Below, piece by piece: positions 1-64,000 of a stretch of DNA of 64,000 bases. A model generated the notes under the pieces. The model had not been told where the DNA came from. It did no database searches and saw nothing but the letters and a program-made list of their open reading frames with translations. This DNA comes from Oscillospiraceae bacterium (GTDB taxonomy: Bacteria > Bacillota > Clostridia > Oscillospirales > Oscillospiraceae), in assembly GCA_015068325.1 (NCBI GenBank), contig SVKQ01000010.1, forward strand, positions 38,420-102,419. Reading direction: 5' to 3'. Every line of letters begins with the position of its first letter. Position 1 is the stretch's first letter. Made by a program: the position numbers and the translations under genes.

Positions 1-418
1 TCATGGAGCCGCAGCGGGTCAGCTCCTCGCGGGCATAGGAGTGGATCACGCTCTGGTTGGCGGGCACATAGATGCCGCCGTACTTCTTGGCGGCGGACAG
101 CCCGTACATGTGGTCGTCCTCATTGATGGTGCCTCCCACGGCGCATAGGCTGTTGTGGCAGTTGGTCAGGGCGTAGGGCACGGGGAATTCCTTCATGCCG
201 GAGGCCCGGGCCTGCTGGATGATACCCACATAGGTGATGTCGTGGGAAGCCATGGCATCAAAACGTACCTGCAGATTCTCCGGATCGCCGGAGAGATTGT
301 GGGCCTGCAGGATCTGCCAGGCCATGGTGGCCTGCCGGGCCTCCTGCAGAGAAACGGGGGCGCTGTCCTGGGGCACGCCATCCACCAGGTACACGCTGTG
401 GTCAATCAGTTCGATCAT
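1..418 (-). CDS. Aconitase-family hydratase, 5' part only (C-terminus beyond window edge)
   Basis: Minus-strand reading MIELIDHSVYLVDGVPQDSAP...FDAMASHDITYVGIIQQARASGMKEFPVPYALTNCHNSLCAVGGTINEDDHMYGLSAAKKYGGIYVPANQ; AGGAGGATCACC RBS before ATG at 418. Confidence 0.7.
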   Translation of the reverse strand, partial: MIELIDHSVYLVDGVPQDSAPVSLQEARQATMAWQILQAHNLSGDPENLQVRFDAMASHDITYVGIIQQARASGMKEFPVPYALTNCHNSLCAVGGTINEDDHMYGLSAAKKYGGIYVPANQSVIHSYAREELTRCGSM

Positions 419-814
419 GGTGATCCTCCTGTCAACAAATGATAGGGGCCATCGGGCGGGCACGCCTGAAAAACAGCGCCCCGTTTCCGCTGCCGCGGGT
501 CGATTGTACCACAAAATGGGACCGGTCAACATACTTTTTGAGCAAAAAAACCGATGAAAACACAAATTCTGCGGTTTGACCATAACTATTTGGCGTTTTT
601 TTGGCGGAGTGGCACGACAAAAAATGGATTATTCAAAAGCCGGGCGAGGACAGCTTGCTGGCGGCGGGTTTCCTGCAAAAACTGAAAAATCATGAAAAAG
701 AACTTGCAAAAAAGGGACGTTAAATTGCACAATTCCCCGAAAACAGCAAAAGCGACGTCAAGGACAGACCTCGGACGCCGCTGTTTTGCGGAAGAACAGG
801 TGAAGTTTTCGCCC

Positions 815-1693
815 TTACAGATGGAAATAAGCCCGCACCTCATCGGGCGTTGCGATCTCCCGGCCGGCCTCCCGGGCCAGGGCTGTAACACGCTCCAGCA
901 GCTGGGCATTCGTGGGACAGCCCAGCTCCGCGTAGTGATAGTCGCCAAGGCCGATGGCCAGTCCGCCGCCGTTTGCCAGCACGTGGGGTGCCACGGCCAG
1001 CAGATTGCCGCCCATGCAGTTGCAGCTCCAGTAGCAGTCCTCCTGGGGCAGGACGCTGCGCAGGGCGTCGATGGCCAAAGGCGTGGCGGGATGGCCGGTG
1101 ATATGCGGCCCCTCCGTCAGGTGGAAGAGGAAGTAGCCGGGCCGGGTGCAGCGGCCGCTCTCCAGCAGCTTGACGCCGCGGCGGACAAAACCCATGTCCC
1201 AGCAGGTGAATTTGCACTTGATGCCCCGGGCGCGCATCTCGTCGGCACAGTAGAGCAGCGTGGCGGTGTCGTTTCGATAGACAGCATCCGCGCAGAGAAA
1301 GGTGCCGGAGGCCGCGTCGAACTGGTCGATGTTGATGCTGCCGGTGTCCAGCGGGATGATGTCCGGCTTTGTCTGCCGGCGCTCCGCCAGACGGGAGATG
1401 AGCCGGATGCGCCGGACGTCATCATCGTTGCTGCTGTAGCCCAGAGTGGGCAGCAGGAGGATATCGGTCTTCTCCCGCACTCGCTCAATGATCTCGGCGT
1501 AGACCTCCGGGCGGTTGTTGGGGGCGCCGTCGTCGGTCCGTGCGTGGAAGTGCATGATGGCCGCCCCGGCCTCCCGCACCCGCTGGGCCTCGTCCACCAG
1601 TTCCTGCACCGTCCAGGGCACGTGGGGGTTGACGTCCCGCATGGCGTATTCGTTGACCCGGCACTCCAGAATGACTTTCTTTTGCCCGTTCAT
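815..1693 (-). CDS. BKACE family (DUF849) 3-keto-5-aminohexanoate cleavage-like enzyme
   Basis: 292 aa; KKVILECRVNEYAMRDVNPHVPWTVQELVDEAQRVREAGAAIMHFHARTDDG... typical BKACE N-terminus. Confidence 0.85.
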   Translation of the reverse strand: MNGQKKVILECRVNEYAMRDVNPHVPWTVQELVDEAQRVREAGAAIMHFHARTDDGAPNNRPEVYAEIIERVREKTDILLLPTLGYSSNDDDVRRIRLISRLAERRQTKPDIIPLDTGSINIDQFDAASGTFLCADAVYRNDTATLLYCADEMRARGIKCKFTCWDMGFVRRGVKLLESGRCTRPGYFLFHLTEGPHITGHPATPLAIDALRSVLPQEDCYWSCNCMGGNLLAVAPHVLANGGGLAIGLGDYHYAELGCPTNAQLLERVTALAREAGREIATPDEVRAYFHL

Positions 1694-1776
1694 AGGATCC
1701 CTCCGCGGTTTTGGTATAGTCTCAGTATAGCACGGCGCGGGACGGATTGGAAGGGACAGGGGGCCTCGCCGGTATG

Positions 1777-1810
1777 AAAAAGCCCGATCCTGGATGGGAT
1801 CGGGCTTTTT
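1777..1810 (-). terminator. Intrinsic terminator downstream of trxB
   Basis: AAAAAGCCCGATCC-tgga-tGGGATCGGGCTTTTT hairpin with T-run in both directions. Confidence 0.75.
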
Positions 1811-1819
1811 AGGGATGCT

Positions 1820-2728
1820 TTACAGCTGGTTGATGTAGCGGCAGGCCGCCAGAGCGGCGGTGGCGCCGTCCGCCACGGCGGTGGTCAGTTGGCGGACATA
1901 CTTGCTGCGGCAGTCGCCGGCCACGAAGACGCCGGGCGTTTTGGTCAGGCACTGCTCATCAGTGTCGAAATAGCCGAACTTGTTCAGATCGGCCAGGTCG
2001 GCAAAGGGCTCATTCTCCGGGATCAGGCCGATGGCTACGAACAGCCCGTCGCAGGCGATCTCCCTGGTCTGGCCGTCGTGGACGATCTCCACGCCGCGCA
2101 GTTCGCCGCCCTCGGTGACGAGGCCGCTGAACTTTACCTCGGTGAGGGAGCGGACGTTGGGACGGGCGAAGAGGACCTCCTGCAACCGGGCCTCGCCGGT
2201 GAAGTAGGGCAGATCCTGCAGCATGATGACCTCTTTGCACTTCTCCGCCAGCAGAATGGCCTCCTGCAGGGCGGAGTTGCCGCCACCGGCCACGCAGACG
2301 GTTTTGCCGGCGTAGAAATCGCCGTCACAGACCGCGCAGAAGGAGATGCCCTCGCCCACCAGTTCGTCCTCACCCTCCAGGCCCAGCATGCGGTGCTTGA
2401 CGCCGGTGGCCAGCACCACGGTGCGGCCCTCGTAGCTGCCGCCCTCTTCGGTGGTGACCACCTTGTGGCCGTCCTGATCCCGGACGGAGACGACGGTCTC
2501 GATCTCAATGTCGGCACCCTGGGCCAGGATCTGGTTCAGCGTCTGCTCAGCAAACTCGTTGCCGCTCATGGACAGGGTGCCGGGATAGTTCTCCACCTTG
2601 GGCGAGTGGGTGATCTGGCCGCCGAAACCGGCCTTCTCGATCACCAGCGCGGTTTTGCCGTTGCGAAGGCCGTACAGGGCCGCGGTCATGCCAGCGGGAC
2701 CGCCGCCGACGACGATGATATCGTACAT
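1820..2728 (-). CDS. trxB: Thioredoxin reductase (NAD(P)/FAD-dependent)
   Basis: MYDIIVVGGGPAGMTAALYGLRNGKTALVIEKAGFGGQI; CAVCDGDFYAGK redox motif; GDCRSKYVRQLTTAVADGATAA; start re-assigned from 2788 to 2728. Confidence 0.93.
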   Translation of the reverse strand: MYDIIVVGGGPAGMTAALYGLRNGKTALVIEKAGFGGQITHSPKVENYPGTLSMSGNEFAEQTLNQILAQGADIEIETVVSVRDQDGHKVVTTEEGGSYEGRTVVLATGVKHRMLGLEGEDELVGEGISFCAVCDGDFYAGKTVCVAGGGNSALQEAILLAEKCKEVIMLQDLPYFTGEARLQEVLFARPNVRSLTEVKFSGLVTEGGELRGVEIVHDGQTREIACDGLFVAIGLIPENEPFADLADLNKFGYFDTDEQCLTKTPGVFVAGDCRSKYVRQLTTAVADGATAALAACRYINQL

Positions 2729-2825
2729 ATGCTCTCTCCGTTCCTGTGTAGTTTTATCAGATGAGACGAGCAGAAATTGCCGGGGCAATTCCTGCTCGTT
2801 CCGGGGTTGGTTTCCGTTCCGGCGG

Positions 2826-5240
2826 TTACCGCTTCATCAGCCAGCCCTTGATGTCGGACACGCCGCGATACTTCTCAAAGCGGTCGCCGTCGATCAGTAC
2901 CAGAGTGGGGGCCTGTTTGACGCCATACTTCTCCACCAGCGCCTTTTCCTCGTTGGCGTTGAGGGCGGTGTAGGCGATGCCGGCCTTGTCCAGCAGGGCG
3001 CCGGCGGCCTTGCAGTTGGGGCAGGTAGGCGTCTTGAAGAGGAGGATGCCGGCGGAGGCGGCCGCAGGCTCTGCGACGGTGGCAGGCGCCTCGGTCATGG
3101 GGACCTCCACCATCGGGGCGGAGGCGGTCTCGTCCACGGGGGCGGGATTCGGCCCCACATGGGTCAGCGTGGAGCGGCCGATGTTGTACACCCTGCGGTC
3201 CTTATACTCCTGAGCCTTGCCGTCGTTCCAGTTCTGGATGGGGCGATAGTAGCCGGTGATGCGGCTGTAGACTTCGGTCTTCTGGCCGCAGATGGGGCAG
3301 ACGAACTGCTCACCGGTGAGATAGCCGTGGTCCTTGCAGACGGAGTAGGTGGGGGACATGGTGTAGTAGGGCAGCTTGTAGTTCTCCGCGATCTTGCGGA
3401 CCAGATTGGCAGCGGCCTTCCAATCGGGAAGCTTCTCGCCCAGAAACGCGTGGAACACGGTGCCGGAGGTGTACAGCGTCTGCAGGTCGTCCTGGATATC
3501 CAGGGCGGAGAACACGTCCTCCGTGTAGCCCACCGGCAGGTGGGAGGAGTTGGTGTAGTAAGGGGTGCCGTTCATGTTGGCGGTGATGATGTCGGGGAAC
3601 TCCTCCTTGTCGTGCTTGGCAAAGCGATAGGTGGTGGATTCCGCCGGGGTGGCCTCCAGGTTGTAGAGGTCGCCGTACTGTTCCTGATAGTCGGACAGGC
3701 GCTCGCGCATGTGGTTGAGCACGTCGCGGGTGAAGCGCTGCACCCGCTCATCGGTCAGGTCGGCGCGGAGCCAGTTGGCATTGAGACCCACCTCATTCAT
3801 GCCGATGAGGCCGATGGTGGAGAAGTGGTTGTTGAAATGGCCCAGATAGCGCTTGGTGTAGGGATACAGGCCCTGCTCCAACAGCTTGGTGATGACGGTG
3901 CGCTTGGTCTTCAGGCTGCGGGCGGCGATGTCCATCAGGTTGTCCAGCCGCTTGTAGAAGTCGGCCTCGTCCGCCGCCAGATAGGCGATGCGGGGCATGT
4001 TGATGGTGACCACGCCGATAGAGCCGGTGGACTCGCCGGAGCCGAAGAAGCCGCCGGATTTCTTGCGCAGCTCCCGCAGATCCAGGCGCAGACGGCAGCA
4101 CATGGAGCGCACGTCGCTGGGCTCCATATCGGAGTTGATGTAGTTGGAGAAGTAAGGCGTGCCGTACTTGGCAGTCATCTCGAAGAGGAGCTTGTTGTTC
4201 TCGGTCTCGCTCCAGTCGAAGTTGCGGGTGATGGAATAGGTGGGAATGGGATACTGGAAGCCGCGGCCGTTGGCGTCGCCCTCGATCATGATCTCGATGA
4301 ACGCCTTGTTGACCATGTCCATCTCCTTCTGGCAGTCGCCATAGGTGAAGTCCATCTCCCGGCCGCCGATGATGGCGGGCAGGTTCTTCAGGTCATTGGG
4401 CACCACCCAGTCCAGCGTAATGTTGGAGAAGGGGGCCTGGGTGCCCCAGCGGCTGGGGGTGTTGACGCCGTAGACGAAGGACTGGATGCACTGCTTGACC
4501 TCCTTCTGGCTCAGGTTGTCCACCTTGACAAAGGGGGCCAGATAGGTGTCGAAGGAGGAGAACGCTTGGGCGCCGGCCCACTCGTTCTGCATGATGCCCA
4601 GGAAGTTGACCATCTGGTTGCAGAGGGTGGACAGGTGGTTGGCCGGGGAGGAGGTGATCTTGCCGGGCACGCCGCCCAGCCCCTCCTGGATCAGCTGCTT
4701 CAGGCTCCAGCCGGCGCAGTAGCCGGTGAGCATGCTCAGGTCATGGAGGTGGATGGCCGCGCTGCGGTGGGCCTCGGCGATTTCGTCGTCATAGACCTCG
4801 CTGAGCCAGTAGTTGGCGGTGATAGCGCCGGAGTTGGACAGGATCAGACCGCCCACGGAATAGGTGACGGTGGAATTCTCCTTCACGCGCCAGTCGTTGA
4901 TCTTCAGATAGTTGTCGACGATATCCTTGTAGTTGAGCAGCGTGGAGTTGATGTTGCGCACCTTCTCCCGCTGGCGGCGATAGAGGATATAGGCCTTGGC
5001 CACGTCGGCATAGCCGGCCTCAGACAGCACCTTCTCCACGCTGTCCTGAATGTCCTCCACCGTGATCTGACCATCCTTTACCTTGCCCTCGAAATCCGAG
5101 GTGACCCGCAGAGAGATCAGATCGATCACGCTGGGGTGGTACTCTTTGTTCAGCGCGTCAAAGGCCTTGGTGATGGCCGCGCTGATTTTTTCAATGTGGA
5201 AGTCTACGACCTTCCCATCTCTCTTGACTACCTGATACAT
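2826..5240 (-). CDS. nrdD: Anaerobic ribonucleoside-triphosphate reductase with C-terminal glutaredoxin/thioredoxin-like domain
   Basis: 804 aa; ATP-cone N-terminus, CPICGQKTEVYSRITGYYRPIQNWNDGK Zn/glycyl-radical region, then a linker and FKTPTCPNCKAAGALLDKAGIAYTALNANEEKALVEKYGVKQAPTLVLIDGDRFEKYRGVSDIKGWLMKR. Confidence 0.93.
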   Translation of the reverse strand: MYQVVKRDGKVVDFHIEKISAAITKAFDALNKEYHPSVIDLISLRVTSDFEGKVKDGQITVEDIQDSVEKVLSEAGYADVAKAYILYRRQREKVRNINSTLLNYKDIVDNYLKINDWRVKENSTVTYSVGGLILSNSGAITANYWLSEVYDDEIAEAHRSAAIHLHDLSMLTGYCAGWSLKQLIQEGLGGVPGKITSSPANHLSTLCNQMVNFLGIMQNEWAGAQAFSSFDTYLAPFVKVDNLSQKEVKQCIQSFVYGVNTPSRWGTQAPFSNITLDWVVPNDLKNLPAIIGGREMDFTYGDCQKEMDMVNKAFIEIMIEGDANGRGFQYPIPTYSITRNFDWSETENNKLLFEMTAKYGTPYFSNYINSDMEPSDVRSMCCRLRLDLRELRKKSGGFFGSGESTGSIGVVTINMPRIAYLAADEADFYKRLDNLMDIAARSLKTKRTVITKLLEQGLYPYTKRYLGHFNNHFSTIGLIGMNEVGLNANWLRADLTDERVQRFTRDVLNHMRERLSDYQEQYGDLYNLEATPAESTTYRFAKHDKEEFPDIITANMNGTPYYTNSSHLPVGYTEDVFSALDIQDDLQTLYTSGTVFHAFLGEKLPDWKAAANLVRKIAENYKLPYYTMSPTYSVCKDHGYLTGEQFVCPICGQKTEVYSRITGYYRPIQNWNDGKAQEYKDRRVYNIGRSTLTHVGPNPAPVDETASAPMVEVPMTEAPATVAEPAAASAGILLFKTPTCPNCKAAGALLDKAGIAYTALNANEEKALVEKYGVKQAPTLVLIDGDRFEKYRGVSDIKGWLMKR

Positions 5241-5339
5241 GACAAAGCTCCCCCTAACCGGAAAATGATAGCCTCACGGTTCGACAGATGTCGACCGGAA
5301 ATTGAACAGCTTCATTCTACCACCGGGGGGGATCCATGT

Positions 5340-5387
5340 CAACTATATATTTGGTTTAATTTATATAAAAAGCACAATATATTGTGG
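5340..5387 (-). promoter_or_regulatory. Tandem NrdR boxes upstream of nrdD
   Basis: 5340-5355 caactatatatttggt (rc accaaatatatagttg) and 5372-5387 gcacaatatattgtgg (14-bp core cacaatatattgtg is a perfect palindrome); centres 32 bp apart. Confidence 0.75.
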
Positions 5388-5390
5388 TTC

Positions 5391-6083
5391 TCAGTCCACG
5401 CCCCGGAGACGCGTGTCCGGCACGAAGCGGCGGGCGACGGCGGCAAAGCGCTCCAGTTCCTGCCGGGAGGGGGCGTGCAGACCGCCGAAGGGGACGGAGT
5501 CCCGGTCGGTGAAGCACTGGAGAAAGTAGTGTTTCGCGCCGGTGATCATCCGTCCGATCTCCTCGAAGTCCGACTCCTCGTGGAACTCTTTTACCACGGT
5601 GGTACGGAACTCGTAGTCGGTGGCGCTGCCCATGAGCAGGGCGACGCTCTCCCGAACCGCATCCATGTCCACCTGCTCCACGCCGCAGGTGGCGGCGTAT
5701 TTGGCGGGGCTGTTCTTCACGTCCATGGCGACATAGTCCGCCAGCCCCTCCTCCAGAATCTGCCGGAGCGGATCGGGGTGGGCGCCGTTGGTGTCCACCT
5801 TGGCGGCAAAGCCCAGGGCGCGGATGCGTCGCAGCAGGTCCGGCAGCTCCCGGTGCAGGAGGGGTTCGCCGCCGGTGAAGGCGACGCCATCCAACAGTCC
5901 GGTCCGCTTTTTCAGAAAGGTCAGCAGCTCAGCGTCGTCCATGACGGGTTGGGCGCTTCCGTCTGCCAGCTCGAAATTGTGGCAGAAGGGGCAGCGGAAG
6001 TCGCAGCCGCCCAGGAACACCGTGCAGGCCACATGGCCGGGGAAATCCAGCAGAGTCATCTTCTGCAGTCCGTGTATCTTCAT
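5391..6083 (-). CDS. nrdG: Anaerobic RNR-activating radical SAM protein
   Basis: LQKMTLLDFPGHVACTVFLGGCDFRCPFCHNFEL (CxxxCxxC) and VAFTGGEPLL. Confidence 0.92.
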   Translation of the reverse strand: MKIHGLQKMTLLDFPGHVACTVFLGGCDFRCPFCHNFELADGSAQPVMDDAELLTFLKKRTGLLDGVAFTGGEPLLHRELPDLLRRIRALGFAAKVDTNGAHPDPLRQILEEGLADYVAMDVKNSPAKYAATCGVEQVDMDAVRESVALLMGSATDYEFRTTVVKEFHEESDFEEIGRMITGAKHYFLQCFTDRDSVPFGGLHAPSRQELERFAAVARRFVPDTRLRGVD

Positions 6084-6094
6084 AGGTATCCTCC

Positions 6095-7036
6095 TCAGAC
6101 GGCCGCCAGCACGTGCAGATTGCGCAGTCCGGCGTCCGCGATGCCGTCGTTGACGGAGTAGGCGTGCTTTTCCAGATCACCGCAGGTGGCGTTCGTCAGT
6201 TCCTGCTCCATCAGTTCGTCGATCACATCGGCGGCGATGCTCTCGATCACGTCGTATTTCTCCTGTGCCTGCGTCGCCTCGTTGTCGCTGGTCAGCAGAT
6301 ATTCCAGCAGCTCTGCCAGCAACGACAGCTTCGGCAGAGCCCGCAGGGCGCGGAAGCTCCACTTATAATAGGGTTGGTACTGCCTGTTCAGCAGAAAAAC
6401 GGCCGAGATGGTGCTGCGGACGAACTCGCCCACCGCCAGCTGGGCCGCGGCGCTCTCCCCGTGGCGGATGCAGCGCTGATAGTTGTACTGGCCTGCCTGG
6501 GCCATCAGCAGCAGGTGGCCGGCCAGCTTTTTCCGGCGCACATCCTCCGGGAAGAAGCGAAGACCCTCCCGGATGCGGGTGACCTCGCCGCAGTTGTCAA
6601 AGAAGAGGACGCCGTTGGTACACTCGGCCAGCGACTGCTCCGGTACCGTCAGCCACTGCTCCACCGTCAGCGCGCCGTCGGCTGCGCTGAGCTTTTCCGC
6701 GAAAAACTCACCTGTCCGCAGTATGCCACGGCGGGGTCCGCCCACCGGTTGCATCAAAGAGCGGCGGAGGCCCATAAATTCCTTCGGCAGCTTGGCGTAG
6801 GCCCGCTCCAGCAGAAAGGCGGTGCGGCGGTCCACCACGTCCTCTCCCGGCAGAAACAGGCAGAAGCCCGGCTCAAAGTCATGGTCCCGGGACACCGCGT
6901 CGTCGTAGCCGAAACACTCGGAGCCGCTGCCGATCAGACCCGCCGCCAGGCGGGGCAGCAGGTCGGGGAACTGCTCATCCAGCATGGGGCGGCCGTATGC
7001 CTCGAAAAACGCCCGGGAAAGCTCAAGTCCGTTCAT
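6095..7036 (-). CDS. DUF4037-type nucleotidyltransferase-like protein
   Basis: Reading from MNGLELSRAFFEAYGRPMLDEQFPDLLPRLAAGLIGSGSECFGYDDAVSRDHDFEPGFCLFLPGED. Confidence 0.75.
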   Translation of the reverse strand: MNGLELSRAFFEAYGRPMLDEQFPDLLPRLAAGLIGSGSECFGYDDAVSRDHDFEPGFCLFLPGEDVVDRRTAFLLERAYAKLPKEFMGLRRSLMQPVGGPRRGILRTGEFFAEKLSAADGALTVEQWLTVPEQSLAECTNGVLFFDNCGEVTRIREGLRFFPEDVRRKKLAGHLLLMAQAGQYNYQRCIRHGESAAAQLAVGEFVRSTISAVFLLNRQYQPYYKWSFRALRALPKLSLLAELLEYLLTSDNEATQAQEKYDVIESIAADVIDELMEQELTNATCGDLEKHAYSVNDGIADAGLRNLHVLAAV

Positions 7037-7865
7037 AGATGCGCTTCGCCTCCTTTTCCAGCCGGTCCGCCTCCGCAAAATATCCGTAGTAGGAGAAGGT
7101 GGGGGCGCACTTTTCACAGACAAAGGCGTAGTATCCGTCGTGGGGCGCGGAGGGATCGGCCAGCAGCTCACAGGCCTGGTCCAGCAGAGTGCTGATCTCC
7201 TGCTCCGACTCCTCCGGTCCGCGCTGGGCGGCGATGGCATCGGCCCGGTTCAGGCAGGTGATGGCCTGCTCCAGCACGCCGCCGGGGACCCGTCCCATGA
7301 CATCCATGGCCTTGTCATAGAGGGCATGGGCTGCATCGAACCGCCCCATGGCGGCACAGACCAGCGCCATGTTGTTGTAGAGCCCGCCCAGCAGCTGCGG
7401 AGCGGTGCGGGGGGTTGCCTCATACACGGCCCGCGCCTGTTCAAACAGGGCCAACGCCCGCTCGTTTTCCCCGAAGGCGTTGCAGGCCGTGGCCACGTTG
7501 GTGTAGGTGGTACCAGCGCTGATGGTGCCGGCAAAATCCAGCGCATCCAGCAGCCGCAGCGCCTCGTCGCCGTTGGCCAACGCCTTGTCCCGGTCGCCCA
7601 CCTTGCGGTAGTGTCCCACCAGTTCGTTGCGCAGCAGCAGCTGGCCCCGCAGGTCGCCGCCCAGCTTCGCCTCCTCCAGCCAGTAGAGAAGGTGGCGCTC
7701 GGCGCCGGCGTAATCCCGGCGGCTCATGTACTCGTCCATTTTCTGAATGATCCGCTGCTGGGGGACCGGCTTGACCTGGGGCGCGGCCCCATAGGGTTCG
7801 TCACACAGGACACAGCGGGGCTCCACATAGTCCTCCGGCTGCAGGTATCCGGGATCGTCACGCAT
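7023..7865 (-). CDS. Tetratricopeptide-repeat protein, overlaps DUF4037 gene by 14 nt
   Basis: MRDDPGYLQPEDYVEPRCVLCDEPYG... with repeated TPR helices; start re-assigned to 7865. Confidence 0.75.
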   Translation of the reverse strand: MRDDPGYLQPEDYVEPRCVLCDEPYGAAPQVKPVPQQRIIQKMDEYMSRRDYAGAERHLLYWLEEAKLGGDLRGQLLLRNELVGHYRKVGDRDKALANGDEALRLLDALDFAGTISAGTTYTNVATACNAFGENERALALFEQARAVYEATPRTAPQLLGGLYNNMALVCAAMGRFDAAHALYDKAMDVMGRVPGGVLEQAITCLNRADAIAAQRGPEESEQEISTLLDQACELLADPSAPHDGYYAFVCEKCAPTFSYYGYFAEADRLEKEAKRIYERT

Positions 7866-8005
7866 AAGGTTTCCTCCGTCAAAATGGCTTGTCCGCAGGC
7901 TGTCCGGCGGACATGGGATTGCTATAGCCACTATATCATATTTTTGCGGTAATTTCCACCGGGACTTTTCCACACTGCGCGTACGATCCGCCGGCCGATC
8001 GCGCC

Positions 8006-8043
8006 AAACAAAAACACCGTCCGTCCGGACGGTGTTTTTGTTT
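8006..8043 (-). terminator. Intrinsic terminator next to truncated tRNA-Val fragment
   Basis: AAACAAAAACACCGTCCG-tcc-GGACGGTGTTTTTGTTT. Confidence 0.75.
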
Positions 8044-8088
8044 GGTGGAGACTGCTGGACTCGAACCAGTGACCTCCTGCGTGTGAAG
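8042..8088 (-). repeat. Putative island att site: 3' half of tRNA-Val (direct repeat of 35585-35631)
   Basis: ttggtggagactGctggactcgaaccagtgacctcctgcgtgtgaag, 46/47 identical to intact tRNA-Val, same orientation, then diverges in the anticodon arm. Confidence 0.88.
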
Positions 8089-8433
8089 AAATACGGGGAT
8101 TTTGGCGCAGGTGACCGCAATCGCTCGAATGCCTGGGCCGCAGTCGTTTCCTGGGCCTCAAATTGCTGAAGCTGTATGATTTTGGGACTTCTACAGCAAT
8201 TGTGCGCCCGACAAATAACACTTCCAGTAATCACCTAATACAAGCAGCGATCAATCAACATTTTGCTGCCGCACAGAGAAAATCAATGCCTGGCTCATTC
8301 ATGGTATCCCACCGATGAGCCGGGCATATTTTGTATCTTGATTTTGGTATTTTTATCACTGCCAGAAAGAGTCTTCACGGCAACTTATAGATAAGATTAT
8401 CATCGCAACACGGCAAAAGAAAAAAATCTGAAA

Positions 8434-8457
8434 TGGAGCTGCTGGGCGGATTCGAAC
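8434..8457 (-). repeat. Short 3'-end fragment of another tRNA (tRNA-Thr-like)
   Basis: tggagctgctgggcggattcgaac, i.e. GTTCGAATCCGCCCAGCAGCTCCA, resembles a T-loop/acceptor end with CCA; no 5' half present. Confidence 0.45.
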
Positions 8458-8728
8458 TGGTATATACTGGATTTTACCATCTGCCGGGGCATCTCTCCAT
8501 GTGCCGCTAAGTACTGCAATTCCAAGCTTTTTTGAGAAATAAATTTTATTTGATGTCAGTGCGTGCCGACCGGTTTTGCCGTGGTAAGGGTCAGGATAAG
8601 GGTCAGGCTAGGCATCCCAGAACAGTGGCAAGGGCATAGCCCGGGAAATGGGGACACCAGAATTGGAGAGGAAAAAGCTCAAGGTATCTTTGCTACAGCG
8701 AAAAGCATGGCTCCCAGGGAACCGCATA

Positions 8729-9040
8729 CTAAGGTGGCCAATGCCCTGGCCAGAAAGCCAATCTTTTATCTCGAAAAAAAGTATGAACTTCTCCAACATG
8801 ATATAGAGAACCAAAAATGCAAACCGCATCGTCAGCCGAGTAGCCTTCTGAAGTCAAAGCGACTCCGTCCTGCACACTTTTGGCATCCTGAGCCGGAAGG
8901 TGAAGTCTTGACCGAATTTCCTTCTGTAGTTGGTCTGAGACCAGGGAACGATGACTATTTGGTGTCACAGCGATAAACCTTTTTGCCAGAAGCGCGATAA
9001 TATCCAACGTCTTGTCGTAATCTTTCCGATTCCATGCCTA
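8729..9040 (-). pseudogene. Folylpolyglutamate synthase (FolC) C-terminal remnant
   Basis: Minus strand KDYDKTLDIIALLAKRFIAVTPNSHRSLVSDQLQKEIRSR...SVQDGVALTSEGYSADDAVCIFGSLYHVGEV; frameshift near 9035. Confidence 0.6.
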
Positions 9041-9101
9041 TGGCCAAAGACTCTTGCATCAAAATCATATGACTTGACTTTTCGAGCCGTCCGTTTTTAC
9101 A

Positions 9102-9248
9102 TTACGGATCATCGCCGATGGCCTTCTGCACTGCGTTCAGATAGTTGAGAACCTGCTGATAGTCTGCCTCCATTTTCTGAGCGAAAAAGACCTTGTCTTG
9201 CTGCATATCATAGCAACAAAGTGAAAAAGTTTCTTTGTGGACATCCAT
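9102..9248 (-). pseudogene. IS110-family transposase N-terminal fragment
   Basis: MDVHKETFSLCCYDMQQDKVFFAQKMEADYQQVLNYLNAVQKAIGDDP* - DEDD-domain start typical of IS110. Confidence 0.65.
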
Positions 9249-9301
9249 TCCGACGAAAAGTGTGTTATAATATATTTGTAATGACCTCCATTTGTATGCG
9301 G

Positions 9302-9350
9302 TAATCCCTGTTTTTGTAGTTTGTGAACACCTACATTATACAGGTAAATC
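9302..9350 (-). repeat. 49-bp segment identical (inverted) to 31654-31702; IS66 insertion target, left part
   Basis: taatccctgtttttgtagtttgtgaacacctacattatacaggtaaatc is the exact reverse complement of 31654-31702. Confidence 0.95.
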
Positions 9351-9464
9351 GTAAGTGCTCAATAATGACCCGCATTTCCAAGGCCGAGTAAGTATGAGAA
9401 AATGATACGTAGTCAACAAAAACTGCGTGTAAGTTTTCGAATACGAAGGGAGTGCGTGTAAGAA

Positions 9465-9791
9465 ATGGAAGATGTGTTAGCGATCCGGGATGAGTACCGG
9501 CTGCAAGAATGGAGCCAGATCATCCAGGCGGGGCAAAACAGTGGGTTTAGCAAGCGAGAGTTCTGTAGACAAAACGGGATATCTGAACGGCAATATTACT
9601 ACTGGCTGAAGAAATTGAGGGAAAGAGTCGCGGAAACAGCATCACCGCGCTTGGTGCATCTTGAAGAGCCTGTCCCCAAAAGCGAGGATGTACTTCGGAT
9701 CCAGATTGGGCAGGCAGATTTGAGACTACCGGTAAACACGGACGCGGAAGCGGTGGCAGCCATTCTTCGGACCTTGCAGCAACTATGTTAG
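9465..9791 (+). CDS. tnpA: IS66 TnpA-like accessory protein
   Basis: EYRLQEWSQIIQAGQNSGFSKREFCRQNGISERQYYYWLKKLRE. Confidence 0.85.
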   Translation: MEDVLAIRDEYRLQEWSQIIQAGQNSGFSKREFCRQNGISERQYYYWLKKLRERVAETASPRLVHLEEPVPKSEDVLRIQIGQADLRLPVNTDAEAVAAILRTLQQLC

Positions 9792-10138
9792 ATCTAAGTC
9801 GAGTACGGAACTATTACGTTGCGTGTGGATATACGGACCTGCGCCGCGGAATAGAGGGCTTAGCTGCAATCGTGACCCAACAATTTGGTCAGGAGCTGAG
9901 TGAAGAAAGCCTGTTCCTGTTTTGCGGAAGACGCACAGACCGCATCAAGGCGTTATACTTTTCCGGCGATGGATATATCCTGTTGTATAAGCGGTTAAAC
10001 AACGGCTCATTTCAATGGCCCAGAAGTGAAGCGCAGCTGCGGTTATTGGATCCACAGACCTTTCGATGGCTGATGGAGGGGTTGAAAATAGACCAACCAA
10101 AAGCCATTCGGAAGGCTCCCAAAAAGGACATGTTTTGA
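9785..10138 (+). CDS. tnpB: IS66 Orf2 / TnpB accessory protein
   Basis: YYVACGYTDLRRGIEGLAAIVTQQFGQELSEESLFLFCGRRTDRIKALYFSGDGYILLYKRLNNGSFQWPRSE. Confidence 0.92.
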   Translation: MLDLSRVRNYYVACGYTDLRRGIEGLAAIVTQQFGQELSEESLFLFCGRRTDRIKALYFSGDGYILLYKRLNNGSFQWPRSEAQLRLLDPQTFRWLMEGLKIDQPKAIRKAPKKDMF

Positions 10139-10205
10139 GCGCGAAACCATTGAAAATTCTGTACTTTTCGGCACCTTTGTGTTATAATAAAAGACACAAA
10201 GGCAG

Positions 10206-11825
10206 GTGAGATCTATGGGCAAAAATACGGTTGTCATTGATAAAAATGAGTTGGAAGAACTGAAGAAAGTTGCCCATGATCTGGCTGAAGAAAACGCACA
10301 GCTGCGGCAGAAACTGGAACGCATGAATGAACTGCTTTTGAATGCGCAAAGGGCTCGTTTCGGACAATCCAGTGAAAGGACCAAGTACGTCATGCAGGGC
10401 GGGACTCAGCTGGGGCTGTTCAATGAAGCAGAAGCAGAACAGGATCATAAGGCTGTTGAACCGACAGAGAGCACCATTGTTATTCCTGAACACACCCGCA
10501 AGGCCAAGCGCACCGTAGATGAACTGACGGCAAGTCTTCCGGTGAAAGAGGTCTTGATCACGCTTTCCGACGATGAACTTATCTGCGACAAGTGCGGCGG
10601 CAAGTATGAGATGATTGGAAAGAAGCTGGTTTCCCGGCGACTGGAAGTCATCCCCCGTCAATGCTATGTAGTGGAATATTACAGCTGTAGCTATGCGTGT
10701 AAAAGCTGTGAGACGAAGACTGGCTATGCCAATATCGTTACGACGGTGACGCCCCCCATGCTGATGAAGCACTCTCTGGCATCCGCGTCTACAGTGGCAA
10801 ATGTAATGACGCAAAAGTATGTGGACGGACTGCCTTTGGCCCGGCAAGAATAGATCTGGGAACGGGAGGGGATTTGTCTTTCCCGGACTACGATGTCCAA
10901 CTGGGTGATCCAGTGTGCCCAGACCTGGCTAAAACCACTGTACCGGCGTATGAAAAGGACCCTTTTGGAGTGTCCCGTGATTCATGCAGATGAGACAGTG
11001 GTGCAGGTGCTGAAGGAGGACGGAAAGGCCGCCACGAGTGAGTCTCGTATGTGGGTGTACGCCAACAATGACCGTAGCGGCAAACCGATTCGATACTTCG
11101 AATACCAACCGGACCGCAGCGGCAAGCACGCGGCAGCGTTCCTGAAAGGTTTCTCCGGCCGTCTGGTAACAGACGGCTATGCCGGGTACAACCAGGTGGA
11201 CGGCGTGATCCGCTGCGGATGCTGGAGTCATATGCGGCGCTATTGGCGTGAGGCGATGCCAAAGGGGGCAACGAAAGAGCCTTCCAAGGCGGCTTGGGGC
11301 TATGACTATTGCAATAAACTCTTTGCTCTGGAGAAGAAATTTTCCAAAATGAGTGATGTAATACGCAAAACAGCGCGTCAGGTAGAGGCAGAACCTTTGC
11401 TTGAGGCTTATTGGTGGTGGCTTGATACATTGGATCCGGCGCCGGGCAGCAAATTGGCTGATGCCGTGACATATGCTAAGAACCAGAAGAAATACCTGAA
11501 TGCATTTTTGGAACATGGCGAGGTAGATATCTCAAATAACTTGGCTGAAAACGCAATCCGCCCATTTGTTCAGGGCCGTAAAGCATGGCTGTTCTGCGAT
11601 ACACCCAAGGGCGCAGATTCCAGCGCGATTGTGTACTCCATTGTTGAGACAGCCAAAGCAAACGGCCTGGACCCATACACATACCTGAAACTCCTGTTGA
11701 CCGAGCTGCCTTATCTGGGCAAAAATCCGGCTTCCGACAAGTTGGATCTGTTCATGCCGTGGACTGCTGCGATCCGAAAGAACTGTATTCTTCCTACAAA
11801 AAAGATTTCACCCGAGGACCTCTGA
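10206..11825 (+). pseudogene. tnpC: IS66 transposase TnpC split by an in-frame TAG (10851-10853)
   Basis: ...VMTQKYVDGLPLARQE*IWEREGICLSRTTMSNWVIQCAQTWLKPLY...HADETVVQVLKEDGK...; frame is continuous across the stop. Confidence 0.88.
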
Positions 11826-11917
11826 CGCGAGGCCCTCGGGCGTCTTCTTTTTACCGGGTGATTATTGAGCACTTACCTGAGAAATCTGAGTTTTCCAATT
11901 TTTTATACTAATAATAT

Positions 11918-12190
11918 ATGGCAGGTGCTGCGAAAAATGCAGCACCTGCGATAACTATCGGCATAGAGATGGACTCCGAACTGCTGGAGCAACTCATGGA
12001 AATCATCGAGCCCATGAGGTTGACTCCTGAAATACTAATTCGCAGATTCTTGGAATGGTGTGTATCCCCCACAATAAAAGATGAATCCAATGGGTACGAA
12101 TCTTGGTCTGTGCTTTTACATATGATCTCTCAATTATCTCACTTCCCTCTCGCTCTTGGTAGACGGTGGATGATTCAGCGGTTACGGTAA
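11918..12190 (+). CDS. Small passenger ORF in IS66 right end; ribbon-helix-helix-like N-terminal half
   Basis: PAITIGIEMDSELLEQLMEIIEPMRLTPEILIRRFLEWCV; the TAA at 12188-12190 lies inside the target-site duplication. Confidence 0.4.
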   Translation: MAGAAKNAAPAITIGIEMDSELLEQLMEIIEPMRLTPEILIRRFLEWCVSPTIKDESNGYESWSVLLHMISQLSHFPLALGRRWMIQRLR

Positions 12191-12233
12191 ATCCACGATG
12201 CTACAAATCGGAGGTCATTACATATTGTCTACT
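12186..12233 (-). repeat. 48-bp segment identical (inverted) to 31614-31661; IS66 insertion target, right part
   Basis: ggtaaatccacgatgctacaaatcggaggtcattacatattgtctact is the exact reverse complement of 31614-31661. Confidence 0.95.
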
Positions 12234-12239
12234 GTGACG

Positions 12240-12683
12240 CAGCTGCGGCGTTTCGCGGCGTCATTTCTGCTAATGCAGAACAGAGAATCAACGCCGGGAA
12301 CTAATACCACGACCATTGCATCGGTGGAAAACACGGAGGAAGGCTGGCTGTTGATTTCCCTGCCGGTGATGCTGCCACGCCGGGGCGAAAAGGATAGAGC
12401 GAGGTTTCTGGACGAGCCTCTGCGGACGGCCATCCGCCGTTATTGTCAGGACAGGCCTTTGCCGAAATTCCAAACTTGTGTGTTGATCTACGCGCATATT
12501 TACGATGCTGCCTATCCGCGCAGACGCGTGACAGACCACGACAATCTGGAATTGAAGCATTGCCAGGATGTGCTGGAAGCGGCCTTTCTGACCAATGATA
12601 TCCCTATCCCGCCGCCCCTTTTTGATAAGCTGGAACAGGAGCGGGCGAAAGTCCAAAAGCCTGCACGTTGTTCCCGGAACTGA
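12240..12683 (+). pseudogene. DUF6100-like mobile-element protein, truncated
   Basis: ASVENTEEGWLLISLPVMLPRRGEKDRARFLDEPLRTAIRRYCQD...YAHIYDAAYPRRRVTDHDNLELKHCQDVLEAAFLTNDI. Confidence 0.5.
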
Positions 12684-12999
12684 CGGGTCTCCGATGACAA
12701 AAAGCAGCTTTTCCCGGATGATGGGCATCATTGCATCCAGAACAGCTATTACTCCCGGAGAACTGGGTACATCGAAACCGCATACTAACGTTGTCAGGAC
12801 TTTGGACTTCAGTGTTACCACACATCAGTTGCGCCACACCTGCATCACACGGCTGTTTGAGAGCGGGCTGGACATCAAGGAAATCCAGTACCTCGCAGGG
12901 CATACCACCGTGGAAATGACACTCCGGGTATATACCCATTACCAGAAAGAGAGCAGGCAAGCAGAAACAGCAAAGCGGGTCACAGAGGCCCTGGGATAA
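12660..12999 (+). pseudogene. Tyrosine recombinase C-terminal fragment
   Basis: VTTHQLRHTCITRLFESGLDIKEIQYLAGHTTVEMTLRVYTHYQKES (HxLRH...GH...Y). Confidence 0.8.
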
Positions 13000-13180
13000 G
13001 GTGTCCCAGAGGAGCAACAACGGCAGATGCGGCGGTGCCGTCAAGATTTGGACCTGTTGACAAAGTGGCGTATAAATCCTTCTGTACGACTTTCGCGAGC
13101 AAATCCGGACTGATGCTGCAGGATGCAAAGATACGCCATGCTGGTCCACAAAAAAGCGGCGCTTTTTCTTCTTCAGAATA

Positions 13181-13693
13181 TTATAGCACCAGAGAAGGGG
13201 CGCTGTACACCCGGCCAGCCAGCTCGCTGTTAAGCATATACAGGCTCTTGGGATCGGAGCCGAACAGCTCCATCTTGGAGATCAAGTCGTTGGCGTTAGT
13301 CTCCTCCTCACCCTGCTCCTTGACGAACCAGTCCAAGAACTGCATAGTACGGAAGTCCTTTACCTCATAAGCCGCTGCATAGATATCGTTGATCAGAGAG
13401 GTCACATACTCCTCATGCTCAAGCCCAGCCTTCAGGACTGTCATATCACTGTCCAGCACCTTGTCCGGCTTGGCAATGGCCTCCAGAATCACGATCTCGC
13501 TGTTGTTATGCAGATACTGATAGAACAGCAGGGCGTGATCCCTCTCCTCCTGGGCCTGGATCTTATACCAGTTTGCAAAGCCATCTAAGCCGCGGGCCTC
13601 AAAATAGTTGGAGAAGTCCAGATACAGGTAAGCAGAGTAAAGCTCCTTATTCACCTGCTGATTCAGTAGCTCTTTCACCTTTGCGTTCAACAT
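13181..13693 (-). CDS. ftnA: Ferritin (non-haem)
   Basis: NQQVNKELYSAYLYLDFSNYFEARGLDGFANWYKIQAQEERDHALLFYQYL...FLDWFVKEQGEEE. Confidence 0.93.
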   Translation of the reverse strand: MLNAKVKELLNQQVNKELYSAYLYLDFSNYFEARGLDGFANWYKIQAQEERDHALLFYQYLHNNSEIVILEAIAKPDKVLDSDMTVLKAGLEHEEYVTSLINDIYAAAYEVKDFRTMQFLDWFVKEQGEEETNANDLISKMELFGSDPKSLYMLNSELAGRVYSAPSLVL

Positions 13694-13798
13694 ACATCAT
13701 TCCTCCATTTCAGAATTTTCAGTCATCAGCTGTGCTGTAATTACCAATGAAAGACGTGCCTCCGTCAAAAGGCAGCGTGTTTTAAGTGGAACACAGCA

Positions 13799-14185
13799 TC
13801 AATCCTTCACTCCTGCAATTGCCTGGATCTCAAACAGGAACTTGGGAGAGGTAAACGTCACCTCCGTGACACTGCGCGTAGTCGGTACACCCTGGCCCAG
13901 GAAATACTCATCAAAAATCTCATTCATCAGTGCGAAATCCTCACGGTGGGCTAGGAAGCAGTCGCAGTGAAGTACCATGTCCATGCCAGATCCACCGGCT
14001 TCCAGCGTGTTTTTCAGGCTCTCAAAGCAGCCACGGATCTGCTCTTCGGGGGTGGTGGGCATGGTGCCGTCCGGACGGCTGGCAGAATGAGCAGTGGTGA
14101 AAATGAGATCGCCGTAGCGAATTGCGCGGGACCACTTGGTCTTTAAACCATTTGGGGGGACGATTTGAATTTTTTCGTGCTTCAT
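13799..14185 (-). CDS. RidA family (YjgF/YER057c/UK114) protein
   Basis: RAIRYGDLIFTTAHSASRPDGTMPTTPEEQIRGCFESLKNTLEAGGSGMDMVLHCDCFL. Confidence 0.85.
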   Translation of the reverse strand: MKHEKIQIVPPNGLKTKWSRAIRYGDLIFTTAHSASRPDGTMPTTPEEQIRGCFESLKNTLEAGGSGMDMVLHCDCFLAHREDFALMNEIFDEYFLGQGVPTTRSVTEVTFTSPKFLFEIQAIAGVKD

Positions 14186-14217
14186 TTGAAATTTCCTCCT
14201 TCAAAAAAATTGAATTT

Positions 14218-15585
14218 TTACAGTTTGATTTGTTTCCAGGAACCTTTTCGCCAGTGCAGATACAAGAAGATCCAACGCAGAAAATGCGCCAGAGCAAAGG
14301 CGGTCCAAATGCCAAATTGGTAAAGTCCCAGGGGATAGCACAGCAGCCAGGCCGCAAAGGGCCGCAGAATCGCCACAATCCAAAGTGTGGTGCGGGCTAC
14401 AGCCTTTGTGTCTCCGGCGCCCCGGAGAATACCGGCGTAAACCGTGCTGCCGGCGCAAGGGATACAGCTTACTGCCACAAACAGCAGAAGCTCTCCGCCT
14501 CGGGATATGACGTACTCTTCAGTGGTGAAAAAGCCCAGGATGGGGCAGCGGAACAGGGCAAACACCACAGCAATGGCAAAGGCGGTGGTATAGCCCATCC
14601 ATACGGCGTATTTCCCGGCCATCTGAGCCCGATCCGGCTTCCCCATTCCAAGGCTCTGTCCGGTCATAGCGGTGGCAGCGGAGGCAAAGCCGTCATACGT
14701 ATACCCCTGAAGGTTGGCCAGATTCATGATGAACTGGTACATGGCAAATTCCACCGTCCCCAGGGATGCGGCAACCCGGGTGAAGATGAAAAGGCCAAGC
14801 CGCTGGAAAAGCTGCTCGTGGAAAGCACTGAAGGTAACGCTCCAGGCCCCCTTCAGCATCGGCAGATCCAGCCCGGGTTTTTCCGTCTTCAAGTCCAGAT
14901 GTAGGATTCCGCCGTTTCCGGGGCGGATGGACCACAGGGAAATCAGGAAGGCAGCGACGCTACCCAAAGAGGTGGCAAGGGCCGCTCCGGCCACCCCCAG
15001 GTGGGGGAAGCCGCAGTTTCCCTGGATCAGGAAATAGTTGAAAATCAGGTTCACCACATTGGCAGTGGTATTAGTTAGCAGGGTGACCCGGGTTTTTCCC
15101 TCCGCCCGCAGACAAGCGTTGATGGTCAGGCTGATGGCCTGGGGAATCTGCCCAAGAACCAGGATCTGGAAATAGGTCACAGCGCCGCTGACAGTTTCCT
15201 CATTAGCCCCGGCCAGCATCATAATTGGCCTGGCAAACAGGAAACCCAATGCATAGAGCCCCAGGGCCATCAGAATGCTGACCCAGAGAAATTGGTGCAT
15301 GCAGTGCTTTGCGGCCTTCCGGTCTCCCTGGCCGATACGGCGGCTGACGAAGGCCGTGGCTCCCACATTTAGCGCCAGGGTAAACATCAGCAGAATGCGC
15401 TTGGGCTGACTGGTGACGCCTACCGCGGAAACGGCAGTGAGCCCCAGAGTGGAGACCATGCCCATATCCACCAGGTCCACCACGCCTACCAGTAGCGCTT
15501 CAAGCGCTGCCGGCCAAGCAATGTGAAATGCCTGAACGCTCAAGTTTTTTCCCTGCAAAGGAGATTCAGCGTTATTTTTCTTCAT
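14218..15585 (-). CDS. MATE family efflux transporter
   Basis: LVDLVDMGMVSTLGLTAVSAVGVTSQPKRILLMFTLALNVGATAFVSRRIGQGD; 12-TM pattern. Confidence 0.9.
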   Translation of the reverse strand: MKKNNAESPLQGKNLSVQAFHIAWPAALEALLVGVVDLVDMGMVSTLGLTAVSAVGVTSQPKRILLMFTLALNVGATAFVSRRIGQGDRKAAKHCMHQFLWVSILMALGLYALGFLFARPIMMLAGANEETVSGAVTYFQILVLGQIPQAISLTINACLRAEGKTRVTLLTNTTANVVNLIFNYFLIQGNCGFPHLGVAGAALATSLGSVAAFLISLWSIRPGNGGILHLDLKTEKPGLDLPMLKGAWSVTFSAFHEQLFQRLGLFIFTRVAASLGTVEFAMYQFIMNLANLQGYTYDGFASAATAMTGQSLGMGKPDRAQMAGKYAVWMGYTTAFAIAVVFALFRCPILGFFTTEEYVISRGGELLLFVAVSCIPCAGSTVYAGILRGAGDTKAVARTTLWIVAILRPFAAWLLCYPLGLYQFGIWTAFALAHFLRWIFLYLHWRKGSWKQIKL

Positions 15586-16444
15586 GTCGGCGGTTATAAA
15601 GATAGGACCAGAGGGCACTACAGGTGATGAGAATGCCGCCCAAAGTGCTGGCCAGGGTCAGAGGCTCACCCAGAACGAAATAGCCCAGCAGCATGGAAAT
15701 CACAATGCCCACATAGTCATAAATACTTACTTCGGAGGCTGGTGCTTTCTGATACGCATAAGTCAGGCCAATTTGCCCGCCAGCAGCGAAGATTCCAATG
15801 AGGATCAGCATTCCCAGGTCCCGGATGGTAGGCACAGTGAAGGACGGGAGCACCAGGAAAAAGGCCGCCACTGTACTGAACAGCGAGAAATGGAAGATCA
15901 CCGTCAATGGAGAAACCTTCCCGCGGCAGAAAGCGATCATGGTATAAGCTATAGCACTGGCCACCGAGGTGGCTGCCGCCATCAAAAGAGGAAAGAGCCC
16001 TGAATCAAAAGCGGGGCGCATGGCTACGAAGCTGCCTGCAAGGCACAGTGCGATCACGGGGAGCTGCACTCTGGAAATCTTTTCTTTCAGAATGAGGGCA
16101 GCGAACACGGTGGTCCACACCGGTGTGGTCCGGCTGATGATGGCGACATCTGCCTGCCGGGCGTTGGCGGTTGCATAAAACAGCATTACCACGCCCAAAA
16201 ATCCGAAAAAAGAGCGTGCGAACAGTGCGGGTTGATAACGCCTTTCACCCCAAAAAGGCAGGCCCTTCTTACGGATCAGCACACCGACAATTGCCAGGCT
16301 GACCAGATTGCGAAAGAACACCTGCTGAAGTGTCCCAACACTGCTGGCGGATAGTTTTACCACCAGTGACATCATGGAGAAGGACAATGAGGAGAGGGTC
16401 ATCAACAGGATCGCTTGCTTACGATTTTGCATCTCCAGGATCAA
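15572..16444 (-). CDS. EamA/DMT family transporter
   Basis: 290 aa, 10 TM; ARQADVAIISRTTPVWTTVFAALILKEKIS; YDYVGIVISMLLGYFVLGEPLTLASTLGGILI. Confidence 0.88.
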   Translation of the reverse strand: MILEMQNRKQAILLMTLSSLSFSMMSLVVKLSASSVGTLQQVFFRNLVSLAIVGVLIRKKGLPFWGERRYQPALFARSFFGFLGVVMLFYATANARQADVAIISRTTPVWTTVFAALILKEKISRVQLPVIALCLAGSFVAMRPAFDSGLFPLLMAAATSVASAIAYTMIAFCRGKVSPLTVIFHFSLFSTVAAFFLVLPSFTVPTIRDLGMLILIGIFAAGGQIGLTYAYQKAPASEVSIYDYVGIVISMLLGYFVLGEPLTLASTLGGILITCSALWSYLYNRRHEEK

Positions 16445-16959
16445 TAAGCGTTATAACTCACAATCTCTTCCAGGGGTTTCCGGTCCCGGCGGGGCTGCGT
16501 GCCGTCATGATAACCCAGAGGGATCATGGTGACCACCTTCACCTCCGCAGGAATGCCCAGGACTTCCTTAACAGCATCGGCGTTGAATGCGCCAAGCCAG
16601 CAGGTGCCAAGACCCTGGTCGTATGCCTCCAGCATCATGTAGGCGCCGCACAGAGCCATGTCAATGGGATGCTTGACCTCACCGCAGGGCATAGCGTCAT
16701 CGTGCTCCGGATCGGGCGTAGCACACACCACGATCACTACCGGCGCCTGCTCAATCATGGGCTGAGTGCCAGCCTTGTCGTGAATGGCCTTTTTGACAGC
16801 CGGATCGGTCAGAACGATGAACTTTCGGCACTGGCTGTTGTAAGAGGAGGGAGCGAGACGGCCGGCCTCCAGCACCTTGTAAAGCTTCTCCTCTTCCACA
16901 GGAGTGGGGAGATAGGACTTCACACTCTGCCGGCCCTTCAAGGCTTCCATAACTTCCAT
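16441..16959 (-). CDS. Nitroreductase family protein
   Basis: MEVMEALKGRQSVKSYLPTPVEEEKLYKVLEAGRLAPSSYNSQCRKFIVLTD; start re-assigned to 16959. Confidence 0.88.
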   Translation of the reverse strand: MEVMEALKGRQSVKSYLPTPVEEEKLYKVLEAGRLAPSSYNSQCRKFIVLTDPAVKKAIHDKAGTQPMIEQAPVVIVVCATPDPEHDDAMPCGEVKHPIDMALCGAYMMLEAYDQGLGTCWLGAFNADAVKEVLGIPAEVKVVTMIPLGYHDGTQPRRDRKPLEEIVSYNAY

Positions 16960-17032
16960 AGTAAAAACTCCTTTCACGGGAATAAGGGTCCTGCTAGAAG
17001 CGACAGAACCCGATTCCCTTTCGATTACAGAA

Positions 17033-18706
17033 TTAAGCGCGGTTATCCTCAATGAGGGTGGCACCCTTGAGGATGGAACCTACGCAACGCTGATAGATGG
17101 AGAGCCAGCCGGTCTTAGGCTGGAGCTTCAGTTCCGCTTCGGCCATCCGCTTCTGGAGCTCCTCATCAGAAAGTTCGATGTTCAGCTCGCGCTTTTCAAT
17201 GTCGTAGTTGATCCAGTCGCCGTCCCGCACCGCACACAGGGGACCACGAAGAGCGGCTTCCGGAGAGGCATAGCCAAAGCAGGCGCCGGAGGCGGCACCG
17301 GACAGACGGCCGTCGGTAACAGTCGCCACATCATCCTTCAAACGGCTGCCCTTCAGAGCTGTGGTGAAACCATAGGAGGTATGGGGACCGGCCTTGACGC
17401 CCTGATAGATGATGAATACCACATTGCCGGCCTGGATACGACCATCTTCTAAAGCGGCAATTGCGTCGTCAGGATCAGTGAAGACTTTGGCGGTACCACG
17501 GAACTTGTGCAGTTTGGCAGGCACGGCAGACTGCTTGATGAAAGCGCCCTGGGGAACCAGGTTGCCCTTACAGAGGATCAGGCCGCCGTCGCTGTCCAGC
17601 GGCTCGGCCATGGTATGGATCACGTTGAGATTGCGGTTAACAGCACCCTCAATGTTCTCGCCCATGGTCTTGCCGGTAACGGTTATGCCGGAGAGATCCA
17701 GTTTGTCCTTCATCTCGTTGAGCAGAGCACCCATGCCGCCGGCCAGCTCGAAGTCGGCCAGACAGTAGGGGCCGTTGGGACGGATGCCGATCAGCAGGGG
17801 CACCTCGCAGCTGGCATCGGAATAAACGGAACTGCAGTCCATATCCAGGCAGGCCTCGGTGGCCACGGCGGGAATGTGGATGATGGTGTTGGAGGAGCCG
17901 CCGATAGCCATGCAGACCCGGATGGCGTTGGTGATAGCGCTCTCAGTAATGATGTCCCTGGGGCGGATGTTCTTCTCCCACAGATCCATTACATGGCGGC
18001 CGGCCTCGCGACTGAGATTGATGAGCTTACCGGAAACGGCAGCGGTAGTGGAGTTGCCAGGCAGGGACATGCCCATGGTCTCCGTCAGCATGCTCATGGT
18101 GTTGGCGGTGCCCATCATACCGCAGGCACCCTTGCAGGGACCACAGACATGGATCAGTTCATTGAACTTCTCCATGGACATCTTGCCTTCCTTGACCTTG
18201 GAGATGCTGGCACCAATGTCAATAAAGTCCACATGCTCGCCGTCCAGATAAGGAGTCTCCATGTAGCCGCCGGTGACGATGACCGTGGGAATATTCACGC
18301 GGGCGGCAGCCATCAGCATGGCGGGCACCACTTTGTCACAGGTGCCGATCAGCACCATGGCGTCCAGGTTGTGGGCCTTGGCGTTCAGTTCAATCTCATT
18401 GACCAGCAGATCACGGCTGGGCAGCACGAAGTCGCCGCCGCCTACGCAGTCGCAGAGATTCACGCCGTAGAACAGGAAGGGCAGTCCTCCCTTTTCGATG
18501 ATGCCCTCCCGGACTGCCTGTGCCAGGGGCTGCTGGTGAATGTGACCGGGGTTGATCTCGTTCCAGGTGTTCATAATGCCGACACGGGGCTTTTCAATAT
18601 CGGCATCGTTGTAACCCATTCCGTAGAAAAACGCACGGGTACCCTGCCAGTCCAGTGTCATGCGGTCCTCCAGATCGCTGTTGATCATTCTCTTCTGTTC
18701 GCTCAT
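17033..18706 (-). CDS. IlvD/Edd family dehydratase (dihydroxy-acid dehydratase-like), copy 1
   Basis: GTCDKVVPAMLMAAARVNIPTVIVTGGYM; GACGMMGTANTMSMLTETMGMSLPGNST; DGRLSGAASGACFGYASPEAA. Confidence 0.9.
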   Translation of the reverse strand: MSEQKRMINSDLEDRMTLDWQGTRAFFYGMGYNDADIEKPRVGIMNTWNEINPGHIHQQPLAQAVREGIIEKGGLPFLFYGVNLCDCVGGGDFVLPSRDLLVNEIELNAKAHNLDAMVLIGTCDKVVPAMLMAAARVNIPTVIVTGGYMETPYLDGEHVDFIDIGASISKVKEGKMSMEKFNELIHVCGPCKGACGMMGTANTMSMLTETMGMSLPGNSTTAAVSGKLINLSREAGRHVMDLWEKNIRPRDIITESAITNAIRVCMAIGGSSNTIIHIPAVATEACLDMDCSSVYSDASCEVPLLIGIRPNGPYCLADFELAGGMGALLNEMKDKLDLSGITVTGKTMGENIEGAVNRNLNVIHTMAEPLDSDGGLILCKGNLVPQGAFIKQSAVPAKLHKFRGTAKVFTDPDDAIAALEDGRIQAGNVVFIIYQGVKAGPHTSYGFTTALKGSRLKDDVATVTDGRLSGAASGACFGYASPEAALRGPLCAVRDGDWINYDIEKRELNIELSDEELQKRMAEAELKLQPKTGWLSIYQRCVGSILKGATLIEDNRA

Positions 18707-18788
18707 TTCCGTCTCCTCTTTTCAAAAATTGTTAGTTATATCCTGCAGATTTATATATGTCAGCCCCAGACCACCGTGCTTTGACCGT

Positions 18789-20459
18789 TCAGGTGAGGAC
18801 TGCACCCTTCAGAACAGAGCCGACGCAGTGCTGGTAGACCTTCAGGTAACCCTTTTTGGGAGCTAGTTTCAGTTCGGCCTGCGCCATGCGCCGTTCCAGT
18901 TCCTCCTGGGGGAGTTCTATCTCCAGGCGGCGGTTGGGCAGATCATAAGTGATGATGTCTCCGTCCCGTACCGCGCACAGGGGCCCCCGAAGGGCCGCCT
19001 CAGGAGAAGCATAACTGAAGCAGGCGCCGGAAGCCGCCCCGGACAGGCGCCCGTCGGTGATGACGCAGACAGATTCCTTCAACGGGCTCCCCTTCAGTTC
19101 CGTGGTAAAGTTATAAGCGGTTTCCGGCCCGGCCTTGACGCCCTGGTAAATAATCAGAATCGCCTCACCGGCATGGATGTCTCCATTGCGCAAAGCCGCC
19201 GTGGCATCATAGACGTTAGTAAATACGCGAGCTCTGCCCGAAAAGGTGTTCCGGAGTGCCTCCGGTACCGCAGAGAGCTTGATGAAGGCTCCTTCTGGCA
19301 CAAGATTTCCCCGGCACAAGGCCATTCCGCCGTCAAAGCTCAAAGGATGCTCCAGGGGCCGGATCACTGTGTTATCCAAAATGATATGTCCCTGAATATT
19401 CTCCGCCAGCGTGCGCCCGTTGACACTGATACAGCTGAGGTCCAGATGTTCACGGATCTCATTCAGTACACTGCCTAGGCCACCGGCACGGCGAAAATCC
19501 TCCATACAGTGGGGACCGTTGGGGCGGATTCCAACCAGAAGAGGGATCTTCTGACTGGCGTCAGCGTAAATATCGCTGCAGTTCATATCCAGTTCGCTCT
19601 CTGTGGCGATGGCAGGAACATGGATAATGGTATTTGTGGAACCACCTATCGCCATACACATATGTATGGCATTCGCAATTGCAGCGGGAGTGATAATTTG
19701 TCTGGCCGTGATCTGCTGTTCCCACAGGCACATAATCTGCTTGCCCGCCTGATACGCCAGATTCCGCAGTTCCTCCGACACTGCCGGTAGGCAGGAATTA
19801 CCCGGCAGACTCATACCAATCGTCTCGCAGATCATACTCATAGTGTTCGCCGTGCCCATCATGCCGCAGGCACCGGGACCCGGAGCAATGCTGTGTAATA
19901 ACTCCTGATAGTCCTCCTGGCTTATTTCTCCCCGAAGGGCCTTCGTGATACTCGGACCCACATCAATGTAGTCTACATACTGATCATGGAGTCTTGCGGT
20001 TTCCATATAGCCGCCGGTAACTACGATCATTGGCAGATCCAGTCGTCCAGCCGCCATCAGCAGTGCTGGCAAAACCTTGTCGCACGTACCGATAAGTACC
20101 AGAGCGTCCATCATGTTCGCTTCCGCCATCACCTCAATCTCATTGACCAATAGATCACGGGATGGAAGGATATAAGCGGGCTTTACAATACCGTCGCATA
20201 CACTGACGCCGTTAAAATGAAAGGGTAGCCCACCGGTCTCCCGAATGCCTCGCTCCACGGCTGCCTCTAACTCTCGGAGGTGGATGTGGCCGGGATTGCA
20301 CTCACTCCAGGTGTTGATAATGCCAATGTGCGGAGTATCCAGTTCCCGGTCAGTATAGCCGCAGCCATACAGCAACCCCCGGGCACCGGCATAGTCCACA
20401 TCCATGTGATCCGGAAGGTCGCTCCTCAGCCGGGGCAGATTTTTTATTTCATCTAACAA
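18789..20459 (-). CDS. IlvD/Edd family dehydratase, tandem paralogue
   Basis: GTCDKVLPALLMAAGRLDLPMIVVTGGYM; GACGMMGTANTMSMICETIGMSLPGNSC; same length and C-terminus as copy 1. Confidence 0.9.
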   Translation of the reverse strand: MLDEIKNLPRLRSDLPDHMDVDYAGARGLLYGCGYTDRELDTPHIGIINTWSECNPGHIHLRELEAAVERGIRETGGLPFHFNGVSVCDGIVKPAYILPSRDLLVNEIEVMAEANMMDALVLIGTCDKVLPALLMAAGRLDLPMIVVTGGYMETARLHDQYVDYIDVGPSITKALRGEISQEDYQELLHSIAPGPGACGMMGTANTMSMICETIGMSLPGNSCLPAVSEELRNLAYQAGKQIMCLWEQQITARQIITPAAIANAIHMCMAIGGSTNTIIHVPAIATESELDMNCSDIYADASQKIPLLVGIRPNGPHCMEDFRRAGGLGSVLNEIREHLDLSCISVNGRTLAENIQGHIILDNTVIRPLEHPLSFDGGMALCRGNLVPEGAFIKLSAVPEALRNTFSGRARVFTNVYDATAALRNGDIHAGEAILIIYQGVKAGPETAYNFTTELKGSPLKESVCVITDGRLSGAASGACFSYASPEAALRGPLCAVRDGDIITYDLPNRRLEIELPQEELERRMAQAELKLAPKKGYLKVYQHCVGSVLKGAVLT

Positions 20460-20519
20460 TCTATCCCTCCTTCAGCGTATCAATGTCCACACAGATACCT
20501 CTGTTTAGTATAGGAGCCG

Positions 20520-21557
20520 CTACCGTAGGATACCCATGCCATTTTCCAGAGGATAGTGACAGGCAACCAGATGATCACTGCCATCGCGGGAGATCAGTTC
20601 AGGAGCCTCCTGGTGGCAGCGCTCCCGGGCATAGGGGCAGCGAGTGCAGAACCGGCATCCCGCTGGAGGGTTCACCGGACTGGGAACGTCACCGCTCAAA
20701 ATCGCCGCGTTCTCCTTATCCCGCAGAGTGGGATCCGGAATGGGAACCGCTTGCAGCAGGCCCTCGGTATAGGGGTGCATGGGATGGGCGAACAGCTCCT
20801 TTTTGGGAGCCAATTCCATGATCCTGCCCAGGTACATCACTGCCACGTTGGTACTAATGTGCTTTACCGTGGGCATGCCGTGGGCAATGAAGATATAGGT
20901 GAGGTTAAACTTTTTCTGTAATTCAGCCAGCAGATTCAGAATCTGGGCCTGGATGGATACGTCCAGAGCAGAGACCGGTTCATCGCAGATAATGAGTTTC
21001 GGCTTCAGAGCCAGAGCGCGAGCAATGCCCATGCGCTGGCGCTGGCCGCCGGAGAACTCATGGGGATACCGGAAGGCAGAGGAGCGAGGCAAGCCAACCT
21101 CGTCCATGAGTGTGAAAACCTCCTCCCGCAGCTGCGGACCGGAACAGATGTGGTGGGTGCGGAAGGGCTCGGCAATGATATCAAAAACCTTCATCCGGGG
21201 ATTCAGGGAGGAGAAGGGATCCTGAAAGATCATCTGGATGTTGGCCCGCTCTTCCCGCAGCTCTGTCCCCTTGAGGTTGGTGAAATCTTTGCCGTTAAAC
21301 AGCACCTGACCGCTGGTTGCATCCAAAAGGCGGATAATGGTATTGCCCAGCGTGGACTTGCCGCAGCCGGACTCGCCCACCACGCCCAGGGTTTCACCGG
21401 CCTTGATGCGGAAGCTCACGTCATCCACGGCCCGGAGATAAACCGGCTTGCGATGAATCAGACTCTTGTTCACATTGAAAAATTTGCAGAGGTGATTGAC
21501 CTCCAGCAGATACTCCGGCTCGGCGGCCTGTCCGATGGTGTTCACGTTCTCAGTCAT
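20520..21557 (-). CDS. Peptide ABC transporter ATP-binding protein (OppF-like)
   Basis: [89 protein letters not shown]. Confidence 0.93.
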
Positions 21558-22554
21558 TGGCAGTCCCCTCCTTTACAGGTGATCCGGCGTATTTACCGCA
21601 CCGGACAAAGTGGCCCGGCTCCACCTCGTAGAGGCAGGGATGGTTGCCGGTGCAGTTGGGCCCTTTGTGGCAGCAGCGGGGATTGAATTTGCAGCCCTCC
21701 GGCATGTCCGCAAGGCCGGGGACAATGCCCTCAATGGGATTCAGGCTGTCCTCCAATTCATGAACTTTGATGGTGCTTTTCATCAGGCCCTGTGTATACG
21801 GGTGGAGGGGATTTTTAAACAGGGTGAACACATCAGCCATCTCCACGATCTGACCGGCATACATGACGATGACCCGATCCGCAATCTCTGCAATGACGCC
21901 CAGATCATGAGTGATGAAGATGATAGAGGTGTCGATTTCGGACATCAGCCGCTTCATCAGCCGCAGAATCTGCGCCTGGATGGTAACATCCAGAGCAGTG
22001 GTAGGTTCATCTGCCACCAGCAGCTTGGGATTGCAGGACAGAGCCATGGCAATCATGACCCGCTGGCGCATGCCGCCGCTGAGGGTGTTGGGGTAGTTCT
22101 TGTAGACCTCTTCCGGACGGGGAATGCCCACCAGGCGGAGCATTTCGATACAGCGCTCCTTGATCTTGGCAGGCTTTTCCCTGCTGTGGATCCGGACCAT
22201 TTCATAGAGCTGGTTGCCGATGGTGAACAGGGGGTTCAGGGAGGTCAGGGGCTCCTGGAAGATCATGGACATCTCACAGCCCCGGAGCTTACGAATTTGC
22301 TCTTTGCTCATTTTGGAGAGGTCACGGCCTTCAAAGTCAATGCGCTCGGCCTCCACAATGGCAGAGCGGTCCACCAGGCCCATAATGGAGAGCATAGTGA
22401 CACTCTTGCCACAGCCGGACTCACCGACAATGCCCAGCAGTTCGCCTTTCTTCACACAGAAGGACAGATCGTCCACAGCTTTCACTCGGCCGTCGTGGGT
22501 GCGGAAGTATGTGTTAAGATGCTGAACATCCAATAAAATATCATCTTGCTTCAT
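21550..22554 (-). CDS. Peptide ABC transporter ATP-binding protein (OppD-like)
   Basis: [79 protein letters not shown]. Confidence 0.93.
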
Positions 22555-22571
22555 ATAACACCTGCTTTCCG

Positions 22572-23468
22572 TTACTGCAAGCCCTGGTTGTGCGGATCCA
22601 GAACATCACGGATCCAGTTACCCAGGAACATAATGCCCAGAACAGCCAGGGTGATGGCAATGCCCGGGAAAGTGGCGATCCACCAATGAGTGGCCAGATA
22701 GTTCCGGCCATCCGAAAGCATACCGCCCCAGGAGACCTGAGGTGCCTGAATGCCCAAGCCCAGGAAGCTCAGGGAGGTCTCGGCAATGATGCTGCTGGCT
22801 ACGGCCAGTGTGGACACCACGATGAAAGAGGACATGACATTGGGGATGATATGCCGCCGGATAATGGTGCTGTTGGGGGTGCCGATGGTCACAGCCGCTT
22901 TCACAAACTCTCGGTTTTTCAGGCTCAGTACCTCGCTTCGAATCAGGCGGGCGTACTGGATCCATCCGGTGAAGCCAATAACGAACACCAGAGTGGGAAT
23001 GCCGCCGGAGACGGCGCTGATGAGCACCATGGCCAGCAGAGTCCGGGGGATAGCATGAAAAGCATCGGTAATCCGCATGATAATGCTGTCGCAGATGCCG
23101 CCGTAATAACCGGCTACCAAGCCAAAAAGGGTGCCGATGATGCCGGCCACAATGACGGAACATACACCGATTAGCATGGATACCCGGGTGCCGTACATGA
23201 TCCGGCAGAGAATGCAACGGCCCAGGTTGTCAGTGCCAAGGGGGAACTCCATGGAGCCACCCTCCATCCAGAAAGGTGATGTTGTCATATTGCCGGGGTT
23301 CAGGGCTGCCGGGTCATGGCCGGCCAGCTGCGGGGCAAACACAGCAATGATGAGAAATGCCATTACGATGATAAAGCCCAGCAGGCCGGTTTTGCTCTTC
23401 AGGAGCAAGCGGCCCCAGCGGGAGAAGAACGCTTTGACACGTGCGCTGAATGATTCGTTTTCGTACAT
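22572..23468 (-). CDS. Peptide ABC transporter permease (OppC-like)
   Basis: GTDNLGRCILCRIMYGTRVSMLIG; ASSIIAETSLSFLGLGIQAPQVSWGGMLSDGRNYL. Confidence 0.93.
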   Translation of the reverse strand: MYENESFSARVKAFFSRWGRLLLKSKTGLLGFIIVMAFLIIAVFAPQLAGHDPAALNPGNMTTSPFWMEGGSMEFPLGTDNLGRCILCRIMYGTRVSMLIGVCSVIVAGIIGTLFGLVAGYYGGICDSIIMRITDAFHAIPRTLLAMVLISAVSGGIPTLVFVIGFTGWIQYARLIRSEVLSLKNREFVKAAVTIGTPNSTIIRRHIIPNVMSSFIVVSTLAVASSIIAETSLSFLGLGIQAPQVSWGGMLSDGRNYLATHWWIATFPGIAITLAVLGIMFLGNWIRDVLDPHNQGLQ

Positions 23469-23485
23469 GATAAAGGCTCCTCTCC

Positions 23486-24400
23486 TTAATATTTGATGCG
23501 GGGATCAATGAGACAGTAAACAATATCCGCAATGAGATTTGCCACCAGAGTAATGAGGGCGATTAGAAAAATACACACCTGAACCACACACATATCACGG
23601 TTGGTGATGGACTGCACCAGCAACTGGCCCAGCCCTGGCCAGGCAAAGACCGTTTCGGTAATCAGCGCACCGCCGATCAAGCCGGGAATCTGCAAAGCCA
23701 CAATAGTGACAACCGGTACCAGGGCGTTTTTGAAAGCGTGCTTGCAGATTACCATGCCCTCCCGCAGACCTTTGCTGCGGGCAGTGCGGATATAATCCTG
23801 GTGCATGATTTCCAGCATGTTGGAACGAATCAGTGGGATGATGGTGGAAGCCGTGCCGAAGGACAGTGTCAGCGCTGGAAGTATGAGATTCATAATTGTC
23901 CCCCGGCCTGAAACAGGAAAGATGGGATGTTGTACCGCCAGCAGCAAAATCAGCATGATAGCCACCCAGAAACCGGGCATGGCCCGTCCCAGAGCCGAGA
24001 TTCCGCTGATAATCAAGTCAAAGGGGCTGTTTCGAAATTGGGCGCTAAGTATGCCCAGTGGAATGGCAATAAGAATAGAGAACAGCAGGGATACACCGGC
24101 CAGCTGGACAGAGGCGGGAATTCGCTGGATGGCCAGCTCAGCGGCAGGCAAGCGATAGCGATAGGAGGTGCCGAAATCGCCTTTCAGGGCGTTGGTAATA
24201 AAAATGCGGTACTGGGTGGTCAGCGGTTCGTTGAGACCTAGGGCCTCCCGCAGCAAATCTCGCTCCTCATCAGAGGCCGTTGGAGGCAGCATGGTGCTGG
24301 TGGGATCACCGGTGACATTCACCAGCAGGAAAACAATCATGCTGATGATAATCAGCACCGGAATGATCTGGAGAATCCGGCGGACAAGATATTTAACCAT
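23486..24400 (-). CDS. Peptide ABC transporter permease (OppB-like)
   Basis: MVKYLVRRILQIIPVLIIISMIVFLLVNVTGDPT; GALITETVFAWPGLGQLLVQSITNRD. Confidence 0.93.
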   Translation of the reverse strand: MVKYLVRRILQIIPVLIIISMIVFLLVNVTGDPTSTMLPPTASDEERDLLREALGLNEPLTTQYRIFITNALKGDFGTSYRYRLPAAELAIQRIPASVQLAGVSLLFSILIAIPLGILSAQFRNSPFDLIISGISALGRAMPGFWVAIMLILLLAVQHPIFPVSGRGTIMNLILPALTLSFGTASTIIPLIRSNMLEIMHQDYIRTARSKGLREGMVICKHAFKNALVPVVTIVALQIPGLIGGALITETVFAWPGLGQLLVQSITNRDMCVVQVCIFLIALITLVANLIADIVYCLIDPRIKY

Positions 24401-24462
24401 TTAATCACCTCAAAATGCGTATAGACGGGCAGAGCAGCAAAATAGGGGGCGCCGCCGTTGCG

Positions 24463-26472
24463 TTACTGGTTGCAGTCAGGGGTCAGATATTTGTCAAGCC
24501 AAGCTGTGATTTCCTTCATGCGGCGGATGCGGTGTGTGGGGCGGCCGCTGCGGCTGAGCTCATGGCTTTCACCCTTGAAAATCACAATGCGGGTATCGAT
24601 ACCAAAATATTTCAGTGCTGTATACATTTCAATGCCATCCGACAGCGGACAGCGATAGTCTTCGTTGGAATGAATAAACAGGGTAGGAGTGTGACATTTA
24701 TCGGCATACTTCAGCGGAGAACCGTTCCAGAAGGCGTCGTGGTGTTCCCAAATATTGGCGCCCATCGCCTGGTTCATGGGGAAGCGGTAGCCTGTATCAG
24801 AGGTGGCAAAATGGGCCACTTGATCGGAGATACCACGCTGGGAGGCTCCGCAGCGGAAACGGTCAGTGTGACAGATGATCCAGTTGGTCATAAAACCGCC
24901 ATAAGAGCCACCAGCCACGCCCATTCGCTCTGTGTCGATCTGAGGATAGCGGGCAATGCACTCGTCGGTAAACTTCATAAGATCCTCGTAGTCAATCGTG
25001 CCGTATTTGTTGATAACATCGGCAAATTCATTGTCCCGGCCCTCGCTGCCCCGGGGATCGCAGTAGATGACGAAATAGCCATGGTTGGCACGATACTGGA
25101 GTTCATGGTAGAAAATAGGGCCGTAGGCACACTTGGGGCCTCCGTGGATGTCCAGCACCGCAGGGTACTTCCTGGAGGGGTCAAAGTCAATGGGCTTCAT
25201 AACCCATCCATCTAAGGTATAACCATCGTTTTCAAAAGTAACATGCTCCGGTGTGCTGACAGTGCGCTCCTGGGTCACCCAGTCATTGAAATGGGTGACC
25301 TGCCGCAGCACACCGTTTTTCAAGGAATAAAGTTCCTGGAGCTGCGTGTCCCGCATGGCCACGCACAGAATCTCATCCCGGGTGACTGCCAGACAGTCCA
25401 CCACGCCGTCCTCATCCGTGAGATCCTCAAATGTGCCGTCGGCGTTCAGACGGCGGATCACCGCACTGCCACCCCTACCGGAAAGGTAGTACACATCGCC
25501 GTCTAGGTGGCGGAACTCCGCGGAGCCGGAGCCATAGCGGCAGTCTGTGATGACATAGCTACAGGCACTCTCTTCGTTCTTCGCGCGCAGCTTCAGTTCT
25601 CCGTCATGGGTCAGCGTATAGAAATAGGGATTTTCGTTGGGGCCCCACCGCTTCATATCGGAGGCCGCGATGCCAATTTCATCTCCCAGATAATCCATGT
25701 AGCGGAACCGGTAGGTATCGTCCCGCAGCAGCTGTCTGACTGTGCCGCTCTTGACGTCGCAGCAGTAAACGCCGCAGGAGTACATCAAAGGCTTCTCCTT
25801 TTCAAAGGGCATGGCGGCATAGATGATCTCATCGCCCCGGACGCTGAAGAAGTCCACATTGGCCCATTTCTGACTGATGGGAAGCAGAGAGCTGTCTCTC
25901 CTGTCAAAAAGGAAAAGCCGACTGCGCAGGCCGTTCTGTACGCCCATTCCCTGCCGCAGGAAGGGAAGTTCATCACCGACAATGTAGTCGTTCTCCTCCC
26001 GGAGCATGGCCAGGACCTTTTCTTTTTCCTCACCCTGATAGTCATGGGGATTGGGCATATCGTTGTTGAACTCGCAGACCATGGCCAAACGGCCGTCGGC
26101 CATAGGCTTCATCTTTTTAACCTTGGCGGGGACACGGGCGTATTCCTGTGCCTCGCCGCCCCGGATGTCAATGGTGTAGAGAATGGTCCAGGGCTCGCCA
26201 GCCTCAGTCCGGCGCTTCAATGTTTCATCCCGCATACCTGGGAAGATGATGGTGTCGTTGTCCAGCCAGGCGAAAGATTTCTCCTGACCGCCGGTGGTAA
26301 GCTGGCGGGTGGTACCGGTATCGGCGTCATAAAGATAGAGCCAGCTAAGATAGCCATTCCGCTCCAGATCCGCTTTCGATACAACGAAGGTCGCATGCTT
26401 TCCATCCGGGGCATATTCCACGCCGGAAAGGAACCGATATTTCAAAAAGTCGTCTATTTTTAAGCGTTCCAC
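24463..26472 (-). CDS. S9 family peptidase (acylaminoacyl/prolyl oligopeptidase-like)
   Basis: YPAVLDIHGGPKCAYG...; MGVAGGSYGGFMTNWIICHTDRF (GxSxGG); TPTLFIHSNEDYRCPL. Confidence 0.9.
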   Translation of the reverse strand: MERLKIDDFLKYRFLSGVEYAPDGKHATFVVSKADLERNGYLSWLYLYDADTGTTRQLTTGGQEKSFAWLDNDTIIFPGMRDETLKRRTEAGEPWTILYTIDIRGGEAQEYARVPAKVKKMKPMADGRLAMVCEFNNDMPNPHDYQGEEKEKVLAMLREENDYIVGDELPFLRQGMGVQNGLRSRLFLFDRRDSSLLPISQKWANVDFFSVRGDEIIYAAMPFEKEKPLMYSCGVYCCDVKSGTVRQLLRDDTYRFRYMDYLGDEIGIAASDMKRWGPNENPYFYTLTHDGELKLRAKNEESACSYVITDCRYGSGSAEFRHLDGDVYYLSGRGGSAVIRRLNADGTFEDLTDEDGVVDCLAVTRDEILCVAMRDTQLQELYSLKNGVLRQVTHFNDWVTQERTVSTPEHVTFENDGYTLDGWVMKPIDFDPSRKYPAVLDIHGGPKCAYGPIFYHELQYRANHGYFVIYCDPRGSEGRDNEFADVINKYGTIDYEDLMKFTDECIARYPQIDTERMGVAGGSYGGFMTNWIICHTDRFRCGASQRGISDQVAHFATSDTGYRFPMNQAMGANIWEHHDAFWNGSPLKYADKCHTPTLFIHSNEDYRCPLSDGIEMYTALKYFGIDTRIVIFKGESHELSRSGRPTHRIRRMKEITAWLDKYLTPDCNQ

Positions 26473-26588
26473 AAGTTTCCTCCACTATATTTTCAGATCC
26501 GGGGCCGAATGCAACTCAGCAGGAGGAGGATGTGAGCTCCTCCTCCTGCTGATGTCCTTACAGGATATTGCGGCACTGAAGCCTACAA

Positions 26589-28178
26589 TCAGTTGACGGG
26601 AGTGATCTCGTTGGGAATGTAGAAGTCATCCATACGAGGAGTAAAGTTGATCTGATTGCTGACGCCGAACAGGTTCTTCAGCTGGCACAGGCAGACATGA
26701 GGACGATCATTAGAGGCAATCGTCTGGATTTCCTTCATCTGCTCAGCGCGCTCCTCCAGATTCATGTTGGTCAGAGCGGCCTGATAGAGCGCTTGGCACT
26801 CCTTGCTGTCATAATCAGTCAGACCCGCCACACGGTTCTTGTCGCCGTAGTGGATCAGGGGATACGCTGCGTCATACTGAGAGTCAGAAAGGCCGATTTG
26901 GATAATCTCCTTGTTTGTCTTAGAGGACCAGGTGTCGCTCAGCACGCTGCCGTCAACGATCTCCAGGTTGACATCAAAGCCAACGGCAGTAAGCATGGCA
27001 GCGCACATCTGTGCGATTTCGCTGTCCATCAGAGTCTTGCCCTTACCGGCAGTGTAGGTGATGGGACAGCCTCCATTGGGATAGCCAGCCTCAGCCAGCA
27101 GTTCCTTAGCGCGCTCAGGATTGTAAAGGTTTGCATTCTCAGAACCGAACAGATCCCAGTTGAAGCCGGTGACGCCGCTGCCTACGCGGGTACGGGTGGG
27201 AGTGCCGGCGCCCTGCAGCAGCTCATTACAAATCTGATCCTTGTCGATGGCCAGCTCGATGGCCTCGCGGACTCTGGGGTCAGCGGTGACGGTGCCTTCG
27301 GTGCAGCGGATGTTTAGCAGCAGGATACGGCTGGTGTCACCGGTGACCATATGATCGTCAGCGCTGCCGTTAATGCGCTCCCACTCATTTGGGGGAACGT
27401 TATCAATGATGTCCACGCCGCCGGTCAGCAGCTCAGACACACGGGTGGAGGACTCAGGGATGGGACGGAACGTAATCTCATCCCAGATACCGGGTTCACC
27501 GTAGTAGGTCTCGTTCTTGACCAGGGTGAAGTGGTCGTTGGGGATCCATTCCTTCAGCTTGTACTGACCGGCCATGATGGGATCCTTGATGTACTCATCC
27601 ATGCCGACTTCCTCAATGTACTTGGAGGGCATGATATCGCCGCCAGACTTGGCCAGCAGGGACAGCAGGTCGGGCTTGGCATCATAGGTGTGGATATAGA
27701 AGCTGTGGTCGTCGATAATCTCCACCTCTTTGATGCCCTTCCAGAAGTTGTTCTCAACCAGGGAGGTGTCGGTGGCCTCACGCTCGATTGTGAACTTCAC
27801 GTCGGCAGAAGTCAAAGGATCACCGTTGGAGAAAACCACATCGTCACGGATGGTCATTTTCCAGGTGGTGTCGTCCACAATCTCATAGTCAGTAACGATC
27901 TCAGGAACCAGAGCCATAGAATTATCACGACGGAACAGTCGCACGCTGATCATCTGGAACATGTTGTCCGTCACGGCCTGTGCGTGTGCCTGAGGATCCA
28001 GGGTCATCAGATCGGAAGAAATGCCGATGGTCAAAACCTTGGGGCTTCCCTCGGCGGGGGTATCAGTGCTGGTAGCGGGATCGGTGCTGGAGGGTTCAGT
28101 GCTCTTGCTGCCGCAGCCCGCCAGAAGGGACAGAGCTGTCAGAGAAGCAAGAAGAAGGGCCAAAACTCTCTTTTTCAT
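26589..28178 (-). CDS. Peptide ABC transporter substrate-binding lipoprotein
   Basis: Signal + lipobox LSLLAGCGSKS; SBP_bac_5 features (WKMTIRDDVVFSNGDPLTSADVKFTIER). Confidence 0.92.
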   Translation of the reverse strand: MKKRVLALLLASLTALSLLAGCGSKSTEPSSTDPATSTDTPAEGSPKVLTIGISSDLMTLDPQAHAQAVTDNMFQMISVRLFRRDNSMALVPEIVTDYEIVDDTTWKMTIRDDVVFSNGDPLTSADVKFTIEREATDTSLVENNFWKGIKEVEIIDDHSFYIHTYDAKPDLLSLLAKSGGDIMPSKYIEEVGMDEYIKDPIMAGQYKLKEWIPNDHFTLVKNETYYGEPGIWDEITFRPIPESSTRVSELLTGGVDIIDNVPPNEWERINGSADDHMVTGDTSRILLLNIRCTEGTVTADPRVREAIELAIDKDQICNELLQGAGTPTRTRVGSGVTGFNWDLFGSENANLYNPERAKELLAEAGYPNGGCPITYTAGKGKTLMDSEIAQMCAAMLTAVGFDVNLEIVDGSVLSDTWSSKTNKEIIQIGLSDSQYDAAYPLIHYGDKNRVAGLTDYDSKECQALYQAALTNMNLEERAEQMKEIQTIASNDRPHVCLCQLKNLFGVSNQINFTPRMDDFYIPNEITPVN

Positions 28179-28230
28179 TTAAAATCTCCTCTCTACTGTA
28201 TATTTGGTCTTTCGTTTATCTTTCAGGCAG

Positions 28231-29589
28231 TTACGCCTTAGAGAACTTATCAATGACAGTTGCTGTCATCTTGATGCCGAGAATAAAGTCATCTACATAA
28301 ATGTTTTCGTTGGGCGCATGCACCTGAGAAAATTCATTGGCAACACCGTACATGACGCAGGGGATGCCGGTGTCATGGCAGAAGTAGTAGACGCCCATGG
28401 TGCCGGAACTGTTGGGATAGATGGCGGGGGGGATGTGGTAGGTCTCCTCGGAGGCGGCAATAGCGGCTTTTACCAGAGGATTGTTCAGGTCTGTGCGATA
28501 GGCGGGAGCACCGGGCATGGAGACAATCTCCACATCGGTAAACCCGTGCTTGTCAAGGTGCTTACGCAGCAACTCCACCACCCGCTCACGGGTCATGTTA
28601 GGTACCAGGCGGAAGTCCAGCTTCGCCATGGCGTAGGCAGGAAGCACAGTCTTAGAGCCCTGCTCAATATAGCCACTCTTGATGCCGCAGATGTTGCAGG
28701 TAGGAGCATAGATCAGCTTCTTCAGCAGGTCTGTTCCAGAGACGCCATTGACAAAGCCGTCCATTTCCATCTTATCCAGGACGCTCTTTTCGTTATAGGG
28801 AATGCTCTCCAGGAAAGCCAGGTCTTTTTCCGTCAAAGGCGCCACATCATCGTAGAAGCCATCGATGAGAACCTCGTCTTTCTCGTTCTTCAGAGTGTTT
28901 AGAGCCCAAACAAGACGCCAGGCAGCATTCTTCCAGATAGGAGAATTGGAGGAGTGGGCGTCGATGTTGGCAGTACGGACCCGCAGTTCAACGTAAGCCA
29001 AGCCCTTCACACCCAGTGTAATGTGCGCCGGGCCATTGGTATCACGCCCTCCGCCTTCCCACACAACACCATCGGCAGCTACCTTATCAGGATAGAGCTG
29101 TGGGAATCCGGCCAGATGAGGACTGCCTATCTCTTCTTCGCCCTCATAAATCACCTTGATATTCATAGGCAACTTGCCATAGACTTTCTGGTAGGCGTCA
29201 ATTGCCATGAGACGCGAGAGCATTTGTCCCTTATTGTCAGCAGTACCACGAGAAATAACCTTGCCATCCTTGATAGTTCCGCTGAAGGGCCCCACTTCCC
29301 ATTCATCAATAGGATCCACAGGCTGCACATCGTAATGATTGTAGAACATCAGCGTGCGGTCACTTTCGCCTTTAAGGAAGCCGTATACAATCGGATATCC
29401 ATCGGTAGGGATCTCTTCCACTTCGAATCCCATCCCACGGAGCGTTTCCTTTACCAAGTCTGCCATCTCACGCATACCAGTATTGGTCGCAGCAATGCTG
29501 GGCTGACGCAGGAATTTTTGCAGCAGAGCAAGATACTCATCCTGATGCGCATCAATATACGTCCGGATTTTATCCATTTGGACCTCCAT
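28231..29589 (-). CDS. M20 family metallopeptidase (dipeptidase)
   Basis: LMFYNHYDVQPVDPIDEWEVGPFSGTIKDGKVISRGTADNKGQML; IYEGEEEIGS. Confidence 0.92.
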   Translation of the reverse strand: MEVQMDKIRTYIDAHQDEYLALLQKFLRQPSIAATNTGMREMADLVKETLRGMGFEVEEIPTDGYPIVYGFLKGESDRTLMFYNHYDVQPVDPIDEWEVGPFSGTIKDGKVISRGTADNKGQMLSRLMAIDAYQKVYGKLPMNIKVIYEGEEEIGSPHLAGFPQLYPDKVAADGVVWEGGGRDTNGPAHITLGVKGLAYVELRVRTANIDAHSSNSPIWKNAAWRLVWALNTLKNEKDEVLIDGFYDDVAPLTEKDLAFLESIPYNEKSVLDKMEMDGFVNGVSGTDLLKKLIYAPTCNICGIKSGYIEQGSKTVLPAYAMAKLDFRLVPNMTRERVVELLRKHLDKHGFTDVEIVSMPGAPAYRTDLNNPLVKAAIAASEETYHIPPAIYPNSSGTMGVYYFCHDTGIPCVMYGVANEFSQVHAPNENIYVDDFILGIKMTATVIDKFSKA

Positions 29590-29638
29590 TCACATTTCTC
29601 CTTTTTATTTAGTTGATTAAATTTTATTGATTTTTTAG

Positions 29639-29663
29639 AATATTTATTTAGTTTCTAAATATT
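29639..29663. promoter_or_regulatory. Candidate MarR operator
   Basis: aatattta-N9-taaatatt inverted repeat in the AT-rich promoter region upstream of the M20 peptidase gene, next to the MarR gene. Confidence 0.4.
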
Positions 29664-29814
29664 GATTAATTTGGAGAGTATATTAGCATATCATACGAAT
29701 TTTGTCAATCTATATGCGACCGCTTTTATATCACAAAATTGTAGAAAAAAAGCAGAAATTTTTGTTAGTTTATAAAGCTTTAACGCATTACCCACCAAAA
29801 AGTACAATGACATA

Positions 29815-29852
29815 GGAAGAGCCATTTTTCTGTTCAGAAAAATGGCTCTTCC
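29815..29852 (-). terminator. Terminator hairpin downstream of MarR gene
   Basis: Perfect 18-bp arms ggaagagccatttttctg / cagaaaaatggctcttcc with 2-nt loop. Confidence 0.7.
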
Positions 29853-29863
29853 TCTTCAATATT

Positions 29864-30406
29864 TTAATATCCCTTCCAATGGGTCTCTGGATGTTCCTGA
29901 AGAACCCCGCAGTAGCACTCGATCACTTTATAAAACGCCCGCAGTTCTTCTTCACTGCATTCTTCCAACAGATATCCCACAATATGAGTGTCATCCTGAA
30001 AGTCCCGGATGGTATATTCATTGATAGTCTCAACACCCTGATCTGTTACGTACAGCCCCATTGCACGACTGCCGGTATCGTTTTTTTCTCGGTAAATAAA
30101 ACCCTTTTCCTCAATTTTTTTCAACATTTGGGAAAGAGCGCCCCGTGTACGGCTCCACCGTTTGCAAATCTCTGCGGCAGTAATCCCTGGATAATCATTC
30201 ACGAGCATAATAATCCGCATTTCCAACATAGTCAGTCGCTGTCCGTGACTATTGATTTCTACATTATTAAGAAGTCCTCCGACGATCATAATGAAATCAT
30301 ATAATCCGCCAGCACGATGATTGATTCGCCTCAACACCTGATTAATAGATGCCACTCGTGCCTTTGACTCCGGCAAAATAACACCTCCTCGTTCCACCTT
30401 CCGCAC
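29864..30406 (-). CDS. MarR family transcriptional regulator
   Basis: LTMLEMRIIMLVNDYPGITAAEICKRWSRTRGALSQMLKKIEEKGFIYREKNDTGSRAMGLYVTDQG. Confidence 0.88.
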   Translation of the reverse strand: MRKVERGGVILPESKARVASINQVLRRINHRAGGLYDFIMIVGGLLNNVEINSHGQRLTMLEMRIIMLVNDYPGITAAEICKRWSRTRGALSQMLKKIEEKGFIYREKNDTGSRAMGLYVTDQGVETINEYTIRDFQDDTHIVGYLLEECSEEELRAFYKVIECYCGVLQEHPETHWKGY

Positions 30407-30546
30407 ATGTGAAAGAATTTAAAAAGTATACTGTATCCTGGTTTTTCCTCTATGTAGCGCTAGATATCAGTGCCATTATACTGCGATGTTTATATGCTAT
30501 ACTATACGGGTGGTTTTGTCAAGGCTCACCATATTTGCTTACCACC

Positions 30547-30975
30547 TTTTGCGGTCTGGTTCACACGATGACCGTCACAGCGGCAAACGAGCATGACATC
30601 ACCCAGACAGCGAACTTACTTCGGGAAGATGACGAGGTAGTCTATGGGGATTCGGGATATCTTGGAGTGCAAAAGCGCCCCGAAATCGCAAGCAACGAGC
30701 ATTTTTCAAAAATTGATTTCCGTATTAACCGCCGCCCCAGCAGTCTTCCCAGGGTCAGTGACAACGCGATTGACTGGGAGCGTTATATTGAAAACCGCAA
30801 ATCCGCGGTGCGCTGCAAAGTAGAGCACGCGTTCCGGATCATCAAGTGTCAGTTCGGCTACAGGAAAACCGTGTATCGTGGTCTGAAGAAAAACGAGAAC
30901 CGACTGTACGCCATGTTCGCTCGCGCGAATCTGTATGCGCTTGCCATCGCCGGACGAAAACTTTCCACAACCTGA
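30547..30975 (+). pseudogene. IS5-type transposase C-terminal remnant
   Basis: GLVHTMTVTAANEHDITQTANLLREDDEVVYGDSGYLGVQKRPE...SAVRCKVEHAFRIIKCQFGYRKTVYRGLKKNENRLYAMFARANLY; N-terminus missing. Confidence 0.8.
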
Positions 30976-31272
30976 CATAGGGGCAGTCTGCCCTTTTTTA
31001 GAAAAAGGAGCAGAAAAGCAGTGGACTAGCGGCTATTTTGCGCTGAAATTACCTTAATCAAGCGCAAATGGCGGTTAATACATTGAGTAGAAACAGAATA
31101 AAGGCTATTATTCAGAGGTTCCCTAAAACCGAGCGTGCCACACAGGTTATTCCTGCGTCATCTCCACGTTGTCTTCAGTAGGCGGGAATGGAAAACATAC
31201 ACTCCTATGATACCCTGGCAGTCTATATCCCTATAGAAGATTAGGGCAGCCCGCTTTCGAAAAATGATACAA

Positions 31273-31316
31273 AAACGTCCCGGAACCCATTGCGCCGCAA
31301 TGGATTCCGGGATCGT
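31273..31316. repeat. Long imperfect inverted repeat
   Basis: aaacgtcccggaacccattgcg-cc-gcaatggattccgggatcgttt; about 20-bp arms. Confidence 0.6.
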
Positions 31317-31534
31317 TTCTTTCTGATTCTGCCTGGGACGCGAAAAATACATAACAATTTCCATATTTTGGGTATTTGTTTGACTGTTGTTTTCCTGCAG
31401 TTACCGCAATCTACAAAGCTCATACCGGGCAATGATAAAGGTTCGTTTGACTGTCGCCAGGTCTACAGGAGAGGATACTCAACGTATAACGTAGACGATT
31501 GAAAACGCAGGAACTGGAACGATTACATTACGAC

Positions 31535-31586
31535 TACGCATAACGTAAACAAAAAGATATGTTGACGATCAGCTACGTTATGCGTA
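31535..31586. repeat. 13-bp perfect inverted repeat with 26-bp spacer
   Basis: tacgcataacgta (31535-31547) / tacgttatgcgta (31574-31586). Confidence 0.8.
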
Positions 31587-31613
31587 ACAAATGGCGCTTC
31601 CGCACAAACGCCA

Positions 31614-31702
31614 AGTAGACAATATGTAATGACCTCCGATTTGTAGCATCGTGGATTTACCTGTATAATGTAGGTGTTCACAAACTACAAAAACAGGGAT
31701 TA
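31614..31702 (+). repeat. Intact 89-bp copy of the IS66 target sequence
   Basis: Exact inverted matches to 12186-12233 and 9302-9350, which overlap by the 8-bp TSD. Confidence 0.95.
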
Positions 31703-31949
31703 GCCAATCCGTTTGTCTCATGGTAAACTGATGGCGTATTGATTCAATGAACTTCCCCAGAACGGGCCTTGTTATGCAGTGAGCTGAGGATGTGGAACAT
31801 CCCGGCAGGTTGAACGGCTTTTGTCAGGAATGCGCTTACGCTCTCGAGCGACAACACTGTGCGTAATCCTCTTTCTGTAAAATGCCAAAAATAATTTCAA
31901 ATTAGGCACGAATTAACACGAAATAACACTAGATAAACTCTCAAAAAGT

Positions 31950-31978
31950 TTGACATCTTCGATATCTTGTGCTAATAT
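31950..31978 (+). promoter_or_regulatory. Consensus sigma-A promoter
   Basis: TTGACA (31950-31955) - 17 bp - TAATAT (31973-31978). Confidence 0.8.
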
Positions 31979-31984
31979 AATCTT

Positions 31985-32347
31985 GTTTTTATTAGATATG
32001 CCCACTCCCGGCCAGTGGAAATTGCTAAGTTGTGAAGCGTACCTCGGATATGGTCGCTATGACTCTGCACGATTGTGCAGTATTGATTGCCCCTCAGGGG
32101 TATTGGGATCTGTTTCCGCCCGTCTGATGGTGTCTATGGCTTTGCACCCATGGAACTTCGGCACCTGCGTACATCATTGTCTGTAGGAATGTTGCGGGAA
32201 TCGGATCGGTTTGGGATTTACCTGCTTTTGCAGGGATTGTAGGTATTTGGGACAGCACTGTTTTGGATAATTGTGCAGTCCCGGTTTTAGGATGAATATT
32301 GCTTACTAGAGGTCTGAAAAAGGCGAAAGCCGTTTTCAGACCTTTTT
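31985..32347 (+). ncRNA. Candidate structured non-coding RNA (~360 nt)
   Basis: Follows the consensus promoter; no credible ORF; stems 32002-06/32014-18, 32065-70/32075-80, 32090-93/32097-100, 32221-25/32230-34, 32249-58/32273-82; ends at an intrinsic terminator. Confidence 0.6.
32311..32347 (+). terminator. Intrinsic terminator of the candidate ncRNA
   Basis: GGTCTGAAAA-a-GGC-GAAA-GCC-g-TTTTCAGACC-TTTTT. Confidence 0.85.
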
Positions 32348-32908
32348 GTATCCATTTTTGAAGAAGAAAGCCCGGTTCCGGTTCAGGACTTGTCTCCCTG
32401 AACTGCTGCGGGCGAGGAGGTTTTTGTATGTTGAAGCTTTTTATTACCAGAGGAAATGATTTCAGACCGGTCTGGACTGCTGGTCACTCCCGCTTCTGGC
32501 AAAGCGGGAGGTCCTTTTACCACGTCATCCAGCAGTGCCAGTTGTTGGGCTTTGTATCCGGGCAGTCAGAGTGTCCGGCCGGTTATACAAAGCATCCCCA
32601 GCAAATCAGACCTGCACCGGAAGGTCGAAGAACACCAGCGGCATGTGCGTCGCAGCCGTTCCCAACGGTCGTGTTCGCCGCAGTCTCACCAGGCAGGGAG
32701 TTTCCATCCCTATGCGGCGTTGATACTAAACAGCCAATTTCATAAACAGAGACAGAGAACGGAACAGAGTTCCTAAACGTTGATACAGCAAGGTTTCCTC
32801 ATGTGATCGGTTCCTGTTTCTGCGGAGATCATCCGGAAACGGGGCGTTTGTGCCAACGGGTGTACTGCGTCCATTGGGCATTTCAGAACACAGGAGGAAC
32901 CTTTTCAT

Positions 32909-33826
32909 ATGAGGATCAAGATTCAACAAGTCGGCATTTATGAGACACTGGTTGCACAGTTGGATCGTATTTTCCGGCACAATCGGCAAGGCAGCTTTCA
33001 TACGAAGCGGCGTTATTATGAGGCCATGAAGCGATTCTGCGCCTACTTGTCCGATGTGTACCATCTGCAGAAGCTATCCAACATCAGCGGCAAGCATCTG
33101 GTCAGTTATGTGATCTATCTGCAGGGCACCGGTAAATCGGCCAGTACTATTAAAACAGATCTGGCTGCCATCCGGTTTTTCCATGACAAAATGGATCACA
33201 AGTACACGCTGCCTTCCAACGACGAATTAGGTGTTGCATTGGAACGTCGCAGATTCGGACAGGATGACCGCACCTGGAGCATGACGGAGTTCAACAAGAT
33301 GCTGGGCAAGGCGTTGGCGATTGACCGCTATGACTTCATCCTTGCACTTTACCTGGCCCGGTATGCCGGCCTGCGTATCCATGAGTGCTTCCGCATCGAC
33401 ACCGCCACGGCAGAGCGGGCGCTTCGGGAGAACGCCATTACCATCAAGGGCAAGGGCGGCAAAGTGCGGACTGTCCCCATCAATGAGCAGATTGCCATTG
33501 CCATGCGGAAGCAGCTGGAGCGCACGCCACGGGGACATAAGCTGCTGGTGCCCGATGACATGCCCACGGATCGGGCTATCAACCATCTGCAATTCTTCAT
33601 CATGCGGCACCGGGACGAAGTGCGGGATGTGGATTCTGATCGCCCGATGACCTTCCATGGACTTCGCCATATCTACGCGGCAGAGAAATACCAAGAGCTG
33701 GTCTACAGCGGCAAGAGTCCTCTGGACGCCCATTTCGAGGTCTCCCACCTTCTGGGCCATGAACGGCCGGATGTGACCAACATCTATCTGGCCTCCGTGA
33801 GAAAGGGTGATAAGCATGGCCAGTAA
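32909..33826 (+). CDS. Tyrosine recombinase (site-specific integrase) 1
   Basis: LARYAGLRIHE ... MTFHGLRHIYAAEKYQEL ... VSHLLGHERPDVTNIYLA. Confidence 0.85.
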   Translation: MRIKIQQVGIYETLVAQLDRIFRHNRQGSFHTKRRYYEAMKRFCAYLSDVYHLQKLSNISGKHLVSYVIYLQGTGKSASTIKTDLAAIRFFHDKMDHKYTLPSNDELGVALERRRFGQDDRTWSMTEFNKMLGKALAIDRYDFILALYLARYAGLRIHECFRIDTATAERALRENAITIKGKGGKVRTVPINEQIAIAMRKQLERTPRGHKLLVPDDMPTDRAINHLQFFIMRHRDEVRDVDSDRPMTFHGLRHIYAAEKYQELVYSGKSPLDAHFEVSHLLGHERPDVTNIYLASVRKGDKHGQ

Positions 33827-34010
33827 ATATCGCTCTTACGATGAACTCCCGCTGACCCTTCGGGTAGAGGACCTGATGCCCATTCTCGACATCGGACGGA
33901 ATACGGCGTATGAGCTGATCCGCTGTGGAAAGATCCGCAGCATTCGGATCGGTAAGCAGCTCCGCATCCCCAAGCAAGCGCTGATCGACTATCTTTCGGA
34001 CGATGACTGA
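33816..34010 (+). CDS. Excisionase / helix-turn-helix DNA-binding protein
   Basis: MASKYRSYDELPLTLRVEDLMPILDIGRNTAYELIRCGKIRSIRIGKQLRIPKQALIDYLSDDD. Confidence 0.85.
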   Translation: MASKYRSYDELPLTLRVEDLMPILDIGRNTAYELIRCGKIRSIRIGKQLRIPKQALIDYLSDDD

Positions 34011-34113
34011 CTGCCTCGCCAGATTTCACAATTTGTTCGATTGACCGCTTGCCGCGCGGGGAGTATCATGAAACCATGATTTTCTCTGCGCGGCGAAAGG
34101 AGGATTTTTCATT

Positions 34114-35436
34114 ATGCCGCGCAAACCAAAAGTAACCAGACGAGGAAAAAACGAGGGCAGCGTCTACCGCCGCAAGGACGGAAAATGGGTAGGCCAGGTG
34201 ACGGTGGGATACCGGCCGGACAATGGCAAGCCCATCCGCAAATACACCTACGCCAACACCCGGGAGGAAGCCGCCCGTTGGGTGGCTCTGACGCTGACCA
34301 CAGAACTGGATAAAGAGACCCATCCGCTTTCAGAGGACCTGATCCTGAAGGACTTTCTCCACAAGTGGCTCACCACATTCAAGATTCACGAGGTGTGCAG
34401 CAGAACCATGGAGCTGTACTATTCCAGCGAGCGGCTGCATATCGTTCCAGCTCTGGGCAACTGCACCCTGGATGCGGTGACACCGCTGAAGGTCCAAACG
34501 TTTCTGTATCAACTGCAATCGGAAAAGCAACTATCCAACCGGACGATCTCGCTGATCCGCAGTGTGCTGATCCAGATGTACGACTACGCGATGGAACTTC
34601 GACTGGTGGAAAGCAATCCTGCACGCAACACAAAGCTCCCCAGACAGCCCCGGATGGCGGGGGAGGGGGAGAATAAGGTCATTCCCATCGCGCAGCGGGA
34701 GGCTCTGCTGAAAGCTGCCGCAGAGGACCCCATTATGAGCCCCGCCATCACCACGCTGATGCTGACGGGTATGCGGATTGGCGAACTGCTGGCCCTCCAG
34801 TGGAAGCATGTGGATTTCACGGCTAAGACCATCACCATCCAGCAATCTCTGACCCGGGAGCTGACCTTTGACGAGGACGGCAAGACCCAGAGAATGGTGG
34901 ATGCTCTGGGCGCCACCAAGACGCGGACGTCCCAGCGGGTCATTCAGGCACCAGACTTGGTGCTGAAACGGCTGCGGGAGTGGATGCGCCATGTGGCAAC
35001 GCTGAAAGGCGGTCTCAAGGTGCTGGTGCCGGATGGCTTTATCTTCATCAGCACCCGCACCATGAAAATGCGGACGTACTCCGGCTTCCGGGCCAGCTAC
35101 CGCCATTTCCTGGAGCGGAACGGCTTTGAGGCGGAGGGACTGAACCTGCACCGGTTCCGCCGCACTTACGCCTCCATGCTGCTGGAGCAGGAGATCAACC
35201 CGAAGATCGTGCAGAAGCTGCTGGGCCACCGGGACGTCAACACCACGCTGGACGTCTATACCCATGTGGTGCCGGAGGTATTTTCGTGCGTGACTACAGC
35301 TGTGAACGATGCGTCGGAGAAACTGCTGGCAGGAACCTATGCGCCGAAGATGAACGAGGCCCAGGTCCGCGATCAGCTGCGGCAGTTGGACCCACTGCTT
35401 TCCGAGGATGTGGAGATCAACGTCCGCTACGCCTGA
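34114..35436 (+). CDS. Phage-type tyrosine integrase 2, adjacent to tRNA-Val
   Basis: N-terminal arm-binding GSVYRRKDGKWVGQVTVGYRPDNGKPIRKYTYANTREEA; LTGMRIGELLALQWKHVDF; LHRFRRTYASMLLEQEINPKIVQKLLGHRDVNTTLDVYTHV. Confidence 0.95.
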   Translation: MPRKPKVTRRGKNEGSVYRRKDGKWVGQVTVGYRPDNGKPIRKYTYANTREEAARWVALTLTTELDKETHPLSEDLILKDFLHKWLTTFKIHEVCSRTMELYYSSERLHIVPALGNCTLDAVTPLKVQTFLYQLQSEKQLSNRTISLIRSVLIQMYDYAMELRLVESNPARNTKLPRQPRMAGEGENKVIPIAQREALLKAAAEDPIMSPAITTLMLTGMRIGELLALQWKHVDFTAKTITIQQSLTRELTFDEDGKTQRMVDALGATKTRTSQRVIQAPDLVLKRLREWMRHVATLKGGLKVLVPDGFIFISTRTMKMRTYSGFRASYRHFLERNGFEAEGLNLHRFRRTYASMLLEQEINPKIVQKLLGHRDVNTTLDVYTHVVPEVFSCVTTAVNDASEKLLAGTYAPKMNEAQVRDQLRQLDPLLSEDVEINVRYA

Positions 35437-35547
35437 AAAGCCGTACAGCTTCATACAGCTACAGACCTAAAATCACCCAACATTTCGTAACACAAGCCAG
35501 GAAATTGTCCACGAGATGTGGACATTAAAAACAGGCATAAAAAGTCG

Positions 35548-35585
35548 GAATCCCTTGCAGTGCAATAACTACAAGGGATTCCGAT
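35548..35585 (-). terminator. Hairpin downstream of tRNA-Val (island side)
   Basis: cggaatcccttg...caagggattccg. Confidence 0.5.
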
Positions 35586-35662
35586 TGGTGGAGACTACTG
35601 GACTCGAACCAGTGACCTCCTGCGTGTGAAGCAGGCGCTCTAACCAGCTGAGCTAAGCCTCC
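35586..35662 (-). tRNA. tRNA-Val(CAC)
   Basis: rc GGAGGCTTAGCTCAGCTGGTTAGAGCGCCTGCTTCACACGCAGGAGGTCACTGGTTCGAGTCCAGTAGTCTCCACCA; anticodon CAC. Confidence 0.95.
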
Positions 35663-35697
35663 GTATTGGCAAGCCCTGGCGGGCATTGCCAACTGAA

Positions 35698-35772
35698 TGG
35701 TGACCCGTACGGGACTCGAACCCATGTTACAGCCGTGAAAGGGCCGTGTCTTAACCACTTGACCAACGGGCC
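35698..35772 (-). tRNA. tRNA-Glu(TTC)
   Basis: rc GGCCCGTTGGTCAAGTGGTTAAGACACGGCCCTTTCACGGCTGTAACATGGGTTCGAGTCCCGTACGGGTCACCA; anticodon TTC. Confidence 0.95.
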
Positions 35773-35820
35773 GCATACCCCTTAGGGCACCGGTGAGATG
35801 CTGCACATCCCACCGGTGTA

Positions 35821-35897
35821 TGGTAGCGGCACCTGGATTTGAACCGGGGACACTGCGGGTATGAACCGCATGCTCTAGCCAACTGAGCTATGCCGCC
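35821..35897 (-). tRNA. tRNA-Met(CAT)
   Basis: rc GGCGGCATAGCTCAGTTGGCTAGAGCATGCGGTTCATACCCGCAGTGTCCCCGGTTCAAATCCAGGTGCCGCTACCA; anticodon CAT. Confidence 0.95.
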
Positions 35898-36163
35898 ATA
35901 GACCCCAAAAGGGCAAGTGATAATATACCACACGCAAAAGCACGTTGTCAAGGCCTTTTTGCGGAAATGGCAAATTTGGTGTGCACCGCTGCCGGCGGCA
36001 GAAAAGGAGCGCGCAGCCGGGCCCGGGGGACACAATTGACACGAAGCGGCGCCGTATGGTACGATGATTTTATCCGAAAGAGGCGCAGATAACCTGCTCA
36101 TGCGCTGGATCGCGCCGCATCGGACCGTCGGAAACAGGACGATCTGGAGAAACGGAGGATACC

Positions 36164-37024
36164 ATGAGAAGACGCACCGCAAGAAGCTGGACGGCCGCGC
36201 TACTGGCGCTGGTGATGCTGCTGGGGCTGAGCGCCTGCGGCGGCAAAGGAGAAGATATCAGCAAAAAGGATCCCAAGCAGGTCATGACCGAGGCCGGCGA
36301 GAAGCTGGCCGCCGCCAAGAGCATCAGCTTCAAACTGGATATGGAGATGGCCTTCGCCACCCAGGGCGAGACGATCGACCTGAGCATGTACATGGCGGTA
36401 GATACCATCAAGGAGCCGCTGCAGATCCGCGCCAACACCCACATGGGTATGTTTGACATGGACGTGGTGGTGTATACGATCAAGGAGGGCGATGATATCG
36501 TTGCCTATACCGGCGCGGAGAACGAGGGGAAGATGGAGTGGTACAAGACCACGCTCACCGCGACGGAGATGGAGGAGCAGACGGCTGCCTATAATGCAGA
36601 GGACAGCTTTTCCGCTCAGCTGGAGCTGGCTGAGAACCTGAAGATGGTCGGCACAGAAACGATAGCGGGTAAGAAAGCCATCCGCTATGACGGCGTGATC
36701 CCCGGTGCGGAGATCGGTAAGGCCATGGATGCCACCGGCGGGGAGGACACGCTGGACCTGCTGGGCATCGACCTGTCCAAGCTGGATCAGGATGTCCCCA
36801 TCAGCATCTGGATCTATGAGGACGGTATGCCCGCCAGATACGCCTTTGATATGACAGACCTGATGGGCCAAATGATGGGCGAGAGCGACTACGCCGCAGG
36901 GATACAGATCACCGATATGCGGGTGGACATGACCATCACCGGAGTAGACGAGATCACCGAGATCACCCTGCCGCCTGAGGCACTGGCCGCCGAGGAGATG
37001 GACCTCAACGAGTATGTGGGGTAA
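36164..37024 (+). CDS. Lipoprotein, DUF6612-like
   Basis: Signal/lipobox LLGLSACGGKG; KQVMTEAGEKLAAAKSISFKLDMEMAF... Confidence 0.7.
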   Translation: MRRRTARSWTAALLALVMLLGLSACGGKGEDISKKDPKQVMTEAGEKLAAAKSISFKLDMEMAFATQGETIDLSMYMAVDTIKEPLQIRANTHMGMFDMDVVVYTIKEGDDIVAYTGAENEGKMEWYKTTLTATEMEEQTAAYNAEDSFSAQLELAENLKMVGTETIAGKKAIRYDGVIPGAEIGKAMDATGGEDTLDLLGIDLSKLDQDVPISIWIYEDGMPARYAFDMTDLMGQMMGESDYAAGIQITDMRVDMTITGVDEITEITLPPEALAAEEMDLNEYVG

Positions 37025-37070
37025 CGGAGAGCCGCGTACTGTACTGCGTGCGGCCGCAAAAGAGAAAAGG

Positions 37071-37097
37071 AGACCGGACCGCGATGCGGTCCGGTCT
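37071..37097. terminator. Bidirectional terminator between convergent genes
   Basis: aaaagg AGACCGGACCGC-gat-GCGGTCCGGTCT cttttc. Confidence 0.75.
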
Positions 37098-37123
37098 CTT
37101 TTCTTGATCAGGGAACTGCGGCC

Positions 37124-39526
37124 TCACATGGCGGCAGCCTGCTCGTCATTGCGGCGATCCTCGCCGCGGGTCAGCAGGGCCAGGACAGCGGCAGCGGCCA
37201 GGATCGCGGCCATCACCAGCGTCCACCGATCCACCAGGACCATGGGGTTGTGGATGTTCTCAGTCAGCACGAAGAGGACCACGGACACCGCCGCGGGGAT
37301 CAAGCCCATCAGGCGGGCGCGCCTGTCGCTGCGCTGCTCCTCATCTGCCTCTTCGTCCTCTTCCTTTTTCAGGAGGCTGGCGGCCATGGCCAGCGCGAGC
37401 AGCACGGTCAGCACACTACAGATCAGATTCGCCAACGCCCAGCTGCTGCCAGCGGGGGCAGCCAGAGGAGCGGGGCCATCCATGAACACACTGTCGGGAA
37501 TGCGGGGGGAGACGCTCAGGGGAACGATGTTTTCGACGACCTGCTCCGGTTCCACGCCGCTTTCAGCTGCTTCAGGCGCTTCGGATACGCTGACGGCGGC
37601 GGGAATCTGTGCGGGAGCCTCAATGGCTTCGGACTCGTCGATGGACTCGGGCTCGTCGATGGACTCGGGCTCGTCGGTGATCTCAGGCTCGTTGATGGAC
37701 TCAGGCTCGTCGGCGATCTCAGGCTCATCAGTGGACTCAGGCTCGTCGGTGATCTCAGGCTCGTCGATGGACTCGGGCTCGTCAATGGCTTCGGGCTCGT
37801 CGATGGACTCGGGCTCGTCGGTGATCTCAGGCTCGTCGATGGACTCAGGCTCGTCGGCGATCTCAGGCTCATCAGTGGACTCAGGCTCGTTGGTGATCTC
37901 AGGCTCGTCGATGGACTCGGGCTCGTCGATGGACTCAGGCACGCCGGGCTCCGCGGGCTCGTCAGGGGTCTCAATAATGGTCTGCGCGTAGTAGACGTTG
38001 ATAACTTTATTTCCGTCACAGTTGCCCTGGGCGTCGCCCTCCATGCGGGAGCAGGTGTAGCCGTCGAGCTCCAGAGAGGCGTAATCGCTGACGTCGTAGG
38101 TCTTTTCGCCGCGGACCTGGCTGCTGCCCTCCCGGCGGAGGGAGACGGATTCAGCCACGGCCTCGCCGGTGGTATCGTCCAGGTAGTTCACGGTGATGGT
38201 GTGGTAGGACGGTGCGAAGGTGAACAGGAAGTTCAGCGTCACGTCGCTGTGGATCATGGTGAAATCACGGTCCAGGCTGCTGCCGCCGTTGCCGATCACG
38301 CTGCCCACCAGGCTGTGCTCGGGGTTGGAGCCGCCGGACATGTACATGCTGCCCAGACGGTAGGTGTCGCCGTTGTAGAGGATGCCGTTCTCGCCGTCCA
38401 GTGTGTAGCCGTCAGCGGCCCACATGGTCCGGTCGATCCGCTGCACCTGGCCGGCCTGCAGGGTGATCTGCCGGCCGGGGATGACCTCGGCGTCCTGGGC
38501 GATGCCGTCCACCATGGTGCCGCCGGCCTCGGGGGAGAACTCGTAGTTGACGGTGATGGTATACTCCCGCTCCCGTGCCTCGGCGGTGTAGGAGAAGTCG
38601 AAGCGGACGTCCATCTCACCATCCAGGCCGGAGGCGTCAAAGGAGGCGTAGGTGGAATTTTCCGTCAGGGAGGCGTCCCGGGCCTCGCCGTTGACCAGGA
38701 CGGTCACGCCGGTGGCGGTGGCGATGCCGTTGAGGCTGTAGCCGCTGCGGACCACGCCGCCCCGCAGGCCGTCCTCAGTGTTGCAGTCCAGCAGATCTTT
38801 CTCGGCCCAAAACCGACCGTCCACATAGACGCTGATTCGGCCGCTGATGCCGGTTTCAACCTTCTCCGGCTCCGGTACCCGGACGGAGTGGTCGCTGGTG
38901 TAGGCGTTGTCGGTGAAAGAGATGCGGTAGGTGGCCTCATCCACCTGATAGGTCCAGTTGTAGGAGACGTCCAGATCCTCTGCGATGGCGATGCCGTCGT
39001 CGCCGGAGACAGCGGTAATGGTCTGGTTGTCATAGCCAGCCTTCTTGCCGGTGAAGGTCACGCTGTAGCCGGCCAGGGGCTTTTTGCCGTCGGAGATGCG
39101 CAGCGTCGCCGTGCCGCAGACAATCTCCTCGGGAGCGGGGAGGGCCTCTTCCGCAACGGTGTAGTAGACGTTGGCCTGTACATCGGAGCCGTCCTTCACC
39201 AACTCGGGATCGGAGAAGGAGAAGAAGTAGATGCAGCCGAACATGCTGAACACGTAGTCGGGCGTGGCGCCGTCCACCGTGACGGAGTAGCCGGTGGGAT
39301 CGCCATAGCCCAGGTCGGCCAGGTCGATCTGCCCGTAGCGGAGCTCACAGTCGCAGTAGCTCTCATCCAGGGCGTAGCTGTGAACGGCCTTGCCGTTGAC
39401 ATACACATGGATGGTGCAGGTGGGGGTCCGGGCGTCGCTGGCCAGCGCCGTGGCGGGTATCAGGCTCAGGCACATCACTAGGACCAAGAGCAGGGAGAGG
39501 ATCTTGCTGCAAGTACTCTTTTTCAT
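37124..39526 (-). CDS. Secreted/cell-surface protein with MucBP-like domain, DEPESI repeats and C-terminal TM segments
   Basis: Signal peptide MKKSTCSKILSLLLVLVMCLSLIPATALA; YHTITVNYLDDTTGEAVAESVSLR; 17 six-residue repeats; C-terminal hydrophobic helices. Confidence 0.85.
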   Translation of the reverse strand: MKKSTCSKILSLLLVLVMCLSLIPATALASDARTPTCTIHVYVNGKAVHSYALDESYCDCELRYGQIDLADLGYGDPTGYSVTVDGATPDYVFSMFGCIYFFSFSDPELVKDGSDVQANVYYTVAEEALPAPEEIVCGTATLRISDGKKPLAGYSVTFTGKKAGYDNQTITAVSGDDGIAIAEDLDVSYNWTYQVDEATYRISFTDNAYTSDHSVRVPEPEKVETGISGRISVYVDGRFWAEKDLLDCNTEDGLRGGVVRSGYSLNGIATATGVTVLVNGEARDASLTENSTYASFDASGLDGEMDVRFDFSYTAEAREREYTITVNYEFSPEAGGTMVDGIAQDAEVIPGRQITLQAGQVQRIDRTMWAADGYTLDGENGILYNGDTYRLGSMYMSGGSNPEHSLVGSVIGNGGSSLDRDFTMIHSDVTLNFLFTFAPSYHTITVNYLDDTTGEAVAESVSLRREGSSQVRGEKTYDVSDYASLELDGYTCSRMEGDAQGNCDGNKVINVYYAQTIIETPDEPAEPGVPESIDEPESIDEPEITNEPESTDEPEIADEPESIDEPEITDEPESIDEPEAIDEPESIDEPEITDEPESTDEPEIADEPESINEPEITDEPESIDEPESIDESEAIEAPAQIPAAVSVSEAPEAAESGVEPEQVVENIVPLSVSPRIPDSVFMDGPAPLAAPAGSSWALANLICSVLTVLLALAMAASLLKKEEDEEADEEQRSDRRARLMGLIPAAVSVVLFVLTENIHNPMVLVDRWTLVMAAILAAAAVLALLTRGEDRRNDEQAAAM
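37640..37950 (-). repeat. 18-bp coding repeats in a 144-bp higher-order tandem duplication
   Basis: PE(S/I)xDE units; aggctcatca recurs at 37721 and 37865, exactly 144 bp apart. Confidence 0.85.
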
Positions 39527-39710
39527 CTGTTTCTTCCTCCTTGTTTTTGGATCGGAGAGGTTCTTTCTGATGTCAGTATACCGGACGCCATGTCAAGAAA
39601 AGAATCAATAAAGCACATAATGTTGGGTAATTTTAAAAAAATTATTGTTTGTATTGAGAGGAGAGAGAAACGCAGGAGCGCGTCCTGCCCTGTGCAGCGG
39701 ACAAAAGAGA

Positions 39711-39740
39711 AGAGGCGCGCTGCTTTTGCAGCGCACCTCT
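39711..39740 (-). terminator. Terminator of groESL operon
   Basis: AGAGGcGCGCTGC-tttt-GCAGCGCaCCTCT. Confidence 0.7.
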
Positions 39741-39770
39741 CCTGAAAGTGATATGCAGTTGGGGCTTGGC

Positions 39771-41414
<1,644 letters not shown>

Positions 41415-41420
41415 CTACTA

Positions 41421-41723
<303 letters not shown>

Positions 41724-41749
41724 TTATTATATTAAAAACAACATGAGCG

Positions 41750-41776
41750 TTAGCACTCAAAAACACTGAGTGCTAA
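41750..41776. promoter_or_regulatory. CIRCE element (HrcA operator) upstream of groES
   Basis: TTAGCACTC-N9-GAGTGCTAA exact; embedded in 17-bp perfect arms (41743-41759 / 41767-41783). Confidence 0.97.
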
Positions 41777-41872
41777 CGCTCATATCATACCACAACTCCG
41801 GAGATTTGCAAGGGGAAAAAGAGAAAAAATACAAAAGTTCACAAAAATGTAAAAAAGCGCCGTGCCGCCTGC

Positions 41873-42802
41873 TCAGACGCGGGCGGTGCTGTTGCAGCTG
41901 CAGCCGACGGGACCGAAGAAATGAAGCTGCTTGTCGCCCAAGCGGATGACCACGTCGTCGCTGGTGACGCACTCGCCGTCCAGACAGGTGACGATGTCAG
42001 GCCTGTCAGAGTGGATGTGGATCACCCGGGGGGTGGAGCAGGAGGCATACTGGGGGAATCTGCGGTACTCGCCCTTGGAATAAGCGCCCACAAAGCGGAG
42101 GAACGCGGGGCGGCTGAGTTTCTTCACCACCATGGTGTGCAGCACGCCGTCGTCCATCCGGGCCTCGGCCACCGGCATGAAGCCGCCGCCGTAATAGCGG
42201 CCGTTGCACACGGTGATCACGGCATAGTCGTCCTCCACCGCCTGGCCGTCCAGCTCCAGCGTCCAGTGGGAGGAGATGCTGCGGAAGAGGAAATTGACGA
42301 TCAGAGCTACCACGTAACTGCCCTTGCCGTTGAGCATGGGGCTGTCCCCATACTTGTGCACATCCTGGGCCACACGGGCATCCAGCCCGGAGCAGGCGAT
42401 GGTCAGCGCCGCCCGGCCGTTGACATCGATCACGTCTAACGGGAACTGAGGACCGTCCCACAGGTTCTCCACGTTGCGGAACTTGTCGGCGTCGGGGCCG
42501 AAGTTGCGCAGAAAGTCGTTGCCGGTACCAATGGGGATGCAGGTCATGGCGGCGTTGTCATAGCCGAGGATGCCGTTGGCCACCTCGTTGACAGTGCCGT
42601 CGCCGCCGCAGGCGTAGAAGCGCAGCTCCTCGCCGCTCTCGCACAGGCGGCGGGCGATCTCCGTGGCGTGGCCCTGGCGCTTGGTCAGGATGCACTGCAC
42701 GTCCAGGGCGTACTTGTCCCGCAGCAGGTCAGCCATGTCGTAGATCCGCTGGCGGCTGTCGGTCTTGCCGGCGGCGGGGTTGATGATGAAAACATGCTTC
42801 AT
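41873..42802 (-). CDS. Diacylglycerol/lipid kinase family protein (YegS/DgkB-like)
   Basis: MKHVFIINPAAGKTDSRQRIYDMADLL...; FYACGGDGTVNEVANGI; IPIGTGNDFLRNFG. Confidence 0.92.
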   Translation of the reverse strand: MKHVFIINPAAGKTDSRQRIYDMADLLRDKYALDVQCILTKRQGHATEIARRLCESGEELRFYACGGDGTVNEVANGILGYDNAAMTCIPIGTGNDFLRNFGPDADKFRNVENLWDGPQFPLDVIDVNGRAALTIACSGLDARVAQDVHKYGDSPMLNGKGSYVVALIVNFLFRSISSHWTLELDGQAVEDDYAVITVCNGRYYGGGFMPVAEARMDDGVLHTMVVKKLSRPAFLRFVGAYSKGEYRRFPQYASCSTPRVIHIHSDRPDIVTCLDGECVTSDDVVIRLGDKQLHFFGPVGCSCNSTARV

Positions 42803-42941
42803 AAAAAACAGCCTCCGGATAGTCAGCGTTCCGAGGATACATCCATTGTAACACAAAAAGCGGAAAGGAAATGAATAAAATGAAAATTCAGGAAAAAAAC
42901 TGGCACGGAGCGACAGAAAAGTGCGGAGAGCGGGGGCGCAT

Positions 42942-44090
42942 TCAGGCCTCCGGCCAGTACAGGATCCGTACCGGGCCCTCCACCAGATGGCCGGCGGCGA
43001 ACTCGTCCAGGGTAAAGAACCGGTCTTCCGAGCCGCCGCACACGTTGAAAAAGCGGAAGCGATCCGGTCCCGTACGATAGTAGGGGACGAAGTGGGGCAC
43101 CCGCTGCTCCCGATAGCGGAAGAGACCCATCCGGCTCTTTCCGGCGGCGTCCAGAGCGTCGACCCTGCCGCGGCACTCCCGCCAACCGGGCAGGTACTTT
43201 GTCAGATACCGGCGCATCGCGTACATGCGGGTGGGTCCGGGAACGCGCAGCAGGTGCAGCGCATCCATCTCAGCCAGCACGTCGGGAAAGGAGACGGCGT
43301 GACCGGCCCGGCGGCGCAGGTCGAAGACAGCCACGCAGCCGCAGCTGTTGTAGCTGGCGGGGATGGCCCGGTAAGTATAGGCGCTGAAGCAGTCCTGGTT
43401 GACGATGTAGCCGTCGTCCGACCAGCCCTGCTCCTCCGCCGGACCGGAGACCGGCGCTGCGGCACCGCGCAGCAGGCCGTCCAGGGCTCGCAGGCCCCAG
43501 GCAGATGCCAGCGCGAGCAACAGATCGGCGGCGGCCCAGAGAAAGAGCTGCGGCAGAGAGACGGCGGCACAGGACCGGAGCGGATAGGGGCCGGGGGCCG
43601 CGCCTGCCGCGGTCAGCGCCAAGGCGGCGCCCGCTGTCGGGAGGGCGGCCAGCGTGGCCAGCAGAGGCAAGCGCCTGTCCTGCAGCACGCTTCGGTCGGC
43701 CAGCAACAACGATACAGCGCCCGACAGGGGGCAGATCAGCAGAAGGCCGTTGTGGCAGAGCAGGGGAGCTCCGCAGACCAGAGCCAGCAACAGCGCTGCC
43801 AACGAACTGCAGACGGCGAAATACTGCAGCACCTGGGCCCAGGAGGGCAGGTGGAACCGCCGCCCCAGCAGGATCCCCAGCTGATACCACCCGCAGATCG
43901 AGCAGGCGGCCAGCAGAAACAGCCCGCTGCCCAACGCGCAGAGGGGGAGCAGCGCCCGCTCTCCCGATGCGCTCTGGCGCACCGCACCGTCCGCGGCACA
44001 GACCAGTACCGGCACCCAGCAGAGCAGCGCCAGGATCAGACGGGATTTCTCTCTCTTGGTCAGCAATGTTCCACCCCTCCGCCGGCGCAC
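42942..44090 (-). CDS. Membrane protein with C-terminal papain/C39-like domain
   Basis: About 6 N-terminal TM helices, then GYIVNQDCFSAYTYRAIPASYNSCGCVAVFDLRRRAGH...RVPHFVPYYRTGPDRFRFFNVCGG. Confidence 0.55.
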   Translation of the reverse strand: MRRRRGGTLLTKREKSRLILALLCWVPVLVCAADGAVRQSASGERALLPLCALGSGLFLLAACSICGWYQLGILLGRRFHLPSWAQVLQYFAVCSSLAALLLALVCGAPLLCHNGLLLICPLSGAVSLLLADRSVLQDRRLPLLATLAALPTAGAALALTAAGAAPGPYPLRSCAAVSLPQLFLWAAADLLLALASAWGLRALDGLLRGAAAPVSGPAEEQGWSDDGYIVNQDCFSAYTYRAIPASYNSCGCVAVFDLRRRAGHAVSFPDVLAEMDALHLLRVPGPTRMYAMRRYLTKYLPGWRECRGRVDALDAAGKSRMGLFRYREQRVPHFVPYYRTGPDRFRFFNVCGGSEDRFFTLDEFAAGHLVEGPVRILYWPEA

Positions 44091-44092
44091 CG

Positions 44093-45211
44093 TTACACGT
44101 GGGCGCCGTACATGAATACGTCACACTTGATCATACCGTTATAGAGCTTGCGCTTTTTGTCGGCTTGCCTGCCGAAGGTCCGCTCAAACTCCGTGTGGCT
44201 GCTGAGCACCAGCGTCCGCCAGTCGGGCGGCAAGGTCCGCCACACCTGCCCCAACTCCCGGTACAGCTCTTCGGCCCCGGCCTTTTCCAACAGCCGCTCA
44301 CCGTAGGGCGGGTTGGTGACCAGCTGTCCGTACGGACTGTCACGCCGGAAGGTGCGCATGTCGGCCACCTCAAATCGCACCGCGTCGTCCACACCGGCCT
44401 TGCGGGCGTTGTCCCGGGCGATGGCCACGGCCCGGGGGTCGATGTCGCCGCCCCAGATGTCATAGCGGCCGTGGAACTCCCGGCTGACGGCCTCCTCCCG
44501 GGCGTCGGCCCAGAGGGAAGCGGGCAGGAAAGCCCAGTCCATGGCGTCAAAAGCGCGGTGCAGGCCCGGAGCGCGGTTTTTGGCGATCAGCGCCGCCTCG
44601 ATGGGGATGGTGCCGCTGCCGCAGAAGGGATCGCAGAATGGGTCGCGGCCCCGGTAGCGGCTGAGGAGCACCAGGGCGGCGGCCAGCGTCTCCCGCAGGG
44701 GGGCCTCCACGCCCACGGCCCGGTAACCCCGCTTGTAGAGCCCCTCGCCGCTGGTGTCCAGACAGAGAAATGCCCGATCCTTCTGAAGAGAAAAGCGGAT
44801 CTGGTATTTCGCTCCGGTCTCGGGAAACTGCTCCAGATGATAGTGGGTCTTCATCTGCTCCACCACGGCCTTTTTGACGATGGACTGGCAGGAGGACACG
44901 GCGAAGAGCTGGGAGGAGATGGAGTAGCCCTTGACGGGAAAGGTCGCATCCCGGGGCAGATAGTCCGCCCAGGGGATGGCGCGGGTGCCCTGAAACAGCT
45001 CCTCAAAGCTGCGGGCGGTGAATTGGCCCAGCACCAGCAGTACCCGGGCGCCGCAGCGCAGATGGATGTTGAGACGGGCGCAGTCGGCGTCGGTGCCGCT
45101 GCAGAGGATGCGGCCGTTCTCCACCTGTACATCCTGCAGGCCCAGACGGCGCACCTCGTCGCCCACCAGCTTTTCCAACCCCAGCAGACAGGGAATCAGG
45201 TAGGTGTTCAT
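44093..45211 (-). CDS. Class I SAM-dependent RNA methyltransferase (THUMP domain, RlmL/YpsC-like)
   Basis: MNTYLIPCLLGLEKLVGDEVRRLGLQDVQVENGRILCSG; DPFCGSGTIPIEAALIAKNRAPGL; LVTNPPYGERL. Confidence 0.93.
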   Translation of the reverse strand: MNTYLIPCLLGLEKLVGDEVRRLGLQDVQVENGRILCSGTDADCARLNIHLRCGARVLLVLGQFTARSFEELFQGTRAIPWADYLPRDATFPVKGYSISSQLFAVSSCQSIVKKAVVEQMKTHYHLEQFPETGAKYQIRFSLQKDRAFLCLDTSGEGLYKRGYRAVGVEAPLRETLAAALVLLSRYRGRDPFCDPFCGSGTIPIEAALIAKNRAPGLHRAFDAMDWAFLPASLWADAREEAVSREFHGRYDIWGGDIDPRAVAIARDNARKAGVDDAVRFEVADMRTFRRDSPYGQLVTNPPYGERLLEKAGAEELYRELGQVWRTLPPDWRTLVLSSHTEFERTFGRQADKKRKLYNGMIKCDVFMYGAHV

Positions 45212-45457
45212 GGGACATACTCCTTCTGTAGTATACAATTGAAAGTATACGCATCCGGCGGCAAAAGCGCAAGAAAAAATTAGGGGTGGCAACCGGACGA
45301 TCTGTCGTGTATAATAGAGACAGCCGGCGGATCGGGAGCCGTGCAACTTCAGGTTGCGGAAAAAAGATAAATTTTTTACCGGCGCAATTTTAAGTTGGTA
45401 GAGGTTTCGCCGCCGAAGGGCTATACTGACGCCACAGAGAAACGGAGGAAACAGGGC

Positions 45458-46285
45458 ATGTCTTTTGGTGAGCGGCTGCAGGAGGTGCGGCGCGGGAGCG
45501 GCCTGACACAGGAACAGTTCGCCGAGGAACTGAACGTGTCCCGCCAGGCGGTGAGCAAATGGGAGTCCTCCCGGGGTTACCCGGAGATCGAGAAGATCCT
45601 GTATATCTGCAACCGCTTTCAGGTGCCCATCGGCGAGCTGTTTGCCGACGAGGTGCCTGTCCGGTCGGCACAGGAGCATGAAGAAGACGCTGCGCATCCT
45701 GCAGGGAAGCTGCCGTCCGGCAACCTCACCAGTGCTGTGTCCGGGTTTCTCGCCAATCTCTCCCCCAAAAACAAGTGGATGGCCGTGGGCGTGCTGGCAG
45801 GCATCGCCTGCCTCTCGGCGCTGATGGCCCTGTTTCTGAAAGGAGGAACGATGAACATGGAGACAACGGTCTGGATCGTTGCCATCGTGATCTTCGGTGT
45901 GGCGGAGGCCATGACGGCGGGTTTGGTGTCCGTTTGGTTCGTCATCGGCAGCGTGGCGGCCCTGATCACCGCGGCGTGCGGCGGAGCGGTGTGGCTGCAG
46001 GTGGTGGTGTTCTTTGTGGTGTCCATCGCGGCGCTGCTGGTCACCCGGCCGTTGGTGCGGCGCCTGAGCAGGAGGGACAACGTGGCCACCAATGCCGACC
46101 GGGTGCTGGGCGGCACGGCCCGGGTCACGGAGGTCATTGACAACAGCATTCCCACCGGCGCCGTGTACGTCGACGGCAAGACCTGGTCCGCCCGCAGCGA
46201 AGACGGATCCGTCATCCCCGTGGGGAGCCGGGTCCGCATCACGCGGATGGAAGGCGTCAGGCTCTTTGTGGAGCAGGAGCTGTAA
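45458..46285 (+). CDS. XRE-type HTH regulator fused in frame to NfeD-like membrane protein
   Basis: MSFGERLQEVRRGSGLTQEQFAEELNVSRQAVSKWESSRGYPEIEKILYIC... then TM helices and RVLGGTARVTEVIDNSIPTGAVYVDGKTWSARSEDGSVIPVGSRVRITRMEGVRLFVE (NfeD OB fold). Confidence 0.85.
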   Translation: MSFGERLQEVRRGSGLTQEQFAEELNVSRQAVSKWESSRGYPEIEKILYICNRFQVPIGELFADEVPVRSAQEHEEDAAHPAGKLPSGNLTSAVSGFLANLSPKNKWMAVGVLAGIACLSALMALFLKGGTMNMETTVWIVAIVIFGVAEAMTAGLVSVWFVIGSVAALITAACGGAVWLQVVVFFVVSIAALLVTRPLVRRLSRRDNVATNADRVLGGTARVTEVIDNSIPTGAVYVDGKTWSARSEDGSVIPVGSRVRITRMEGVRLFVEQEL

Positions 46286-46372
46286 GTGCCCCGCGAGAAC
46301 GTCTGTATCACAAGGGTGATTTAATAGAACAGGCAGAAGCAATCAACCGTACGGAGTCATAAGGAGGAAATC

Positions 46373-47296
46373 ATGATGCTGTATCTCGTCGCAACGTCCC
46401 GCATCCCGGGATATATCGCGCTGGCCATTCTGGTGGTGCTGATCTTGATCGTCATCGTCAGCAACATCCATGTGGTGCAGCAGTCCAAGGCCTACGTGGT
46501 GGAGCGCCTGGGCGCTTTCCACGCCGTGTGGGGCACGGGCCTGCACCTGAAGCTGCCGTTCATTGAGCGCGTTGTCAAAAAGGTGAGCCTGAAGGAGCAG
46601 GTGGCCGACTTCGACCCCCAGCCCGTCATCACCAAGGACAACGTCACCATGCAGATCGACACGGTCATCTACTTCCAGATCACCGATCCCAAGCTGTACA
46701 CCTACGGCGTGGAGTATCCCATGAACGCCATTGAGAATCTGACTGCCACCACGCTGCGTAACATCATCGGCGACATGGAGCTGGACCAGAGCCTCACCAG
46801 CCGCGACGTCATCAACGCCAAGATGCGCTCCATCCTGGACGAGGCCACCGACCCCTGGGGTATCAAGGTCAACCGCGTGGAGTTGAAGAACATCCTGCCG
46901 CCCCGTGAGATCCAGAACGCCATGGAGAAGCAGATGAAGGCCGAGCGCGAGCGCCGCGAGGCTATCCTGCAGGCTGAGGGCCAGAAGCAGAGCCAGATCC
47001 TGGTGGCTGAGGGCGAAAAGCAGTCCGCCATCCTGAAGGCTGACGCCGCCAAGCAGGCACGCATCATGGCCGCCGAGGCCGAGGCCACCTCCATCATGAA
47101 GGTACAGCAGGCACTGGCCGACTCCTTGAAGCTGCTGAACGAGGCTTCCCCCAACGATCAGGTCATCAAGCTGAAGGCGCTGGAGGCCATGCAGAAGGTA
47201 GCCGATGGCCAGGCCACCAAGATCATCATCCCCAGCGAGCTGCAGGGCCTGGCGGGTCTCGCAGCCGGCGCCCAGGCACTGCTGGGTGACAAATAA
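46373..47296 (+). CDS. SPFH/Band 7 (stomatin-like) protein
   Basis: VRQQ-like core VQQSKAYVVERLGAFHAVWGTGLHLKLPFIERVVKKVSLKEQVADFDPQPVITKDNVTMQIDTVIYFQITDP. Confidence 0.95.
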   Translation: MMLYLVATSRIPGYIALAILVVLILIVIVSNIHVVQQSKAYVVERLGAFHAVWGTGLHLKLPFIERVVKKVSLKEQVADFDPQPVITKDNVTMQIDTVIYFQITDPKLYTYGVEYPMNAIENLTATTLRNIIGDMELDQSLTSRDVINAKMRSILDEATDPWGIKVNRVELKNILPPREIQNAMEKQMKAERERREAILQAEGQKQSQILVAEGEKQSAILKADAAKQARIMAAEAEATSIMKVQQALADSLKLLNEASPNDQVIKLKALEAMQKVADGQATKIIIPSELQGLAGLAAGAQALLGDK

Positions 47297-47359
47297 GCCA
47301 GGAAAAGAGAGTGCAGGCGGCCTTTCGGGGCCGCCTGCTGTGCAGAAAAGGAGTCACAT

Positions 47360-47581
47360 ATGGCAAAAATGGAGAAGAAACGGGTGGATGACCGCTTTTT
47401 CAAGCTGTACAGCCAGGGCGGTGGGTTGAATGCCGGCTGCCAGATCTGGGTGGACCGGGAGACGGGGGTCCAGTACCTGTGGCACGCCGACGGGTACGGC
47501 GGCGGCCTTACGGTGATGGTGGACGCCGAGGGGAAGCCCCTGCTGTACAGGGAGAGCAAGACTCGCGGTCCGGAGCTGTAA
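47360..47581 (+). CDS. DUF6440-like small protein
   Basis: RVDDRFFKLYSQGGGLNAGCQIWVDRETGVQYLWHADGYGGGLTVMVDAEGKPLLY. Confidence 0.65.
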   Translation: MAKMEKKRVDDRFFKLYSQGGGLNAGCQIWVDRETGVQYLWHADGYGGGLTVMVDAEGKPLLYRESKTRGPEL

Positions 47582-47591
47582 GGAGGACGCT

Positions 47592-47960
47592 GTGAAAGAT
47601 TCCGGGAAAAAACGTCCGGGTTTTCTGGATGCGTGGAACGAGACGCCGACCCAGGCAGCGGAGACGAGGGAGGAGACAGTTCTGCCGGAACGGCTGTGTG
47701 TGGCCTGCCGGATCCCCATGAAGCTGCTGGAGCAGGGTTACCTGGTGACATATGAGGATATCGGGTTGGGCGTTCGCCTGAGCGGATTCCCTTATTTTCA
47801 CAAGGCGGAGGTATATATCTGTCCCCAATGCGGCAGGTACGACTTTTTCCGCCCTGTAATGCCGGGCGGGAAATACGATGCCCTTGAGGACTGTAGGGAT
47901 GAGACAGGACCGGCTGCGCGACGAGGGGACGCGCCAGGCGGCACAGAGGATCCTGGATAA
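47592..47960 (+). CDS. Hypothetical protein with CxxC pairs (zinc-ribbon-like)
   Basis: ERLCVACRIPMKLLEQGYLV...EVYICPQCGRYDFFRP. Confidence 0.55.
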   Translation: MKDSGKKRPGFLDAWNETPTQAAETREETVLPERLCVACRIPMKLLEQGYLVTYEDIGLGVRLSGFPYFHKAEVYICPQCGRYDFFRPVMPGGKYDALEDCRDETGPAARRGDAPGGTEDPG

Positions 47961-47982
47961 GCGCAGAGAGGAGCGGTGAACC

Positions 47983-48387
47983 ATGGACTACGAGAGGGAA
48001 CGGCAGGAGGCCGTCGAAGCCGGCGAGCGGGCGCTTCAAAGCTTGTACGCGGCCCGGGATTCCCTCCAGAGCGCCCGGAACTGGGGCGTGTGGGATATCA
48101 TCGGCGGCGGGCTCATCAGCACCATGGTCAAACGCGGGCATATGAATGACGCCCGGGATGCCATGGCCCAGGCCGAGCAGGACCTGACGCGGTTCCAGCA
48201 AGAACTGGCTGACGTGGGAGAGTATCTGCAGTTGGAGACGGACGACTTTTTGGCCTTTGCCGACTACTTTTTCGACGGGATCTTTGTGGATCTGGTGGTC
48301 CAGAGCCGCATCAAGGAGGCCCAGGCGCAGGTGGATACCGTGATCGACCGCGTGGAGGGACTGCTGGACTGGTTGAAAAAGGAATGA
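47983..48387 (+). CDS. Hypothetical coiled-coil protein
   Basis: MDYERERQEAVEAGERALQSLYAARDSLQSARNWGVWDIIGGGLISTMVKRGHMNDA. Confidence 0.65.
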   Translation: MDYERERQEAVEAGERALQSLYAARDSLQSARNWGVWDIIGGGLISTMVKRGHMNDARDAMAQAEQDLTRFQQELADVGEYLQLETDDFLAFADYFFDGIFVDLVVQSRIKEAQAQVDTVIDRVEGLLDWLKKE

Positions 48388-48431
48388 AGAGAAGAAAAGA
48401 CCGCTGCGAAGCCGTATAACAAGCAAACAAA

Positions 48432-48467
48432 AAACGCGGGACACACCAACGGGTGTGTCCCGCGTTT
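48432..48467. terminator. Bidirectional terminator
   Basis: AAACGCGGGACACACC-aacg-GGTGTGTCCCGCGTTT. Confidence 0.8.
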
Positions 48468-49240
48468 CACGATCTGATCGGTATCAGAGGCACGGCATCC
48501 TCGGGCGTGAGGCCCAGGTCCGCCAGAAAGCGGCGGGCAGTCGCCTCGATGTCCGGGCGGCAAAGCGCCTCCGGCTGGTGGGCGTCAACGCCCAGTACCA
48601 CCCGATTGCCCTCCGCGGCGGCCAGTTCCCAGAAGGCGCGGCGGGGATAGTGACGGCCCTCCCGAAGACCCAGCAGGTTCAGCTCCAGCGGGATGTCCAT
48701 CTTCCGGGCGGCCCGGCACAGCCGGCGCATGTGGAGGCGGTAGGCAGGCTCGTTGCCTTCCAACAGAAGAAGGTCCGGATGAGCCAGGTAGGTGAAGCGG
48801 CCGGTAGACAGCCCCTCGATCACCTGGTCCACGTACTGGATCAGACGCTTTTCGTCGGTGGTGGGGCGGCCGTTGTAGATGCCGTCCTCCTCGTTGAGCA
48901 GGAAATGCTGCCCCAGCAGCATGTATTCACAGCCCTGCTGCCGCAGATGGTCTACCAGTGCGGGGAACAGGTCGGGGTAATACTCCGCCTCCACGCCCGC
49001 ATAGATCTCAATCTGTCCGGCGTATTCGTCCCGCAGCCGGCGGATGGTGGCGAAATAGTCGCCGGACTGGGCGAGGGACATGCGGAAATAGGAGGTGTGG
49101 CCGTCAGGAAAAGGGCAGGGCGTGTGGTCGGCAAAGCCCAGGATCCGGATCCCGGCGGCGATGGCCGCCTCGATATAGGCCCGCTCATCCGGCTCTGCGT
49201 GGTTGCAGCGCCAGGTGTGGGTGTGATAGTTTGCCAGCAT
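48467..49240 (-). CDS. PHP-domain histidinol-phosphatase
   Basis: MLANYHTHTWRCNHAEPDERAYIEAAIAAGIRILGFADHTP; YLAHPDL; VVLGVDAHQPEAL. Confidence 0.9.
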   Translation of the reverse strand: MLANYHTHTWRCNHAEPDERAYIEAAIAAGIRILGFADHTPCPFPDGHTSYFRMSLAQSGDYFATIRRLRDEYAGQIEIYAGVEAEYYPDLFPALVDHLRQQGCEYMLLGQHFLLNEEDGIYNGRPTTDEKRLIQYVDQVIEGLSTGRFTYLAHPDLLLLEGNEPAYRLHMRRLCRAARKMDIPLELNLLGLREGRHYPRRAFWELAAAEGNRVVLGVDAHQPEALCRPDIEATARRFLADLGLTPEDAVPLIPIRS

Positions 49241-49310
49241 GAAAAGACTTCTTTCGTGAGAGGTGTGGAAATACGTGTTTTTGGCGCGGGGCGATCTCTG
49301 TGCCGCAGAC

Positions 49311-50969
49311 TCAGAGATTTGTCACCATGGGGATGACCATCGGACTGCGCTTGGTGGTCTTGTAGAGATAGCTACTGACGGCGGAGCGCACGGTCTTGCA
49401 CACGTCGCCCTCGTCCCGGCGGCGTTTGGCGGACATGTGGTCCACTGCGTCCGTGGACACGCGGCGCAGCTCCTGCAGCAGGCTCTCAGATTCCTTGACG
49501 TAAACAAAGCCGCGGGTGATGATCTCCGGCGGGCAGAGCAGTTGGTGGTCGTGGCTGGACATAGACAGCACCACCACTACCATGCCCTCCGCGGCCAGCA
49601 GGCGGCGGTCGTTGAGTACCACAGCGCCCACGTCGCCCACGCCACTGCCGTCCACGAACACCTCGCCGGCGGGGACGGCGGTTTCACACTTCATGTGCTT
49701 GGTGGTGAGCTCGATGACGGAGCCATTTTCCGCGATGCAGATGTCCTGGGCGGCCATGCCCATGGACTGGGCCAGCTTCTTGTGCAGCTGCAGCATCCGC
49801 TGCTCACCGTGGACGGGGATGAAGAATCTGGGCCGGACCAGGGCGTGGATGATCTTCAGCTCCTCCTGGCAGGCGTGGCCGGACACGTGCAGCAGATCCG
49901 CCTTGTCGTAGACCACGTCCACGCCCTTGCGGAACAGCTCGTTGATGACGCGGCCCACCGTCACCTCGTTGCCGGGGATGGCGCTGGCGGAGATGATGAC
50001 CTTGTCGCCGGGCCCCACCTCCACCTGCTTGTGAGTGGAGAAGGCCATGCGGTACAGGGCGCTCATCTCCTCGCCCTGGGAGCCGGTGGTGACGATGACC
50101 TGCTGCCTGGCGGGAAGGCTCTTGAGCCGGTTCAGTTCCATCAGGGTGTTTTTTGGCACCTTGATGTAACCGAGATCCACAGAGACCTTCATGATGTTCT
50201 CCATGGATCGGCCGGTGACGGCCACCTTGCGCCCGCAGGCCGCCGCCGCGTCCAGCACCTGCTGGATGCGGTGGACGTTGCTGGCAAATGTGGTGACGAT
50301 GATGCGCTTGTCACAGCCGGTGAAGTGGCGCATAAAGGTGCGGCCTACGGCGCTCTCGCTCATGGTATAGCCGGGGCGCTCCACATTGGTGGAATCGGCC
50401 AGCAGGGCCAGCACGCCCTCCTTGCCCAGCGCGCCGAAGCGGGCCAGGTCGATCACGTCCCCGTCGATGGGAGTGGAGTCAATCTTGAAGTCGCCGGTGT
50501 GGACCACGGTGCCCATCCGGGTGTGGATGGCGAAGGCCACCGAGTCGGGGATGGAGTGGTTCACGTGGAGAAATTCCACTTGGAACTTGCCGGCGCGGAT
50601 GGTCATGCCGGATTCCACCGTGACGAGCTTGGTGGAGCCGGCCAGACCGTGCTCCTGCAGCTTCAGCTTGATGAGCCCGGCCGTCAGCCGGGTACAGTAG
50701 ATGGGCACACTGATCTGCTGCAGCACGTAGGGGATGCCGCCGATGTGGTCCTCGTGGCCGTGGGTGATGAACATGCCCCGCAGGCGGGCTTTGTTCTTCA
50801 CCAGATACGACACGTCGGGGATGACGCAGTCGATGCCGTACATATCATCGCCAGGGAATGCCATGCCGCAGTCCACCACGATGATCTCGCCGCCGTATTC
50901 ATAGGCGGTCATATTCTTGCCGATCTCGTTGAGACCGCCAAGAGGGATGATTTTCATTTTTTCTGCCAT
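49311..50969 (-). CDS. rnj: Ribonuclease J
   Basis: MAEKMKIIPLGGLNEIGKNMTAYEYGGEIIVVDCGMAFP; FITHGHEDHIGGIPYVL; VHTGDFKID; start re-assigned to 50969. Confidence 0.95.
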   Translation of the reverse strand: MAEKMKIIPLGGLNEIGKNMTAYEYGGEIIVVDCGMAFPGDDMYGIDCVIPDVSYLVKNKARLRGMFITHGHEDHIGGIPYVLQQISVPIYCTRLTAGLIKLKLQEHGLAGSTKLVTVESGMTIRAGKFQVEFLHVNHSIPDSVAFAIHTRMGTVVHTGDFKIDSTPIDGDVIDLARFGALGKEGVLALLADSTNVERPGYTMSESAVGRTFMRHFTGCDKRIIVTTFASNVHRIQQVLDAAAACGRKVAVTGRSMENIMKVSVDLGYIKVPKNTLMELNRLKSLPARQQVIVTTGSQGEEMSALYRMAFSTHKQVEVGPGDKVIISASAIPGNEVTVGRVINELFRKGVDVVYDKADLLHVSGHACQEELKIIHALVRPRFFIPVHGEQRMLQLHKKLAQSMGMAAQDICIAENGSVIELTTKHMKCETAVPAGEVFVDGSGVGDVGAVVLNDRRLLAAEGMVVVVLSMSSHDHQLLCPPEIITRGFVYVKESESLLQELRRVSTDAVDHMSAKRRRDEGDVCKTVRSAVSSYLYKTTKRSPMVIPMVTNL

Positions 50970-51393
50970 AGTTGCTCCTTTTTGATCTTGGGATAGCCCG
51001 CGCAGCGAAGACCTGCGCCGGAAATAGGCGCAGCAAAACAAAGGGCGCGGGTCAGTCGCGCGGCCCTGCTTCGCCGCCGCCTGTACCTCTTTCGCCCGAC
51101 CGCCGTGTGGGTGGGATCATGTCCCTGTATTTGATCGCAGCCGCAGCAGGCCGCGAAACATACAAAAAAACATGCAAAATTTCTGCACTTTGCACAAAGT
51201 ATAACACACTTTTTCCCGTTTGTACACCCCCAACTTTGCGACAGGCTGCGACACGGCTCGCCGAAGCGGCCAAAATGGGACAAAGACTTTGCCCGATGAG
51301 GAGGGAAATCCTTGAAGCGGAGGGAAAACCGTGGTATAATCAATTATTCTTAATGTGGTATGTTATCCCCATCGCAAGAAGGAGGCATGACAG

Positions 51394-53379
51394 GTGAACA
51401 GAAAGCTGACCGGGATCCTGCGGGCCAACACGACGCTGTATATGCTGTGTCTGGTGCTGTTTGTGTTGGCGGCGTTCCTGGTGGATATACGTCTGGGCAT
51501 CGGCGAGGCCGCGGTGGCGGCGATCATCTTCGTGGTGAGCCTGTGGCGCGGCCGGCGGACCCAGCAGCGCATCCGGCAGTATACGGACCGGATCGCCGGC
51601 GGCATGGATTCCGCCCGCTCCAGCAACATGCTATATGCCCCGCTTCCCATGATGGTGTTCAATGCGAACACGGAGGAGGTCCTCTGGGGCAATGAGAGGT
51701 TCCTGCATCTGACAGAGAAGGACGGTGTGTTCGAGTCCCGGTTGAGCGAGGTGATCCCCGGCTTTGGCAAGCACTGGCTGCTGGAGGGCAAGGGCGAGTG
51801 TCCGGACTTGGTGTCCTGGAACCATAAGCTGTACCGGGTGTTCGGCAGCTTGAGCCGGTCGGACGACGCTGCCCGGGGAGACGATATACTGGCCACCACC
51901 TACTGGATGGACGTGACAGAGCTGGAGCAGCTGCGCACTACGCTGGAGCTGACACGCCCGGTGATGGCCATCCTGATGGTGGACAACTACGAGGAGCTGA
52001 TGAAGGCCTGCCCTGAGAGCAAGCGCTCGGCGGTGGTGGCCGCGCTGGAGGAGAAGCTGAACACCTGGGCCGCCGACTCCAACGGATTGATGCTGGGTTA
52101 TGATCGGGACCGGTATCTGTTCCTCTTTGAGGAGAAGAGCTTTCCCGACTATGTGGAGCACCGCTTCGACGTGCTGGACAGCGTGCGTGAGGTGGTGGCC
52201 GGTGAGGGCGTAGCCGCCACGCTGTCTATCGGCGTGGGACGTGAGGAGGAAAACTTCGACGCCCTGTTCAAAAACGCCTCGTTAGCGCTGGAGATGGCGT
52301 TGTCCCGGGGCGGCGACCAGGCCGTGGTGAAGGACAGGACGAATTTCGCCTTCTACGGCGGTCGGGCCAAGGCCACGGAAAAGCGCACCAAGGTGAAATC
52401 CCGGGTGATGGCCAACGCCCTGGGCGAGCTGATTGAGGATGCCAGACACGTTTACATCATGGGTCACCAGTATGCAGATATGGACTCTCTGGGGGCGGCG
52501 GCCGGCGTGTACTGCATCGCCCGGAAAAAGGGACGCAAAGCCCAGATCGTCATGGACACGGAGAACAACGCTGTGCACCCCATGCTGCGCAGGCTGCAGG
52601 AGCAGCCGGAGTATAGCGGAGCGTTCATCAGCGGCAGCGAGGCCTTTTTGAGGGCTCAGCCCGGCGCACTGCTGGTGGTGGTGGACACCAACCGCCCCGC
52701 CAGTGTGGAGTCGGAGGCGCTGCTGGAGTCCTGCAACCAGGTGGCGGTCATTGACCACCACCGCCGGGGCAGCAGCTATATCGAAAAGATGGCGCTGAAC
52801 TACCATGAGCCGTACGCTTCCTCCGCCAGCGAGCTGGTGACGGAGCTGCTGCAGTATCTCATTGAGCCGACGGATCTGCTGCGGGCGGAAGCCGAGGCGC
52901 TGCTGGCCGGCATCGTGCTGGATACCAAGAACTTCACCAACCGCACCGGCGGCCGCACCTTCGAGGCGGCGGCCTACTTGCGCCGGGCCGGCGCCGACAC
53001 CCAGGAGGTACAGCGCATTTTCCAAAGCGACCTGCAGTCCATGATCTCCCGCTACGGCATCATCCGTCAGGCGGAGCTGTATCGGGAGGATCTGGCGGTC
53101 GCCGCGCTGGACGAGGAGTACGATCGGGTCACGGCGGCAAAAGCGGCCGACGAGCTGCTGACACTGCAGGGCGTGCAGGCCTCCTTTGTGCTTTATAAGA
53201 AGGGCACCGGCGTGTACATCTCTGCCCGTTCGCTGGGTGAGGTGAACGTGCAGGTCATCGTGGAAGCACTGGGCGGTGGAGGCAACTCCACCACAGCCGG
53301 CGGCGAGGTGCCAGACTGCACAGTGGACGAGATGAAAGCGCGGCTGCTGGCGGCCATCGACGAGTATTTCGACAAATAA
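51394..53379 (+). CDS. gdpP: DHH/DHHA1 phosphoesterase with degenerate GGDEF (GdpP-like c-di-AMP phosphodiesterase)
   Basis: GTG start; two N-terminal [38 protein letters not shown]; upstream of rplI. Confidence 0.93.
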
Positions 53380-53399
53380 GCGGAAAGGAATGTTGCACC

Positions 53400-53849
53400 A
53401 TGAAAGTGATTTTGAAGCAGGATATGAAGGGTAAGGGCAAGAAGGGGCAGATGGTGGAGGTGGCCGAGGGCTATGCCCGCAATTATCTGCTGCCCAAGGG
53501 ACTGGCGATGCCCGCCACCACCGACGCGGTGAACACCATGCACCTGCAGGAGAAGGCCCGGGCCCGGGCCGAGGCCGAGGCCAAAGCCGCCGCCGCCGAG
53601 ACGGCGGAGAAGCTGAAGAGTTGCCAGCTGAAAATCGCCGCCCGGGGCGGCGAGGGCGGCAAGCTGTTCGGCGCGGTGACCACCAAGGAGATCACCGCCG
53701 CACTGAAAGAGCAGTACGGCCTGGAGATCGACAGCAAGAAGTTGGTGCTGGACGAGCCCATCAAGTCCTTCGGAGCCTATCAGGTAAAGGCCAGGCTGGG
53801 CTATGAGATCAACGGTACGGTCTATGTGATGGTGACCGAGAGCAAGTGA
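53400..53849 (+). CDS. rplI: 50S ribosomal protein L9
   Basis: [40 protein letters not shown]. Confidence 0.97.
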
Positions 53850-53880
53850 CCCCAGCGCATTTTGGAAGGGAGGCGGTCCT

Positions 53881-55233
53881 ATGCCCGTGGATGAACTGCT
53901 GATGCGCAGCATGCCCCATGCGCCCGAGGCGGAGCAGGCGGTGCTGGGCTCCATGCTCATCGACGCAGACTGTGTCAAGGATGTGATGGACAAGCTGCAG
54001 CCGGACGACTTCTATCTCAAGCAGAACCGGGACATCTTCGAGACGATCTACACCATGTTCATCTATTCCAAGCCCATTGACGGCGTGACCGTGGCGGAGG
54101 AGATGGAGAAGGCGGGCCTGAGCAACGAGAACACCCGCGGCTACTTGCTGCAGCTGATGGAGGTGACCCCCACCTCGGCCAATGTGATCGAATATGTCCG
54201 CATCGTGCAAGACCGGGCGCTGATGCGCTCCCTGGCCACGGCAGCGGCGGAGATCACCGGCGTGGTGCAGGAGGGCACCGGCTCGGCCCGGGATATGCTG
54301 GAGCTGGCGGAGCAGAAGATCTACGCCATCCGGCGGGGCCGCGGCGGCCAGGGCATGATTACCGTCAGTATGGTACTGCAGGAGGTCATGGACCATCTGG
54401 CAGAGCTGACGGCCAGCGGCGGCAAGTTGCTGCCGGGCCTCAGCACGGGCTTTTCCGCTGTAGATGGCAAAATCAACGGCCTCAATAAGTCGGATCTACT
54501 GATCCTGGCGGGCCGTCCCGGCATGGGCAAGACCAGCATGGGGCTGAACATGGCGCTGAATGCCGCCAAGAACTCCGGAAAGACCATCGCCATCTTCTCC
54601 CTGGAGATGTCCAGGGAGCAGCTGGTGACGCGGCTCATCGCCAACGAGGGACTGGTGGAACTGAGCCGGTTGCTGACCGGCAACCTGCGGGAGAGCGACT
54701 GGGTGAAGATTGCCGAGGCGGCCTCTACTCTGAGCCGGACGGATATCCGCATCGACGACAACCCATTGTTGACGGTGGCGGACATGAACGCCAAGTGTCG
54801 CCGACTGGACAACCTGGGCCTGGTGGTCATCGATTATCTGCAGCTGATGACCGGCGCCGGCGGCAAGAGCTACAGCGGCGAGAACCGCCAGCAGGCGGTG
54901 TCGGACATGTCCCGCATGCTGAAAATCATGGCCAAGGACTTGCAGGTACCGGTGCTGTGCCTGAGCCAGCTGAGCCGGGCCAACGAAAAGCGCAAGGAGG
55001 ACAAGCGCCCCATGCTGTCCGATTTGCGGGAGTCCGGCGCCATCGAGCAGGATGCCGATATCGTCATGTTCCTGTACAGGGACGACTACTATAACGAGGA
55101 CACGGAGAAGCGGAACGTGGTGGAGTGCATCGTGGCCAAGAACCGCCACGGCAGCACCGGCACGGTGGATCTGCGCTGGATGCCGGAATACACGGCCTTC
55201 GGCACCATCGAGAACCGCTACGACGAGGAGTGA
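53881..55233 (+). CDS. dnaB: Replicative DNA helicase
   Basis: PHAPEAEQAVLGSMLID; LLILAGRPGMGKTSMGLNMALNAA; SLEMSREQLVTRLIA; LSQLSRANEKR. Confidence 0.97.
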   Translation: MPVDELLMRSMPHAPEAEQAVLGSMLIDADCVKDVMDKLQPDDFYLKQNRDIFETIYTMFIYSKPIDGVTVAEEMEKAGLSNENTRGYLLQLMEVTPTSANVIEYVRIVQDRALMRSLATAAAEITGVVQEGTGSARDMLELAEQKIYAIRRGRGGQGMITVSMVLQEVMDHLAELTASGGKLLPGLSTGFSAVDGKINGLNKSDLLILAGRPGMGKTSMGLNMALNAAKNSGKTIAIFSLEMSREQLVTRLIANEGLVELSRLLTGNLRESDWVKIAEAASTLSRTDIRIDDNPLLTVADMNAKCRRLDNLGLVVIDYLQLMTGAGGKSYSGENRQQAVSDMSRMLKIMAKDLQVPVLCLSQLSRANEKRKEDKRPMLSDLRESGAIEQDADIVMFLYRDDYYNEDTEKRNVVECIVAKNRHGSTGTVDLRWMPEYTAFGTIENRYDEE

Positions 55234-55250
55234 CGGCGCGGGAGGCGGCC

Positions 55251-56567
55251 ATGGATCTGATCCCCTGGATGGAGCAATGGAATATGTTTCCCGCCCCCGG
55301 CGGCACGGTGCTGTGCGCTGTGTCCGGCGGGCGTGACTCCATGTGCCTGCTCCACTGCCTGCACCGGCTGGGCACAGAGCGGGATTTCCGCGTGGCCGCG
55401 GCCCATCTGAACCACGGCATGCGCCCCACGGCGGAACGGGACGAGGCGTTGGTGCGCCGTTTTTGTGAGGAGCGGGGCATCCCGCTTTATGTGGGGTATG
55501 AAAAAGTCTATGAGTGCGCCGAAGCCTGGGGCCTGGGCGTGGAGGAGACGGGACGCCGCCTGCGCTACGCCTTCCTGGAAAAAACAGCGGACGAGGTCGG
55601 TGCGGAGCGGATCGCCACCGCCCACCACATGGGTGACCAGGCGGAGACGGTGCTGCTGAACCTGCTGCGGGGCACCGGCCCCGAGGGACTGGGCGGCATC
55701 CCGCCGGTGCGGGGACGGCTGATCCGGCCGCTGCTGCACACCACCCGGGAGGAGATCGAGGTATACCTGGCACGGTGGGATGTGGCGTATACAGAGGACG
55801 AGACCAACAGCGATCTGCGCTATGCCCGCAACCGCCTGCGGCTGGCCGTTTGGCCGGAGCTGGAGGCCATCAACGGCGCGGCGCGGGAGAATATTGTCCG
55901 GACTGCCGGGATCGTCCGGCGGGAGAGTGCATATCTGGACGAATTGGCGGCGGGCCTCCTGCCGCCGGAGGGGACGGAACTGTCCTGCGGTGCCCTGTGC
56001 GGCGCGCCGGCGGTGCTTCGGCCGCGGATGCTGCGGCTGCTGATCGACCGGTTGGACTGCGGGAAAAAGGATTTCGGCCAGGCCCACCTGGCGGCGCTGG
56101 AGCGACTGGCGGAGCGCGGCGGCATGCTGACGCTGCCGGCCGGTGTCCGCGCCGTGTGTCAGGGCGGCGTGCTGTGGTTGGAGATGGCGCCGGAGCCGCC
56201 GCCGGTGGAAACGGCACTGGTAGAGAACGAGACCGTGACGTGGGGTGCGTATGAGCTGCGGCTGCAGCGGGCGGCCCAAGAGGTGCCGCCGGGAGCGATG
56301 CGCCTGCACGGTGTCGATGAGAGCCGCACCGTGACAGTCCGAGCCTGGCGGCCGGACGACCGGCTGACGCTGCCCGGCAGCCGGGGCGCCAGAGGATTGA
56401 AGCGCCTGTTCGCCGAGGCGGGGATCGACCCCATCCGGCGGGATGCCGTGCCGGTGATCTGTGTGGCCGGCCGGGCGGCGGCGGTGTGCGGTCTGGGGAT
56501 CGACCGGGCCTTTACAGAGGAGAAGACCGGCGAGGCAGCCGATATCATATGGAAAAAGAAACAGTAG
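55251..56567 (+). CDS. tilS: tRNA(Ile)-lysidine synthetase
   Basis: VLCAVSGGRDSMCLLHCLHRL; AAAHLNHGMRPTAERDE; start at ATG 55251 within the ORF. Confidence 0.93.
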   Translation: MDLIPWMEQWNMFPAPGGTVLCAVSGGRDSMCLLHCLHRLGTERDFRVAAAHLNHGMRPTAERDEALVRRFCEERGIPLYVGYEKVYECAEAWGLGVEETGRRLRYAFLEKTADEVGAERIATAHHMGDQAETVLLNLLRGTGPEGLGGIPPVRGRLIRPLLHTTREEIEVYLARWDVAYTEDETNSDLRYARNRLRLAVWPELEAINGAARENIVRTAGIVRRESAYLDELAAGLLPPEGTELSCGALCGAPAVLRPRMLRLLIDRLDCGKKDFGQAHLAALERLAERGGMLTLPAGVRAVCQGGVLWLEMAPEPPPVETALVENETVTWGAYELRLQRAAQEVPPGAMRLHGVDESRTVTVRAWRPDDRLTLPGSRGARGLKRLFAEAGIDPIRRDAVPVICVAGRAAAVCGLGIDRAFTEEKTGEAADIIWKKKQ

Positions 56568-56580
56568 GAGGAAGAGATCA

Positions 56581-57135
56581 ATGGCCCAGAACGACATGGA
56601 TCAGGATATTCTGAAGGTCTTGTTCAACGAGGAGGAGATCCACCGGCGGGTCGAGGAGATGGGGCGGGAGCTGTTCAGCCGCTTCCAGGGGCGCGATCCC
56701 CTGTTTGTGGGGGTGCTCAACGGCTGCTTCATGTTCATGGCAGACCTGGTGCGCGCCAGCGGGCTGAAGAGCGAGCTGGAGTTCATCGGCGTGTCCTCCT
56801 ATCAGGACGCCACCCGCTCCAGCGGCGTGGTGCAAATCACCCGCGACATGCAGCGGGACATCACCGGTCGGGAGCTGATCATTGTGGAGGACATCCTGGA
56901 TTCCGGCAACACGCTGGCCTTCCTCAGCAACTATCTGATGTCCAAGGGGGCCAGCTCCATCACCATTGTCACCATGCTGGACAAGCCCTCCCGCCGGGAG
57001 AAGGCGGTCCGGGCGGATATGGCCGGCTTCGTGGTGCCGGATGAGTTCGTGGTGGGCTATGGGCTGGATTACAGGCAGATGTACCGGAACCTGCCCTATA
57101 TCGGCGTGCTGAAGCCGGAGGTATACAGCAAGTGA
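56581..57135 (+). CDS. hpt: Hypoxanthine phosphoribosyltransferase
   Basis: VGVLNGCFMFMADLVRA; LIIVEDILDSGNTLAFLSNYL; VVGYGLDYRQMYRNLPYIGVLKPEVY. Confidence 0.96.
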   Translation: MAQNDMDQDILKVLFNEEEIHRRVEEMGRELFSRFQGRDPLFVGVLNGCFMFMADLVRASGLKSELEFIGVSSYQDATRSSGVVQITRDMQRDITGRELIIVEDILDSGNTLAFLSNYLMSKGASSITIVTMLDKPSRREKAVRADMAGFVVPDEFVVGYGLDYRQMYRNLPYIGVLKPEVYSK

Positions 57136-57172
57136 CGCCGGCGTATGATTTTCAGGAAGCGAGGGACGCCGC

Positions 57173-57853
57173 ATGGATAAGAGAACAGAACCGTATCGAG
57201 GGAAGCGCCTGGCCGGTCAGACGCCTCCGCCCGCGCAGGAAACCGTGACCCCACCCCCGGCGGAGCAGGACACGCCTGCCGGCCAGGAGAAGAAAAAGAG
57301 GAGCTTCTGGGCCGACTACGGCTATCTGCTGGTCACGGCCGCTGTGGTGGTGCTGGTATTCCGGGTGTTGCTACAGCTGGCCTATGTACCCTCCAGCTCC
57401 ATGGAGAGCACCGTGCCTAAGGACTCGCTGCTGCTGTCGTGGCAGCTTCCCTATCTGGTGTCCGACCCGGAGCCCCGGCGGGGCGACGTGGTCACCTTTT
57501 GGGATGAAGAGCTGGGCAAGCTGTTGGTCAAGCGGGTGATCGGCCTGTCGGGAGACGAGGTGAGCCTCTCCGGCGGCTATGTATATGTGAACGGACAGCG
57601 GCTGGAGGAGCCCTATCTGGACCAGCAGGGGGCCACCGATCCGGCCGGCAGTGGGCAGGCGGACTTCCAGGTGCCGGAGGGATGCCTGTTCCTGTTGGGC
57701 GACAACCGTACCGGCTCGCTGGACAGCCGATACTGGAGCAACCCCTATATCGCCTATAACAACGTGCGGGCGCGGGTGTTCTTGTGCATTCCCATACAAT
57801 TCTGGCATAAGATACCACTGCCGCAGGTAGGAGATATTTCCCTGATACACTGA
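57173..57853 (+). CDS. lepB: Signal peptidase I
   Basis: YVPSSSMESTVPKDSLLLSWQLPY; RRGDVVTFW; LVKRVIGLSGDEV; FLLGDNRTGSLDSRYW. Confidence 0.93.
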   Translation: MDKRTEPYRGKRLAGQTPPPAQETVTPPPAEQDTPAGQEKKKRSFWADYGYLLVTAAVVVLVFRVLLQLAYVPSSSMESTVPKDSLLLSWQLPYLVSDPEPRRGDVVTFWDEELGKLLVKRVIGLSGDEVSLSGGYVYVNGQRLEEPYLDQQGATDPAGSGQADFQVPEGCLFLLGDNRTGSLDSRYWSNPYIAYNNVRARVFLCIPIQFWHKIPLPQVGDISLIH

Positions 57854-57872
57854 CGGAGAAGGAGGCCCTGAT

Positions 57873-59696
57873 TTGAAAAAAACGCGAGGAAACGGAATCG
57901 GCAGGGTCCTGCTCTTCCTGATGGTGCTGCTGGCGATCTATATGATCGTGGCTGGCCGGCGAAGCAGCAACGACATCACCTATGCCCGGCTGCGGCAGCT
58001 CTTTGAAAAGGAGCAGGTGACGGAGTTTGCCATCTCCGACACCCGCCTGACGGCCAAGCTGGCCGACGGCACCACCGCCACCTGCGATCTCTACGACTTT
58101 GCACTGTTCTACGAGGATCTCAACGAGCTGGTGGTGCAGCAGAAGGCGGCGGGCATCATCACCGATTACGACTATCACGCCAACCACTCCACCAACTGGC
58201 TGCAGGTGCTGTTGCCCTATGTGCTGGCGGTGGTGGGCTTCATCCTGCTGCTGAACATGATGTCGCGCATGAACGGCGGTGCCGGCAATGACCGGATGGC
58301 CCGGTTCGGCGAGGCCCGGATCCAGAGCCTGCCCGCCGGCAAGAAGAAGGTCACGTTCCGTGATGTGGCCGGCGCCGACGAGGAGAAGGAGGAGCTGCAG
58401 GAGATCGTCTCCTTTCTCCGCGACCCACAGAAGTTCCTGGATCTGGGCGCCCACATCCCCAAGGGCGTACTGCTGATCGGCCCGCCGGGCACGGGTAAGA
58501 CGCTGCTGGCCAAGGCTGTGGCCGGCGAAGCGGACGTGGGCTTTCTGTCCATCTCCGGCTCCGACTTTGTGGAGATGTACGTGGGCGTGGGCGCCAGTCG
58601 TGTGCGCAGCCTCTTTGAGGAAGCCAAGAAGCAGGCACCGGCCATCGTGTTCATCGATGAGATCGACGCGGTGGGCCGCCAGCGCGGCAGCGGCCTGGGC
58701 GGCGGCCACGACGAGCGGGAGCAGACGCTGAACCAACTGTTGGTGGAGATGGACGGTTTTGCCACCAACGAGGGCGTGGTGGTGTTGGCCGCCACCAACC
58801 GGGTGGACATCCTGGACCCGGCGCTGCTGCGCCCCGGCCGGTTTGACCGACAGGTCTACGTGGGCCTGCCGGACATCAAGGGACGCGAGGAGATATTGAA
58901 GATCCACGCCCGCAACAAACCTCTGGCGGACGACGTGGATCTGGCGAAGGTGGCCCGGGGCACACCGGGCTTCACCGGCGCGGACCTGGAGAACCTGCTC
59001 AACGAGGCGGCGCTGCTGTCCGGCCGGCGGGATCAGTACGCCATCACCAGCGACGTGCTGGACGAGGCGGTCATCAAGGTGATTGCCGGGCCGGAGAAGC
59101 GCAGCCGCGTGATCCCGGAGCGGGAGAGAAAGCTGACCGCCTATCACGAGGCGGGCCACGCCATCGTGATGCACGCCCTGCCGGAGCACGACCCGGTGCA
59201 CCAGATCACCATCGTGCCCCGGGGCCAGGCCGGCGGCATGACCATCTCCCTGCCGGATGAGGACCGCTCCTACCTGAGCCGGGAGTATATGTTGGAGCAG
59301 ATCGTGTCGCTGCTGGGCGGCCGCGCCGCCGAACAGATGATTTTGGGCGACATCTCCACAGGCGCCGCCAACGACATCCAGCGGGCCACCGCCATCGCCC
59401 GCAAGATGGTGGGCACCTACGGCATGTCGGAGCGGCTGGGCACGGTGGCCTTCGACACCGGGCACGACGAGGTGTTCATCGGCAAGTCCATGGCCCAGAC
59501 CCGGCCCTATTCGGAGAAAACCGCCGCCGCAATCGACGAGGAAATCCGACACATCATCGACGAAGCCTATGGGCGCTGCCGCAGCATCCTGACCGAATAC
59601 CGCAGGCAGCTGGTGGTGGTGGCGGAGTACCTGCTGCGCCACGAGACCATGACAGCTGAGACCTTCGAGCGGGTCTTCACGCTGAAAATGGAATGA
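57873..59696 (+). CDS. ftsH: ATP-dependent zinc metalloprotease FtsH
   Basis: TTG start; [34 protein letters not shown] (HExGH). Confidence 0.97.
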
Positions 59697-59709
59697 GGAG
59701 ACAGACACA

Positions 59710-59750
59710 AAAAAGCGGAGGCGCGTCTCAAGGACGCGCCTCCGCTTTTT
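59710..59750. terminator. Bidirectional terminator after ftsH
   Basis: AAAAAGCGGAGGCGCGTC-tcaag-GACGCGCCTCCGCTTTTT. Confidence 0.85.
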
Positions 59751-59764
59751 CTGTTCCTGGCGGA

Positions 59765-60442
59765 TCAGGGATAATAGATGATATTGGTGTCCACATTGCT
59801 CATGTCTGTGTTGCTTATCTGCCACACGCCGTCAGAATCCTTAACGATCTGCACGGCGATGGAGACGCTGTCCTTATAACCCAGGTTGGGCAGTTGTTCA
59901 GTCACCATGGTGATGACCGCCTGGGCCCAATCGGCGTCGTAAGCCACATATTCCGCCTCGGTCATCTCGCTGGAGTCCACACCGCCGTACTTGGCGGCAA
60001 AGTCGGCGAGGGCCGTCTCCTGGTTGTTGACGGCCAGCTCGATGACATCAATGGGCCGGATCTCTACTTTAACGGCGTAGGTGTCATCGCTCAGCTTGGA
60101 TGCCTCGCCTACGGTGTAGCTGGAATGTGCGTAGATGTCGCGGTACAGCTCCTTGATCTGCTCAATCAGCTCGTCGGTGGTATACTCAATGTCGAAGTAG
60201 TGGCAGAAGTACTCCACCTCCATCTCCAGGCCCTCCTCATAGCGCTCCTGCGCCTGCTCGGCGGTGAGATCCACCAGCTTGAGGTACTCGTCGCTGAACT
60301 TGCCCAGATAGATCTCGTCCAGATTGCCCTGCACCAGGGCGGACATCCGCGCCTCCAGCAGATCGCCAGCGCCGCAGGAGCTCAGGGCCAGCAGCATCAC
60401 CGCGGCCAGCGCCGCGGCCAGGATACGTTTGCAAGCTCTCAT
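59765..60442 (-). CDS. Uncharacterised lipoprotein
   Basis: MRACKRILAAALAAVMLLALSSCGAGD lipobox; 225 aa. Confidence 0.8.
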   Translation of the reverse strand: MRACKRILAAALAAVMLLALSSCGAGDLLEARMSALVQGNLDEIYLGKFSDEYLKLVDLTAEQAQERYEEGLEMEVEYFCHYFDIEYTTDELIEQIKELYRDIYAHSSYTVGEASKLSDDTYAVKVEIRPIDVIELAVNNQETALADFAAKYGGVDSSEMTEAEYVAYDADWAQAVITMVTEQLPNLGYKDSVSIAVQIVKDSDGVWQISNTDMSNVDTNIIYYP

Positions 60443-60497
60443 ACATCGATCTCCTTTATGTTATAATATACAAAATGTCGGGATCACAAAAAGAGGG

Positions 60498-61325
60498 TCA
60501 ATCCTGCAGCAGCGCATCCACGGCACCCTGCAGCCACTCGCCCTGGAAGGACTCAATGTCACCCCGGTCCATCAGGGCGGCCAGCTCCGGCTCGATGGGC
60601 ATCCGGGCCAGCAGTGGCACGCCGTATCTGGCGGCGGCCTCCTCCGTTCGGCCCTCGCCAAACAGGAATATCTTCCTGCCGCAGTCGGGACAGGTCAGAT
60701 AGCTCATGTTCTCCACCAGACCCACCACGGGGATGTTCATCAGCTGTGCCATCTTCACGGCCTTTTCCACCACCATGCCCACCAGTTCTTGGGGACTGGC
60801 TACGATGATCACGCCGTCCACCGGCAGCGTCTGGAACACGTTCAGTGCCACGTCGCCGGTGCCGGGGGGCATGTCCACGAACATATAATCCACGTCCTGC
60901 CACAGCACGTCGCCCCAGAACTGCTGCACCACGCTGCCGATGACGGGGCCACGCCAGATGACGGGGTCGGTCTCGTTCTCCAGCAACAGATTGACGCTCA
61001 TCAGCTGGATGCCGGTGGAGGTCTCCACGGGAAAGATGGCGTCGCCGTCGGACATGGCCTTTTCATGAACACCGAAGGCTCGGGGGATGGAGGGGCCGGT
61101 GATATCGGCGTCCAGAACAGCCGTCCGACAGCCGCGGCGCTGCATAGACACCGCCAGTTGGCTGGTGACCATGGACTTGCCTACGCCGCCCTTGCCGGAC
61201 ACGACGCCGTACACCCGGCTTACGCGGCACCCCTCCCGCAGGGGCTTGATCTGAAAGGGGCTCTCGGTCCGGCGGTCTGCGCAATTCTCACCGCAGGTGC
61301 TGCAGTCACGGGTACAATCGCTCAT
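60498..61325 (-). CDS. Mrp/NBP35 family P-loop ATPase (Fe-S carrier)
   Basis: VYGVVSGKGGVGKSMVTSQLAVSMQRRG; FVDMPPGTGDVALNVFQTLPVDGVIIVASPQELV. Confidence 0.94.
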   Translation of the reverse strand: MSDCTRDCSTCGENCADRRTESPFQIKPLREGCRVSRVYGVVSGKGGVGKSMVTSQLAVSMQRRGCRTAVLDADITGPSIPRAFGVHEKAMSDGDAIFPVETSTGIQLMSVNLLLENETDPVIWRGPVIGSVVQQFWGDVLWQDVDYMFVDMPPGTGDVALNVFQTLPVDGVIIVASPQELVGMVVEKAVKMAQLMNIPVVGLVENMSYLTCPDCGRKIFLFGEGRTEEAAARYGVPLLARMPIEPELAALMDRGDIESFQGEWLQGAVDALLQD

Positions 61326-61408
61326 CGTATACGTCTCCTCTTTTTTCTTCGTTTGCATGGGAAAACAGCATCATTAGATATACCATGAAACGGGGGATTT
61401 GTCCAGCG

Positions 61409-63601
61409 CTAAAGCGTCAGCAGCGATACGTTCTCCCGTCCGGCCAGATAAGTCTGCTCCCGCGTCTGGCAGGTGAAGAGCAGGATCTGCCGCGTCTCAC
61501 TTTCCCGCAGCAGATAGTCCAGTGCCGCATGGAGCCGCTCGTCGTCAAAGCTGACCAGCGCGTCGTCCAGAATCAGCGGCACGGCCTTGTCCCGGGGCAG
61601 CACCATGTCGCAGATGGCCAGACGCACCGACAGATAGAGCTGATCGGCGGCGCCCTGGCTGAGCAGCTGGATGCTGCGCTGGCTGGCGTCCCCGGTCGGC
61701 TCCGCCGACAGGGAGAAGTCCCGGCTCAGCAGCACGCCCTGATATCTGCCGCCGGTGATGGCGGAGAAGATCTCCGCTGCCCGGGCACCCAGCGCGGGAG
61801 AAAAGCGGTTCTGCAGCGTCAGGTGGGCGGTGTTCAGCGCATCCATGGCCATGGCGATGGCGTCGTACTCCGCCTGCAGCCCAGTCAGCTGCTCCGTCTT
61901 TTGCGCCCGTCGGCTGAGCAGGTCGTCCGGGTCACCCAGAGAGCGGATCTGGCCGGTGAGGGTATCCAGCCGGGAGCGGGTTGCGTGCAGGTTGGAGGTC
62001 ACCTGGGGCAACAGCGCCTGCAGCTGTGCCCGGCTCATGGTGGGCCGCTGAGCCGGCTCACCCGCATCGGAGGACCCGGACGGCAGGCTCTGGGCCAGCA
62101 GATCCCGCCGCAGCGCCTCGTTTTGGGCCGTCTGCCGTGCCTCGGCCAACGCGTCCCGCTGGCGCCGCAGCTCGTTCAGGGCCTGCCCTGCGGCGGATAG
62201 GTCGGCGGCACTGCGAAAGACGGACAGCTCCGACAGAAAAGACCTCAAGTCCTCCTGCTGTCGCTGACGGAGCACGTCGCAGAGGCCCTTGGCTTTTGCC
62301 TCCGCGTCGGAGGTGTCTGCCGCCGCCTGCCGTAGGGGGAGATATGCTTTGATCTGTCGGGAAAACGCGTCCCTGGCCTGGGCCATCTCCTCCTGCTGCC
62401 GCAGGATACGGCTGTGGGTGCGCCGCTGTCGGATAGCGAGAACGGTGCAGAGAAAACAGAGGCAGGCGGTCACGGCCGTGATCCAAGGCGTCCAGCGCAG
62501 GATCAGGGAGAGGACCGCCGCAGCGGCGGCACAGACGGCCGCGATAATGGAGAGCCGGAATGGCAGTGGGCCGGATGGCTCCGGCGCCGTCATGTTGCGC
62601 AGCCGATCCTGCAGCCCGGCCTCATCGGCGGGATACAGGGGATGGGCCCGGTATGCGTCATCTGCCGCGGCTTTTCCGGCGGAGACCTCTTCGGCGTCCC
62701 GCTGCGCCCGGTTCAATTCCTGTTCACCGCGGAGCAGCGCGGTGTGCCGACTCTCCAGCCGGGCCAGCGTCCCGTCATCGGGCAGCGTCCCTGCCAGCTC
62801 TGCCATGGTGTCGGCCCGGTCCTGGGCTTTTTCAGCGGTCCGTACCGCCTCTCGGTACTGCTGCCGCTTCTCGGCCAGCTCCCAATGAGCCCACTGCTCC
62901 TGTTGGGCCTGCAGCTCCTGCAGATGAGTCTCGGACAGCTTTACCTGTTGGCCTGCACTGCGGTGCTGGGCCTGCAGCTCCTCCAGTTGAGCCAGTGTAT
63001 CGTCCAGCCCGGCAATCTCCCGTTCCAGAGCGGGGATCTGACCGGTCTTGTTGTGTTTGCGGCGGTTCAGCTGCTTCTTCAGCCTGTCATAGGTGTCAGA
63101 ATAGGAGGTGTCCTCCTCACCGGTGGTGATCAGCGCGGCGATGCGGCGCTCCAGCTCGGAACTCTGCTCCACAGCCAGAGCAGCCTGCCCAATGAAGGCG
63201 CTGCGCTCAAAGACCTCCCGCGACACGCCCAGGAACTGTTCCCCGGCGTTCTCCCGTGTGATACCGGGTACCGGCGTGGCTGTGCCCGTATAGGTGCAGG
63301 AGAAGGCGCCCATAGGCGCGTTGGCCCGCTGGGTCTCCCGCAGCAGCGTGTAGTCCGCGCCGTCCGCCGTCAGCTCCATCCGGCCCCGCATGGCGGCGCC
63401 GGACCAGGGGGCGTAGCGGTTTTTGTCGGCGGAGAGGCCGCGGTCGTGGGTGCTGAGCCCGTAGAGCATGTTTCGGATGAAGCGGCTCCAAGTGGACTTG
63501 CCTGATTCGTTAGGAGCGTATATCACGTTCAGCCCGGGCTGCAGCGTCAGCTCTGCCTGCTCCAGCCTGCCGAACGTGGCAGTCATATGGCGGATCTGCA
63601 T
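61409..63601 (-). CDS. AAA family ATPase, SMC/YhaN-like
   Basis: GLNVIYAPNESGKSTWSRFIRNMLYG; long coiled coil with TM pair; LSQGAADQLYLSVRLAICDMVLPRDKAVPLILDDALVSFDDERL. Confidence 0.88.
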   Translation of the reverse strand: MQIRHMTATFGRLEQAELTLQPGLNVIYAPNESGKSTWSRFIRNMLYGLSTHDRGLSADKNRYAPWSGAAMRGRMELTADGADYTLLRETQRANAPMGAFSCTYTGTATPVPGITRENAGEQFLGVSREVFERSAFIGQAALAVEQSSELERRIAALITTGEEDTSYSDTYDRLKKQLNRRKHNKTGQIPALEREIAGLDDTLAQLEELQAQHRSAGQQVKLSETHLQELQAQQEQWAHWELAEKRQQYREAVRTAEKAQDRADTMAELAGTLPDDGTLARLESRHTALLRGEQELNRAQRDAEEVSAGKAAADDAYRAHPLYPADEAGLQDRLRNMTAPEPSGPLPFRLSIIAAVCAAAAAVLSLILRWTPWITAVTACLCFLCTVLAIRQRRTHSRILRQQEEMAQARDAFSRQIKAYLPLRQAAADTSDAEAKAKGLCDVLRQRQQEDLRSFLSELSVFRSAADLSAAGQALNELRRQRDALAEARQTAQNEALRRDLLAQSLPSGSSDAGEPAQRPTMSRAQLQALLPQVTSNLHATRSRLDTLTGQIRSLGDPDDLLSRRAQKTEQLTGLQAEYDAIAMAMDALNTAHLTLQNRFSPALGARAAEIFSAITGGRYQGVLLSRDFSLSAEPTGDASQRSIQLLSQGAADQLYLSVRLAICDMVLPRDKAVPLILDDALVSFDDERLHAALDYLLRESETRQILLFTCQTREQTYLAGRENVSLLTL

Positions 63602-63711
63602 AGAATCGACCTCCGAGGGGGATACATATATGATATTGTAGCACATGGTGGTGGAGTTGTCATTCCTGTTTGAAAAAAGATAAAAAATTTACGATTTCCG
63701 CGAAAAAGGTG

Positions 63712-63740
63712 TTGACAACCCACACGGCCTTTGATATTCT
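63712..63740 (+). promoter_or_regulatory. rRNA-type promoter P1
   Basis: TTGACA-17 bp-TATTCT. Confidence 0.65.
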
Positions 63741-63801
63741 AACAAAGCTGTCGCGCTGTGCGCTGCGGGAAAATTTCCCTGTAATGGAGAAATTTTCATC
63801 T

Positions 63802-63830
63802 TGACAAGGCAATCGGACGGCAGTATAATA
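63802..63830 (+). promoter_or_regulatory. rRNA-type promoter P2 (perfect consensus)
   Basis: TTGACA-17 bp-TATAAT, then a leader with accttgtaaattaaacaatgg. Confidence 0.8.
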
Positions 63831-64000
63831 GTGCTGTTCAGCCGCCGAAAAAGGTGGCGAAAGGGCGTGTACCTTGTAAATTAAACAATGGACGAAAAGC
63901 ACCAGAAGATCTGTGCGCGAAAGCGTGCAGATCAAGAGCCTGCGCAGCGGGGTTGTCAATTACCCGAAGCGCGGGAAGAGTTTTGAAAGCTATGGAAATA

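Follow-up and report, generated by a model that had tools for sequence, protein, structure and literature searches.

A structured RNA module at the head of a probable leader to the integration operon of a tRNA-Val island in Oscillospiraceae

The window analysed here is a stretch of 64,000 nucleotides (contig SVKQ01000010.1, positions 38,420 to 102,419 of the forward strand) from a 1.96-Mb Oscillospiraceae assembly, GCA_015068325.1. Two 47-nt repeats, at 8042-8088 and 35584-35630, indicate that it holds a 27.5-kb integrated island whose integration operon lies at the tRNA end. The relevant features are listed below in window coordinates, R1 and R2 denoting the first and the refined covariance model of an RNA module here called type A.

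8042-8088, no strand assigned: attL, a fragment of tRNA-Val at the island's far end, paired as a 47-nt repeat with 35584-35630
31734-31809, plus strand: type A module, first copy, partly degenerate (R1 36.6 bits, R2 62 bits)
31950-31978, plus strand: promoter of the second unit, TTGACA-17-TAATAT, with extended -10 (kept in copies L088, L057 and L017)
31983-32061, plus strand: type A module, second copy (R1 81.4 bits, R2 72.7 bits; hairpins P2 and P3 covary)
31989-31996, plus strand: UUAUUAGA of the second copy
32002-32018, plus strand: P2 hairpin, CCACU/AGUGG, of the second copy
32022-32035, plus strand: UUGCUAAGUUGUGA of the second copy
32036-32058, plus strand: P3 hairpin, AGCG.../CGCU, of the second copy
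32062-32305, plus strand: structured leader body with stems CUGCAC/GUGCAG, CCCC/GGGG, CCUGC/GCAGG and GGGAC-A-GCAC/GUGC-A-GUCCC (folding and comparison of copies)
32310-32349, plus strand: intrinsic terminator with GAAA loop and T5 tail (about -21 kcal/mol)
32609-32731, plus strand: match to xerDC RNA (RF03062; 59.9 bits, E 1.4e-8), below the gathering threshold of 72.5 bits
32909-33826, plus strand: Xer-type tyrosine recombinase, opening the integration operon (Pfam PF00589, E 1.4e-12, and PF02899)
33807-34010, plus strand: small HTH_17 protein overlapping the Xer stop (Pfam PF12728, E 5.5e-11)
34114-35436, plus strand: second tyrosine integrase, adjoining tRNA-Val (Pfam PF00589, E 9.7e-26)
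35584-35630, no strand assigned: attR, the 3' part of tRNA-Val(cac), 46/47 identical to 8042-8088

The first-pass annotation, which contained neither the att sites nor the xerDC motif nor the upstream module copy at 31734-31809, had placed the unit in a decayed mobile-element region. That description does not hold: the att repeats are recognisable and the integration operon is intact. The HTH_17 protein is presumably excisionase-like. In other genomes the block of leader, Xer and HTH genes adjoins tRNA-Gln, tRNA-Cys, tRNA-Leu or tRNA-Val, and in the L017/L087 and L088 copies homology stops within or just past the HTH gene; on these grounds the second integrase appears to be an exchangeable part that chooses the target. 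The cargo of the island (8042-35630), as read from translations, comprises peptide uptake-like functions (ABC transporter, peptidases), two adjacent IlvD-like genes, ferritin and an IS66-like remnant. At 37124-39526 an 800-aa protein carries long acidic DEPESIDEPEITDEPES-like repeats.

The xerDC RNA match directly precedes the Xer integrase, which starts at 32909, an arrangement common to the relatives, where scores of up to 92.6 bits are reached. It shares with the unit described below a position upstream of the same Xer integrases but is a separate element past the terminator, and the unit itself does not match it. A 105-aa ORF with a good ribosome-binding site (32428-32745) lies right past the terminator and overlaps the xerDC RNA; it is not evident in more distant loci.

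The promoter of the unit, present as first described, consists of a -35 box (TTGACA, 31950-31955), a 17-nt spacer and a -10 box (TAATAT, 31973-31978) preceded by TG. Taken individually such a match is not above chance, 2.5 kb containing 3 promoter-like sites where shuffles predict 3.3, but it is conserved across homologous copies. Some 330 nt of structured non-coding sequence separate it from the terminator. The sole listed ORF, of 78 aa, has a TTG start at the -35 box itself, and one homologue carries a single-base deletion within it; the unit is thus non-coding and has no convincing ORF. The stems named in the first-pass annotation, GGGAC-A-GCAC/GTGC-A-GTCCC among them, were all found. The leader body is about 90% conserved in five copies, with two-sided changes in 4 of 112 consensus pairs; outside the module, distant loci have no body sequence in common. 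The terminator hairpin (32310-32343), AGGTCTGAAAAAGGC-GAAA-GCCGTTTTCAGACCT followed by T5, is strong and has the loop and T-run originally reported, although its stem comprises 15 positions with one mismatch rather than 10 bp. With the terminator included, the RNA folds at -133.5 kcal/mol (z -3.8) and beats 100 of 100 shuffles; without it the advantage is small (z -1.8), and 4 of 100 shuffles are equally good.

Further upstream, a strong 16-bp terminator-like hairpin on the minus strand (31278-31312) is kept in other copies, as are three TAACGTA/TACGTTA-type repeats, both inverted and direct, at 31482-31602 (79% in L030). The latter are candidate recombinase or excisionase sites. An insertion of about 80 nt at 31620-31700, missing in L017 and L088, contains a TGTATAATG promoter-like box.

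Comparison of upstream regions shows that the unit's first 80 nt are found again upstream of relatives of the integrase. This type A module has the order UUAUUAGA, hairpin P2, CUUACUAAG-nn-GUGA, hairpin P3, so that conserved unpaired blocks flank two variable hairpins. Model R1, built on 11 sequences and later refined to R2, exposed the degenerate copy at 31734-31809 as well as tandem copies elsewhere. MAFFT misaligned the hairpins of the divergent modules, and a model-fitted alignment of 23 distinct rows was used instead; being structure-guided, it yields counts biased towards the structure. In it 87.8% of cells are paired, and 22 cells, mostly in P2 and P3, show two-sided changes, where shuffles give 6.9 and 0 of 500 reach the observed number. 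RNAalifold recovered both hairpins from the same alignment. A proposed outer pairing, P1, shows one-sided variation only. Judged from these comparisons, type A is a genuine structured RNA. The Rfam models, including ROOL, GOLLD, HEARO, OLE, raiA and the group I and II introns, gave no match to 31980-32350 either at gathering thresholds or at E<=5. Together with the covariation of P2 and P3 in homologues, this bears out the idea of a selected, mobile-element-associated structured RNA outside the known Rfam classes.

The -10 box stands at constant spacing from the type A module. Most type A promoters have in common the box AGATTTnGGTAT, at a constant distance and with a weak -35; the second copy in the window and that in L028 have TTGACA instead of this type of promoter.

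Matches to the type A model were found in 10 of 401 genomes of the family with R1 and in 11 of 331 with R2, all of them Oscillospiraceae, and among 227 genomes taken from the order none outside the family gave a match. Carriers of the unit include O. valericigenes An890 and An860. On these counts type A is rare, and the tree depth is limited. No relative of the whole 431-nt unit came up when 98 other genomes were searched at the DNA level, and a pattern search yielded none elsewhere in the order. In viral contigs, exact patterns of the 5' motif matched either nowhere or once by chance, within a phage gene (L038). A match in G277:C5 was dropped since it falls inside a gene.

Besides Xer integrases, type A precedes an SSB gene and the gene that opens a YqaJ/RecD2/primase cluster. 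Two short leaders that begin with the module lead into an SSB gene (L049, where the identity of SSB rests on Pfam, and L055). At two other loci (L048 and L056) it precedes the gene heading a cluster with YqaJ, a RecD2-type helicase and a DnaG-type zinc-finger protein; similar copies precede such clusters in L061 and in the human-gut contig L093. The heading gene may be called DUF932-like from a reading of its sequence, Pfam giving no match. In the short leaders the terminator begins 73-103 nt downstream of the module start, and a ribosome-binding site and start codon follow within about 50-100 nt, so that module, terminator and start codon all fall within about 200 nt. No promoter is visible between terminator and start codon in these SSB and DUF932-like leaders.

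This compactness is the strongest reason to regard the unit as a leader rather than as a separate RNA gene. The first-pass annotation had considered it a free-standing ornate RNA, and a small RNA with its own terminator, acting in trans, would explain both the completeness of the promoter-to-terminator unit and its z-score. Such an RNA is nevertheless unlikely. What is conserved is a promoter-proximal module of 80 nt, found elsewhere some 75-100 nt ahead of an intrinsic terminator and less than 200 nt before SSB or DUF932-like genes, and the short versions leave scant space for a promoter belonging to the gene. A promoter scan of 2.5 kb revealed no promoter-like site on the same strand between the terminator and the Xer integrase, which couples the unit tightly to the genes downstream, and the absence of common body sequence beyond the module in distant loci also speaks against an independent RNA. 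A cis-acting leader is highly probable. In the window the integration operon (Xer, HTH, Int) of the tRNA-Val island most likely has the unit as its 5' leader, a reading that we regard as well supported.

At integrase loci one to four promoter-plus-module units are found, of three types, A, B and C, which replace one another and share a common terminator at the end. Type B, AUUGAU..UGUGCG...UUGCACACGUUGU..UUUGUACG, and type C, in which repeats of AGGGCGGAGUA lead into a hairpin, occupy the place of type A in other integrase loci; in type B, 2 of 10 sequences have the closing stem changed on both sides. A-A arrays are seen in the window and in L088, L087 and L010, and other arrangements are C-A-A (L030), A-C (L025), A-C-A-A (L027), B-B-C (L091) and C-C (L003). 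Each of the 19 integrase loci whose upstream sequence could be used carries one or more units of type A, B or C, a count that leaves out L032, with unrelated coding sequence upstream, and L012, which is too short. Most of the integrase loci that were inspected show a terminator at positions of about -530 to -720 relative to the integrase. A GGGC-GUAnUAU-GCCC hairpin across the types, spotted by eye, was rejected, its strict pattern occurring just 6 times in 21 upstream regions.

The presence of a structured RNA immediately upstream of a recombinase might suggest a guide or bridge-like RNA for the tyrosine recombinase. We consider this very improbable: integrases that are 87% identical can have leader bodies that differ widely, other relatives replace type A by B or C, and type A also precedes SSB and DUF932-like genes.

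Frpo promoters are active as single-stranded DNA. A comparable single-stranded DNA element, active in transfer, is conceivable here too, as has been proposed for the STAXI motif (RF01728), a repeated pseudoknot of Enterobacteriales whose authors suggested a role as single-stranded DNA (PMC2864571). The tandem copies described here likewise adjoin SSB, XerDC integrase and DNA-handling genes, the very neighbourhood from which STAXI takes its name (PMC2864571). Yet the modules follow ordinary double-strand promoters at a constant distance, an intrinsic terminator lies downstream, and the G-U pairs in P1 and P3 favour an RNA of this strand. Nor did cmscan find a STAXI match in the window and its relatives, and we think a single-stranded DNA function quite improbable.

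The likeness to cis-acting antitermination RNAs rests on the promoter-proximal position and the mobile-element setting. The put RNA of phage HK022, the EAR RNA of Bacillus, canT of Tn916 and conAn2 of pLS20 act in cis to bring about antitermination; they are promoter-proximal structured RNAs in the leaders of mobile-element or long operons with terminators ahead (PMC11658703, PMC8955417). The unit in the window similarly has a structured RNA near its 5' end, with the start taken from the promoter, upstream of the terminator. It differs in that type A has no demonstrated sequence or structure in common with these RNAs, antitermination being here a prediction. Within the leader itself no ORF for a ConAn1-like protein, the partner encoded with conAn2, was found.

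By position and analogy, a put/EAR/canT-like antitermination RNA in the leader of the integration operon is our preferred reading, with a probability of roughly 0.55. Transcription would begin near 31985 and the type A module be made first; polymerase would then meet the terminator at 32310-32343, and transcripts that passed it would run on across the xerDC RNA to the integrase. The module would act in cis on the polymerase that made it, or through a recruited factor. Only transcripts from the element's own promoters would in this way pass the terminator, and stray read-through would be stopped. We infer both the read-through and the module as its cause; observed are the constant order of promoter, module, terminator and gene and its reappearance ahead of several operons of mobile elements.

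A switch that depends on a protein or ligand would present a similar picture, and an attenuator in which the module is the aptamer or protein site that decides termination is the main rival, although rather less probable. It would account for unpaired conserved blocks around two variable hairpins followed by terminator and gene, and the different promoter boxes on the three module types suggest different inputs. In 10 leaders, however, the 5' arm of the terminator pairs with the upstream leader no more than with a shuffled leader, in a thermodynamic calculation without pseudoknots or co-transcriptional folding, and thus no mutually exclusive pairing rises above shuffles. A classical antiterminator switch is unsupported for the same reason, there being no competing hairpin for that arm in the 10 leaders. 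The distance from module to terminator, moreover, varies from 73 to 324 nt, a spread that fits processive action better than a local switch. It is the lack of a detected competing antiterminator pairing that leads us to favour put/EAR/canT-like antitermination.

A broader proposal, tentative at best, is that A, B and C form a set of exchangeable promoter-plus-RNA cassettes in Oscillospiraceae mobile elements, lined up in tandem ahead of operons for recombinase, SSB and replication, each emitting a put-like RNA that would license its own polymerase past a shared terminator. We know of no counterpart for three exchangeable tandem module types. The structured RNA modules, numbering at least two (A and B) along with a repeat-type third (C), were absent from Rfam at the time of the search; they are tied to the timing with which mobile elements of gut Firmicutes switch on integrase, SSB and replication genes. 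Were antitermination true, it would indicate how an element distinguishes its own transcripts from host read-through and would provide small, portable antitermination parts.

The type B promoters have a palindrome, ACAATATATTGT, between -35 and -10 (L091 at 1339; L002, minus strand, at 352; L005, minus strand, at 947), and a TTGGA...TCCAA palindrome often precedes the type C promoters. Both are likely operators of element regulators.
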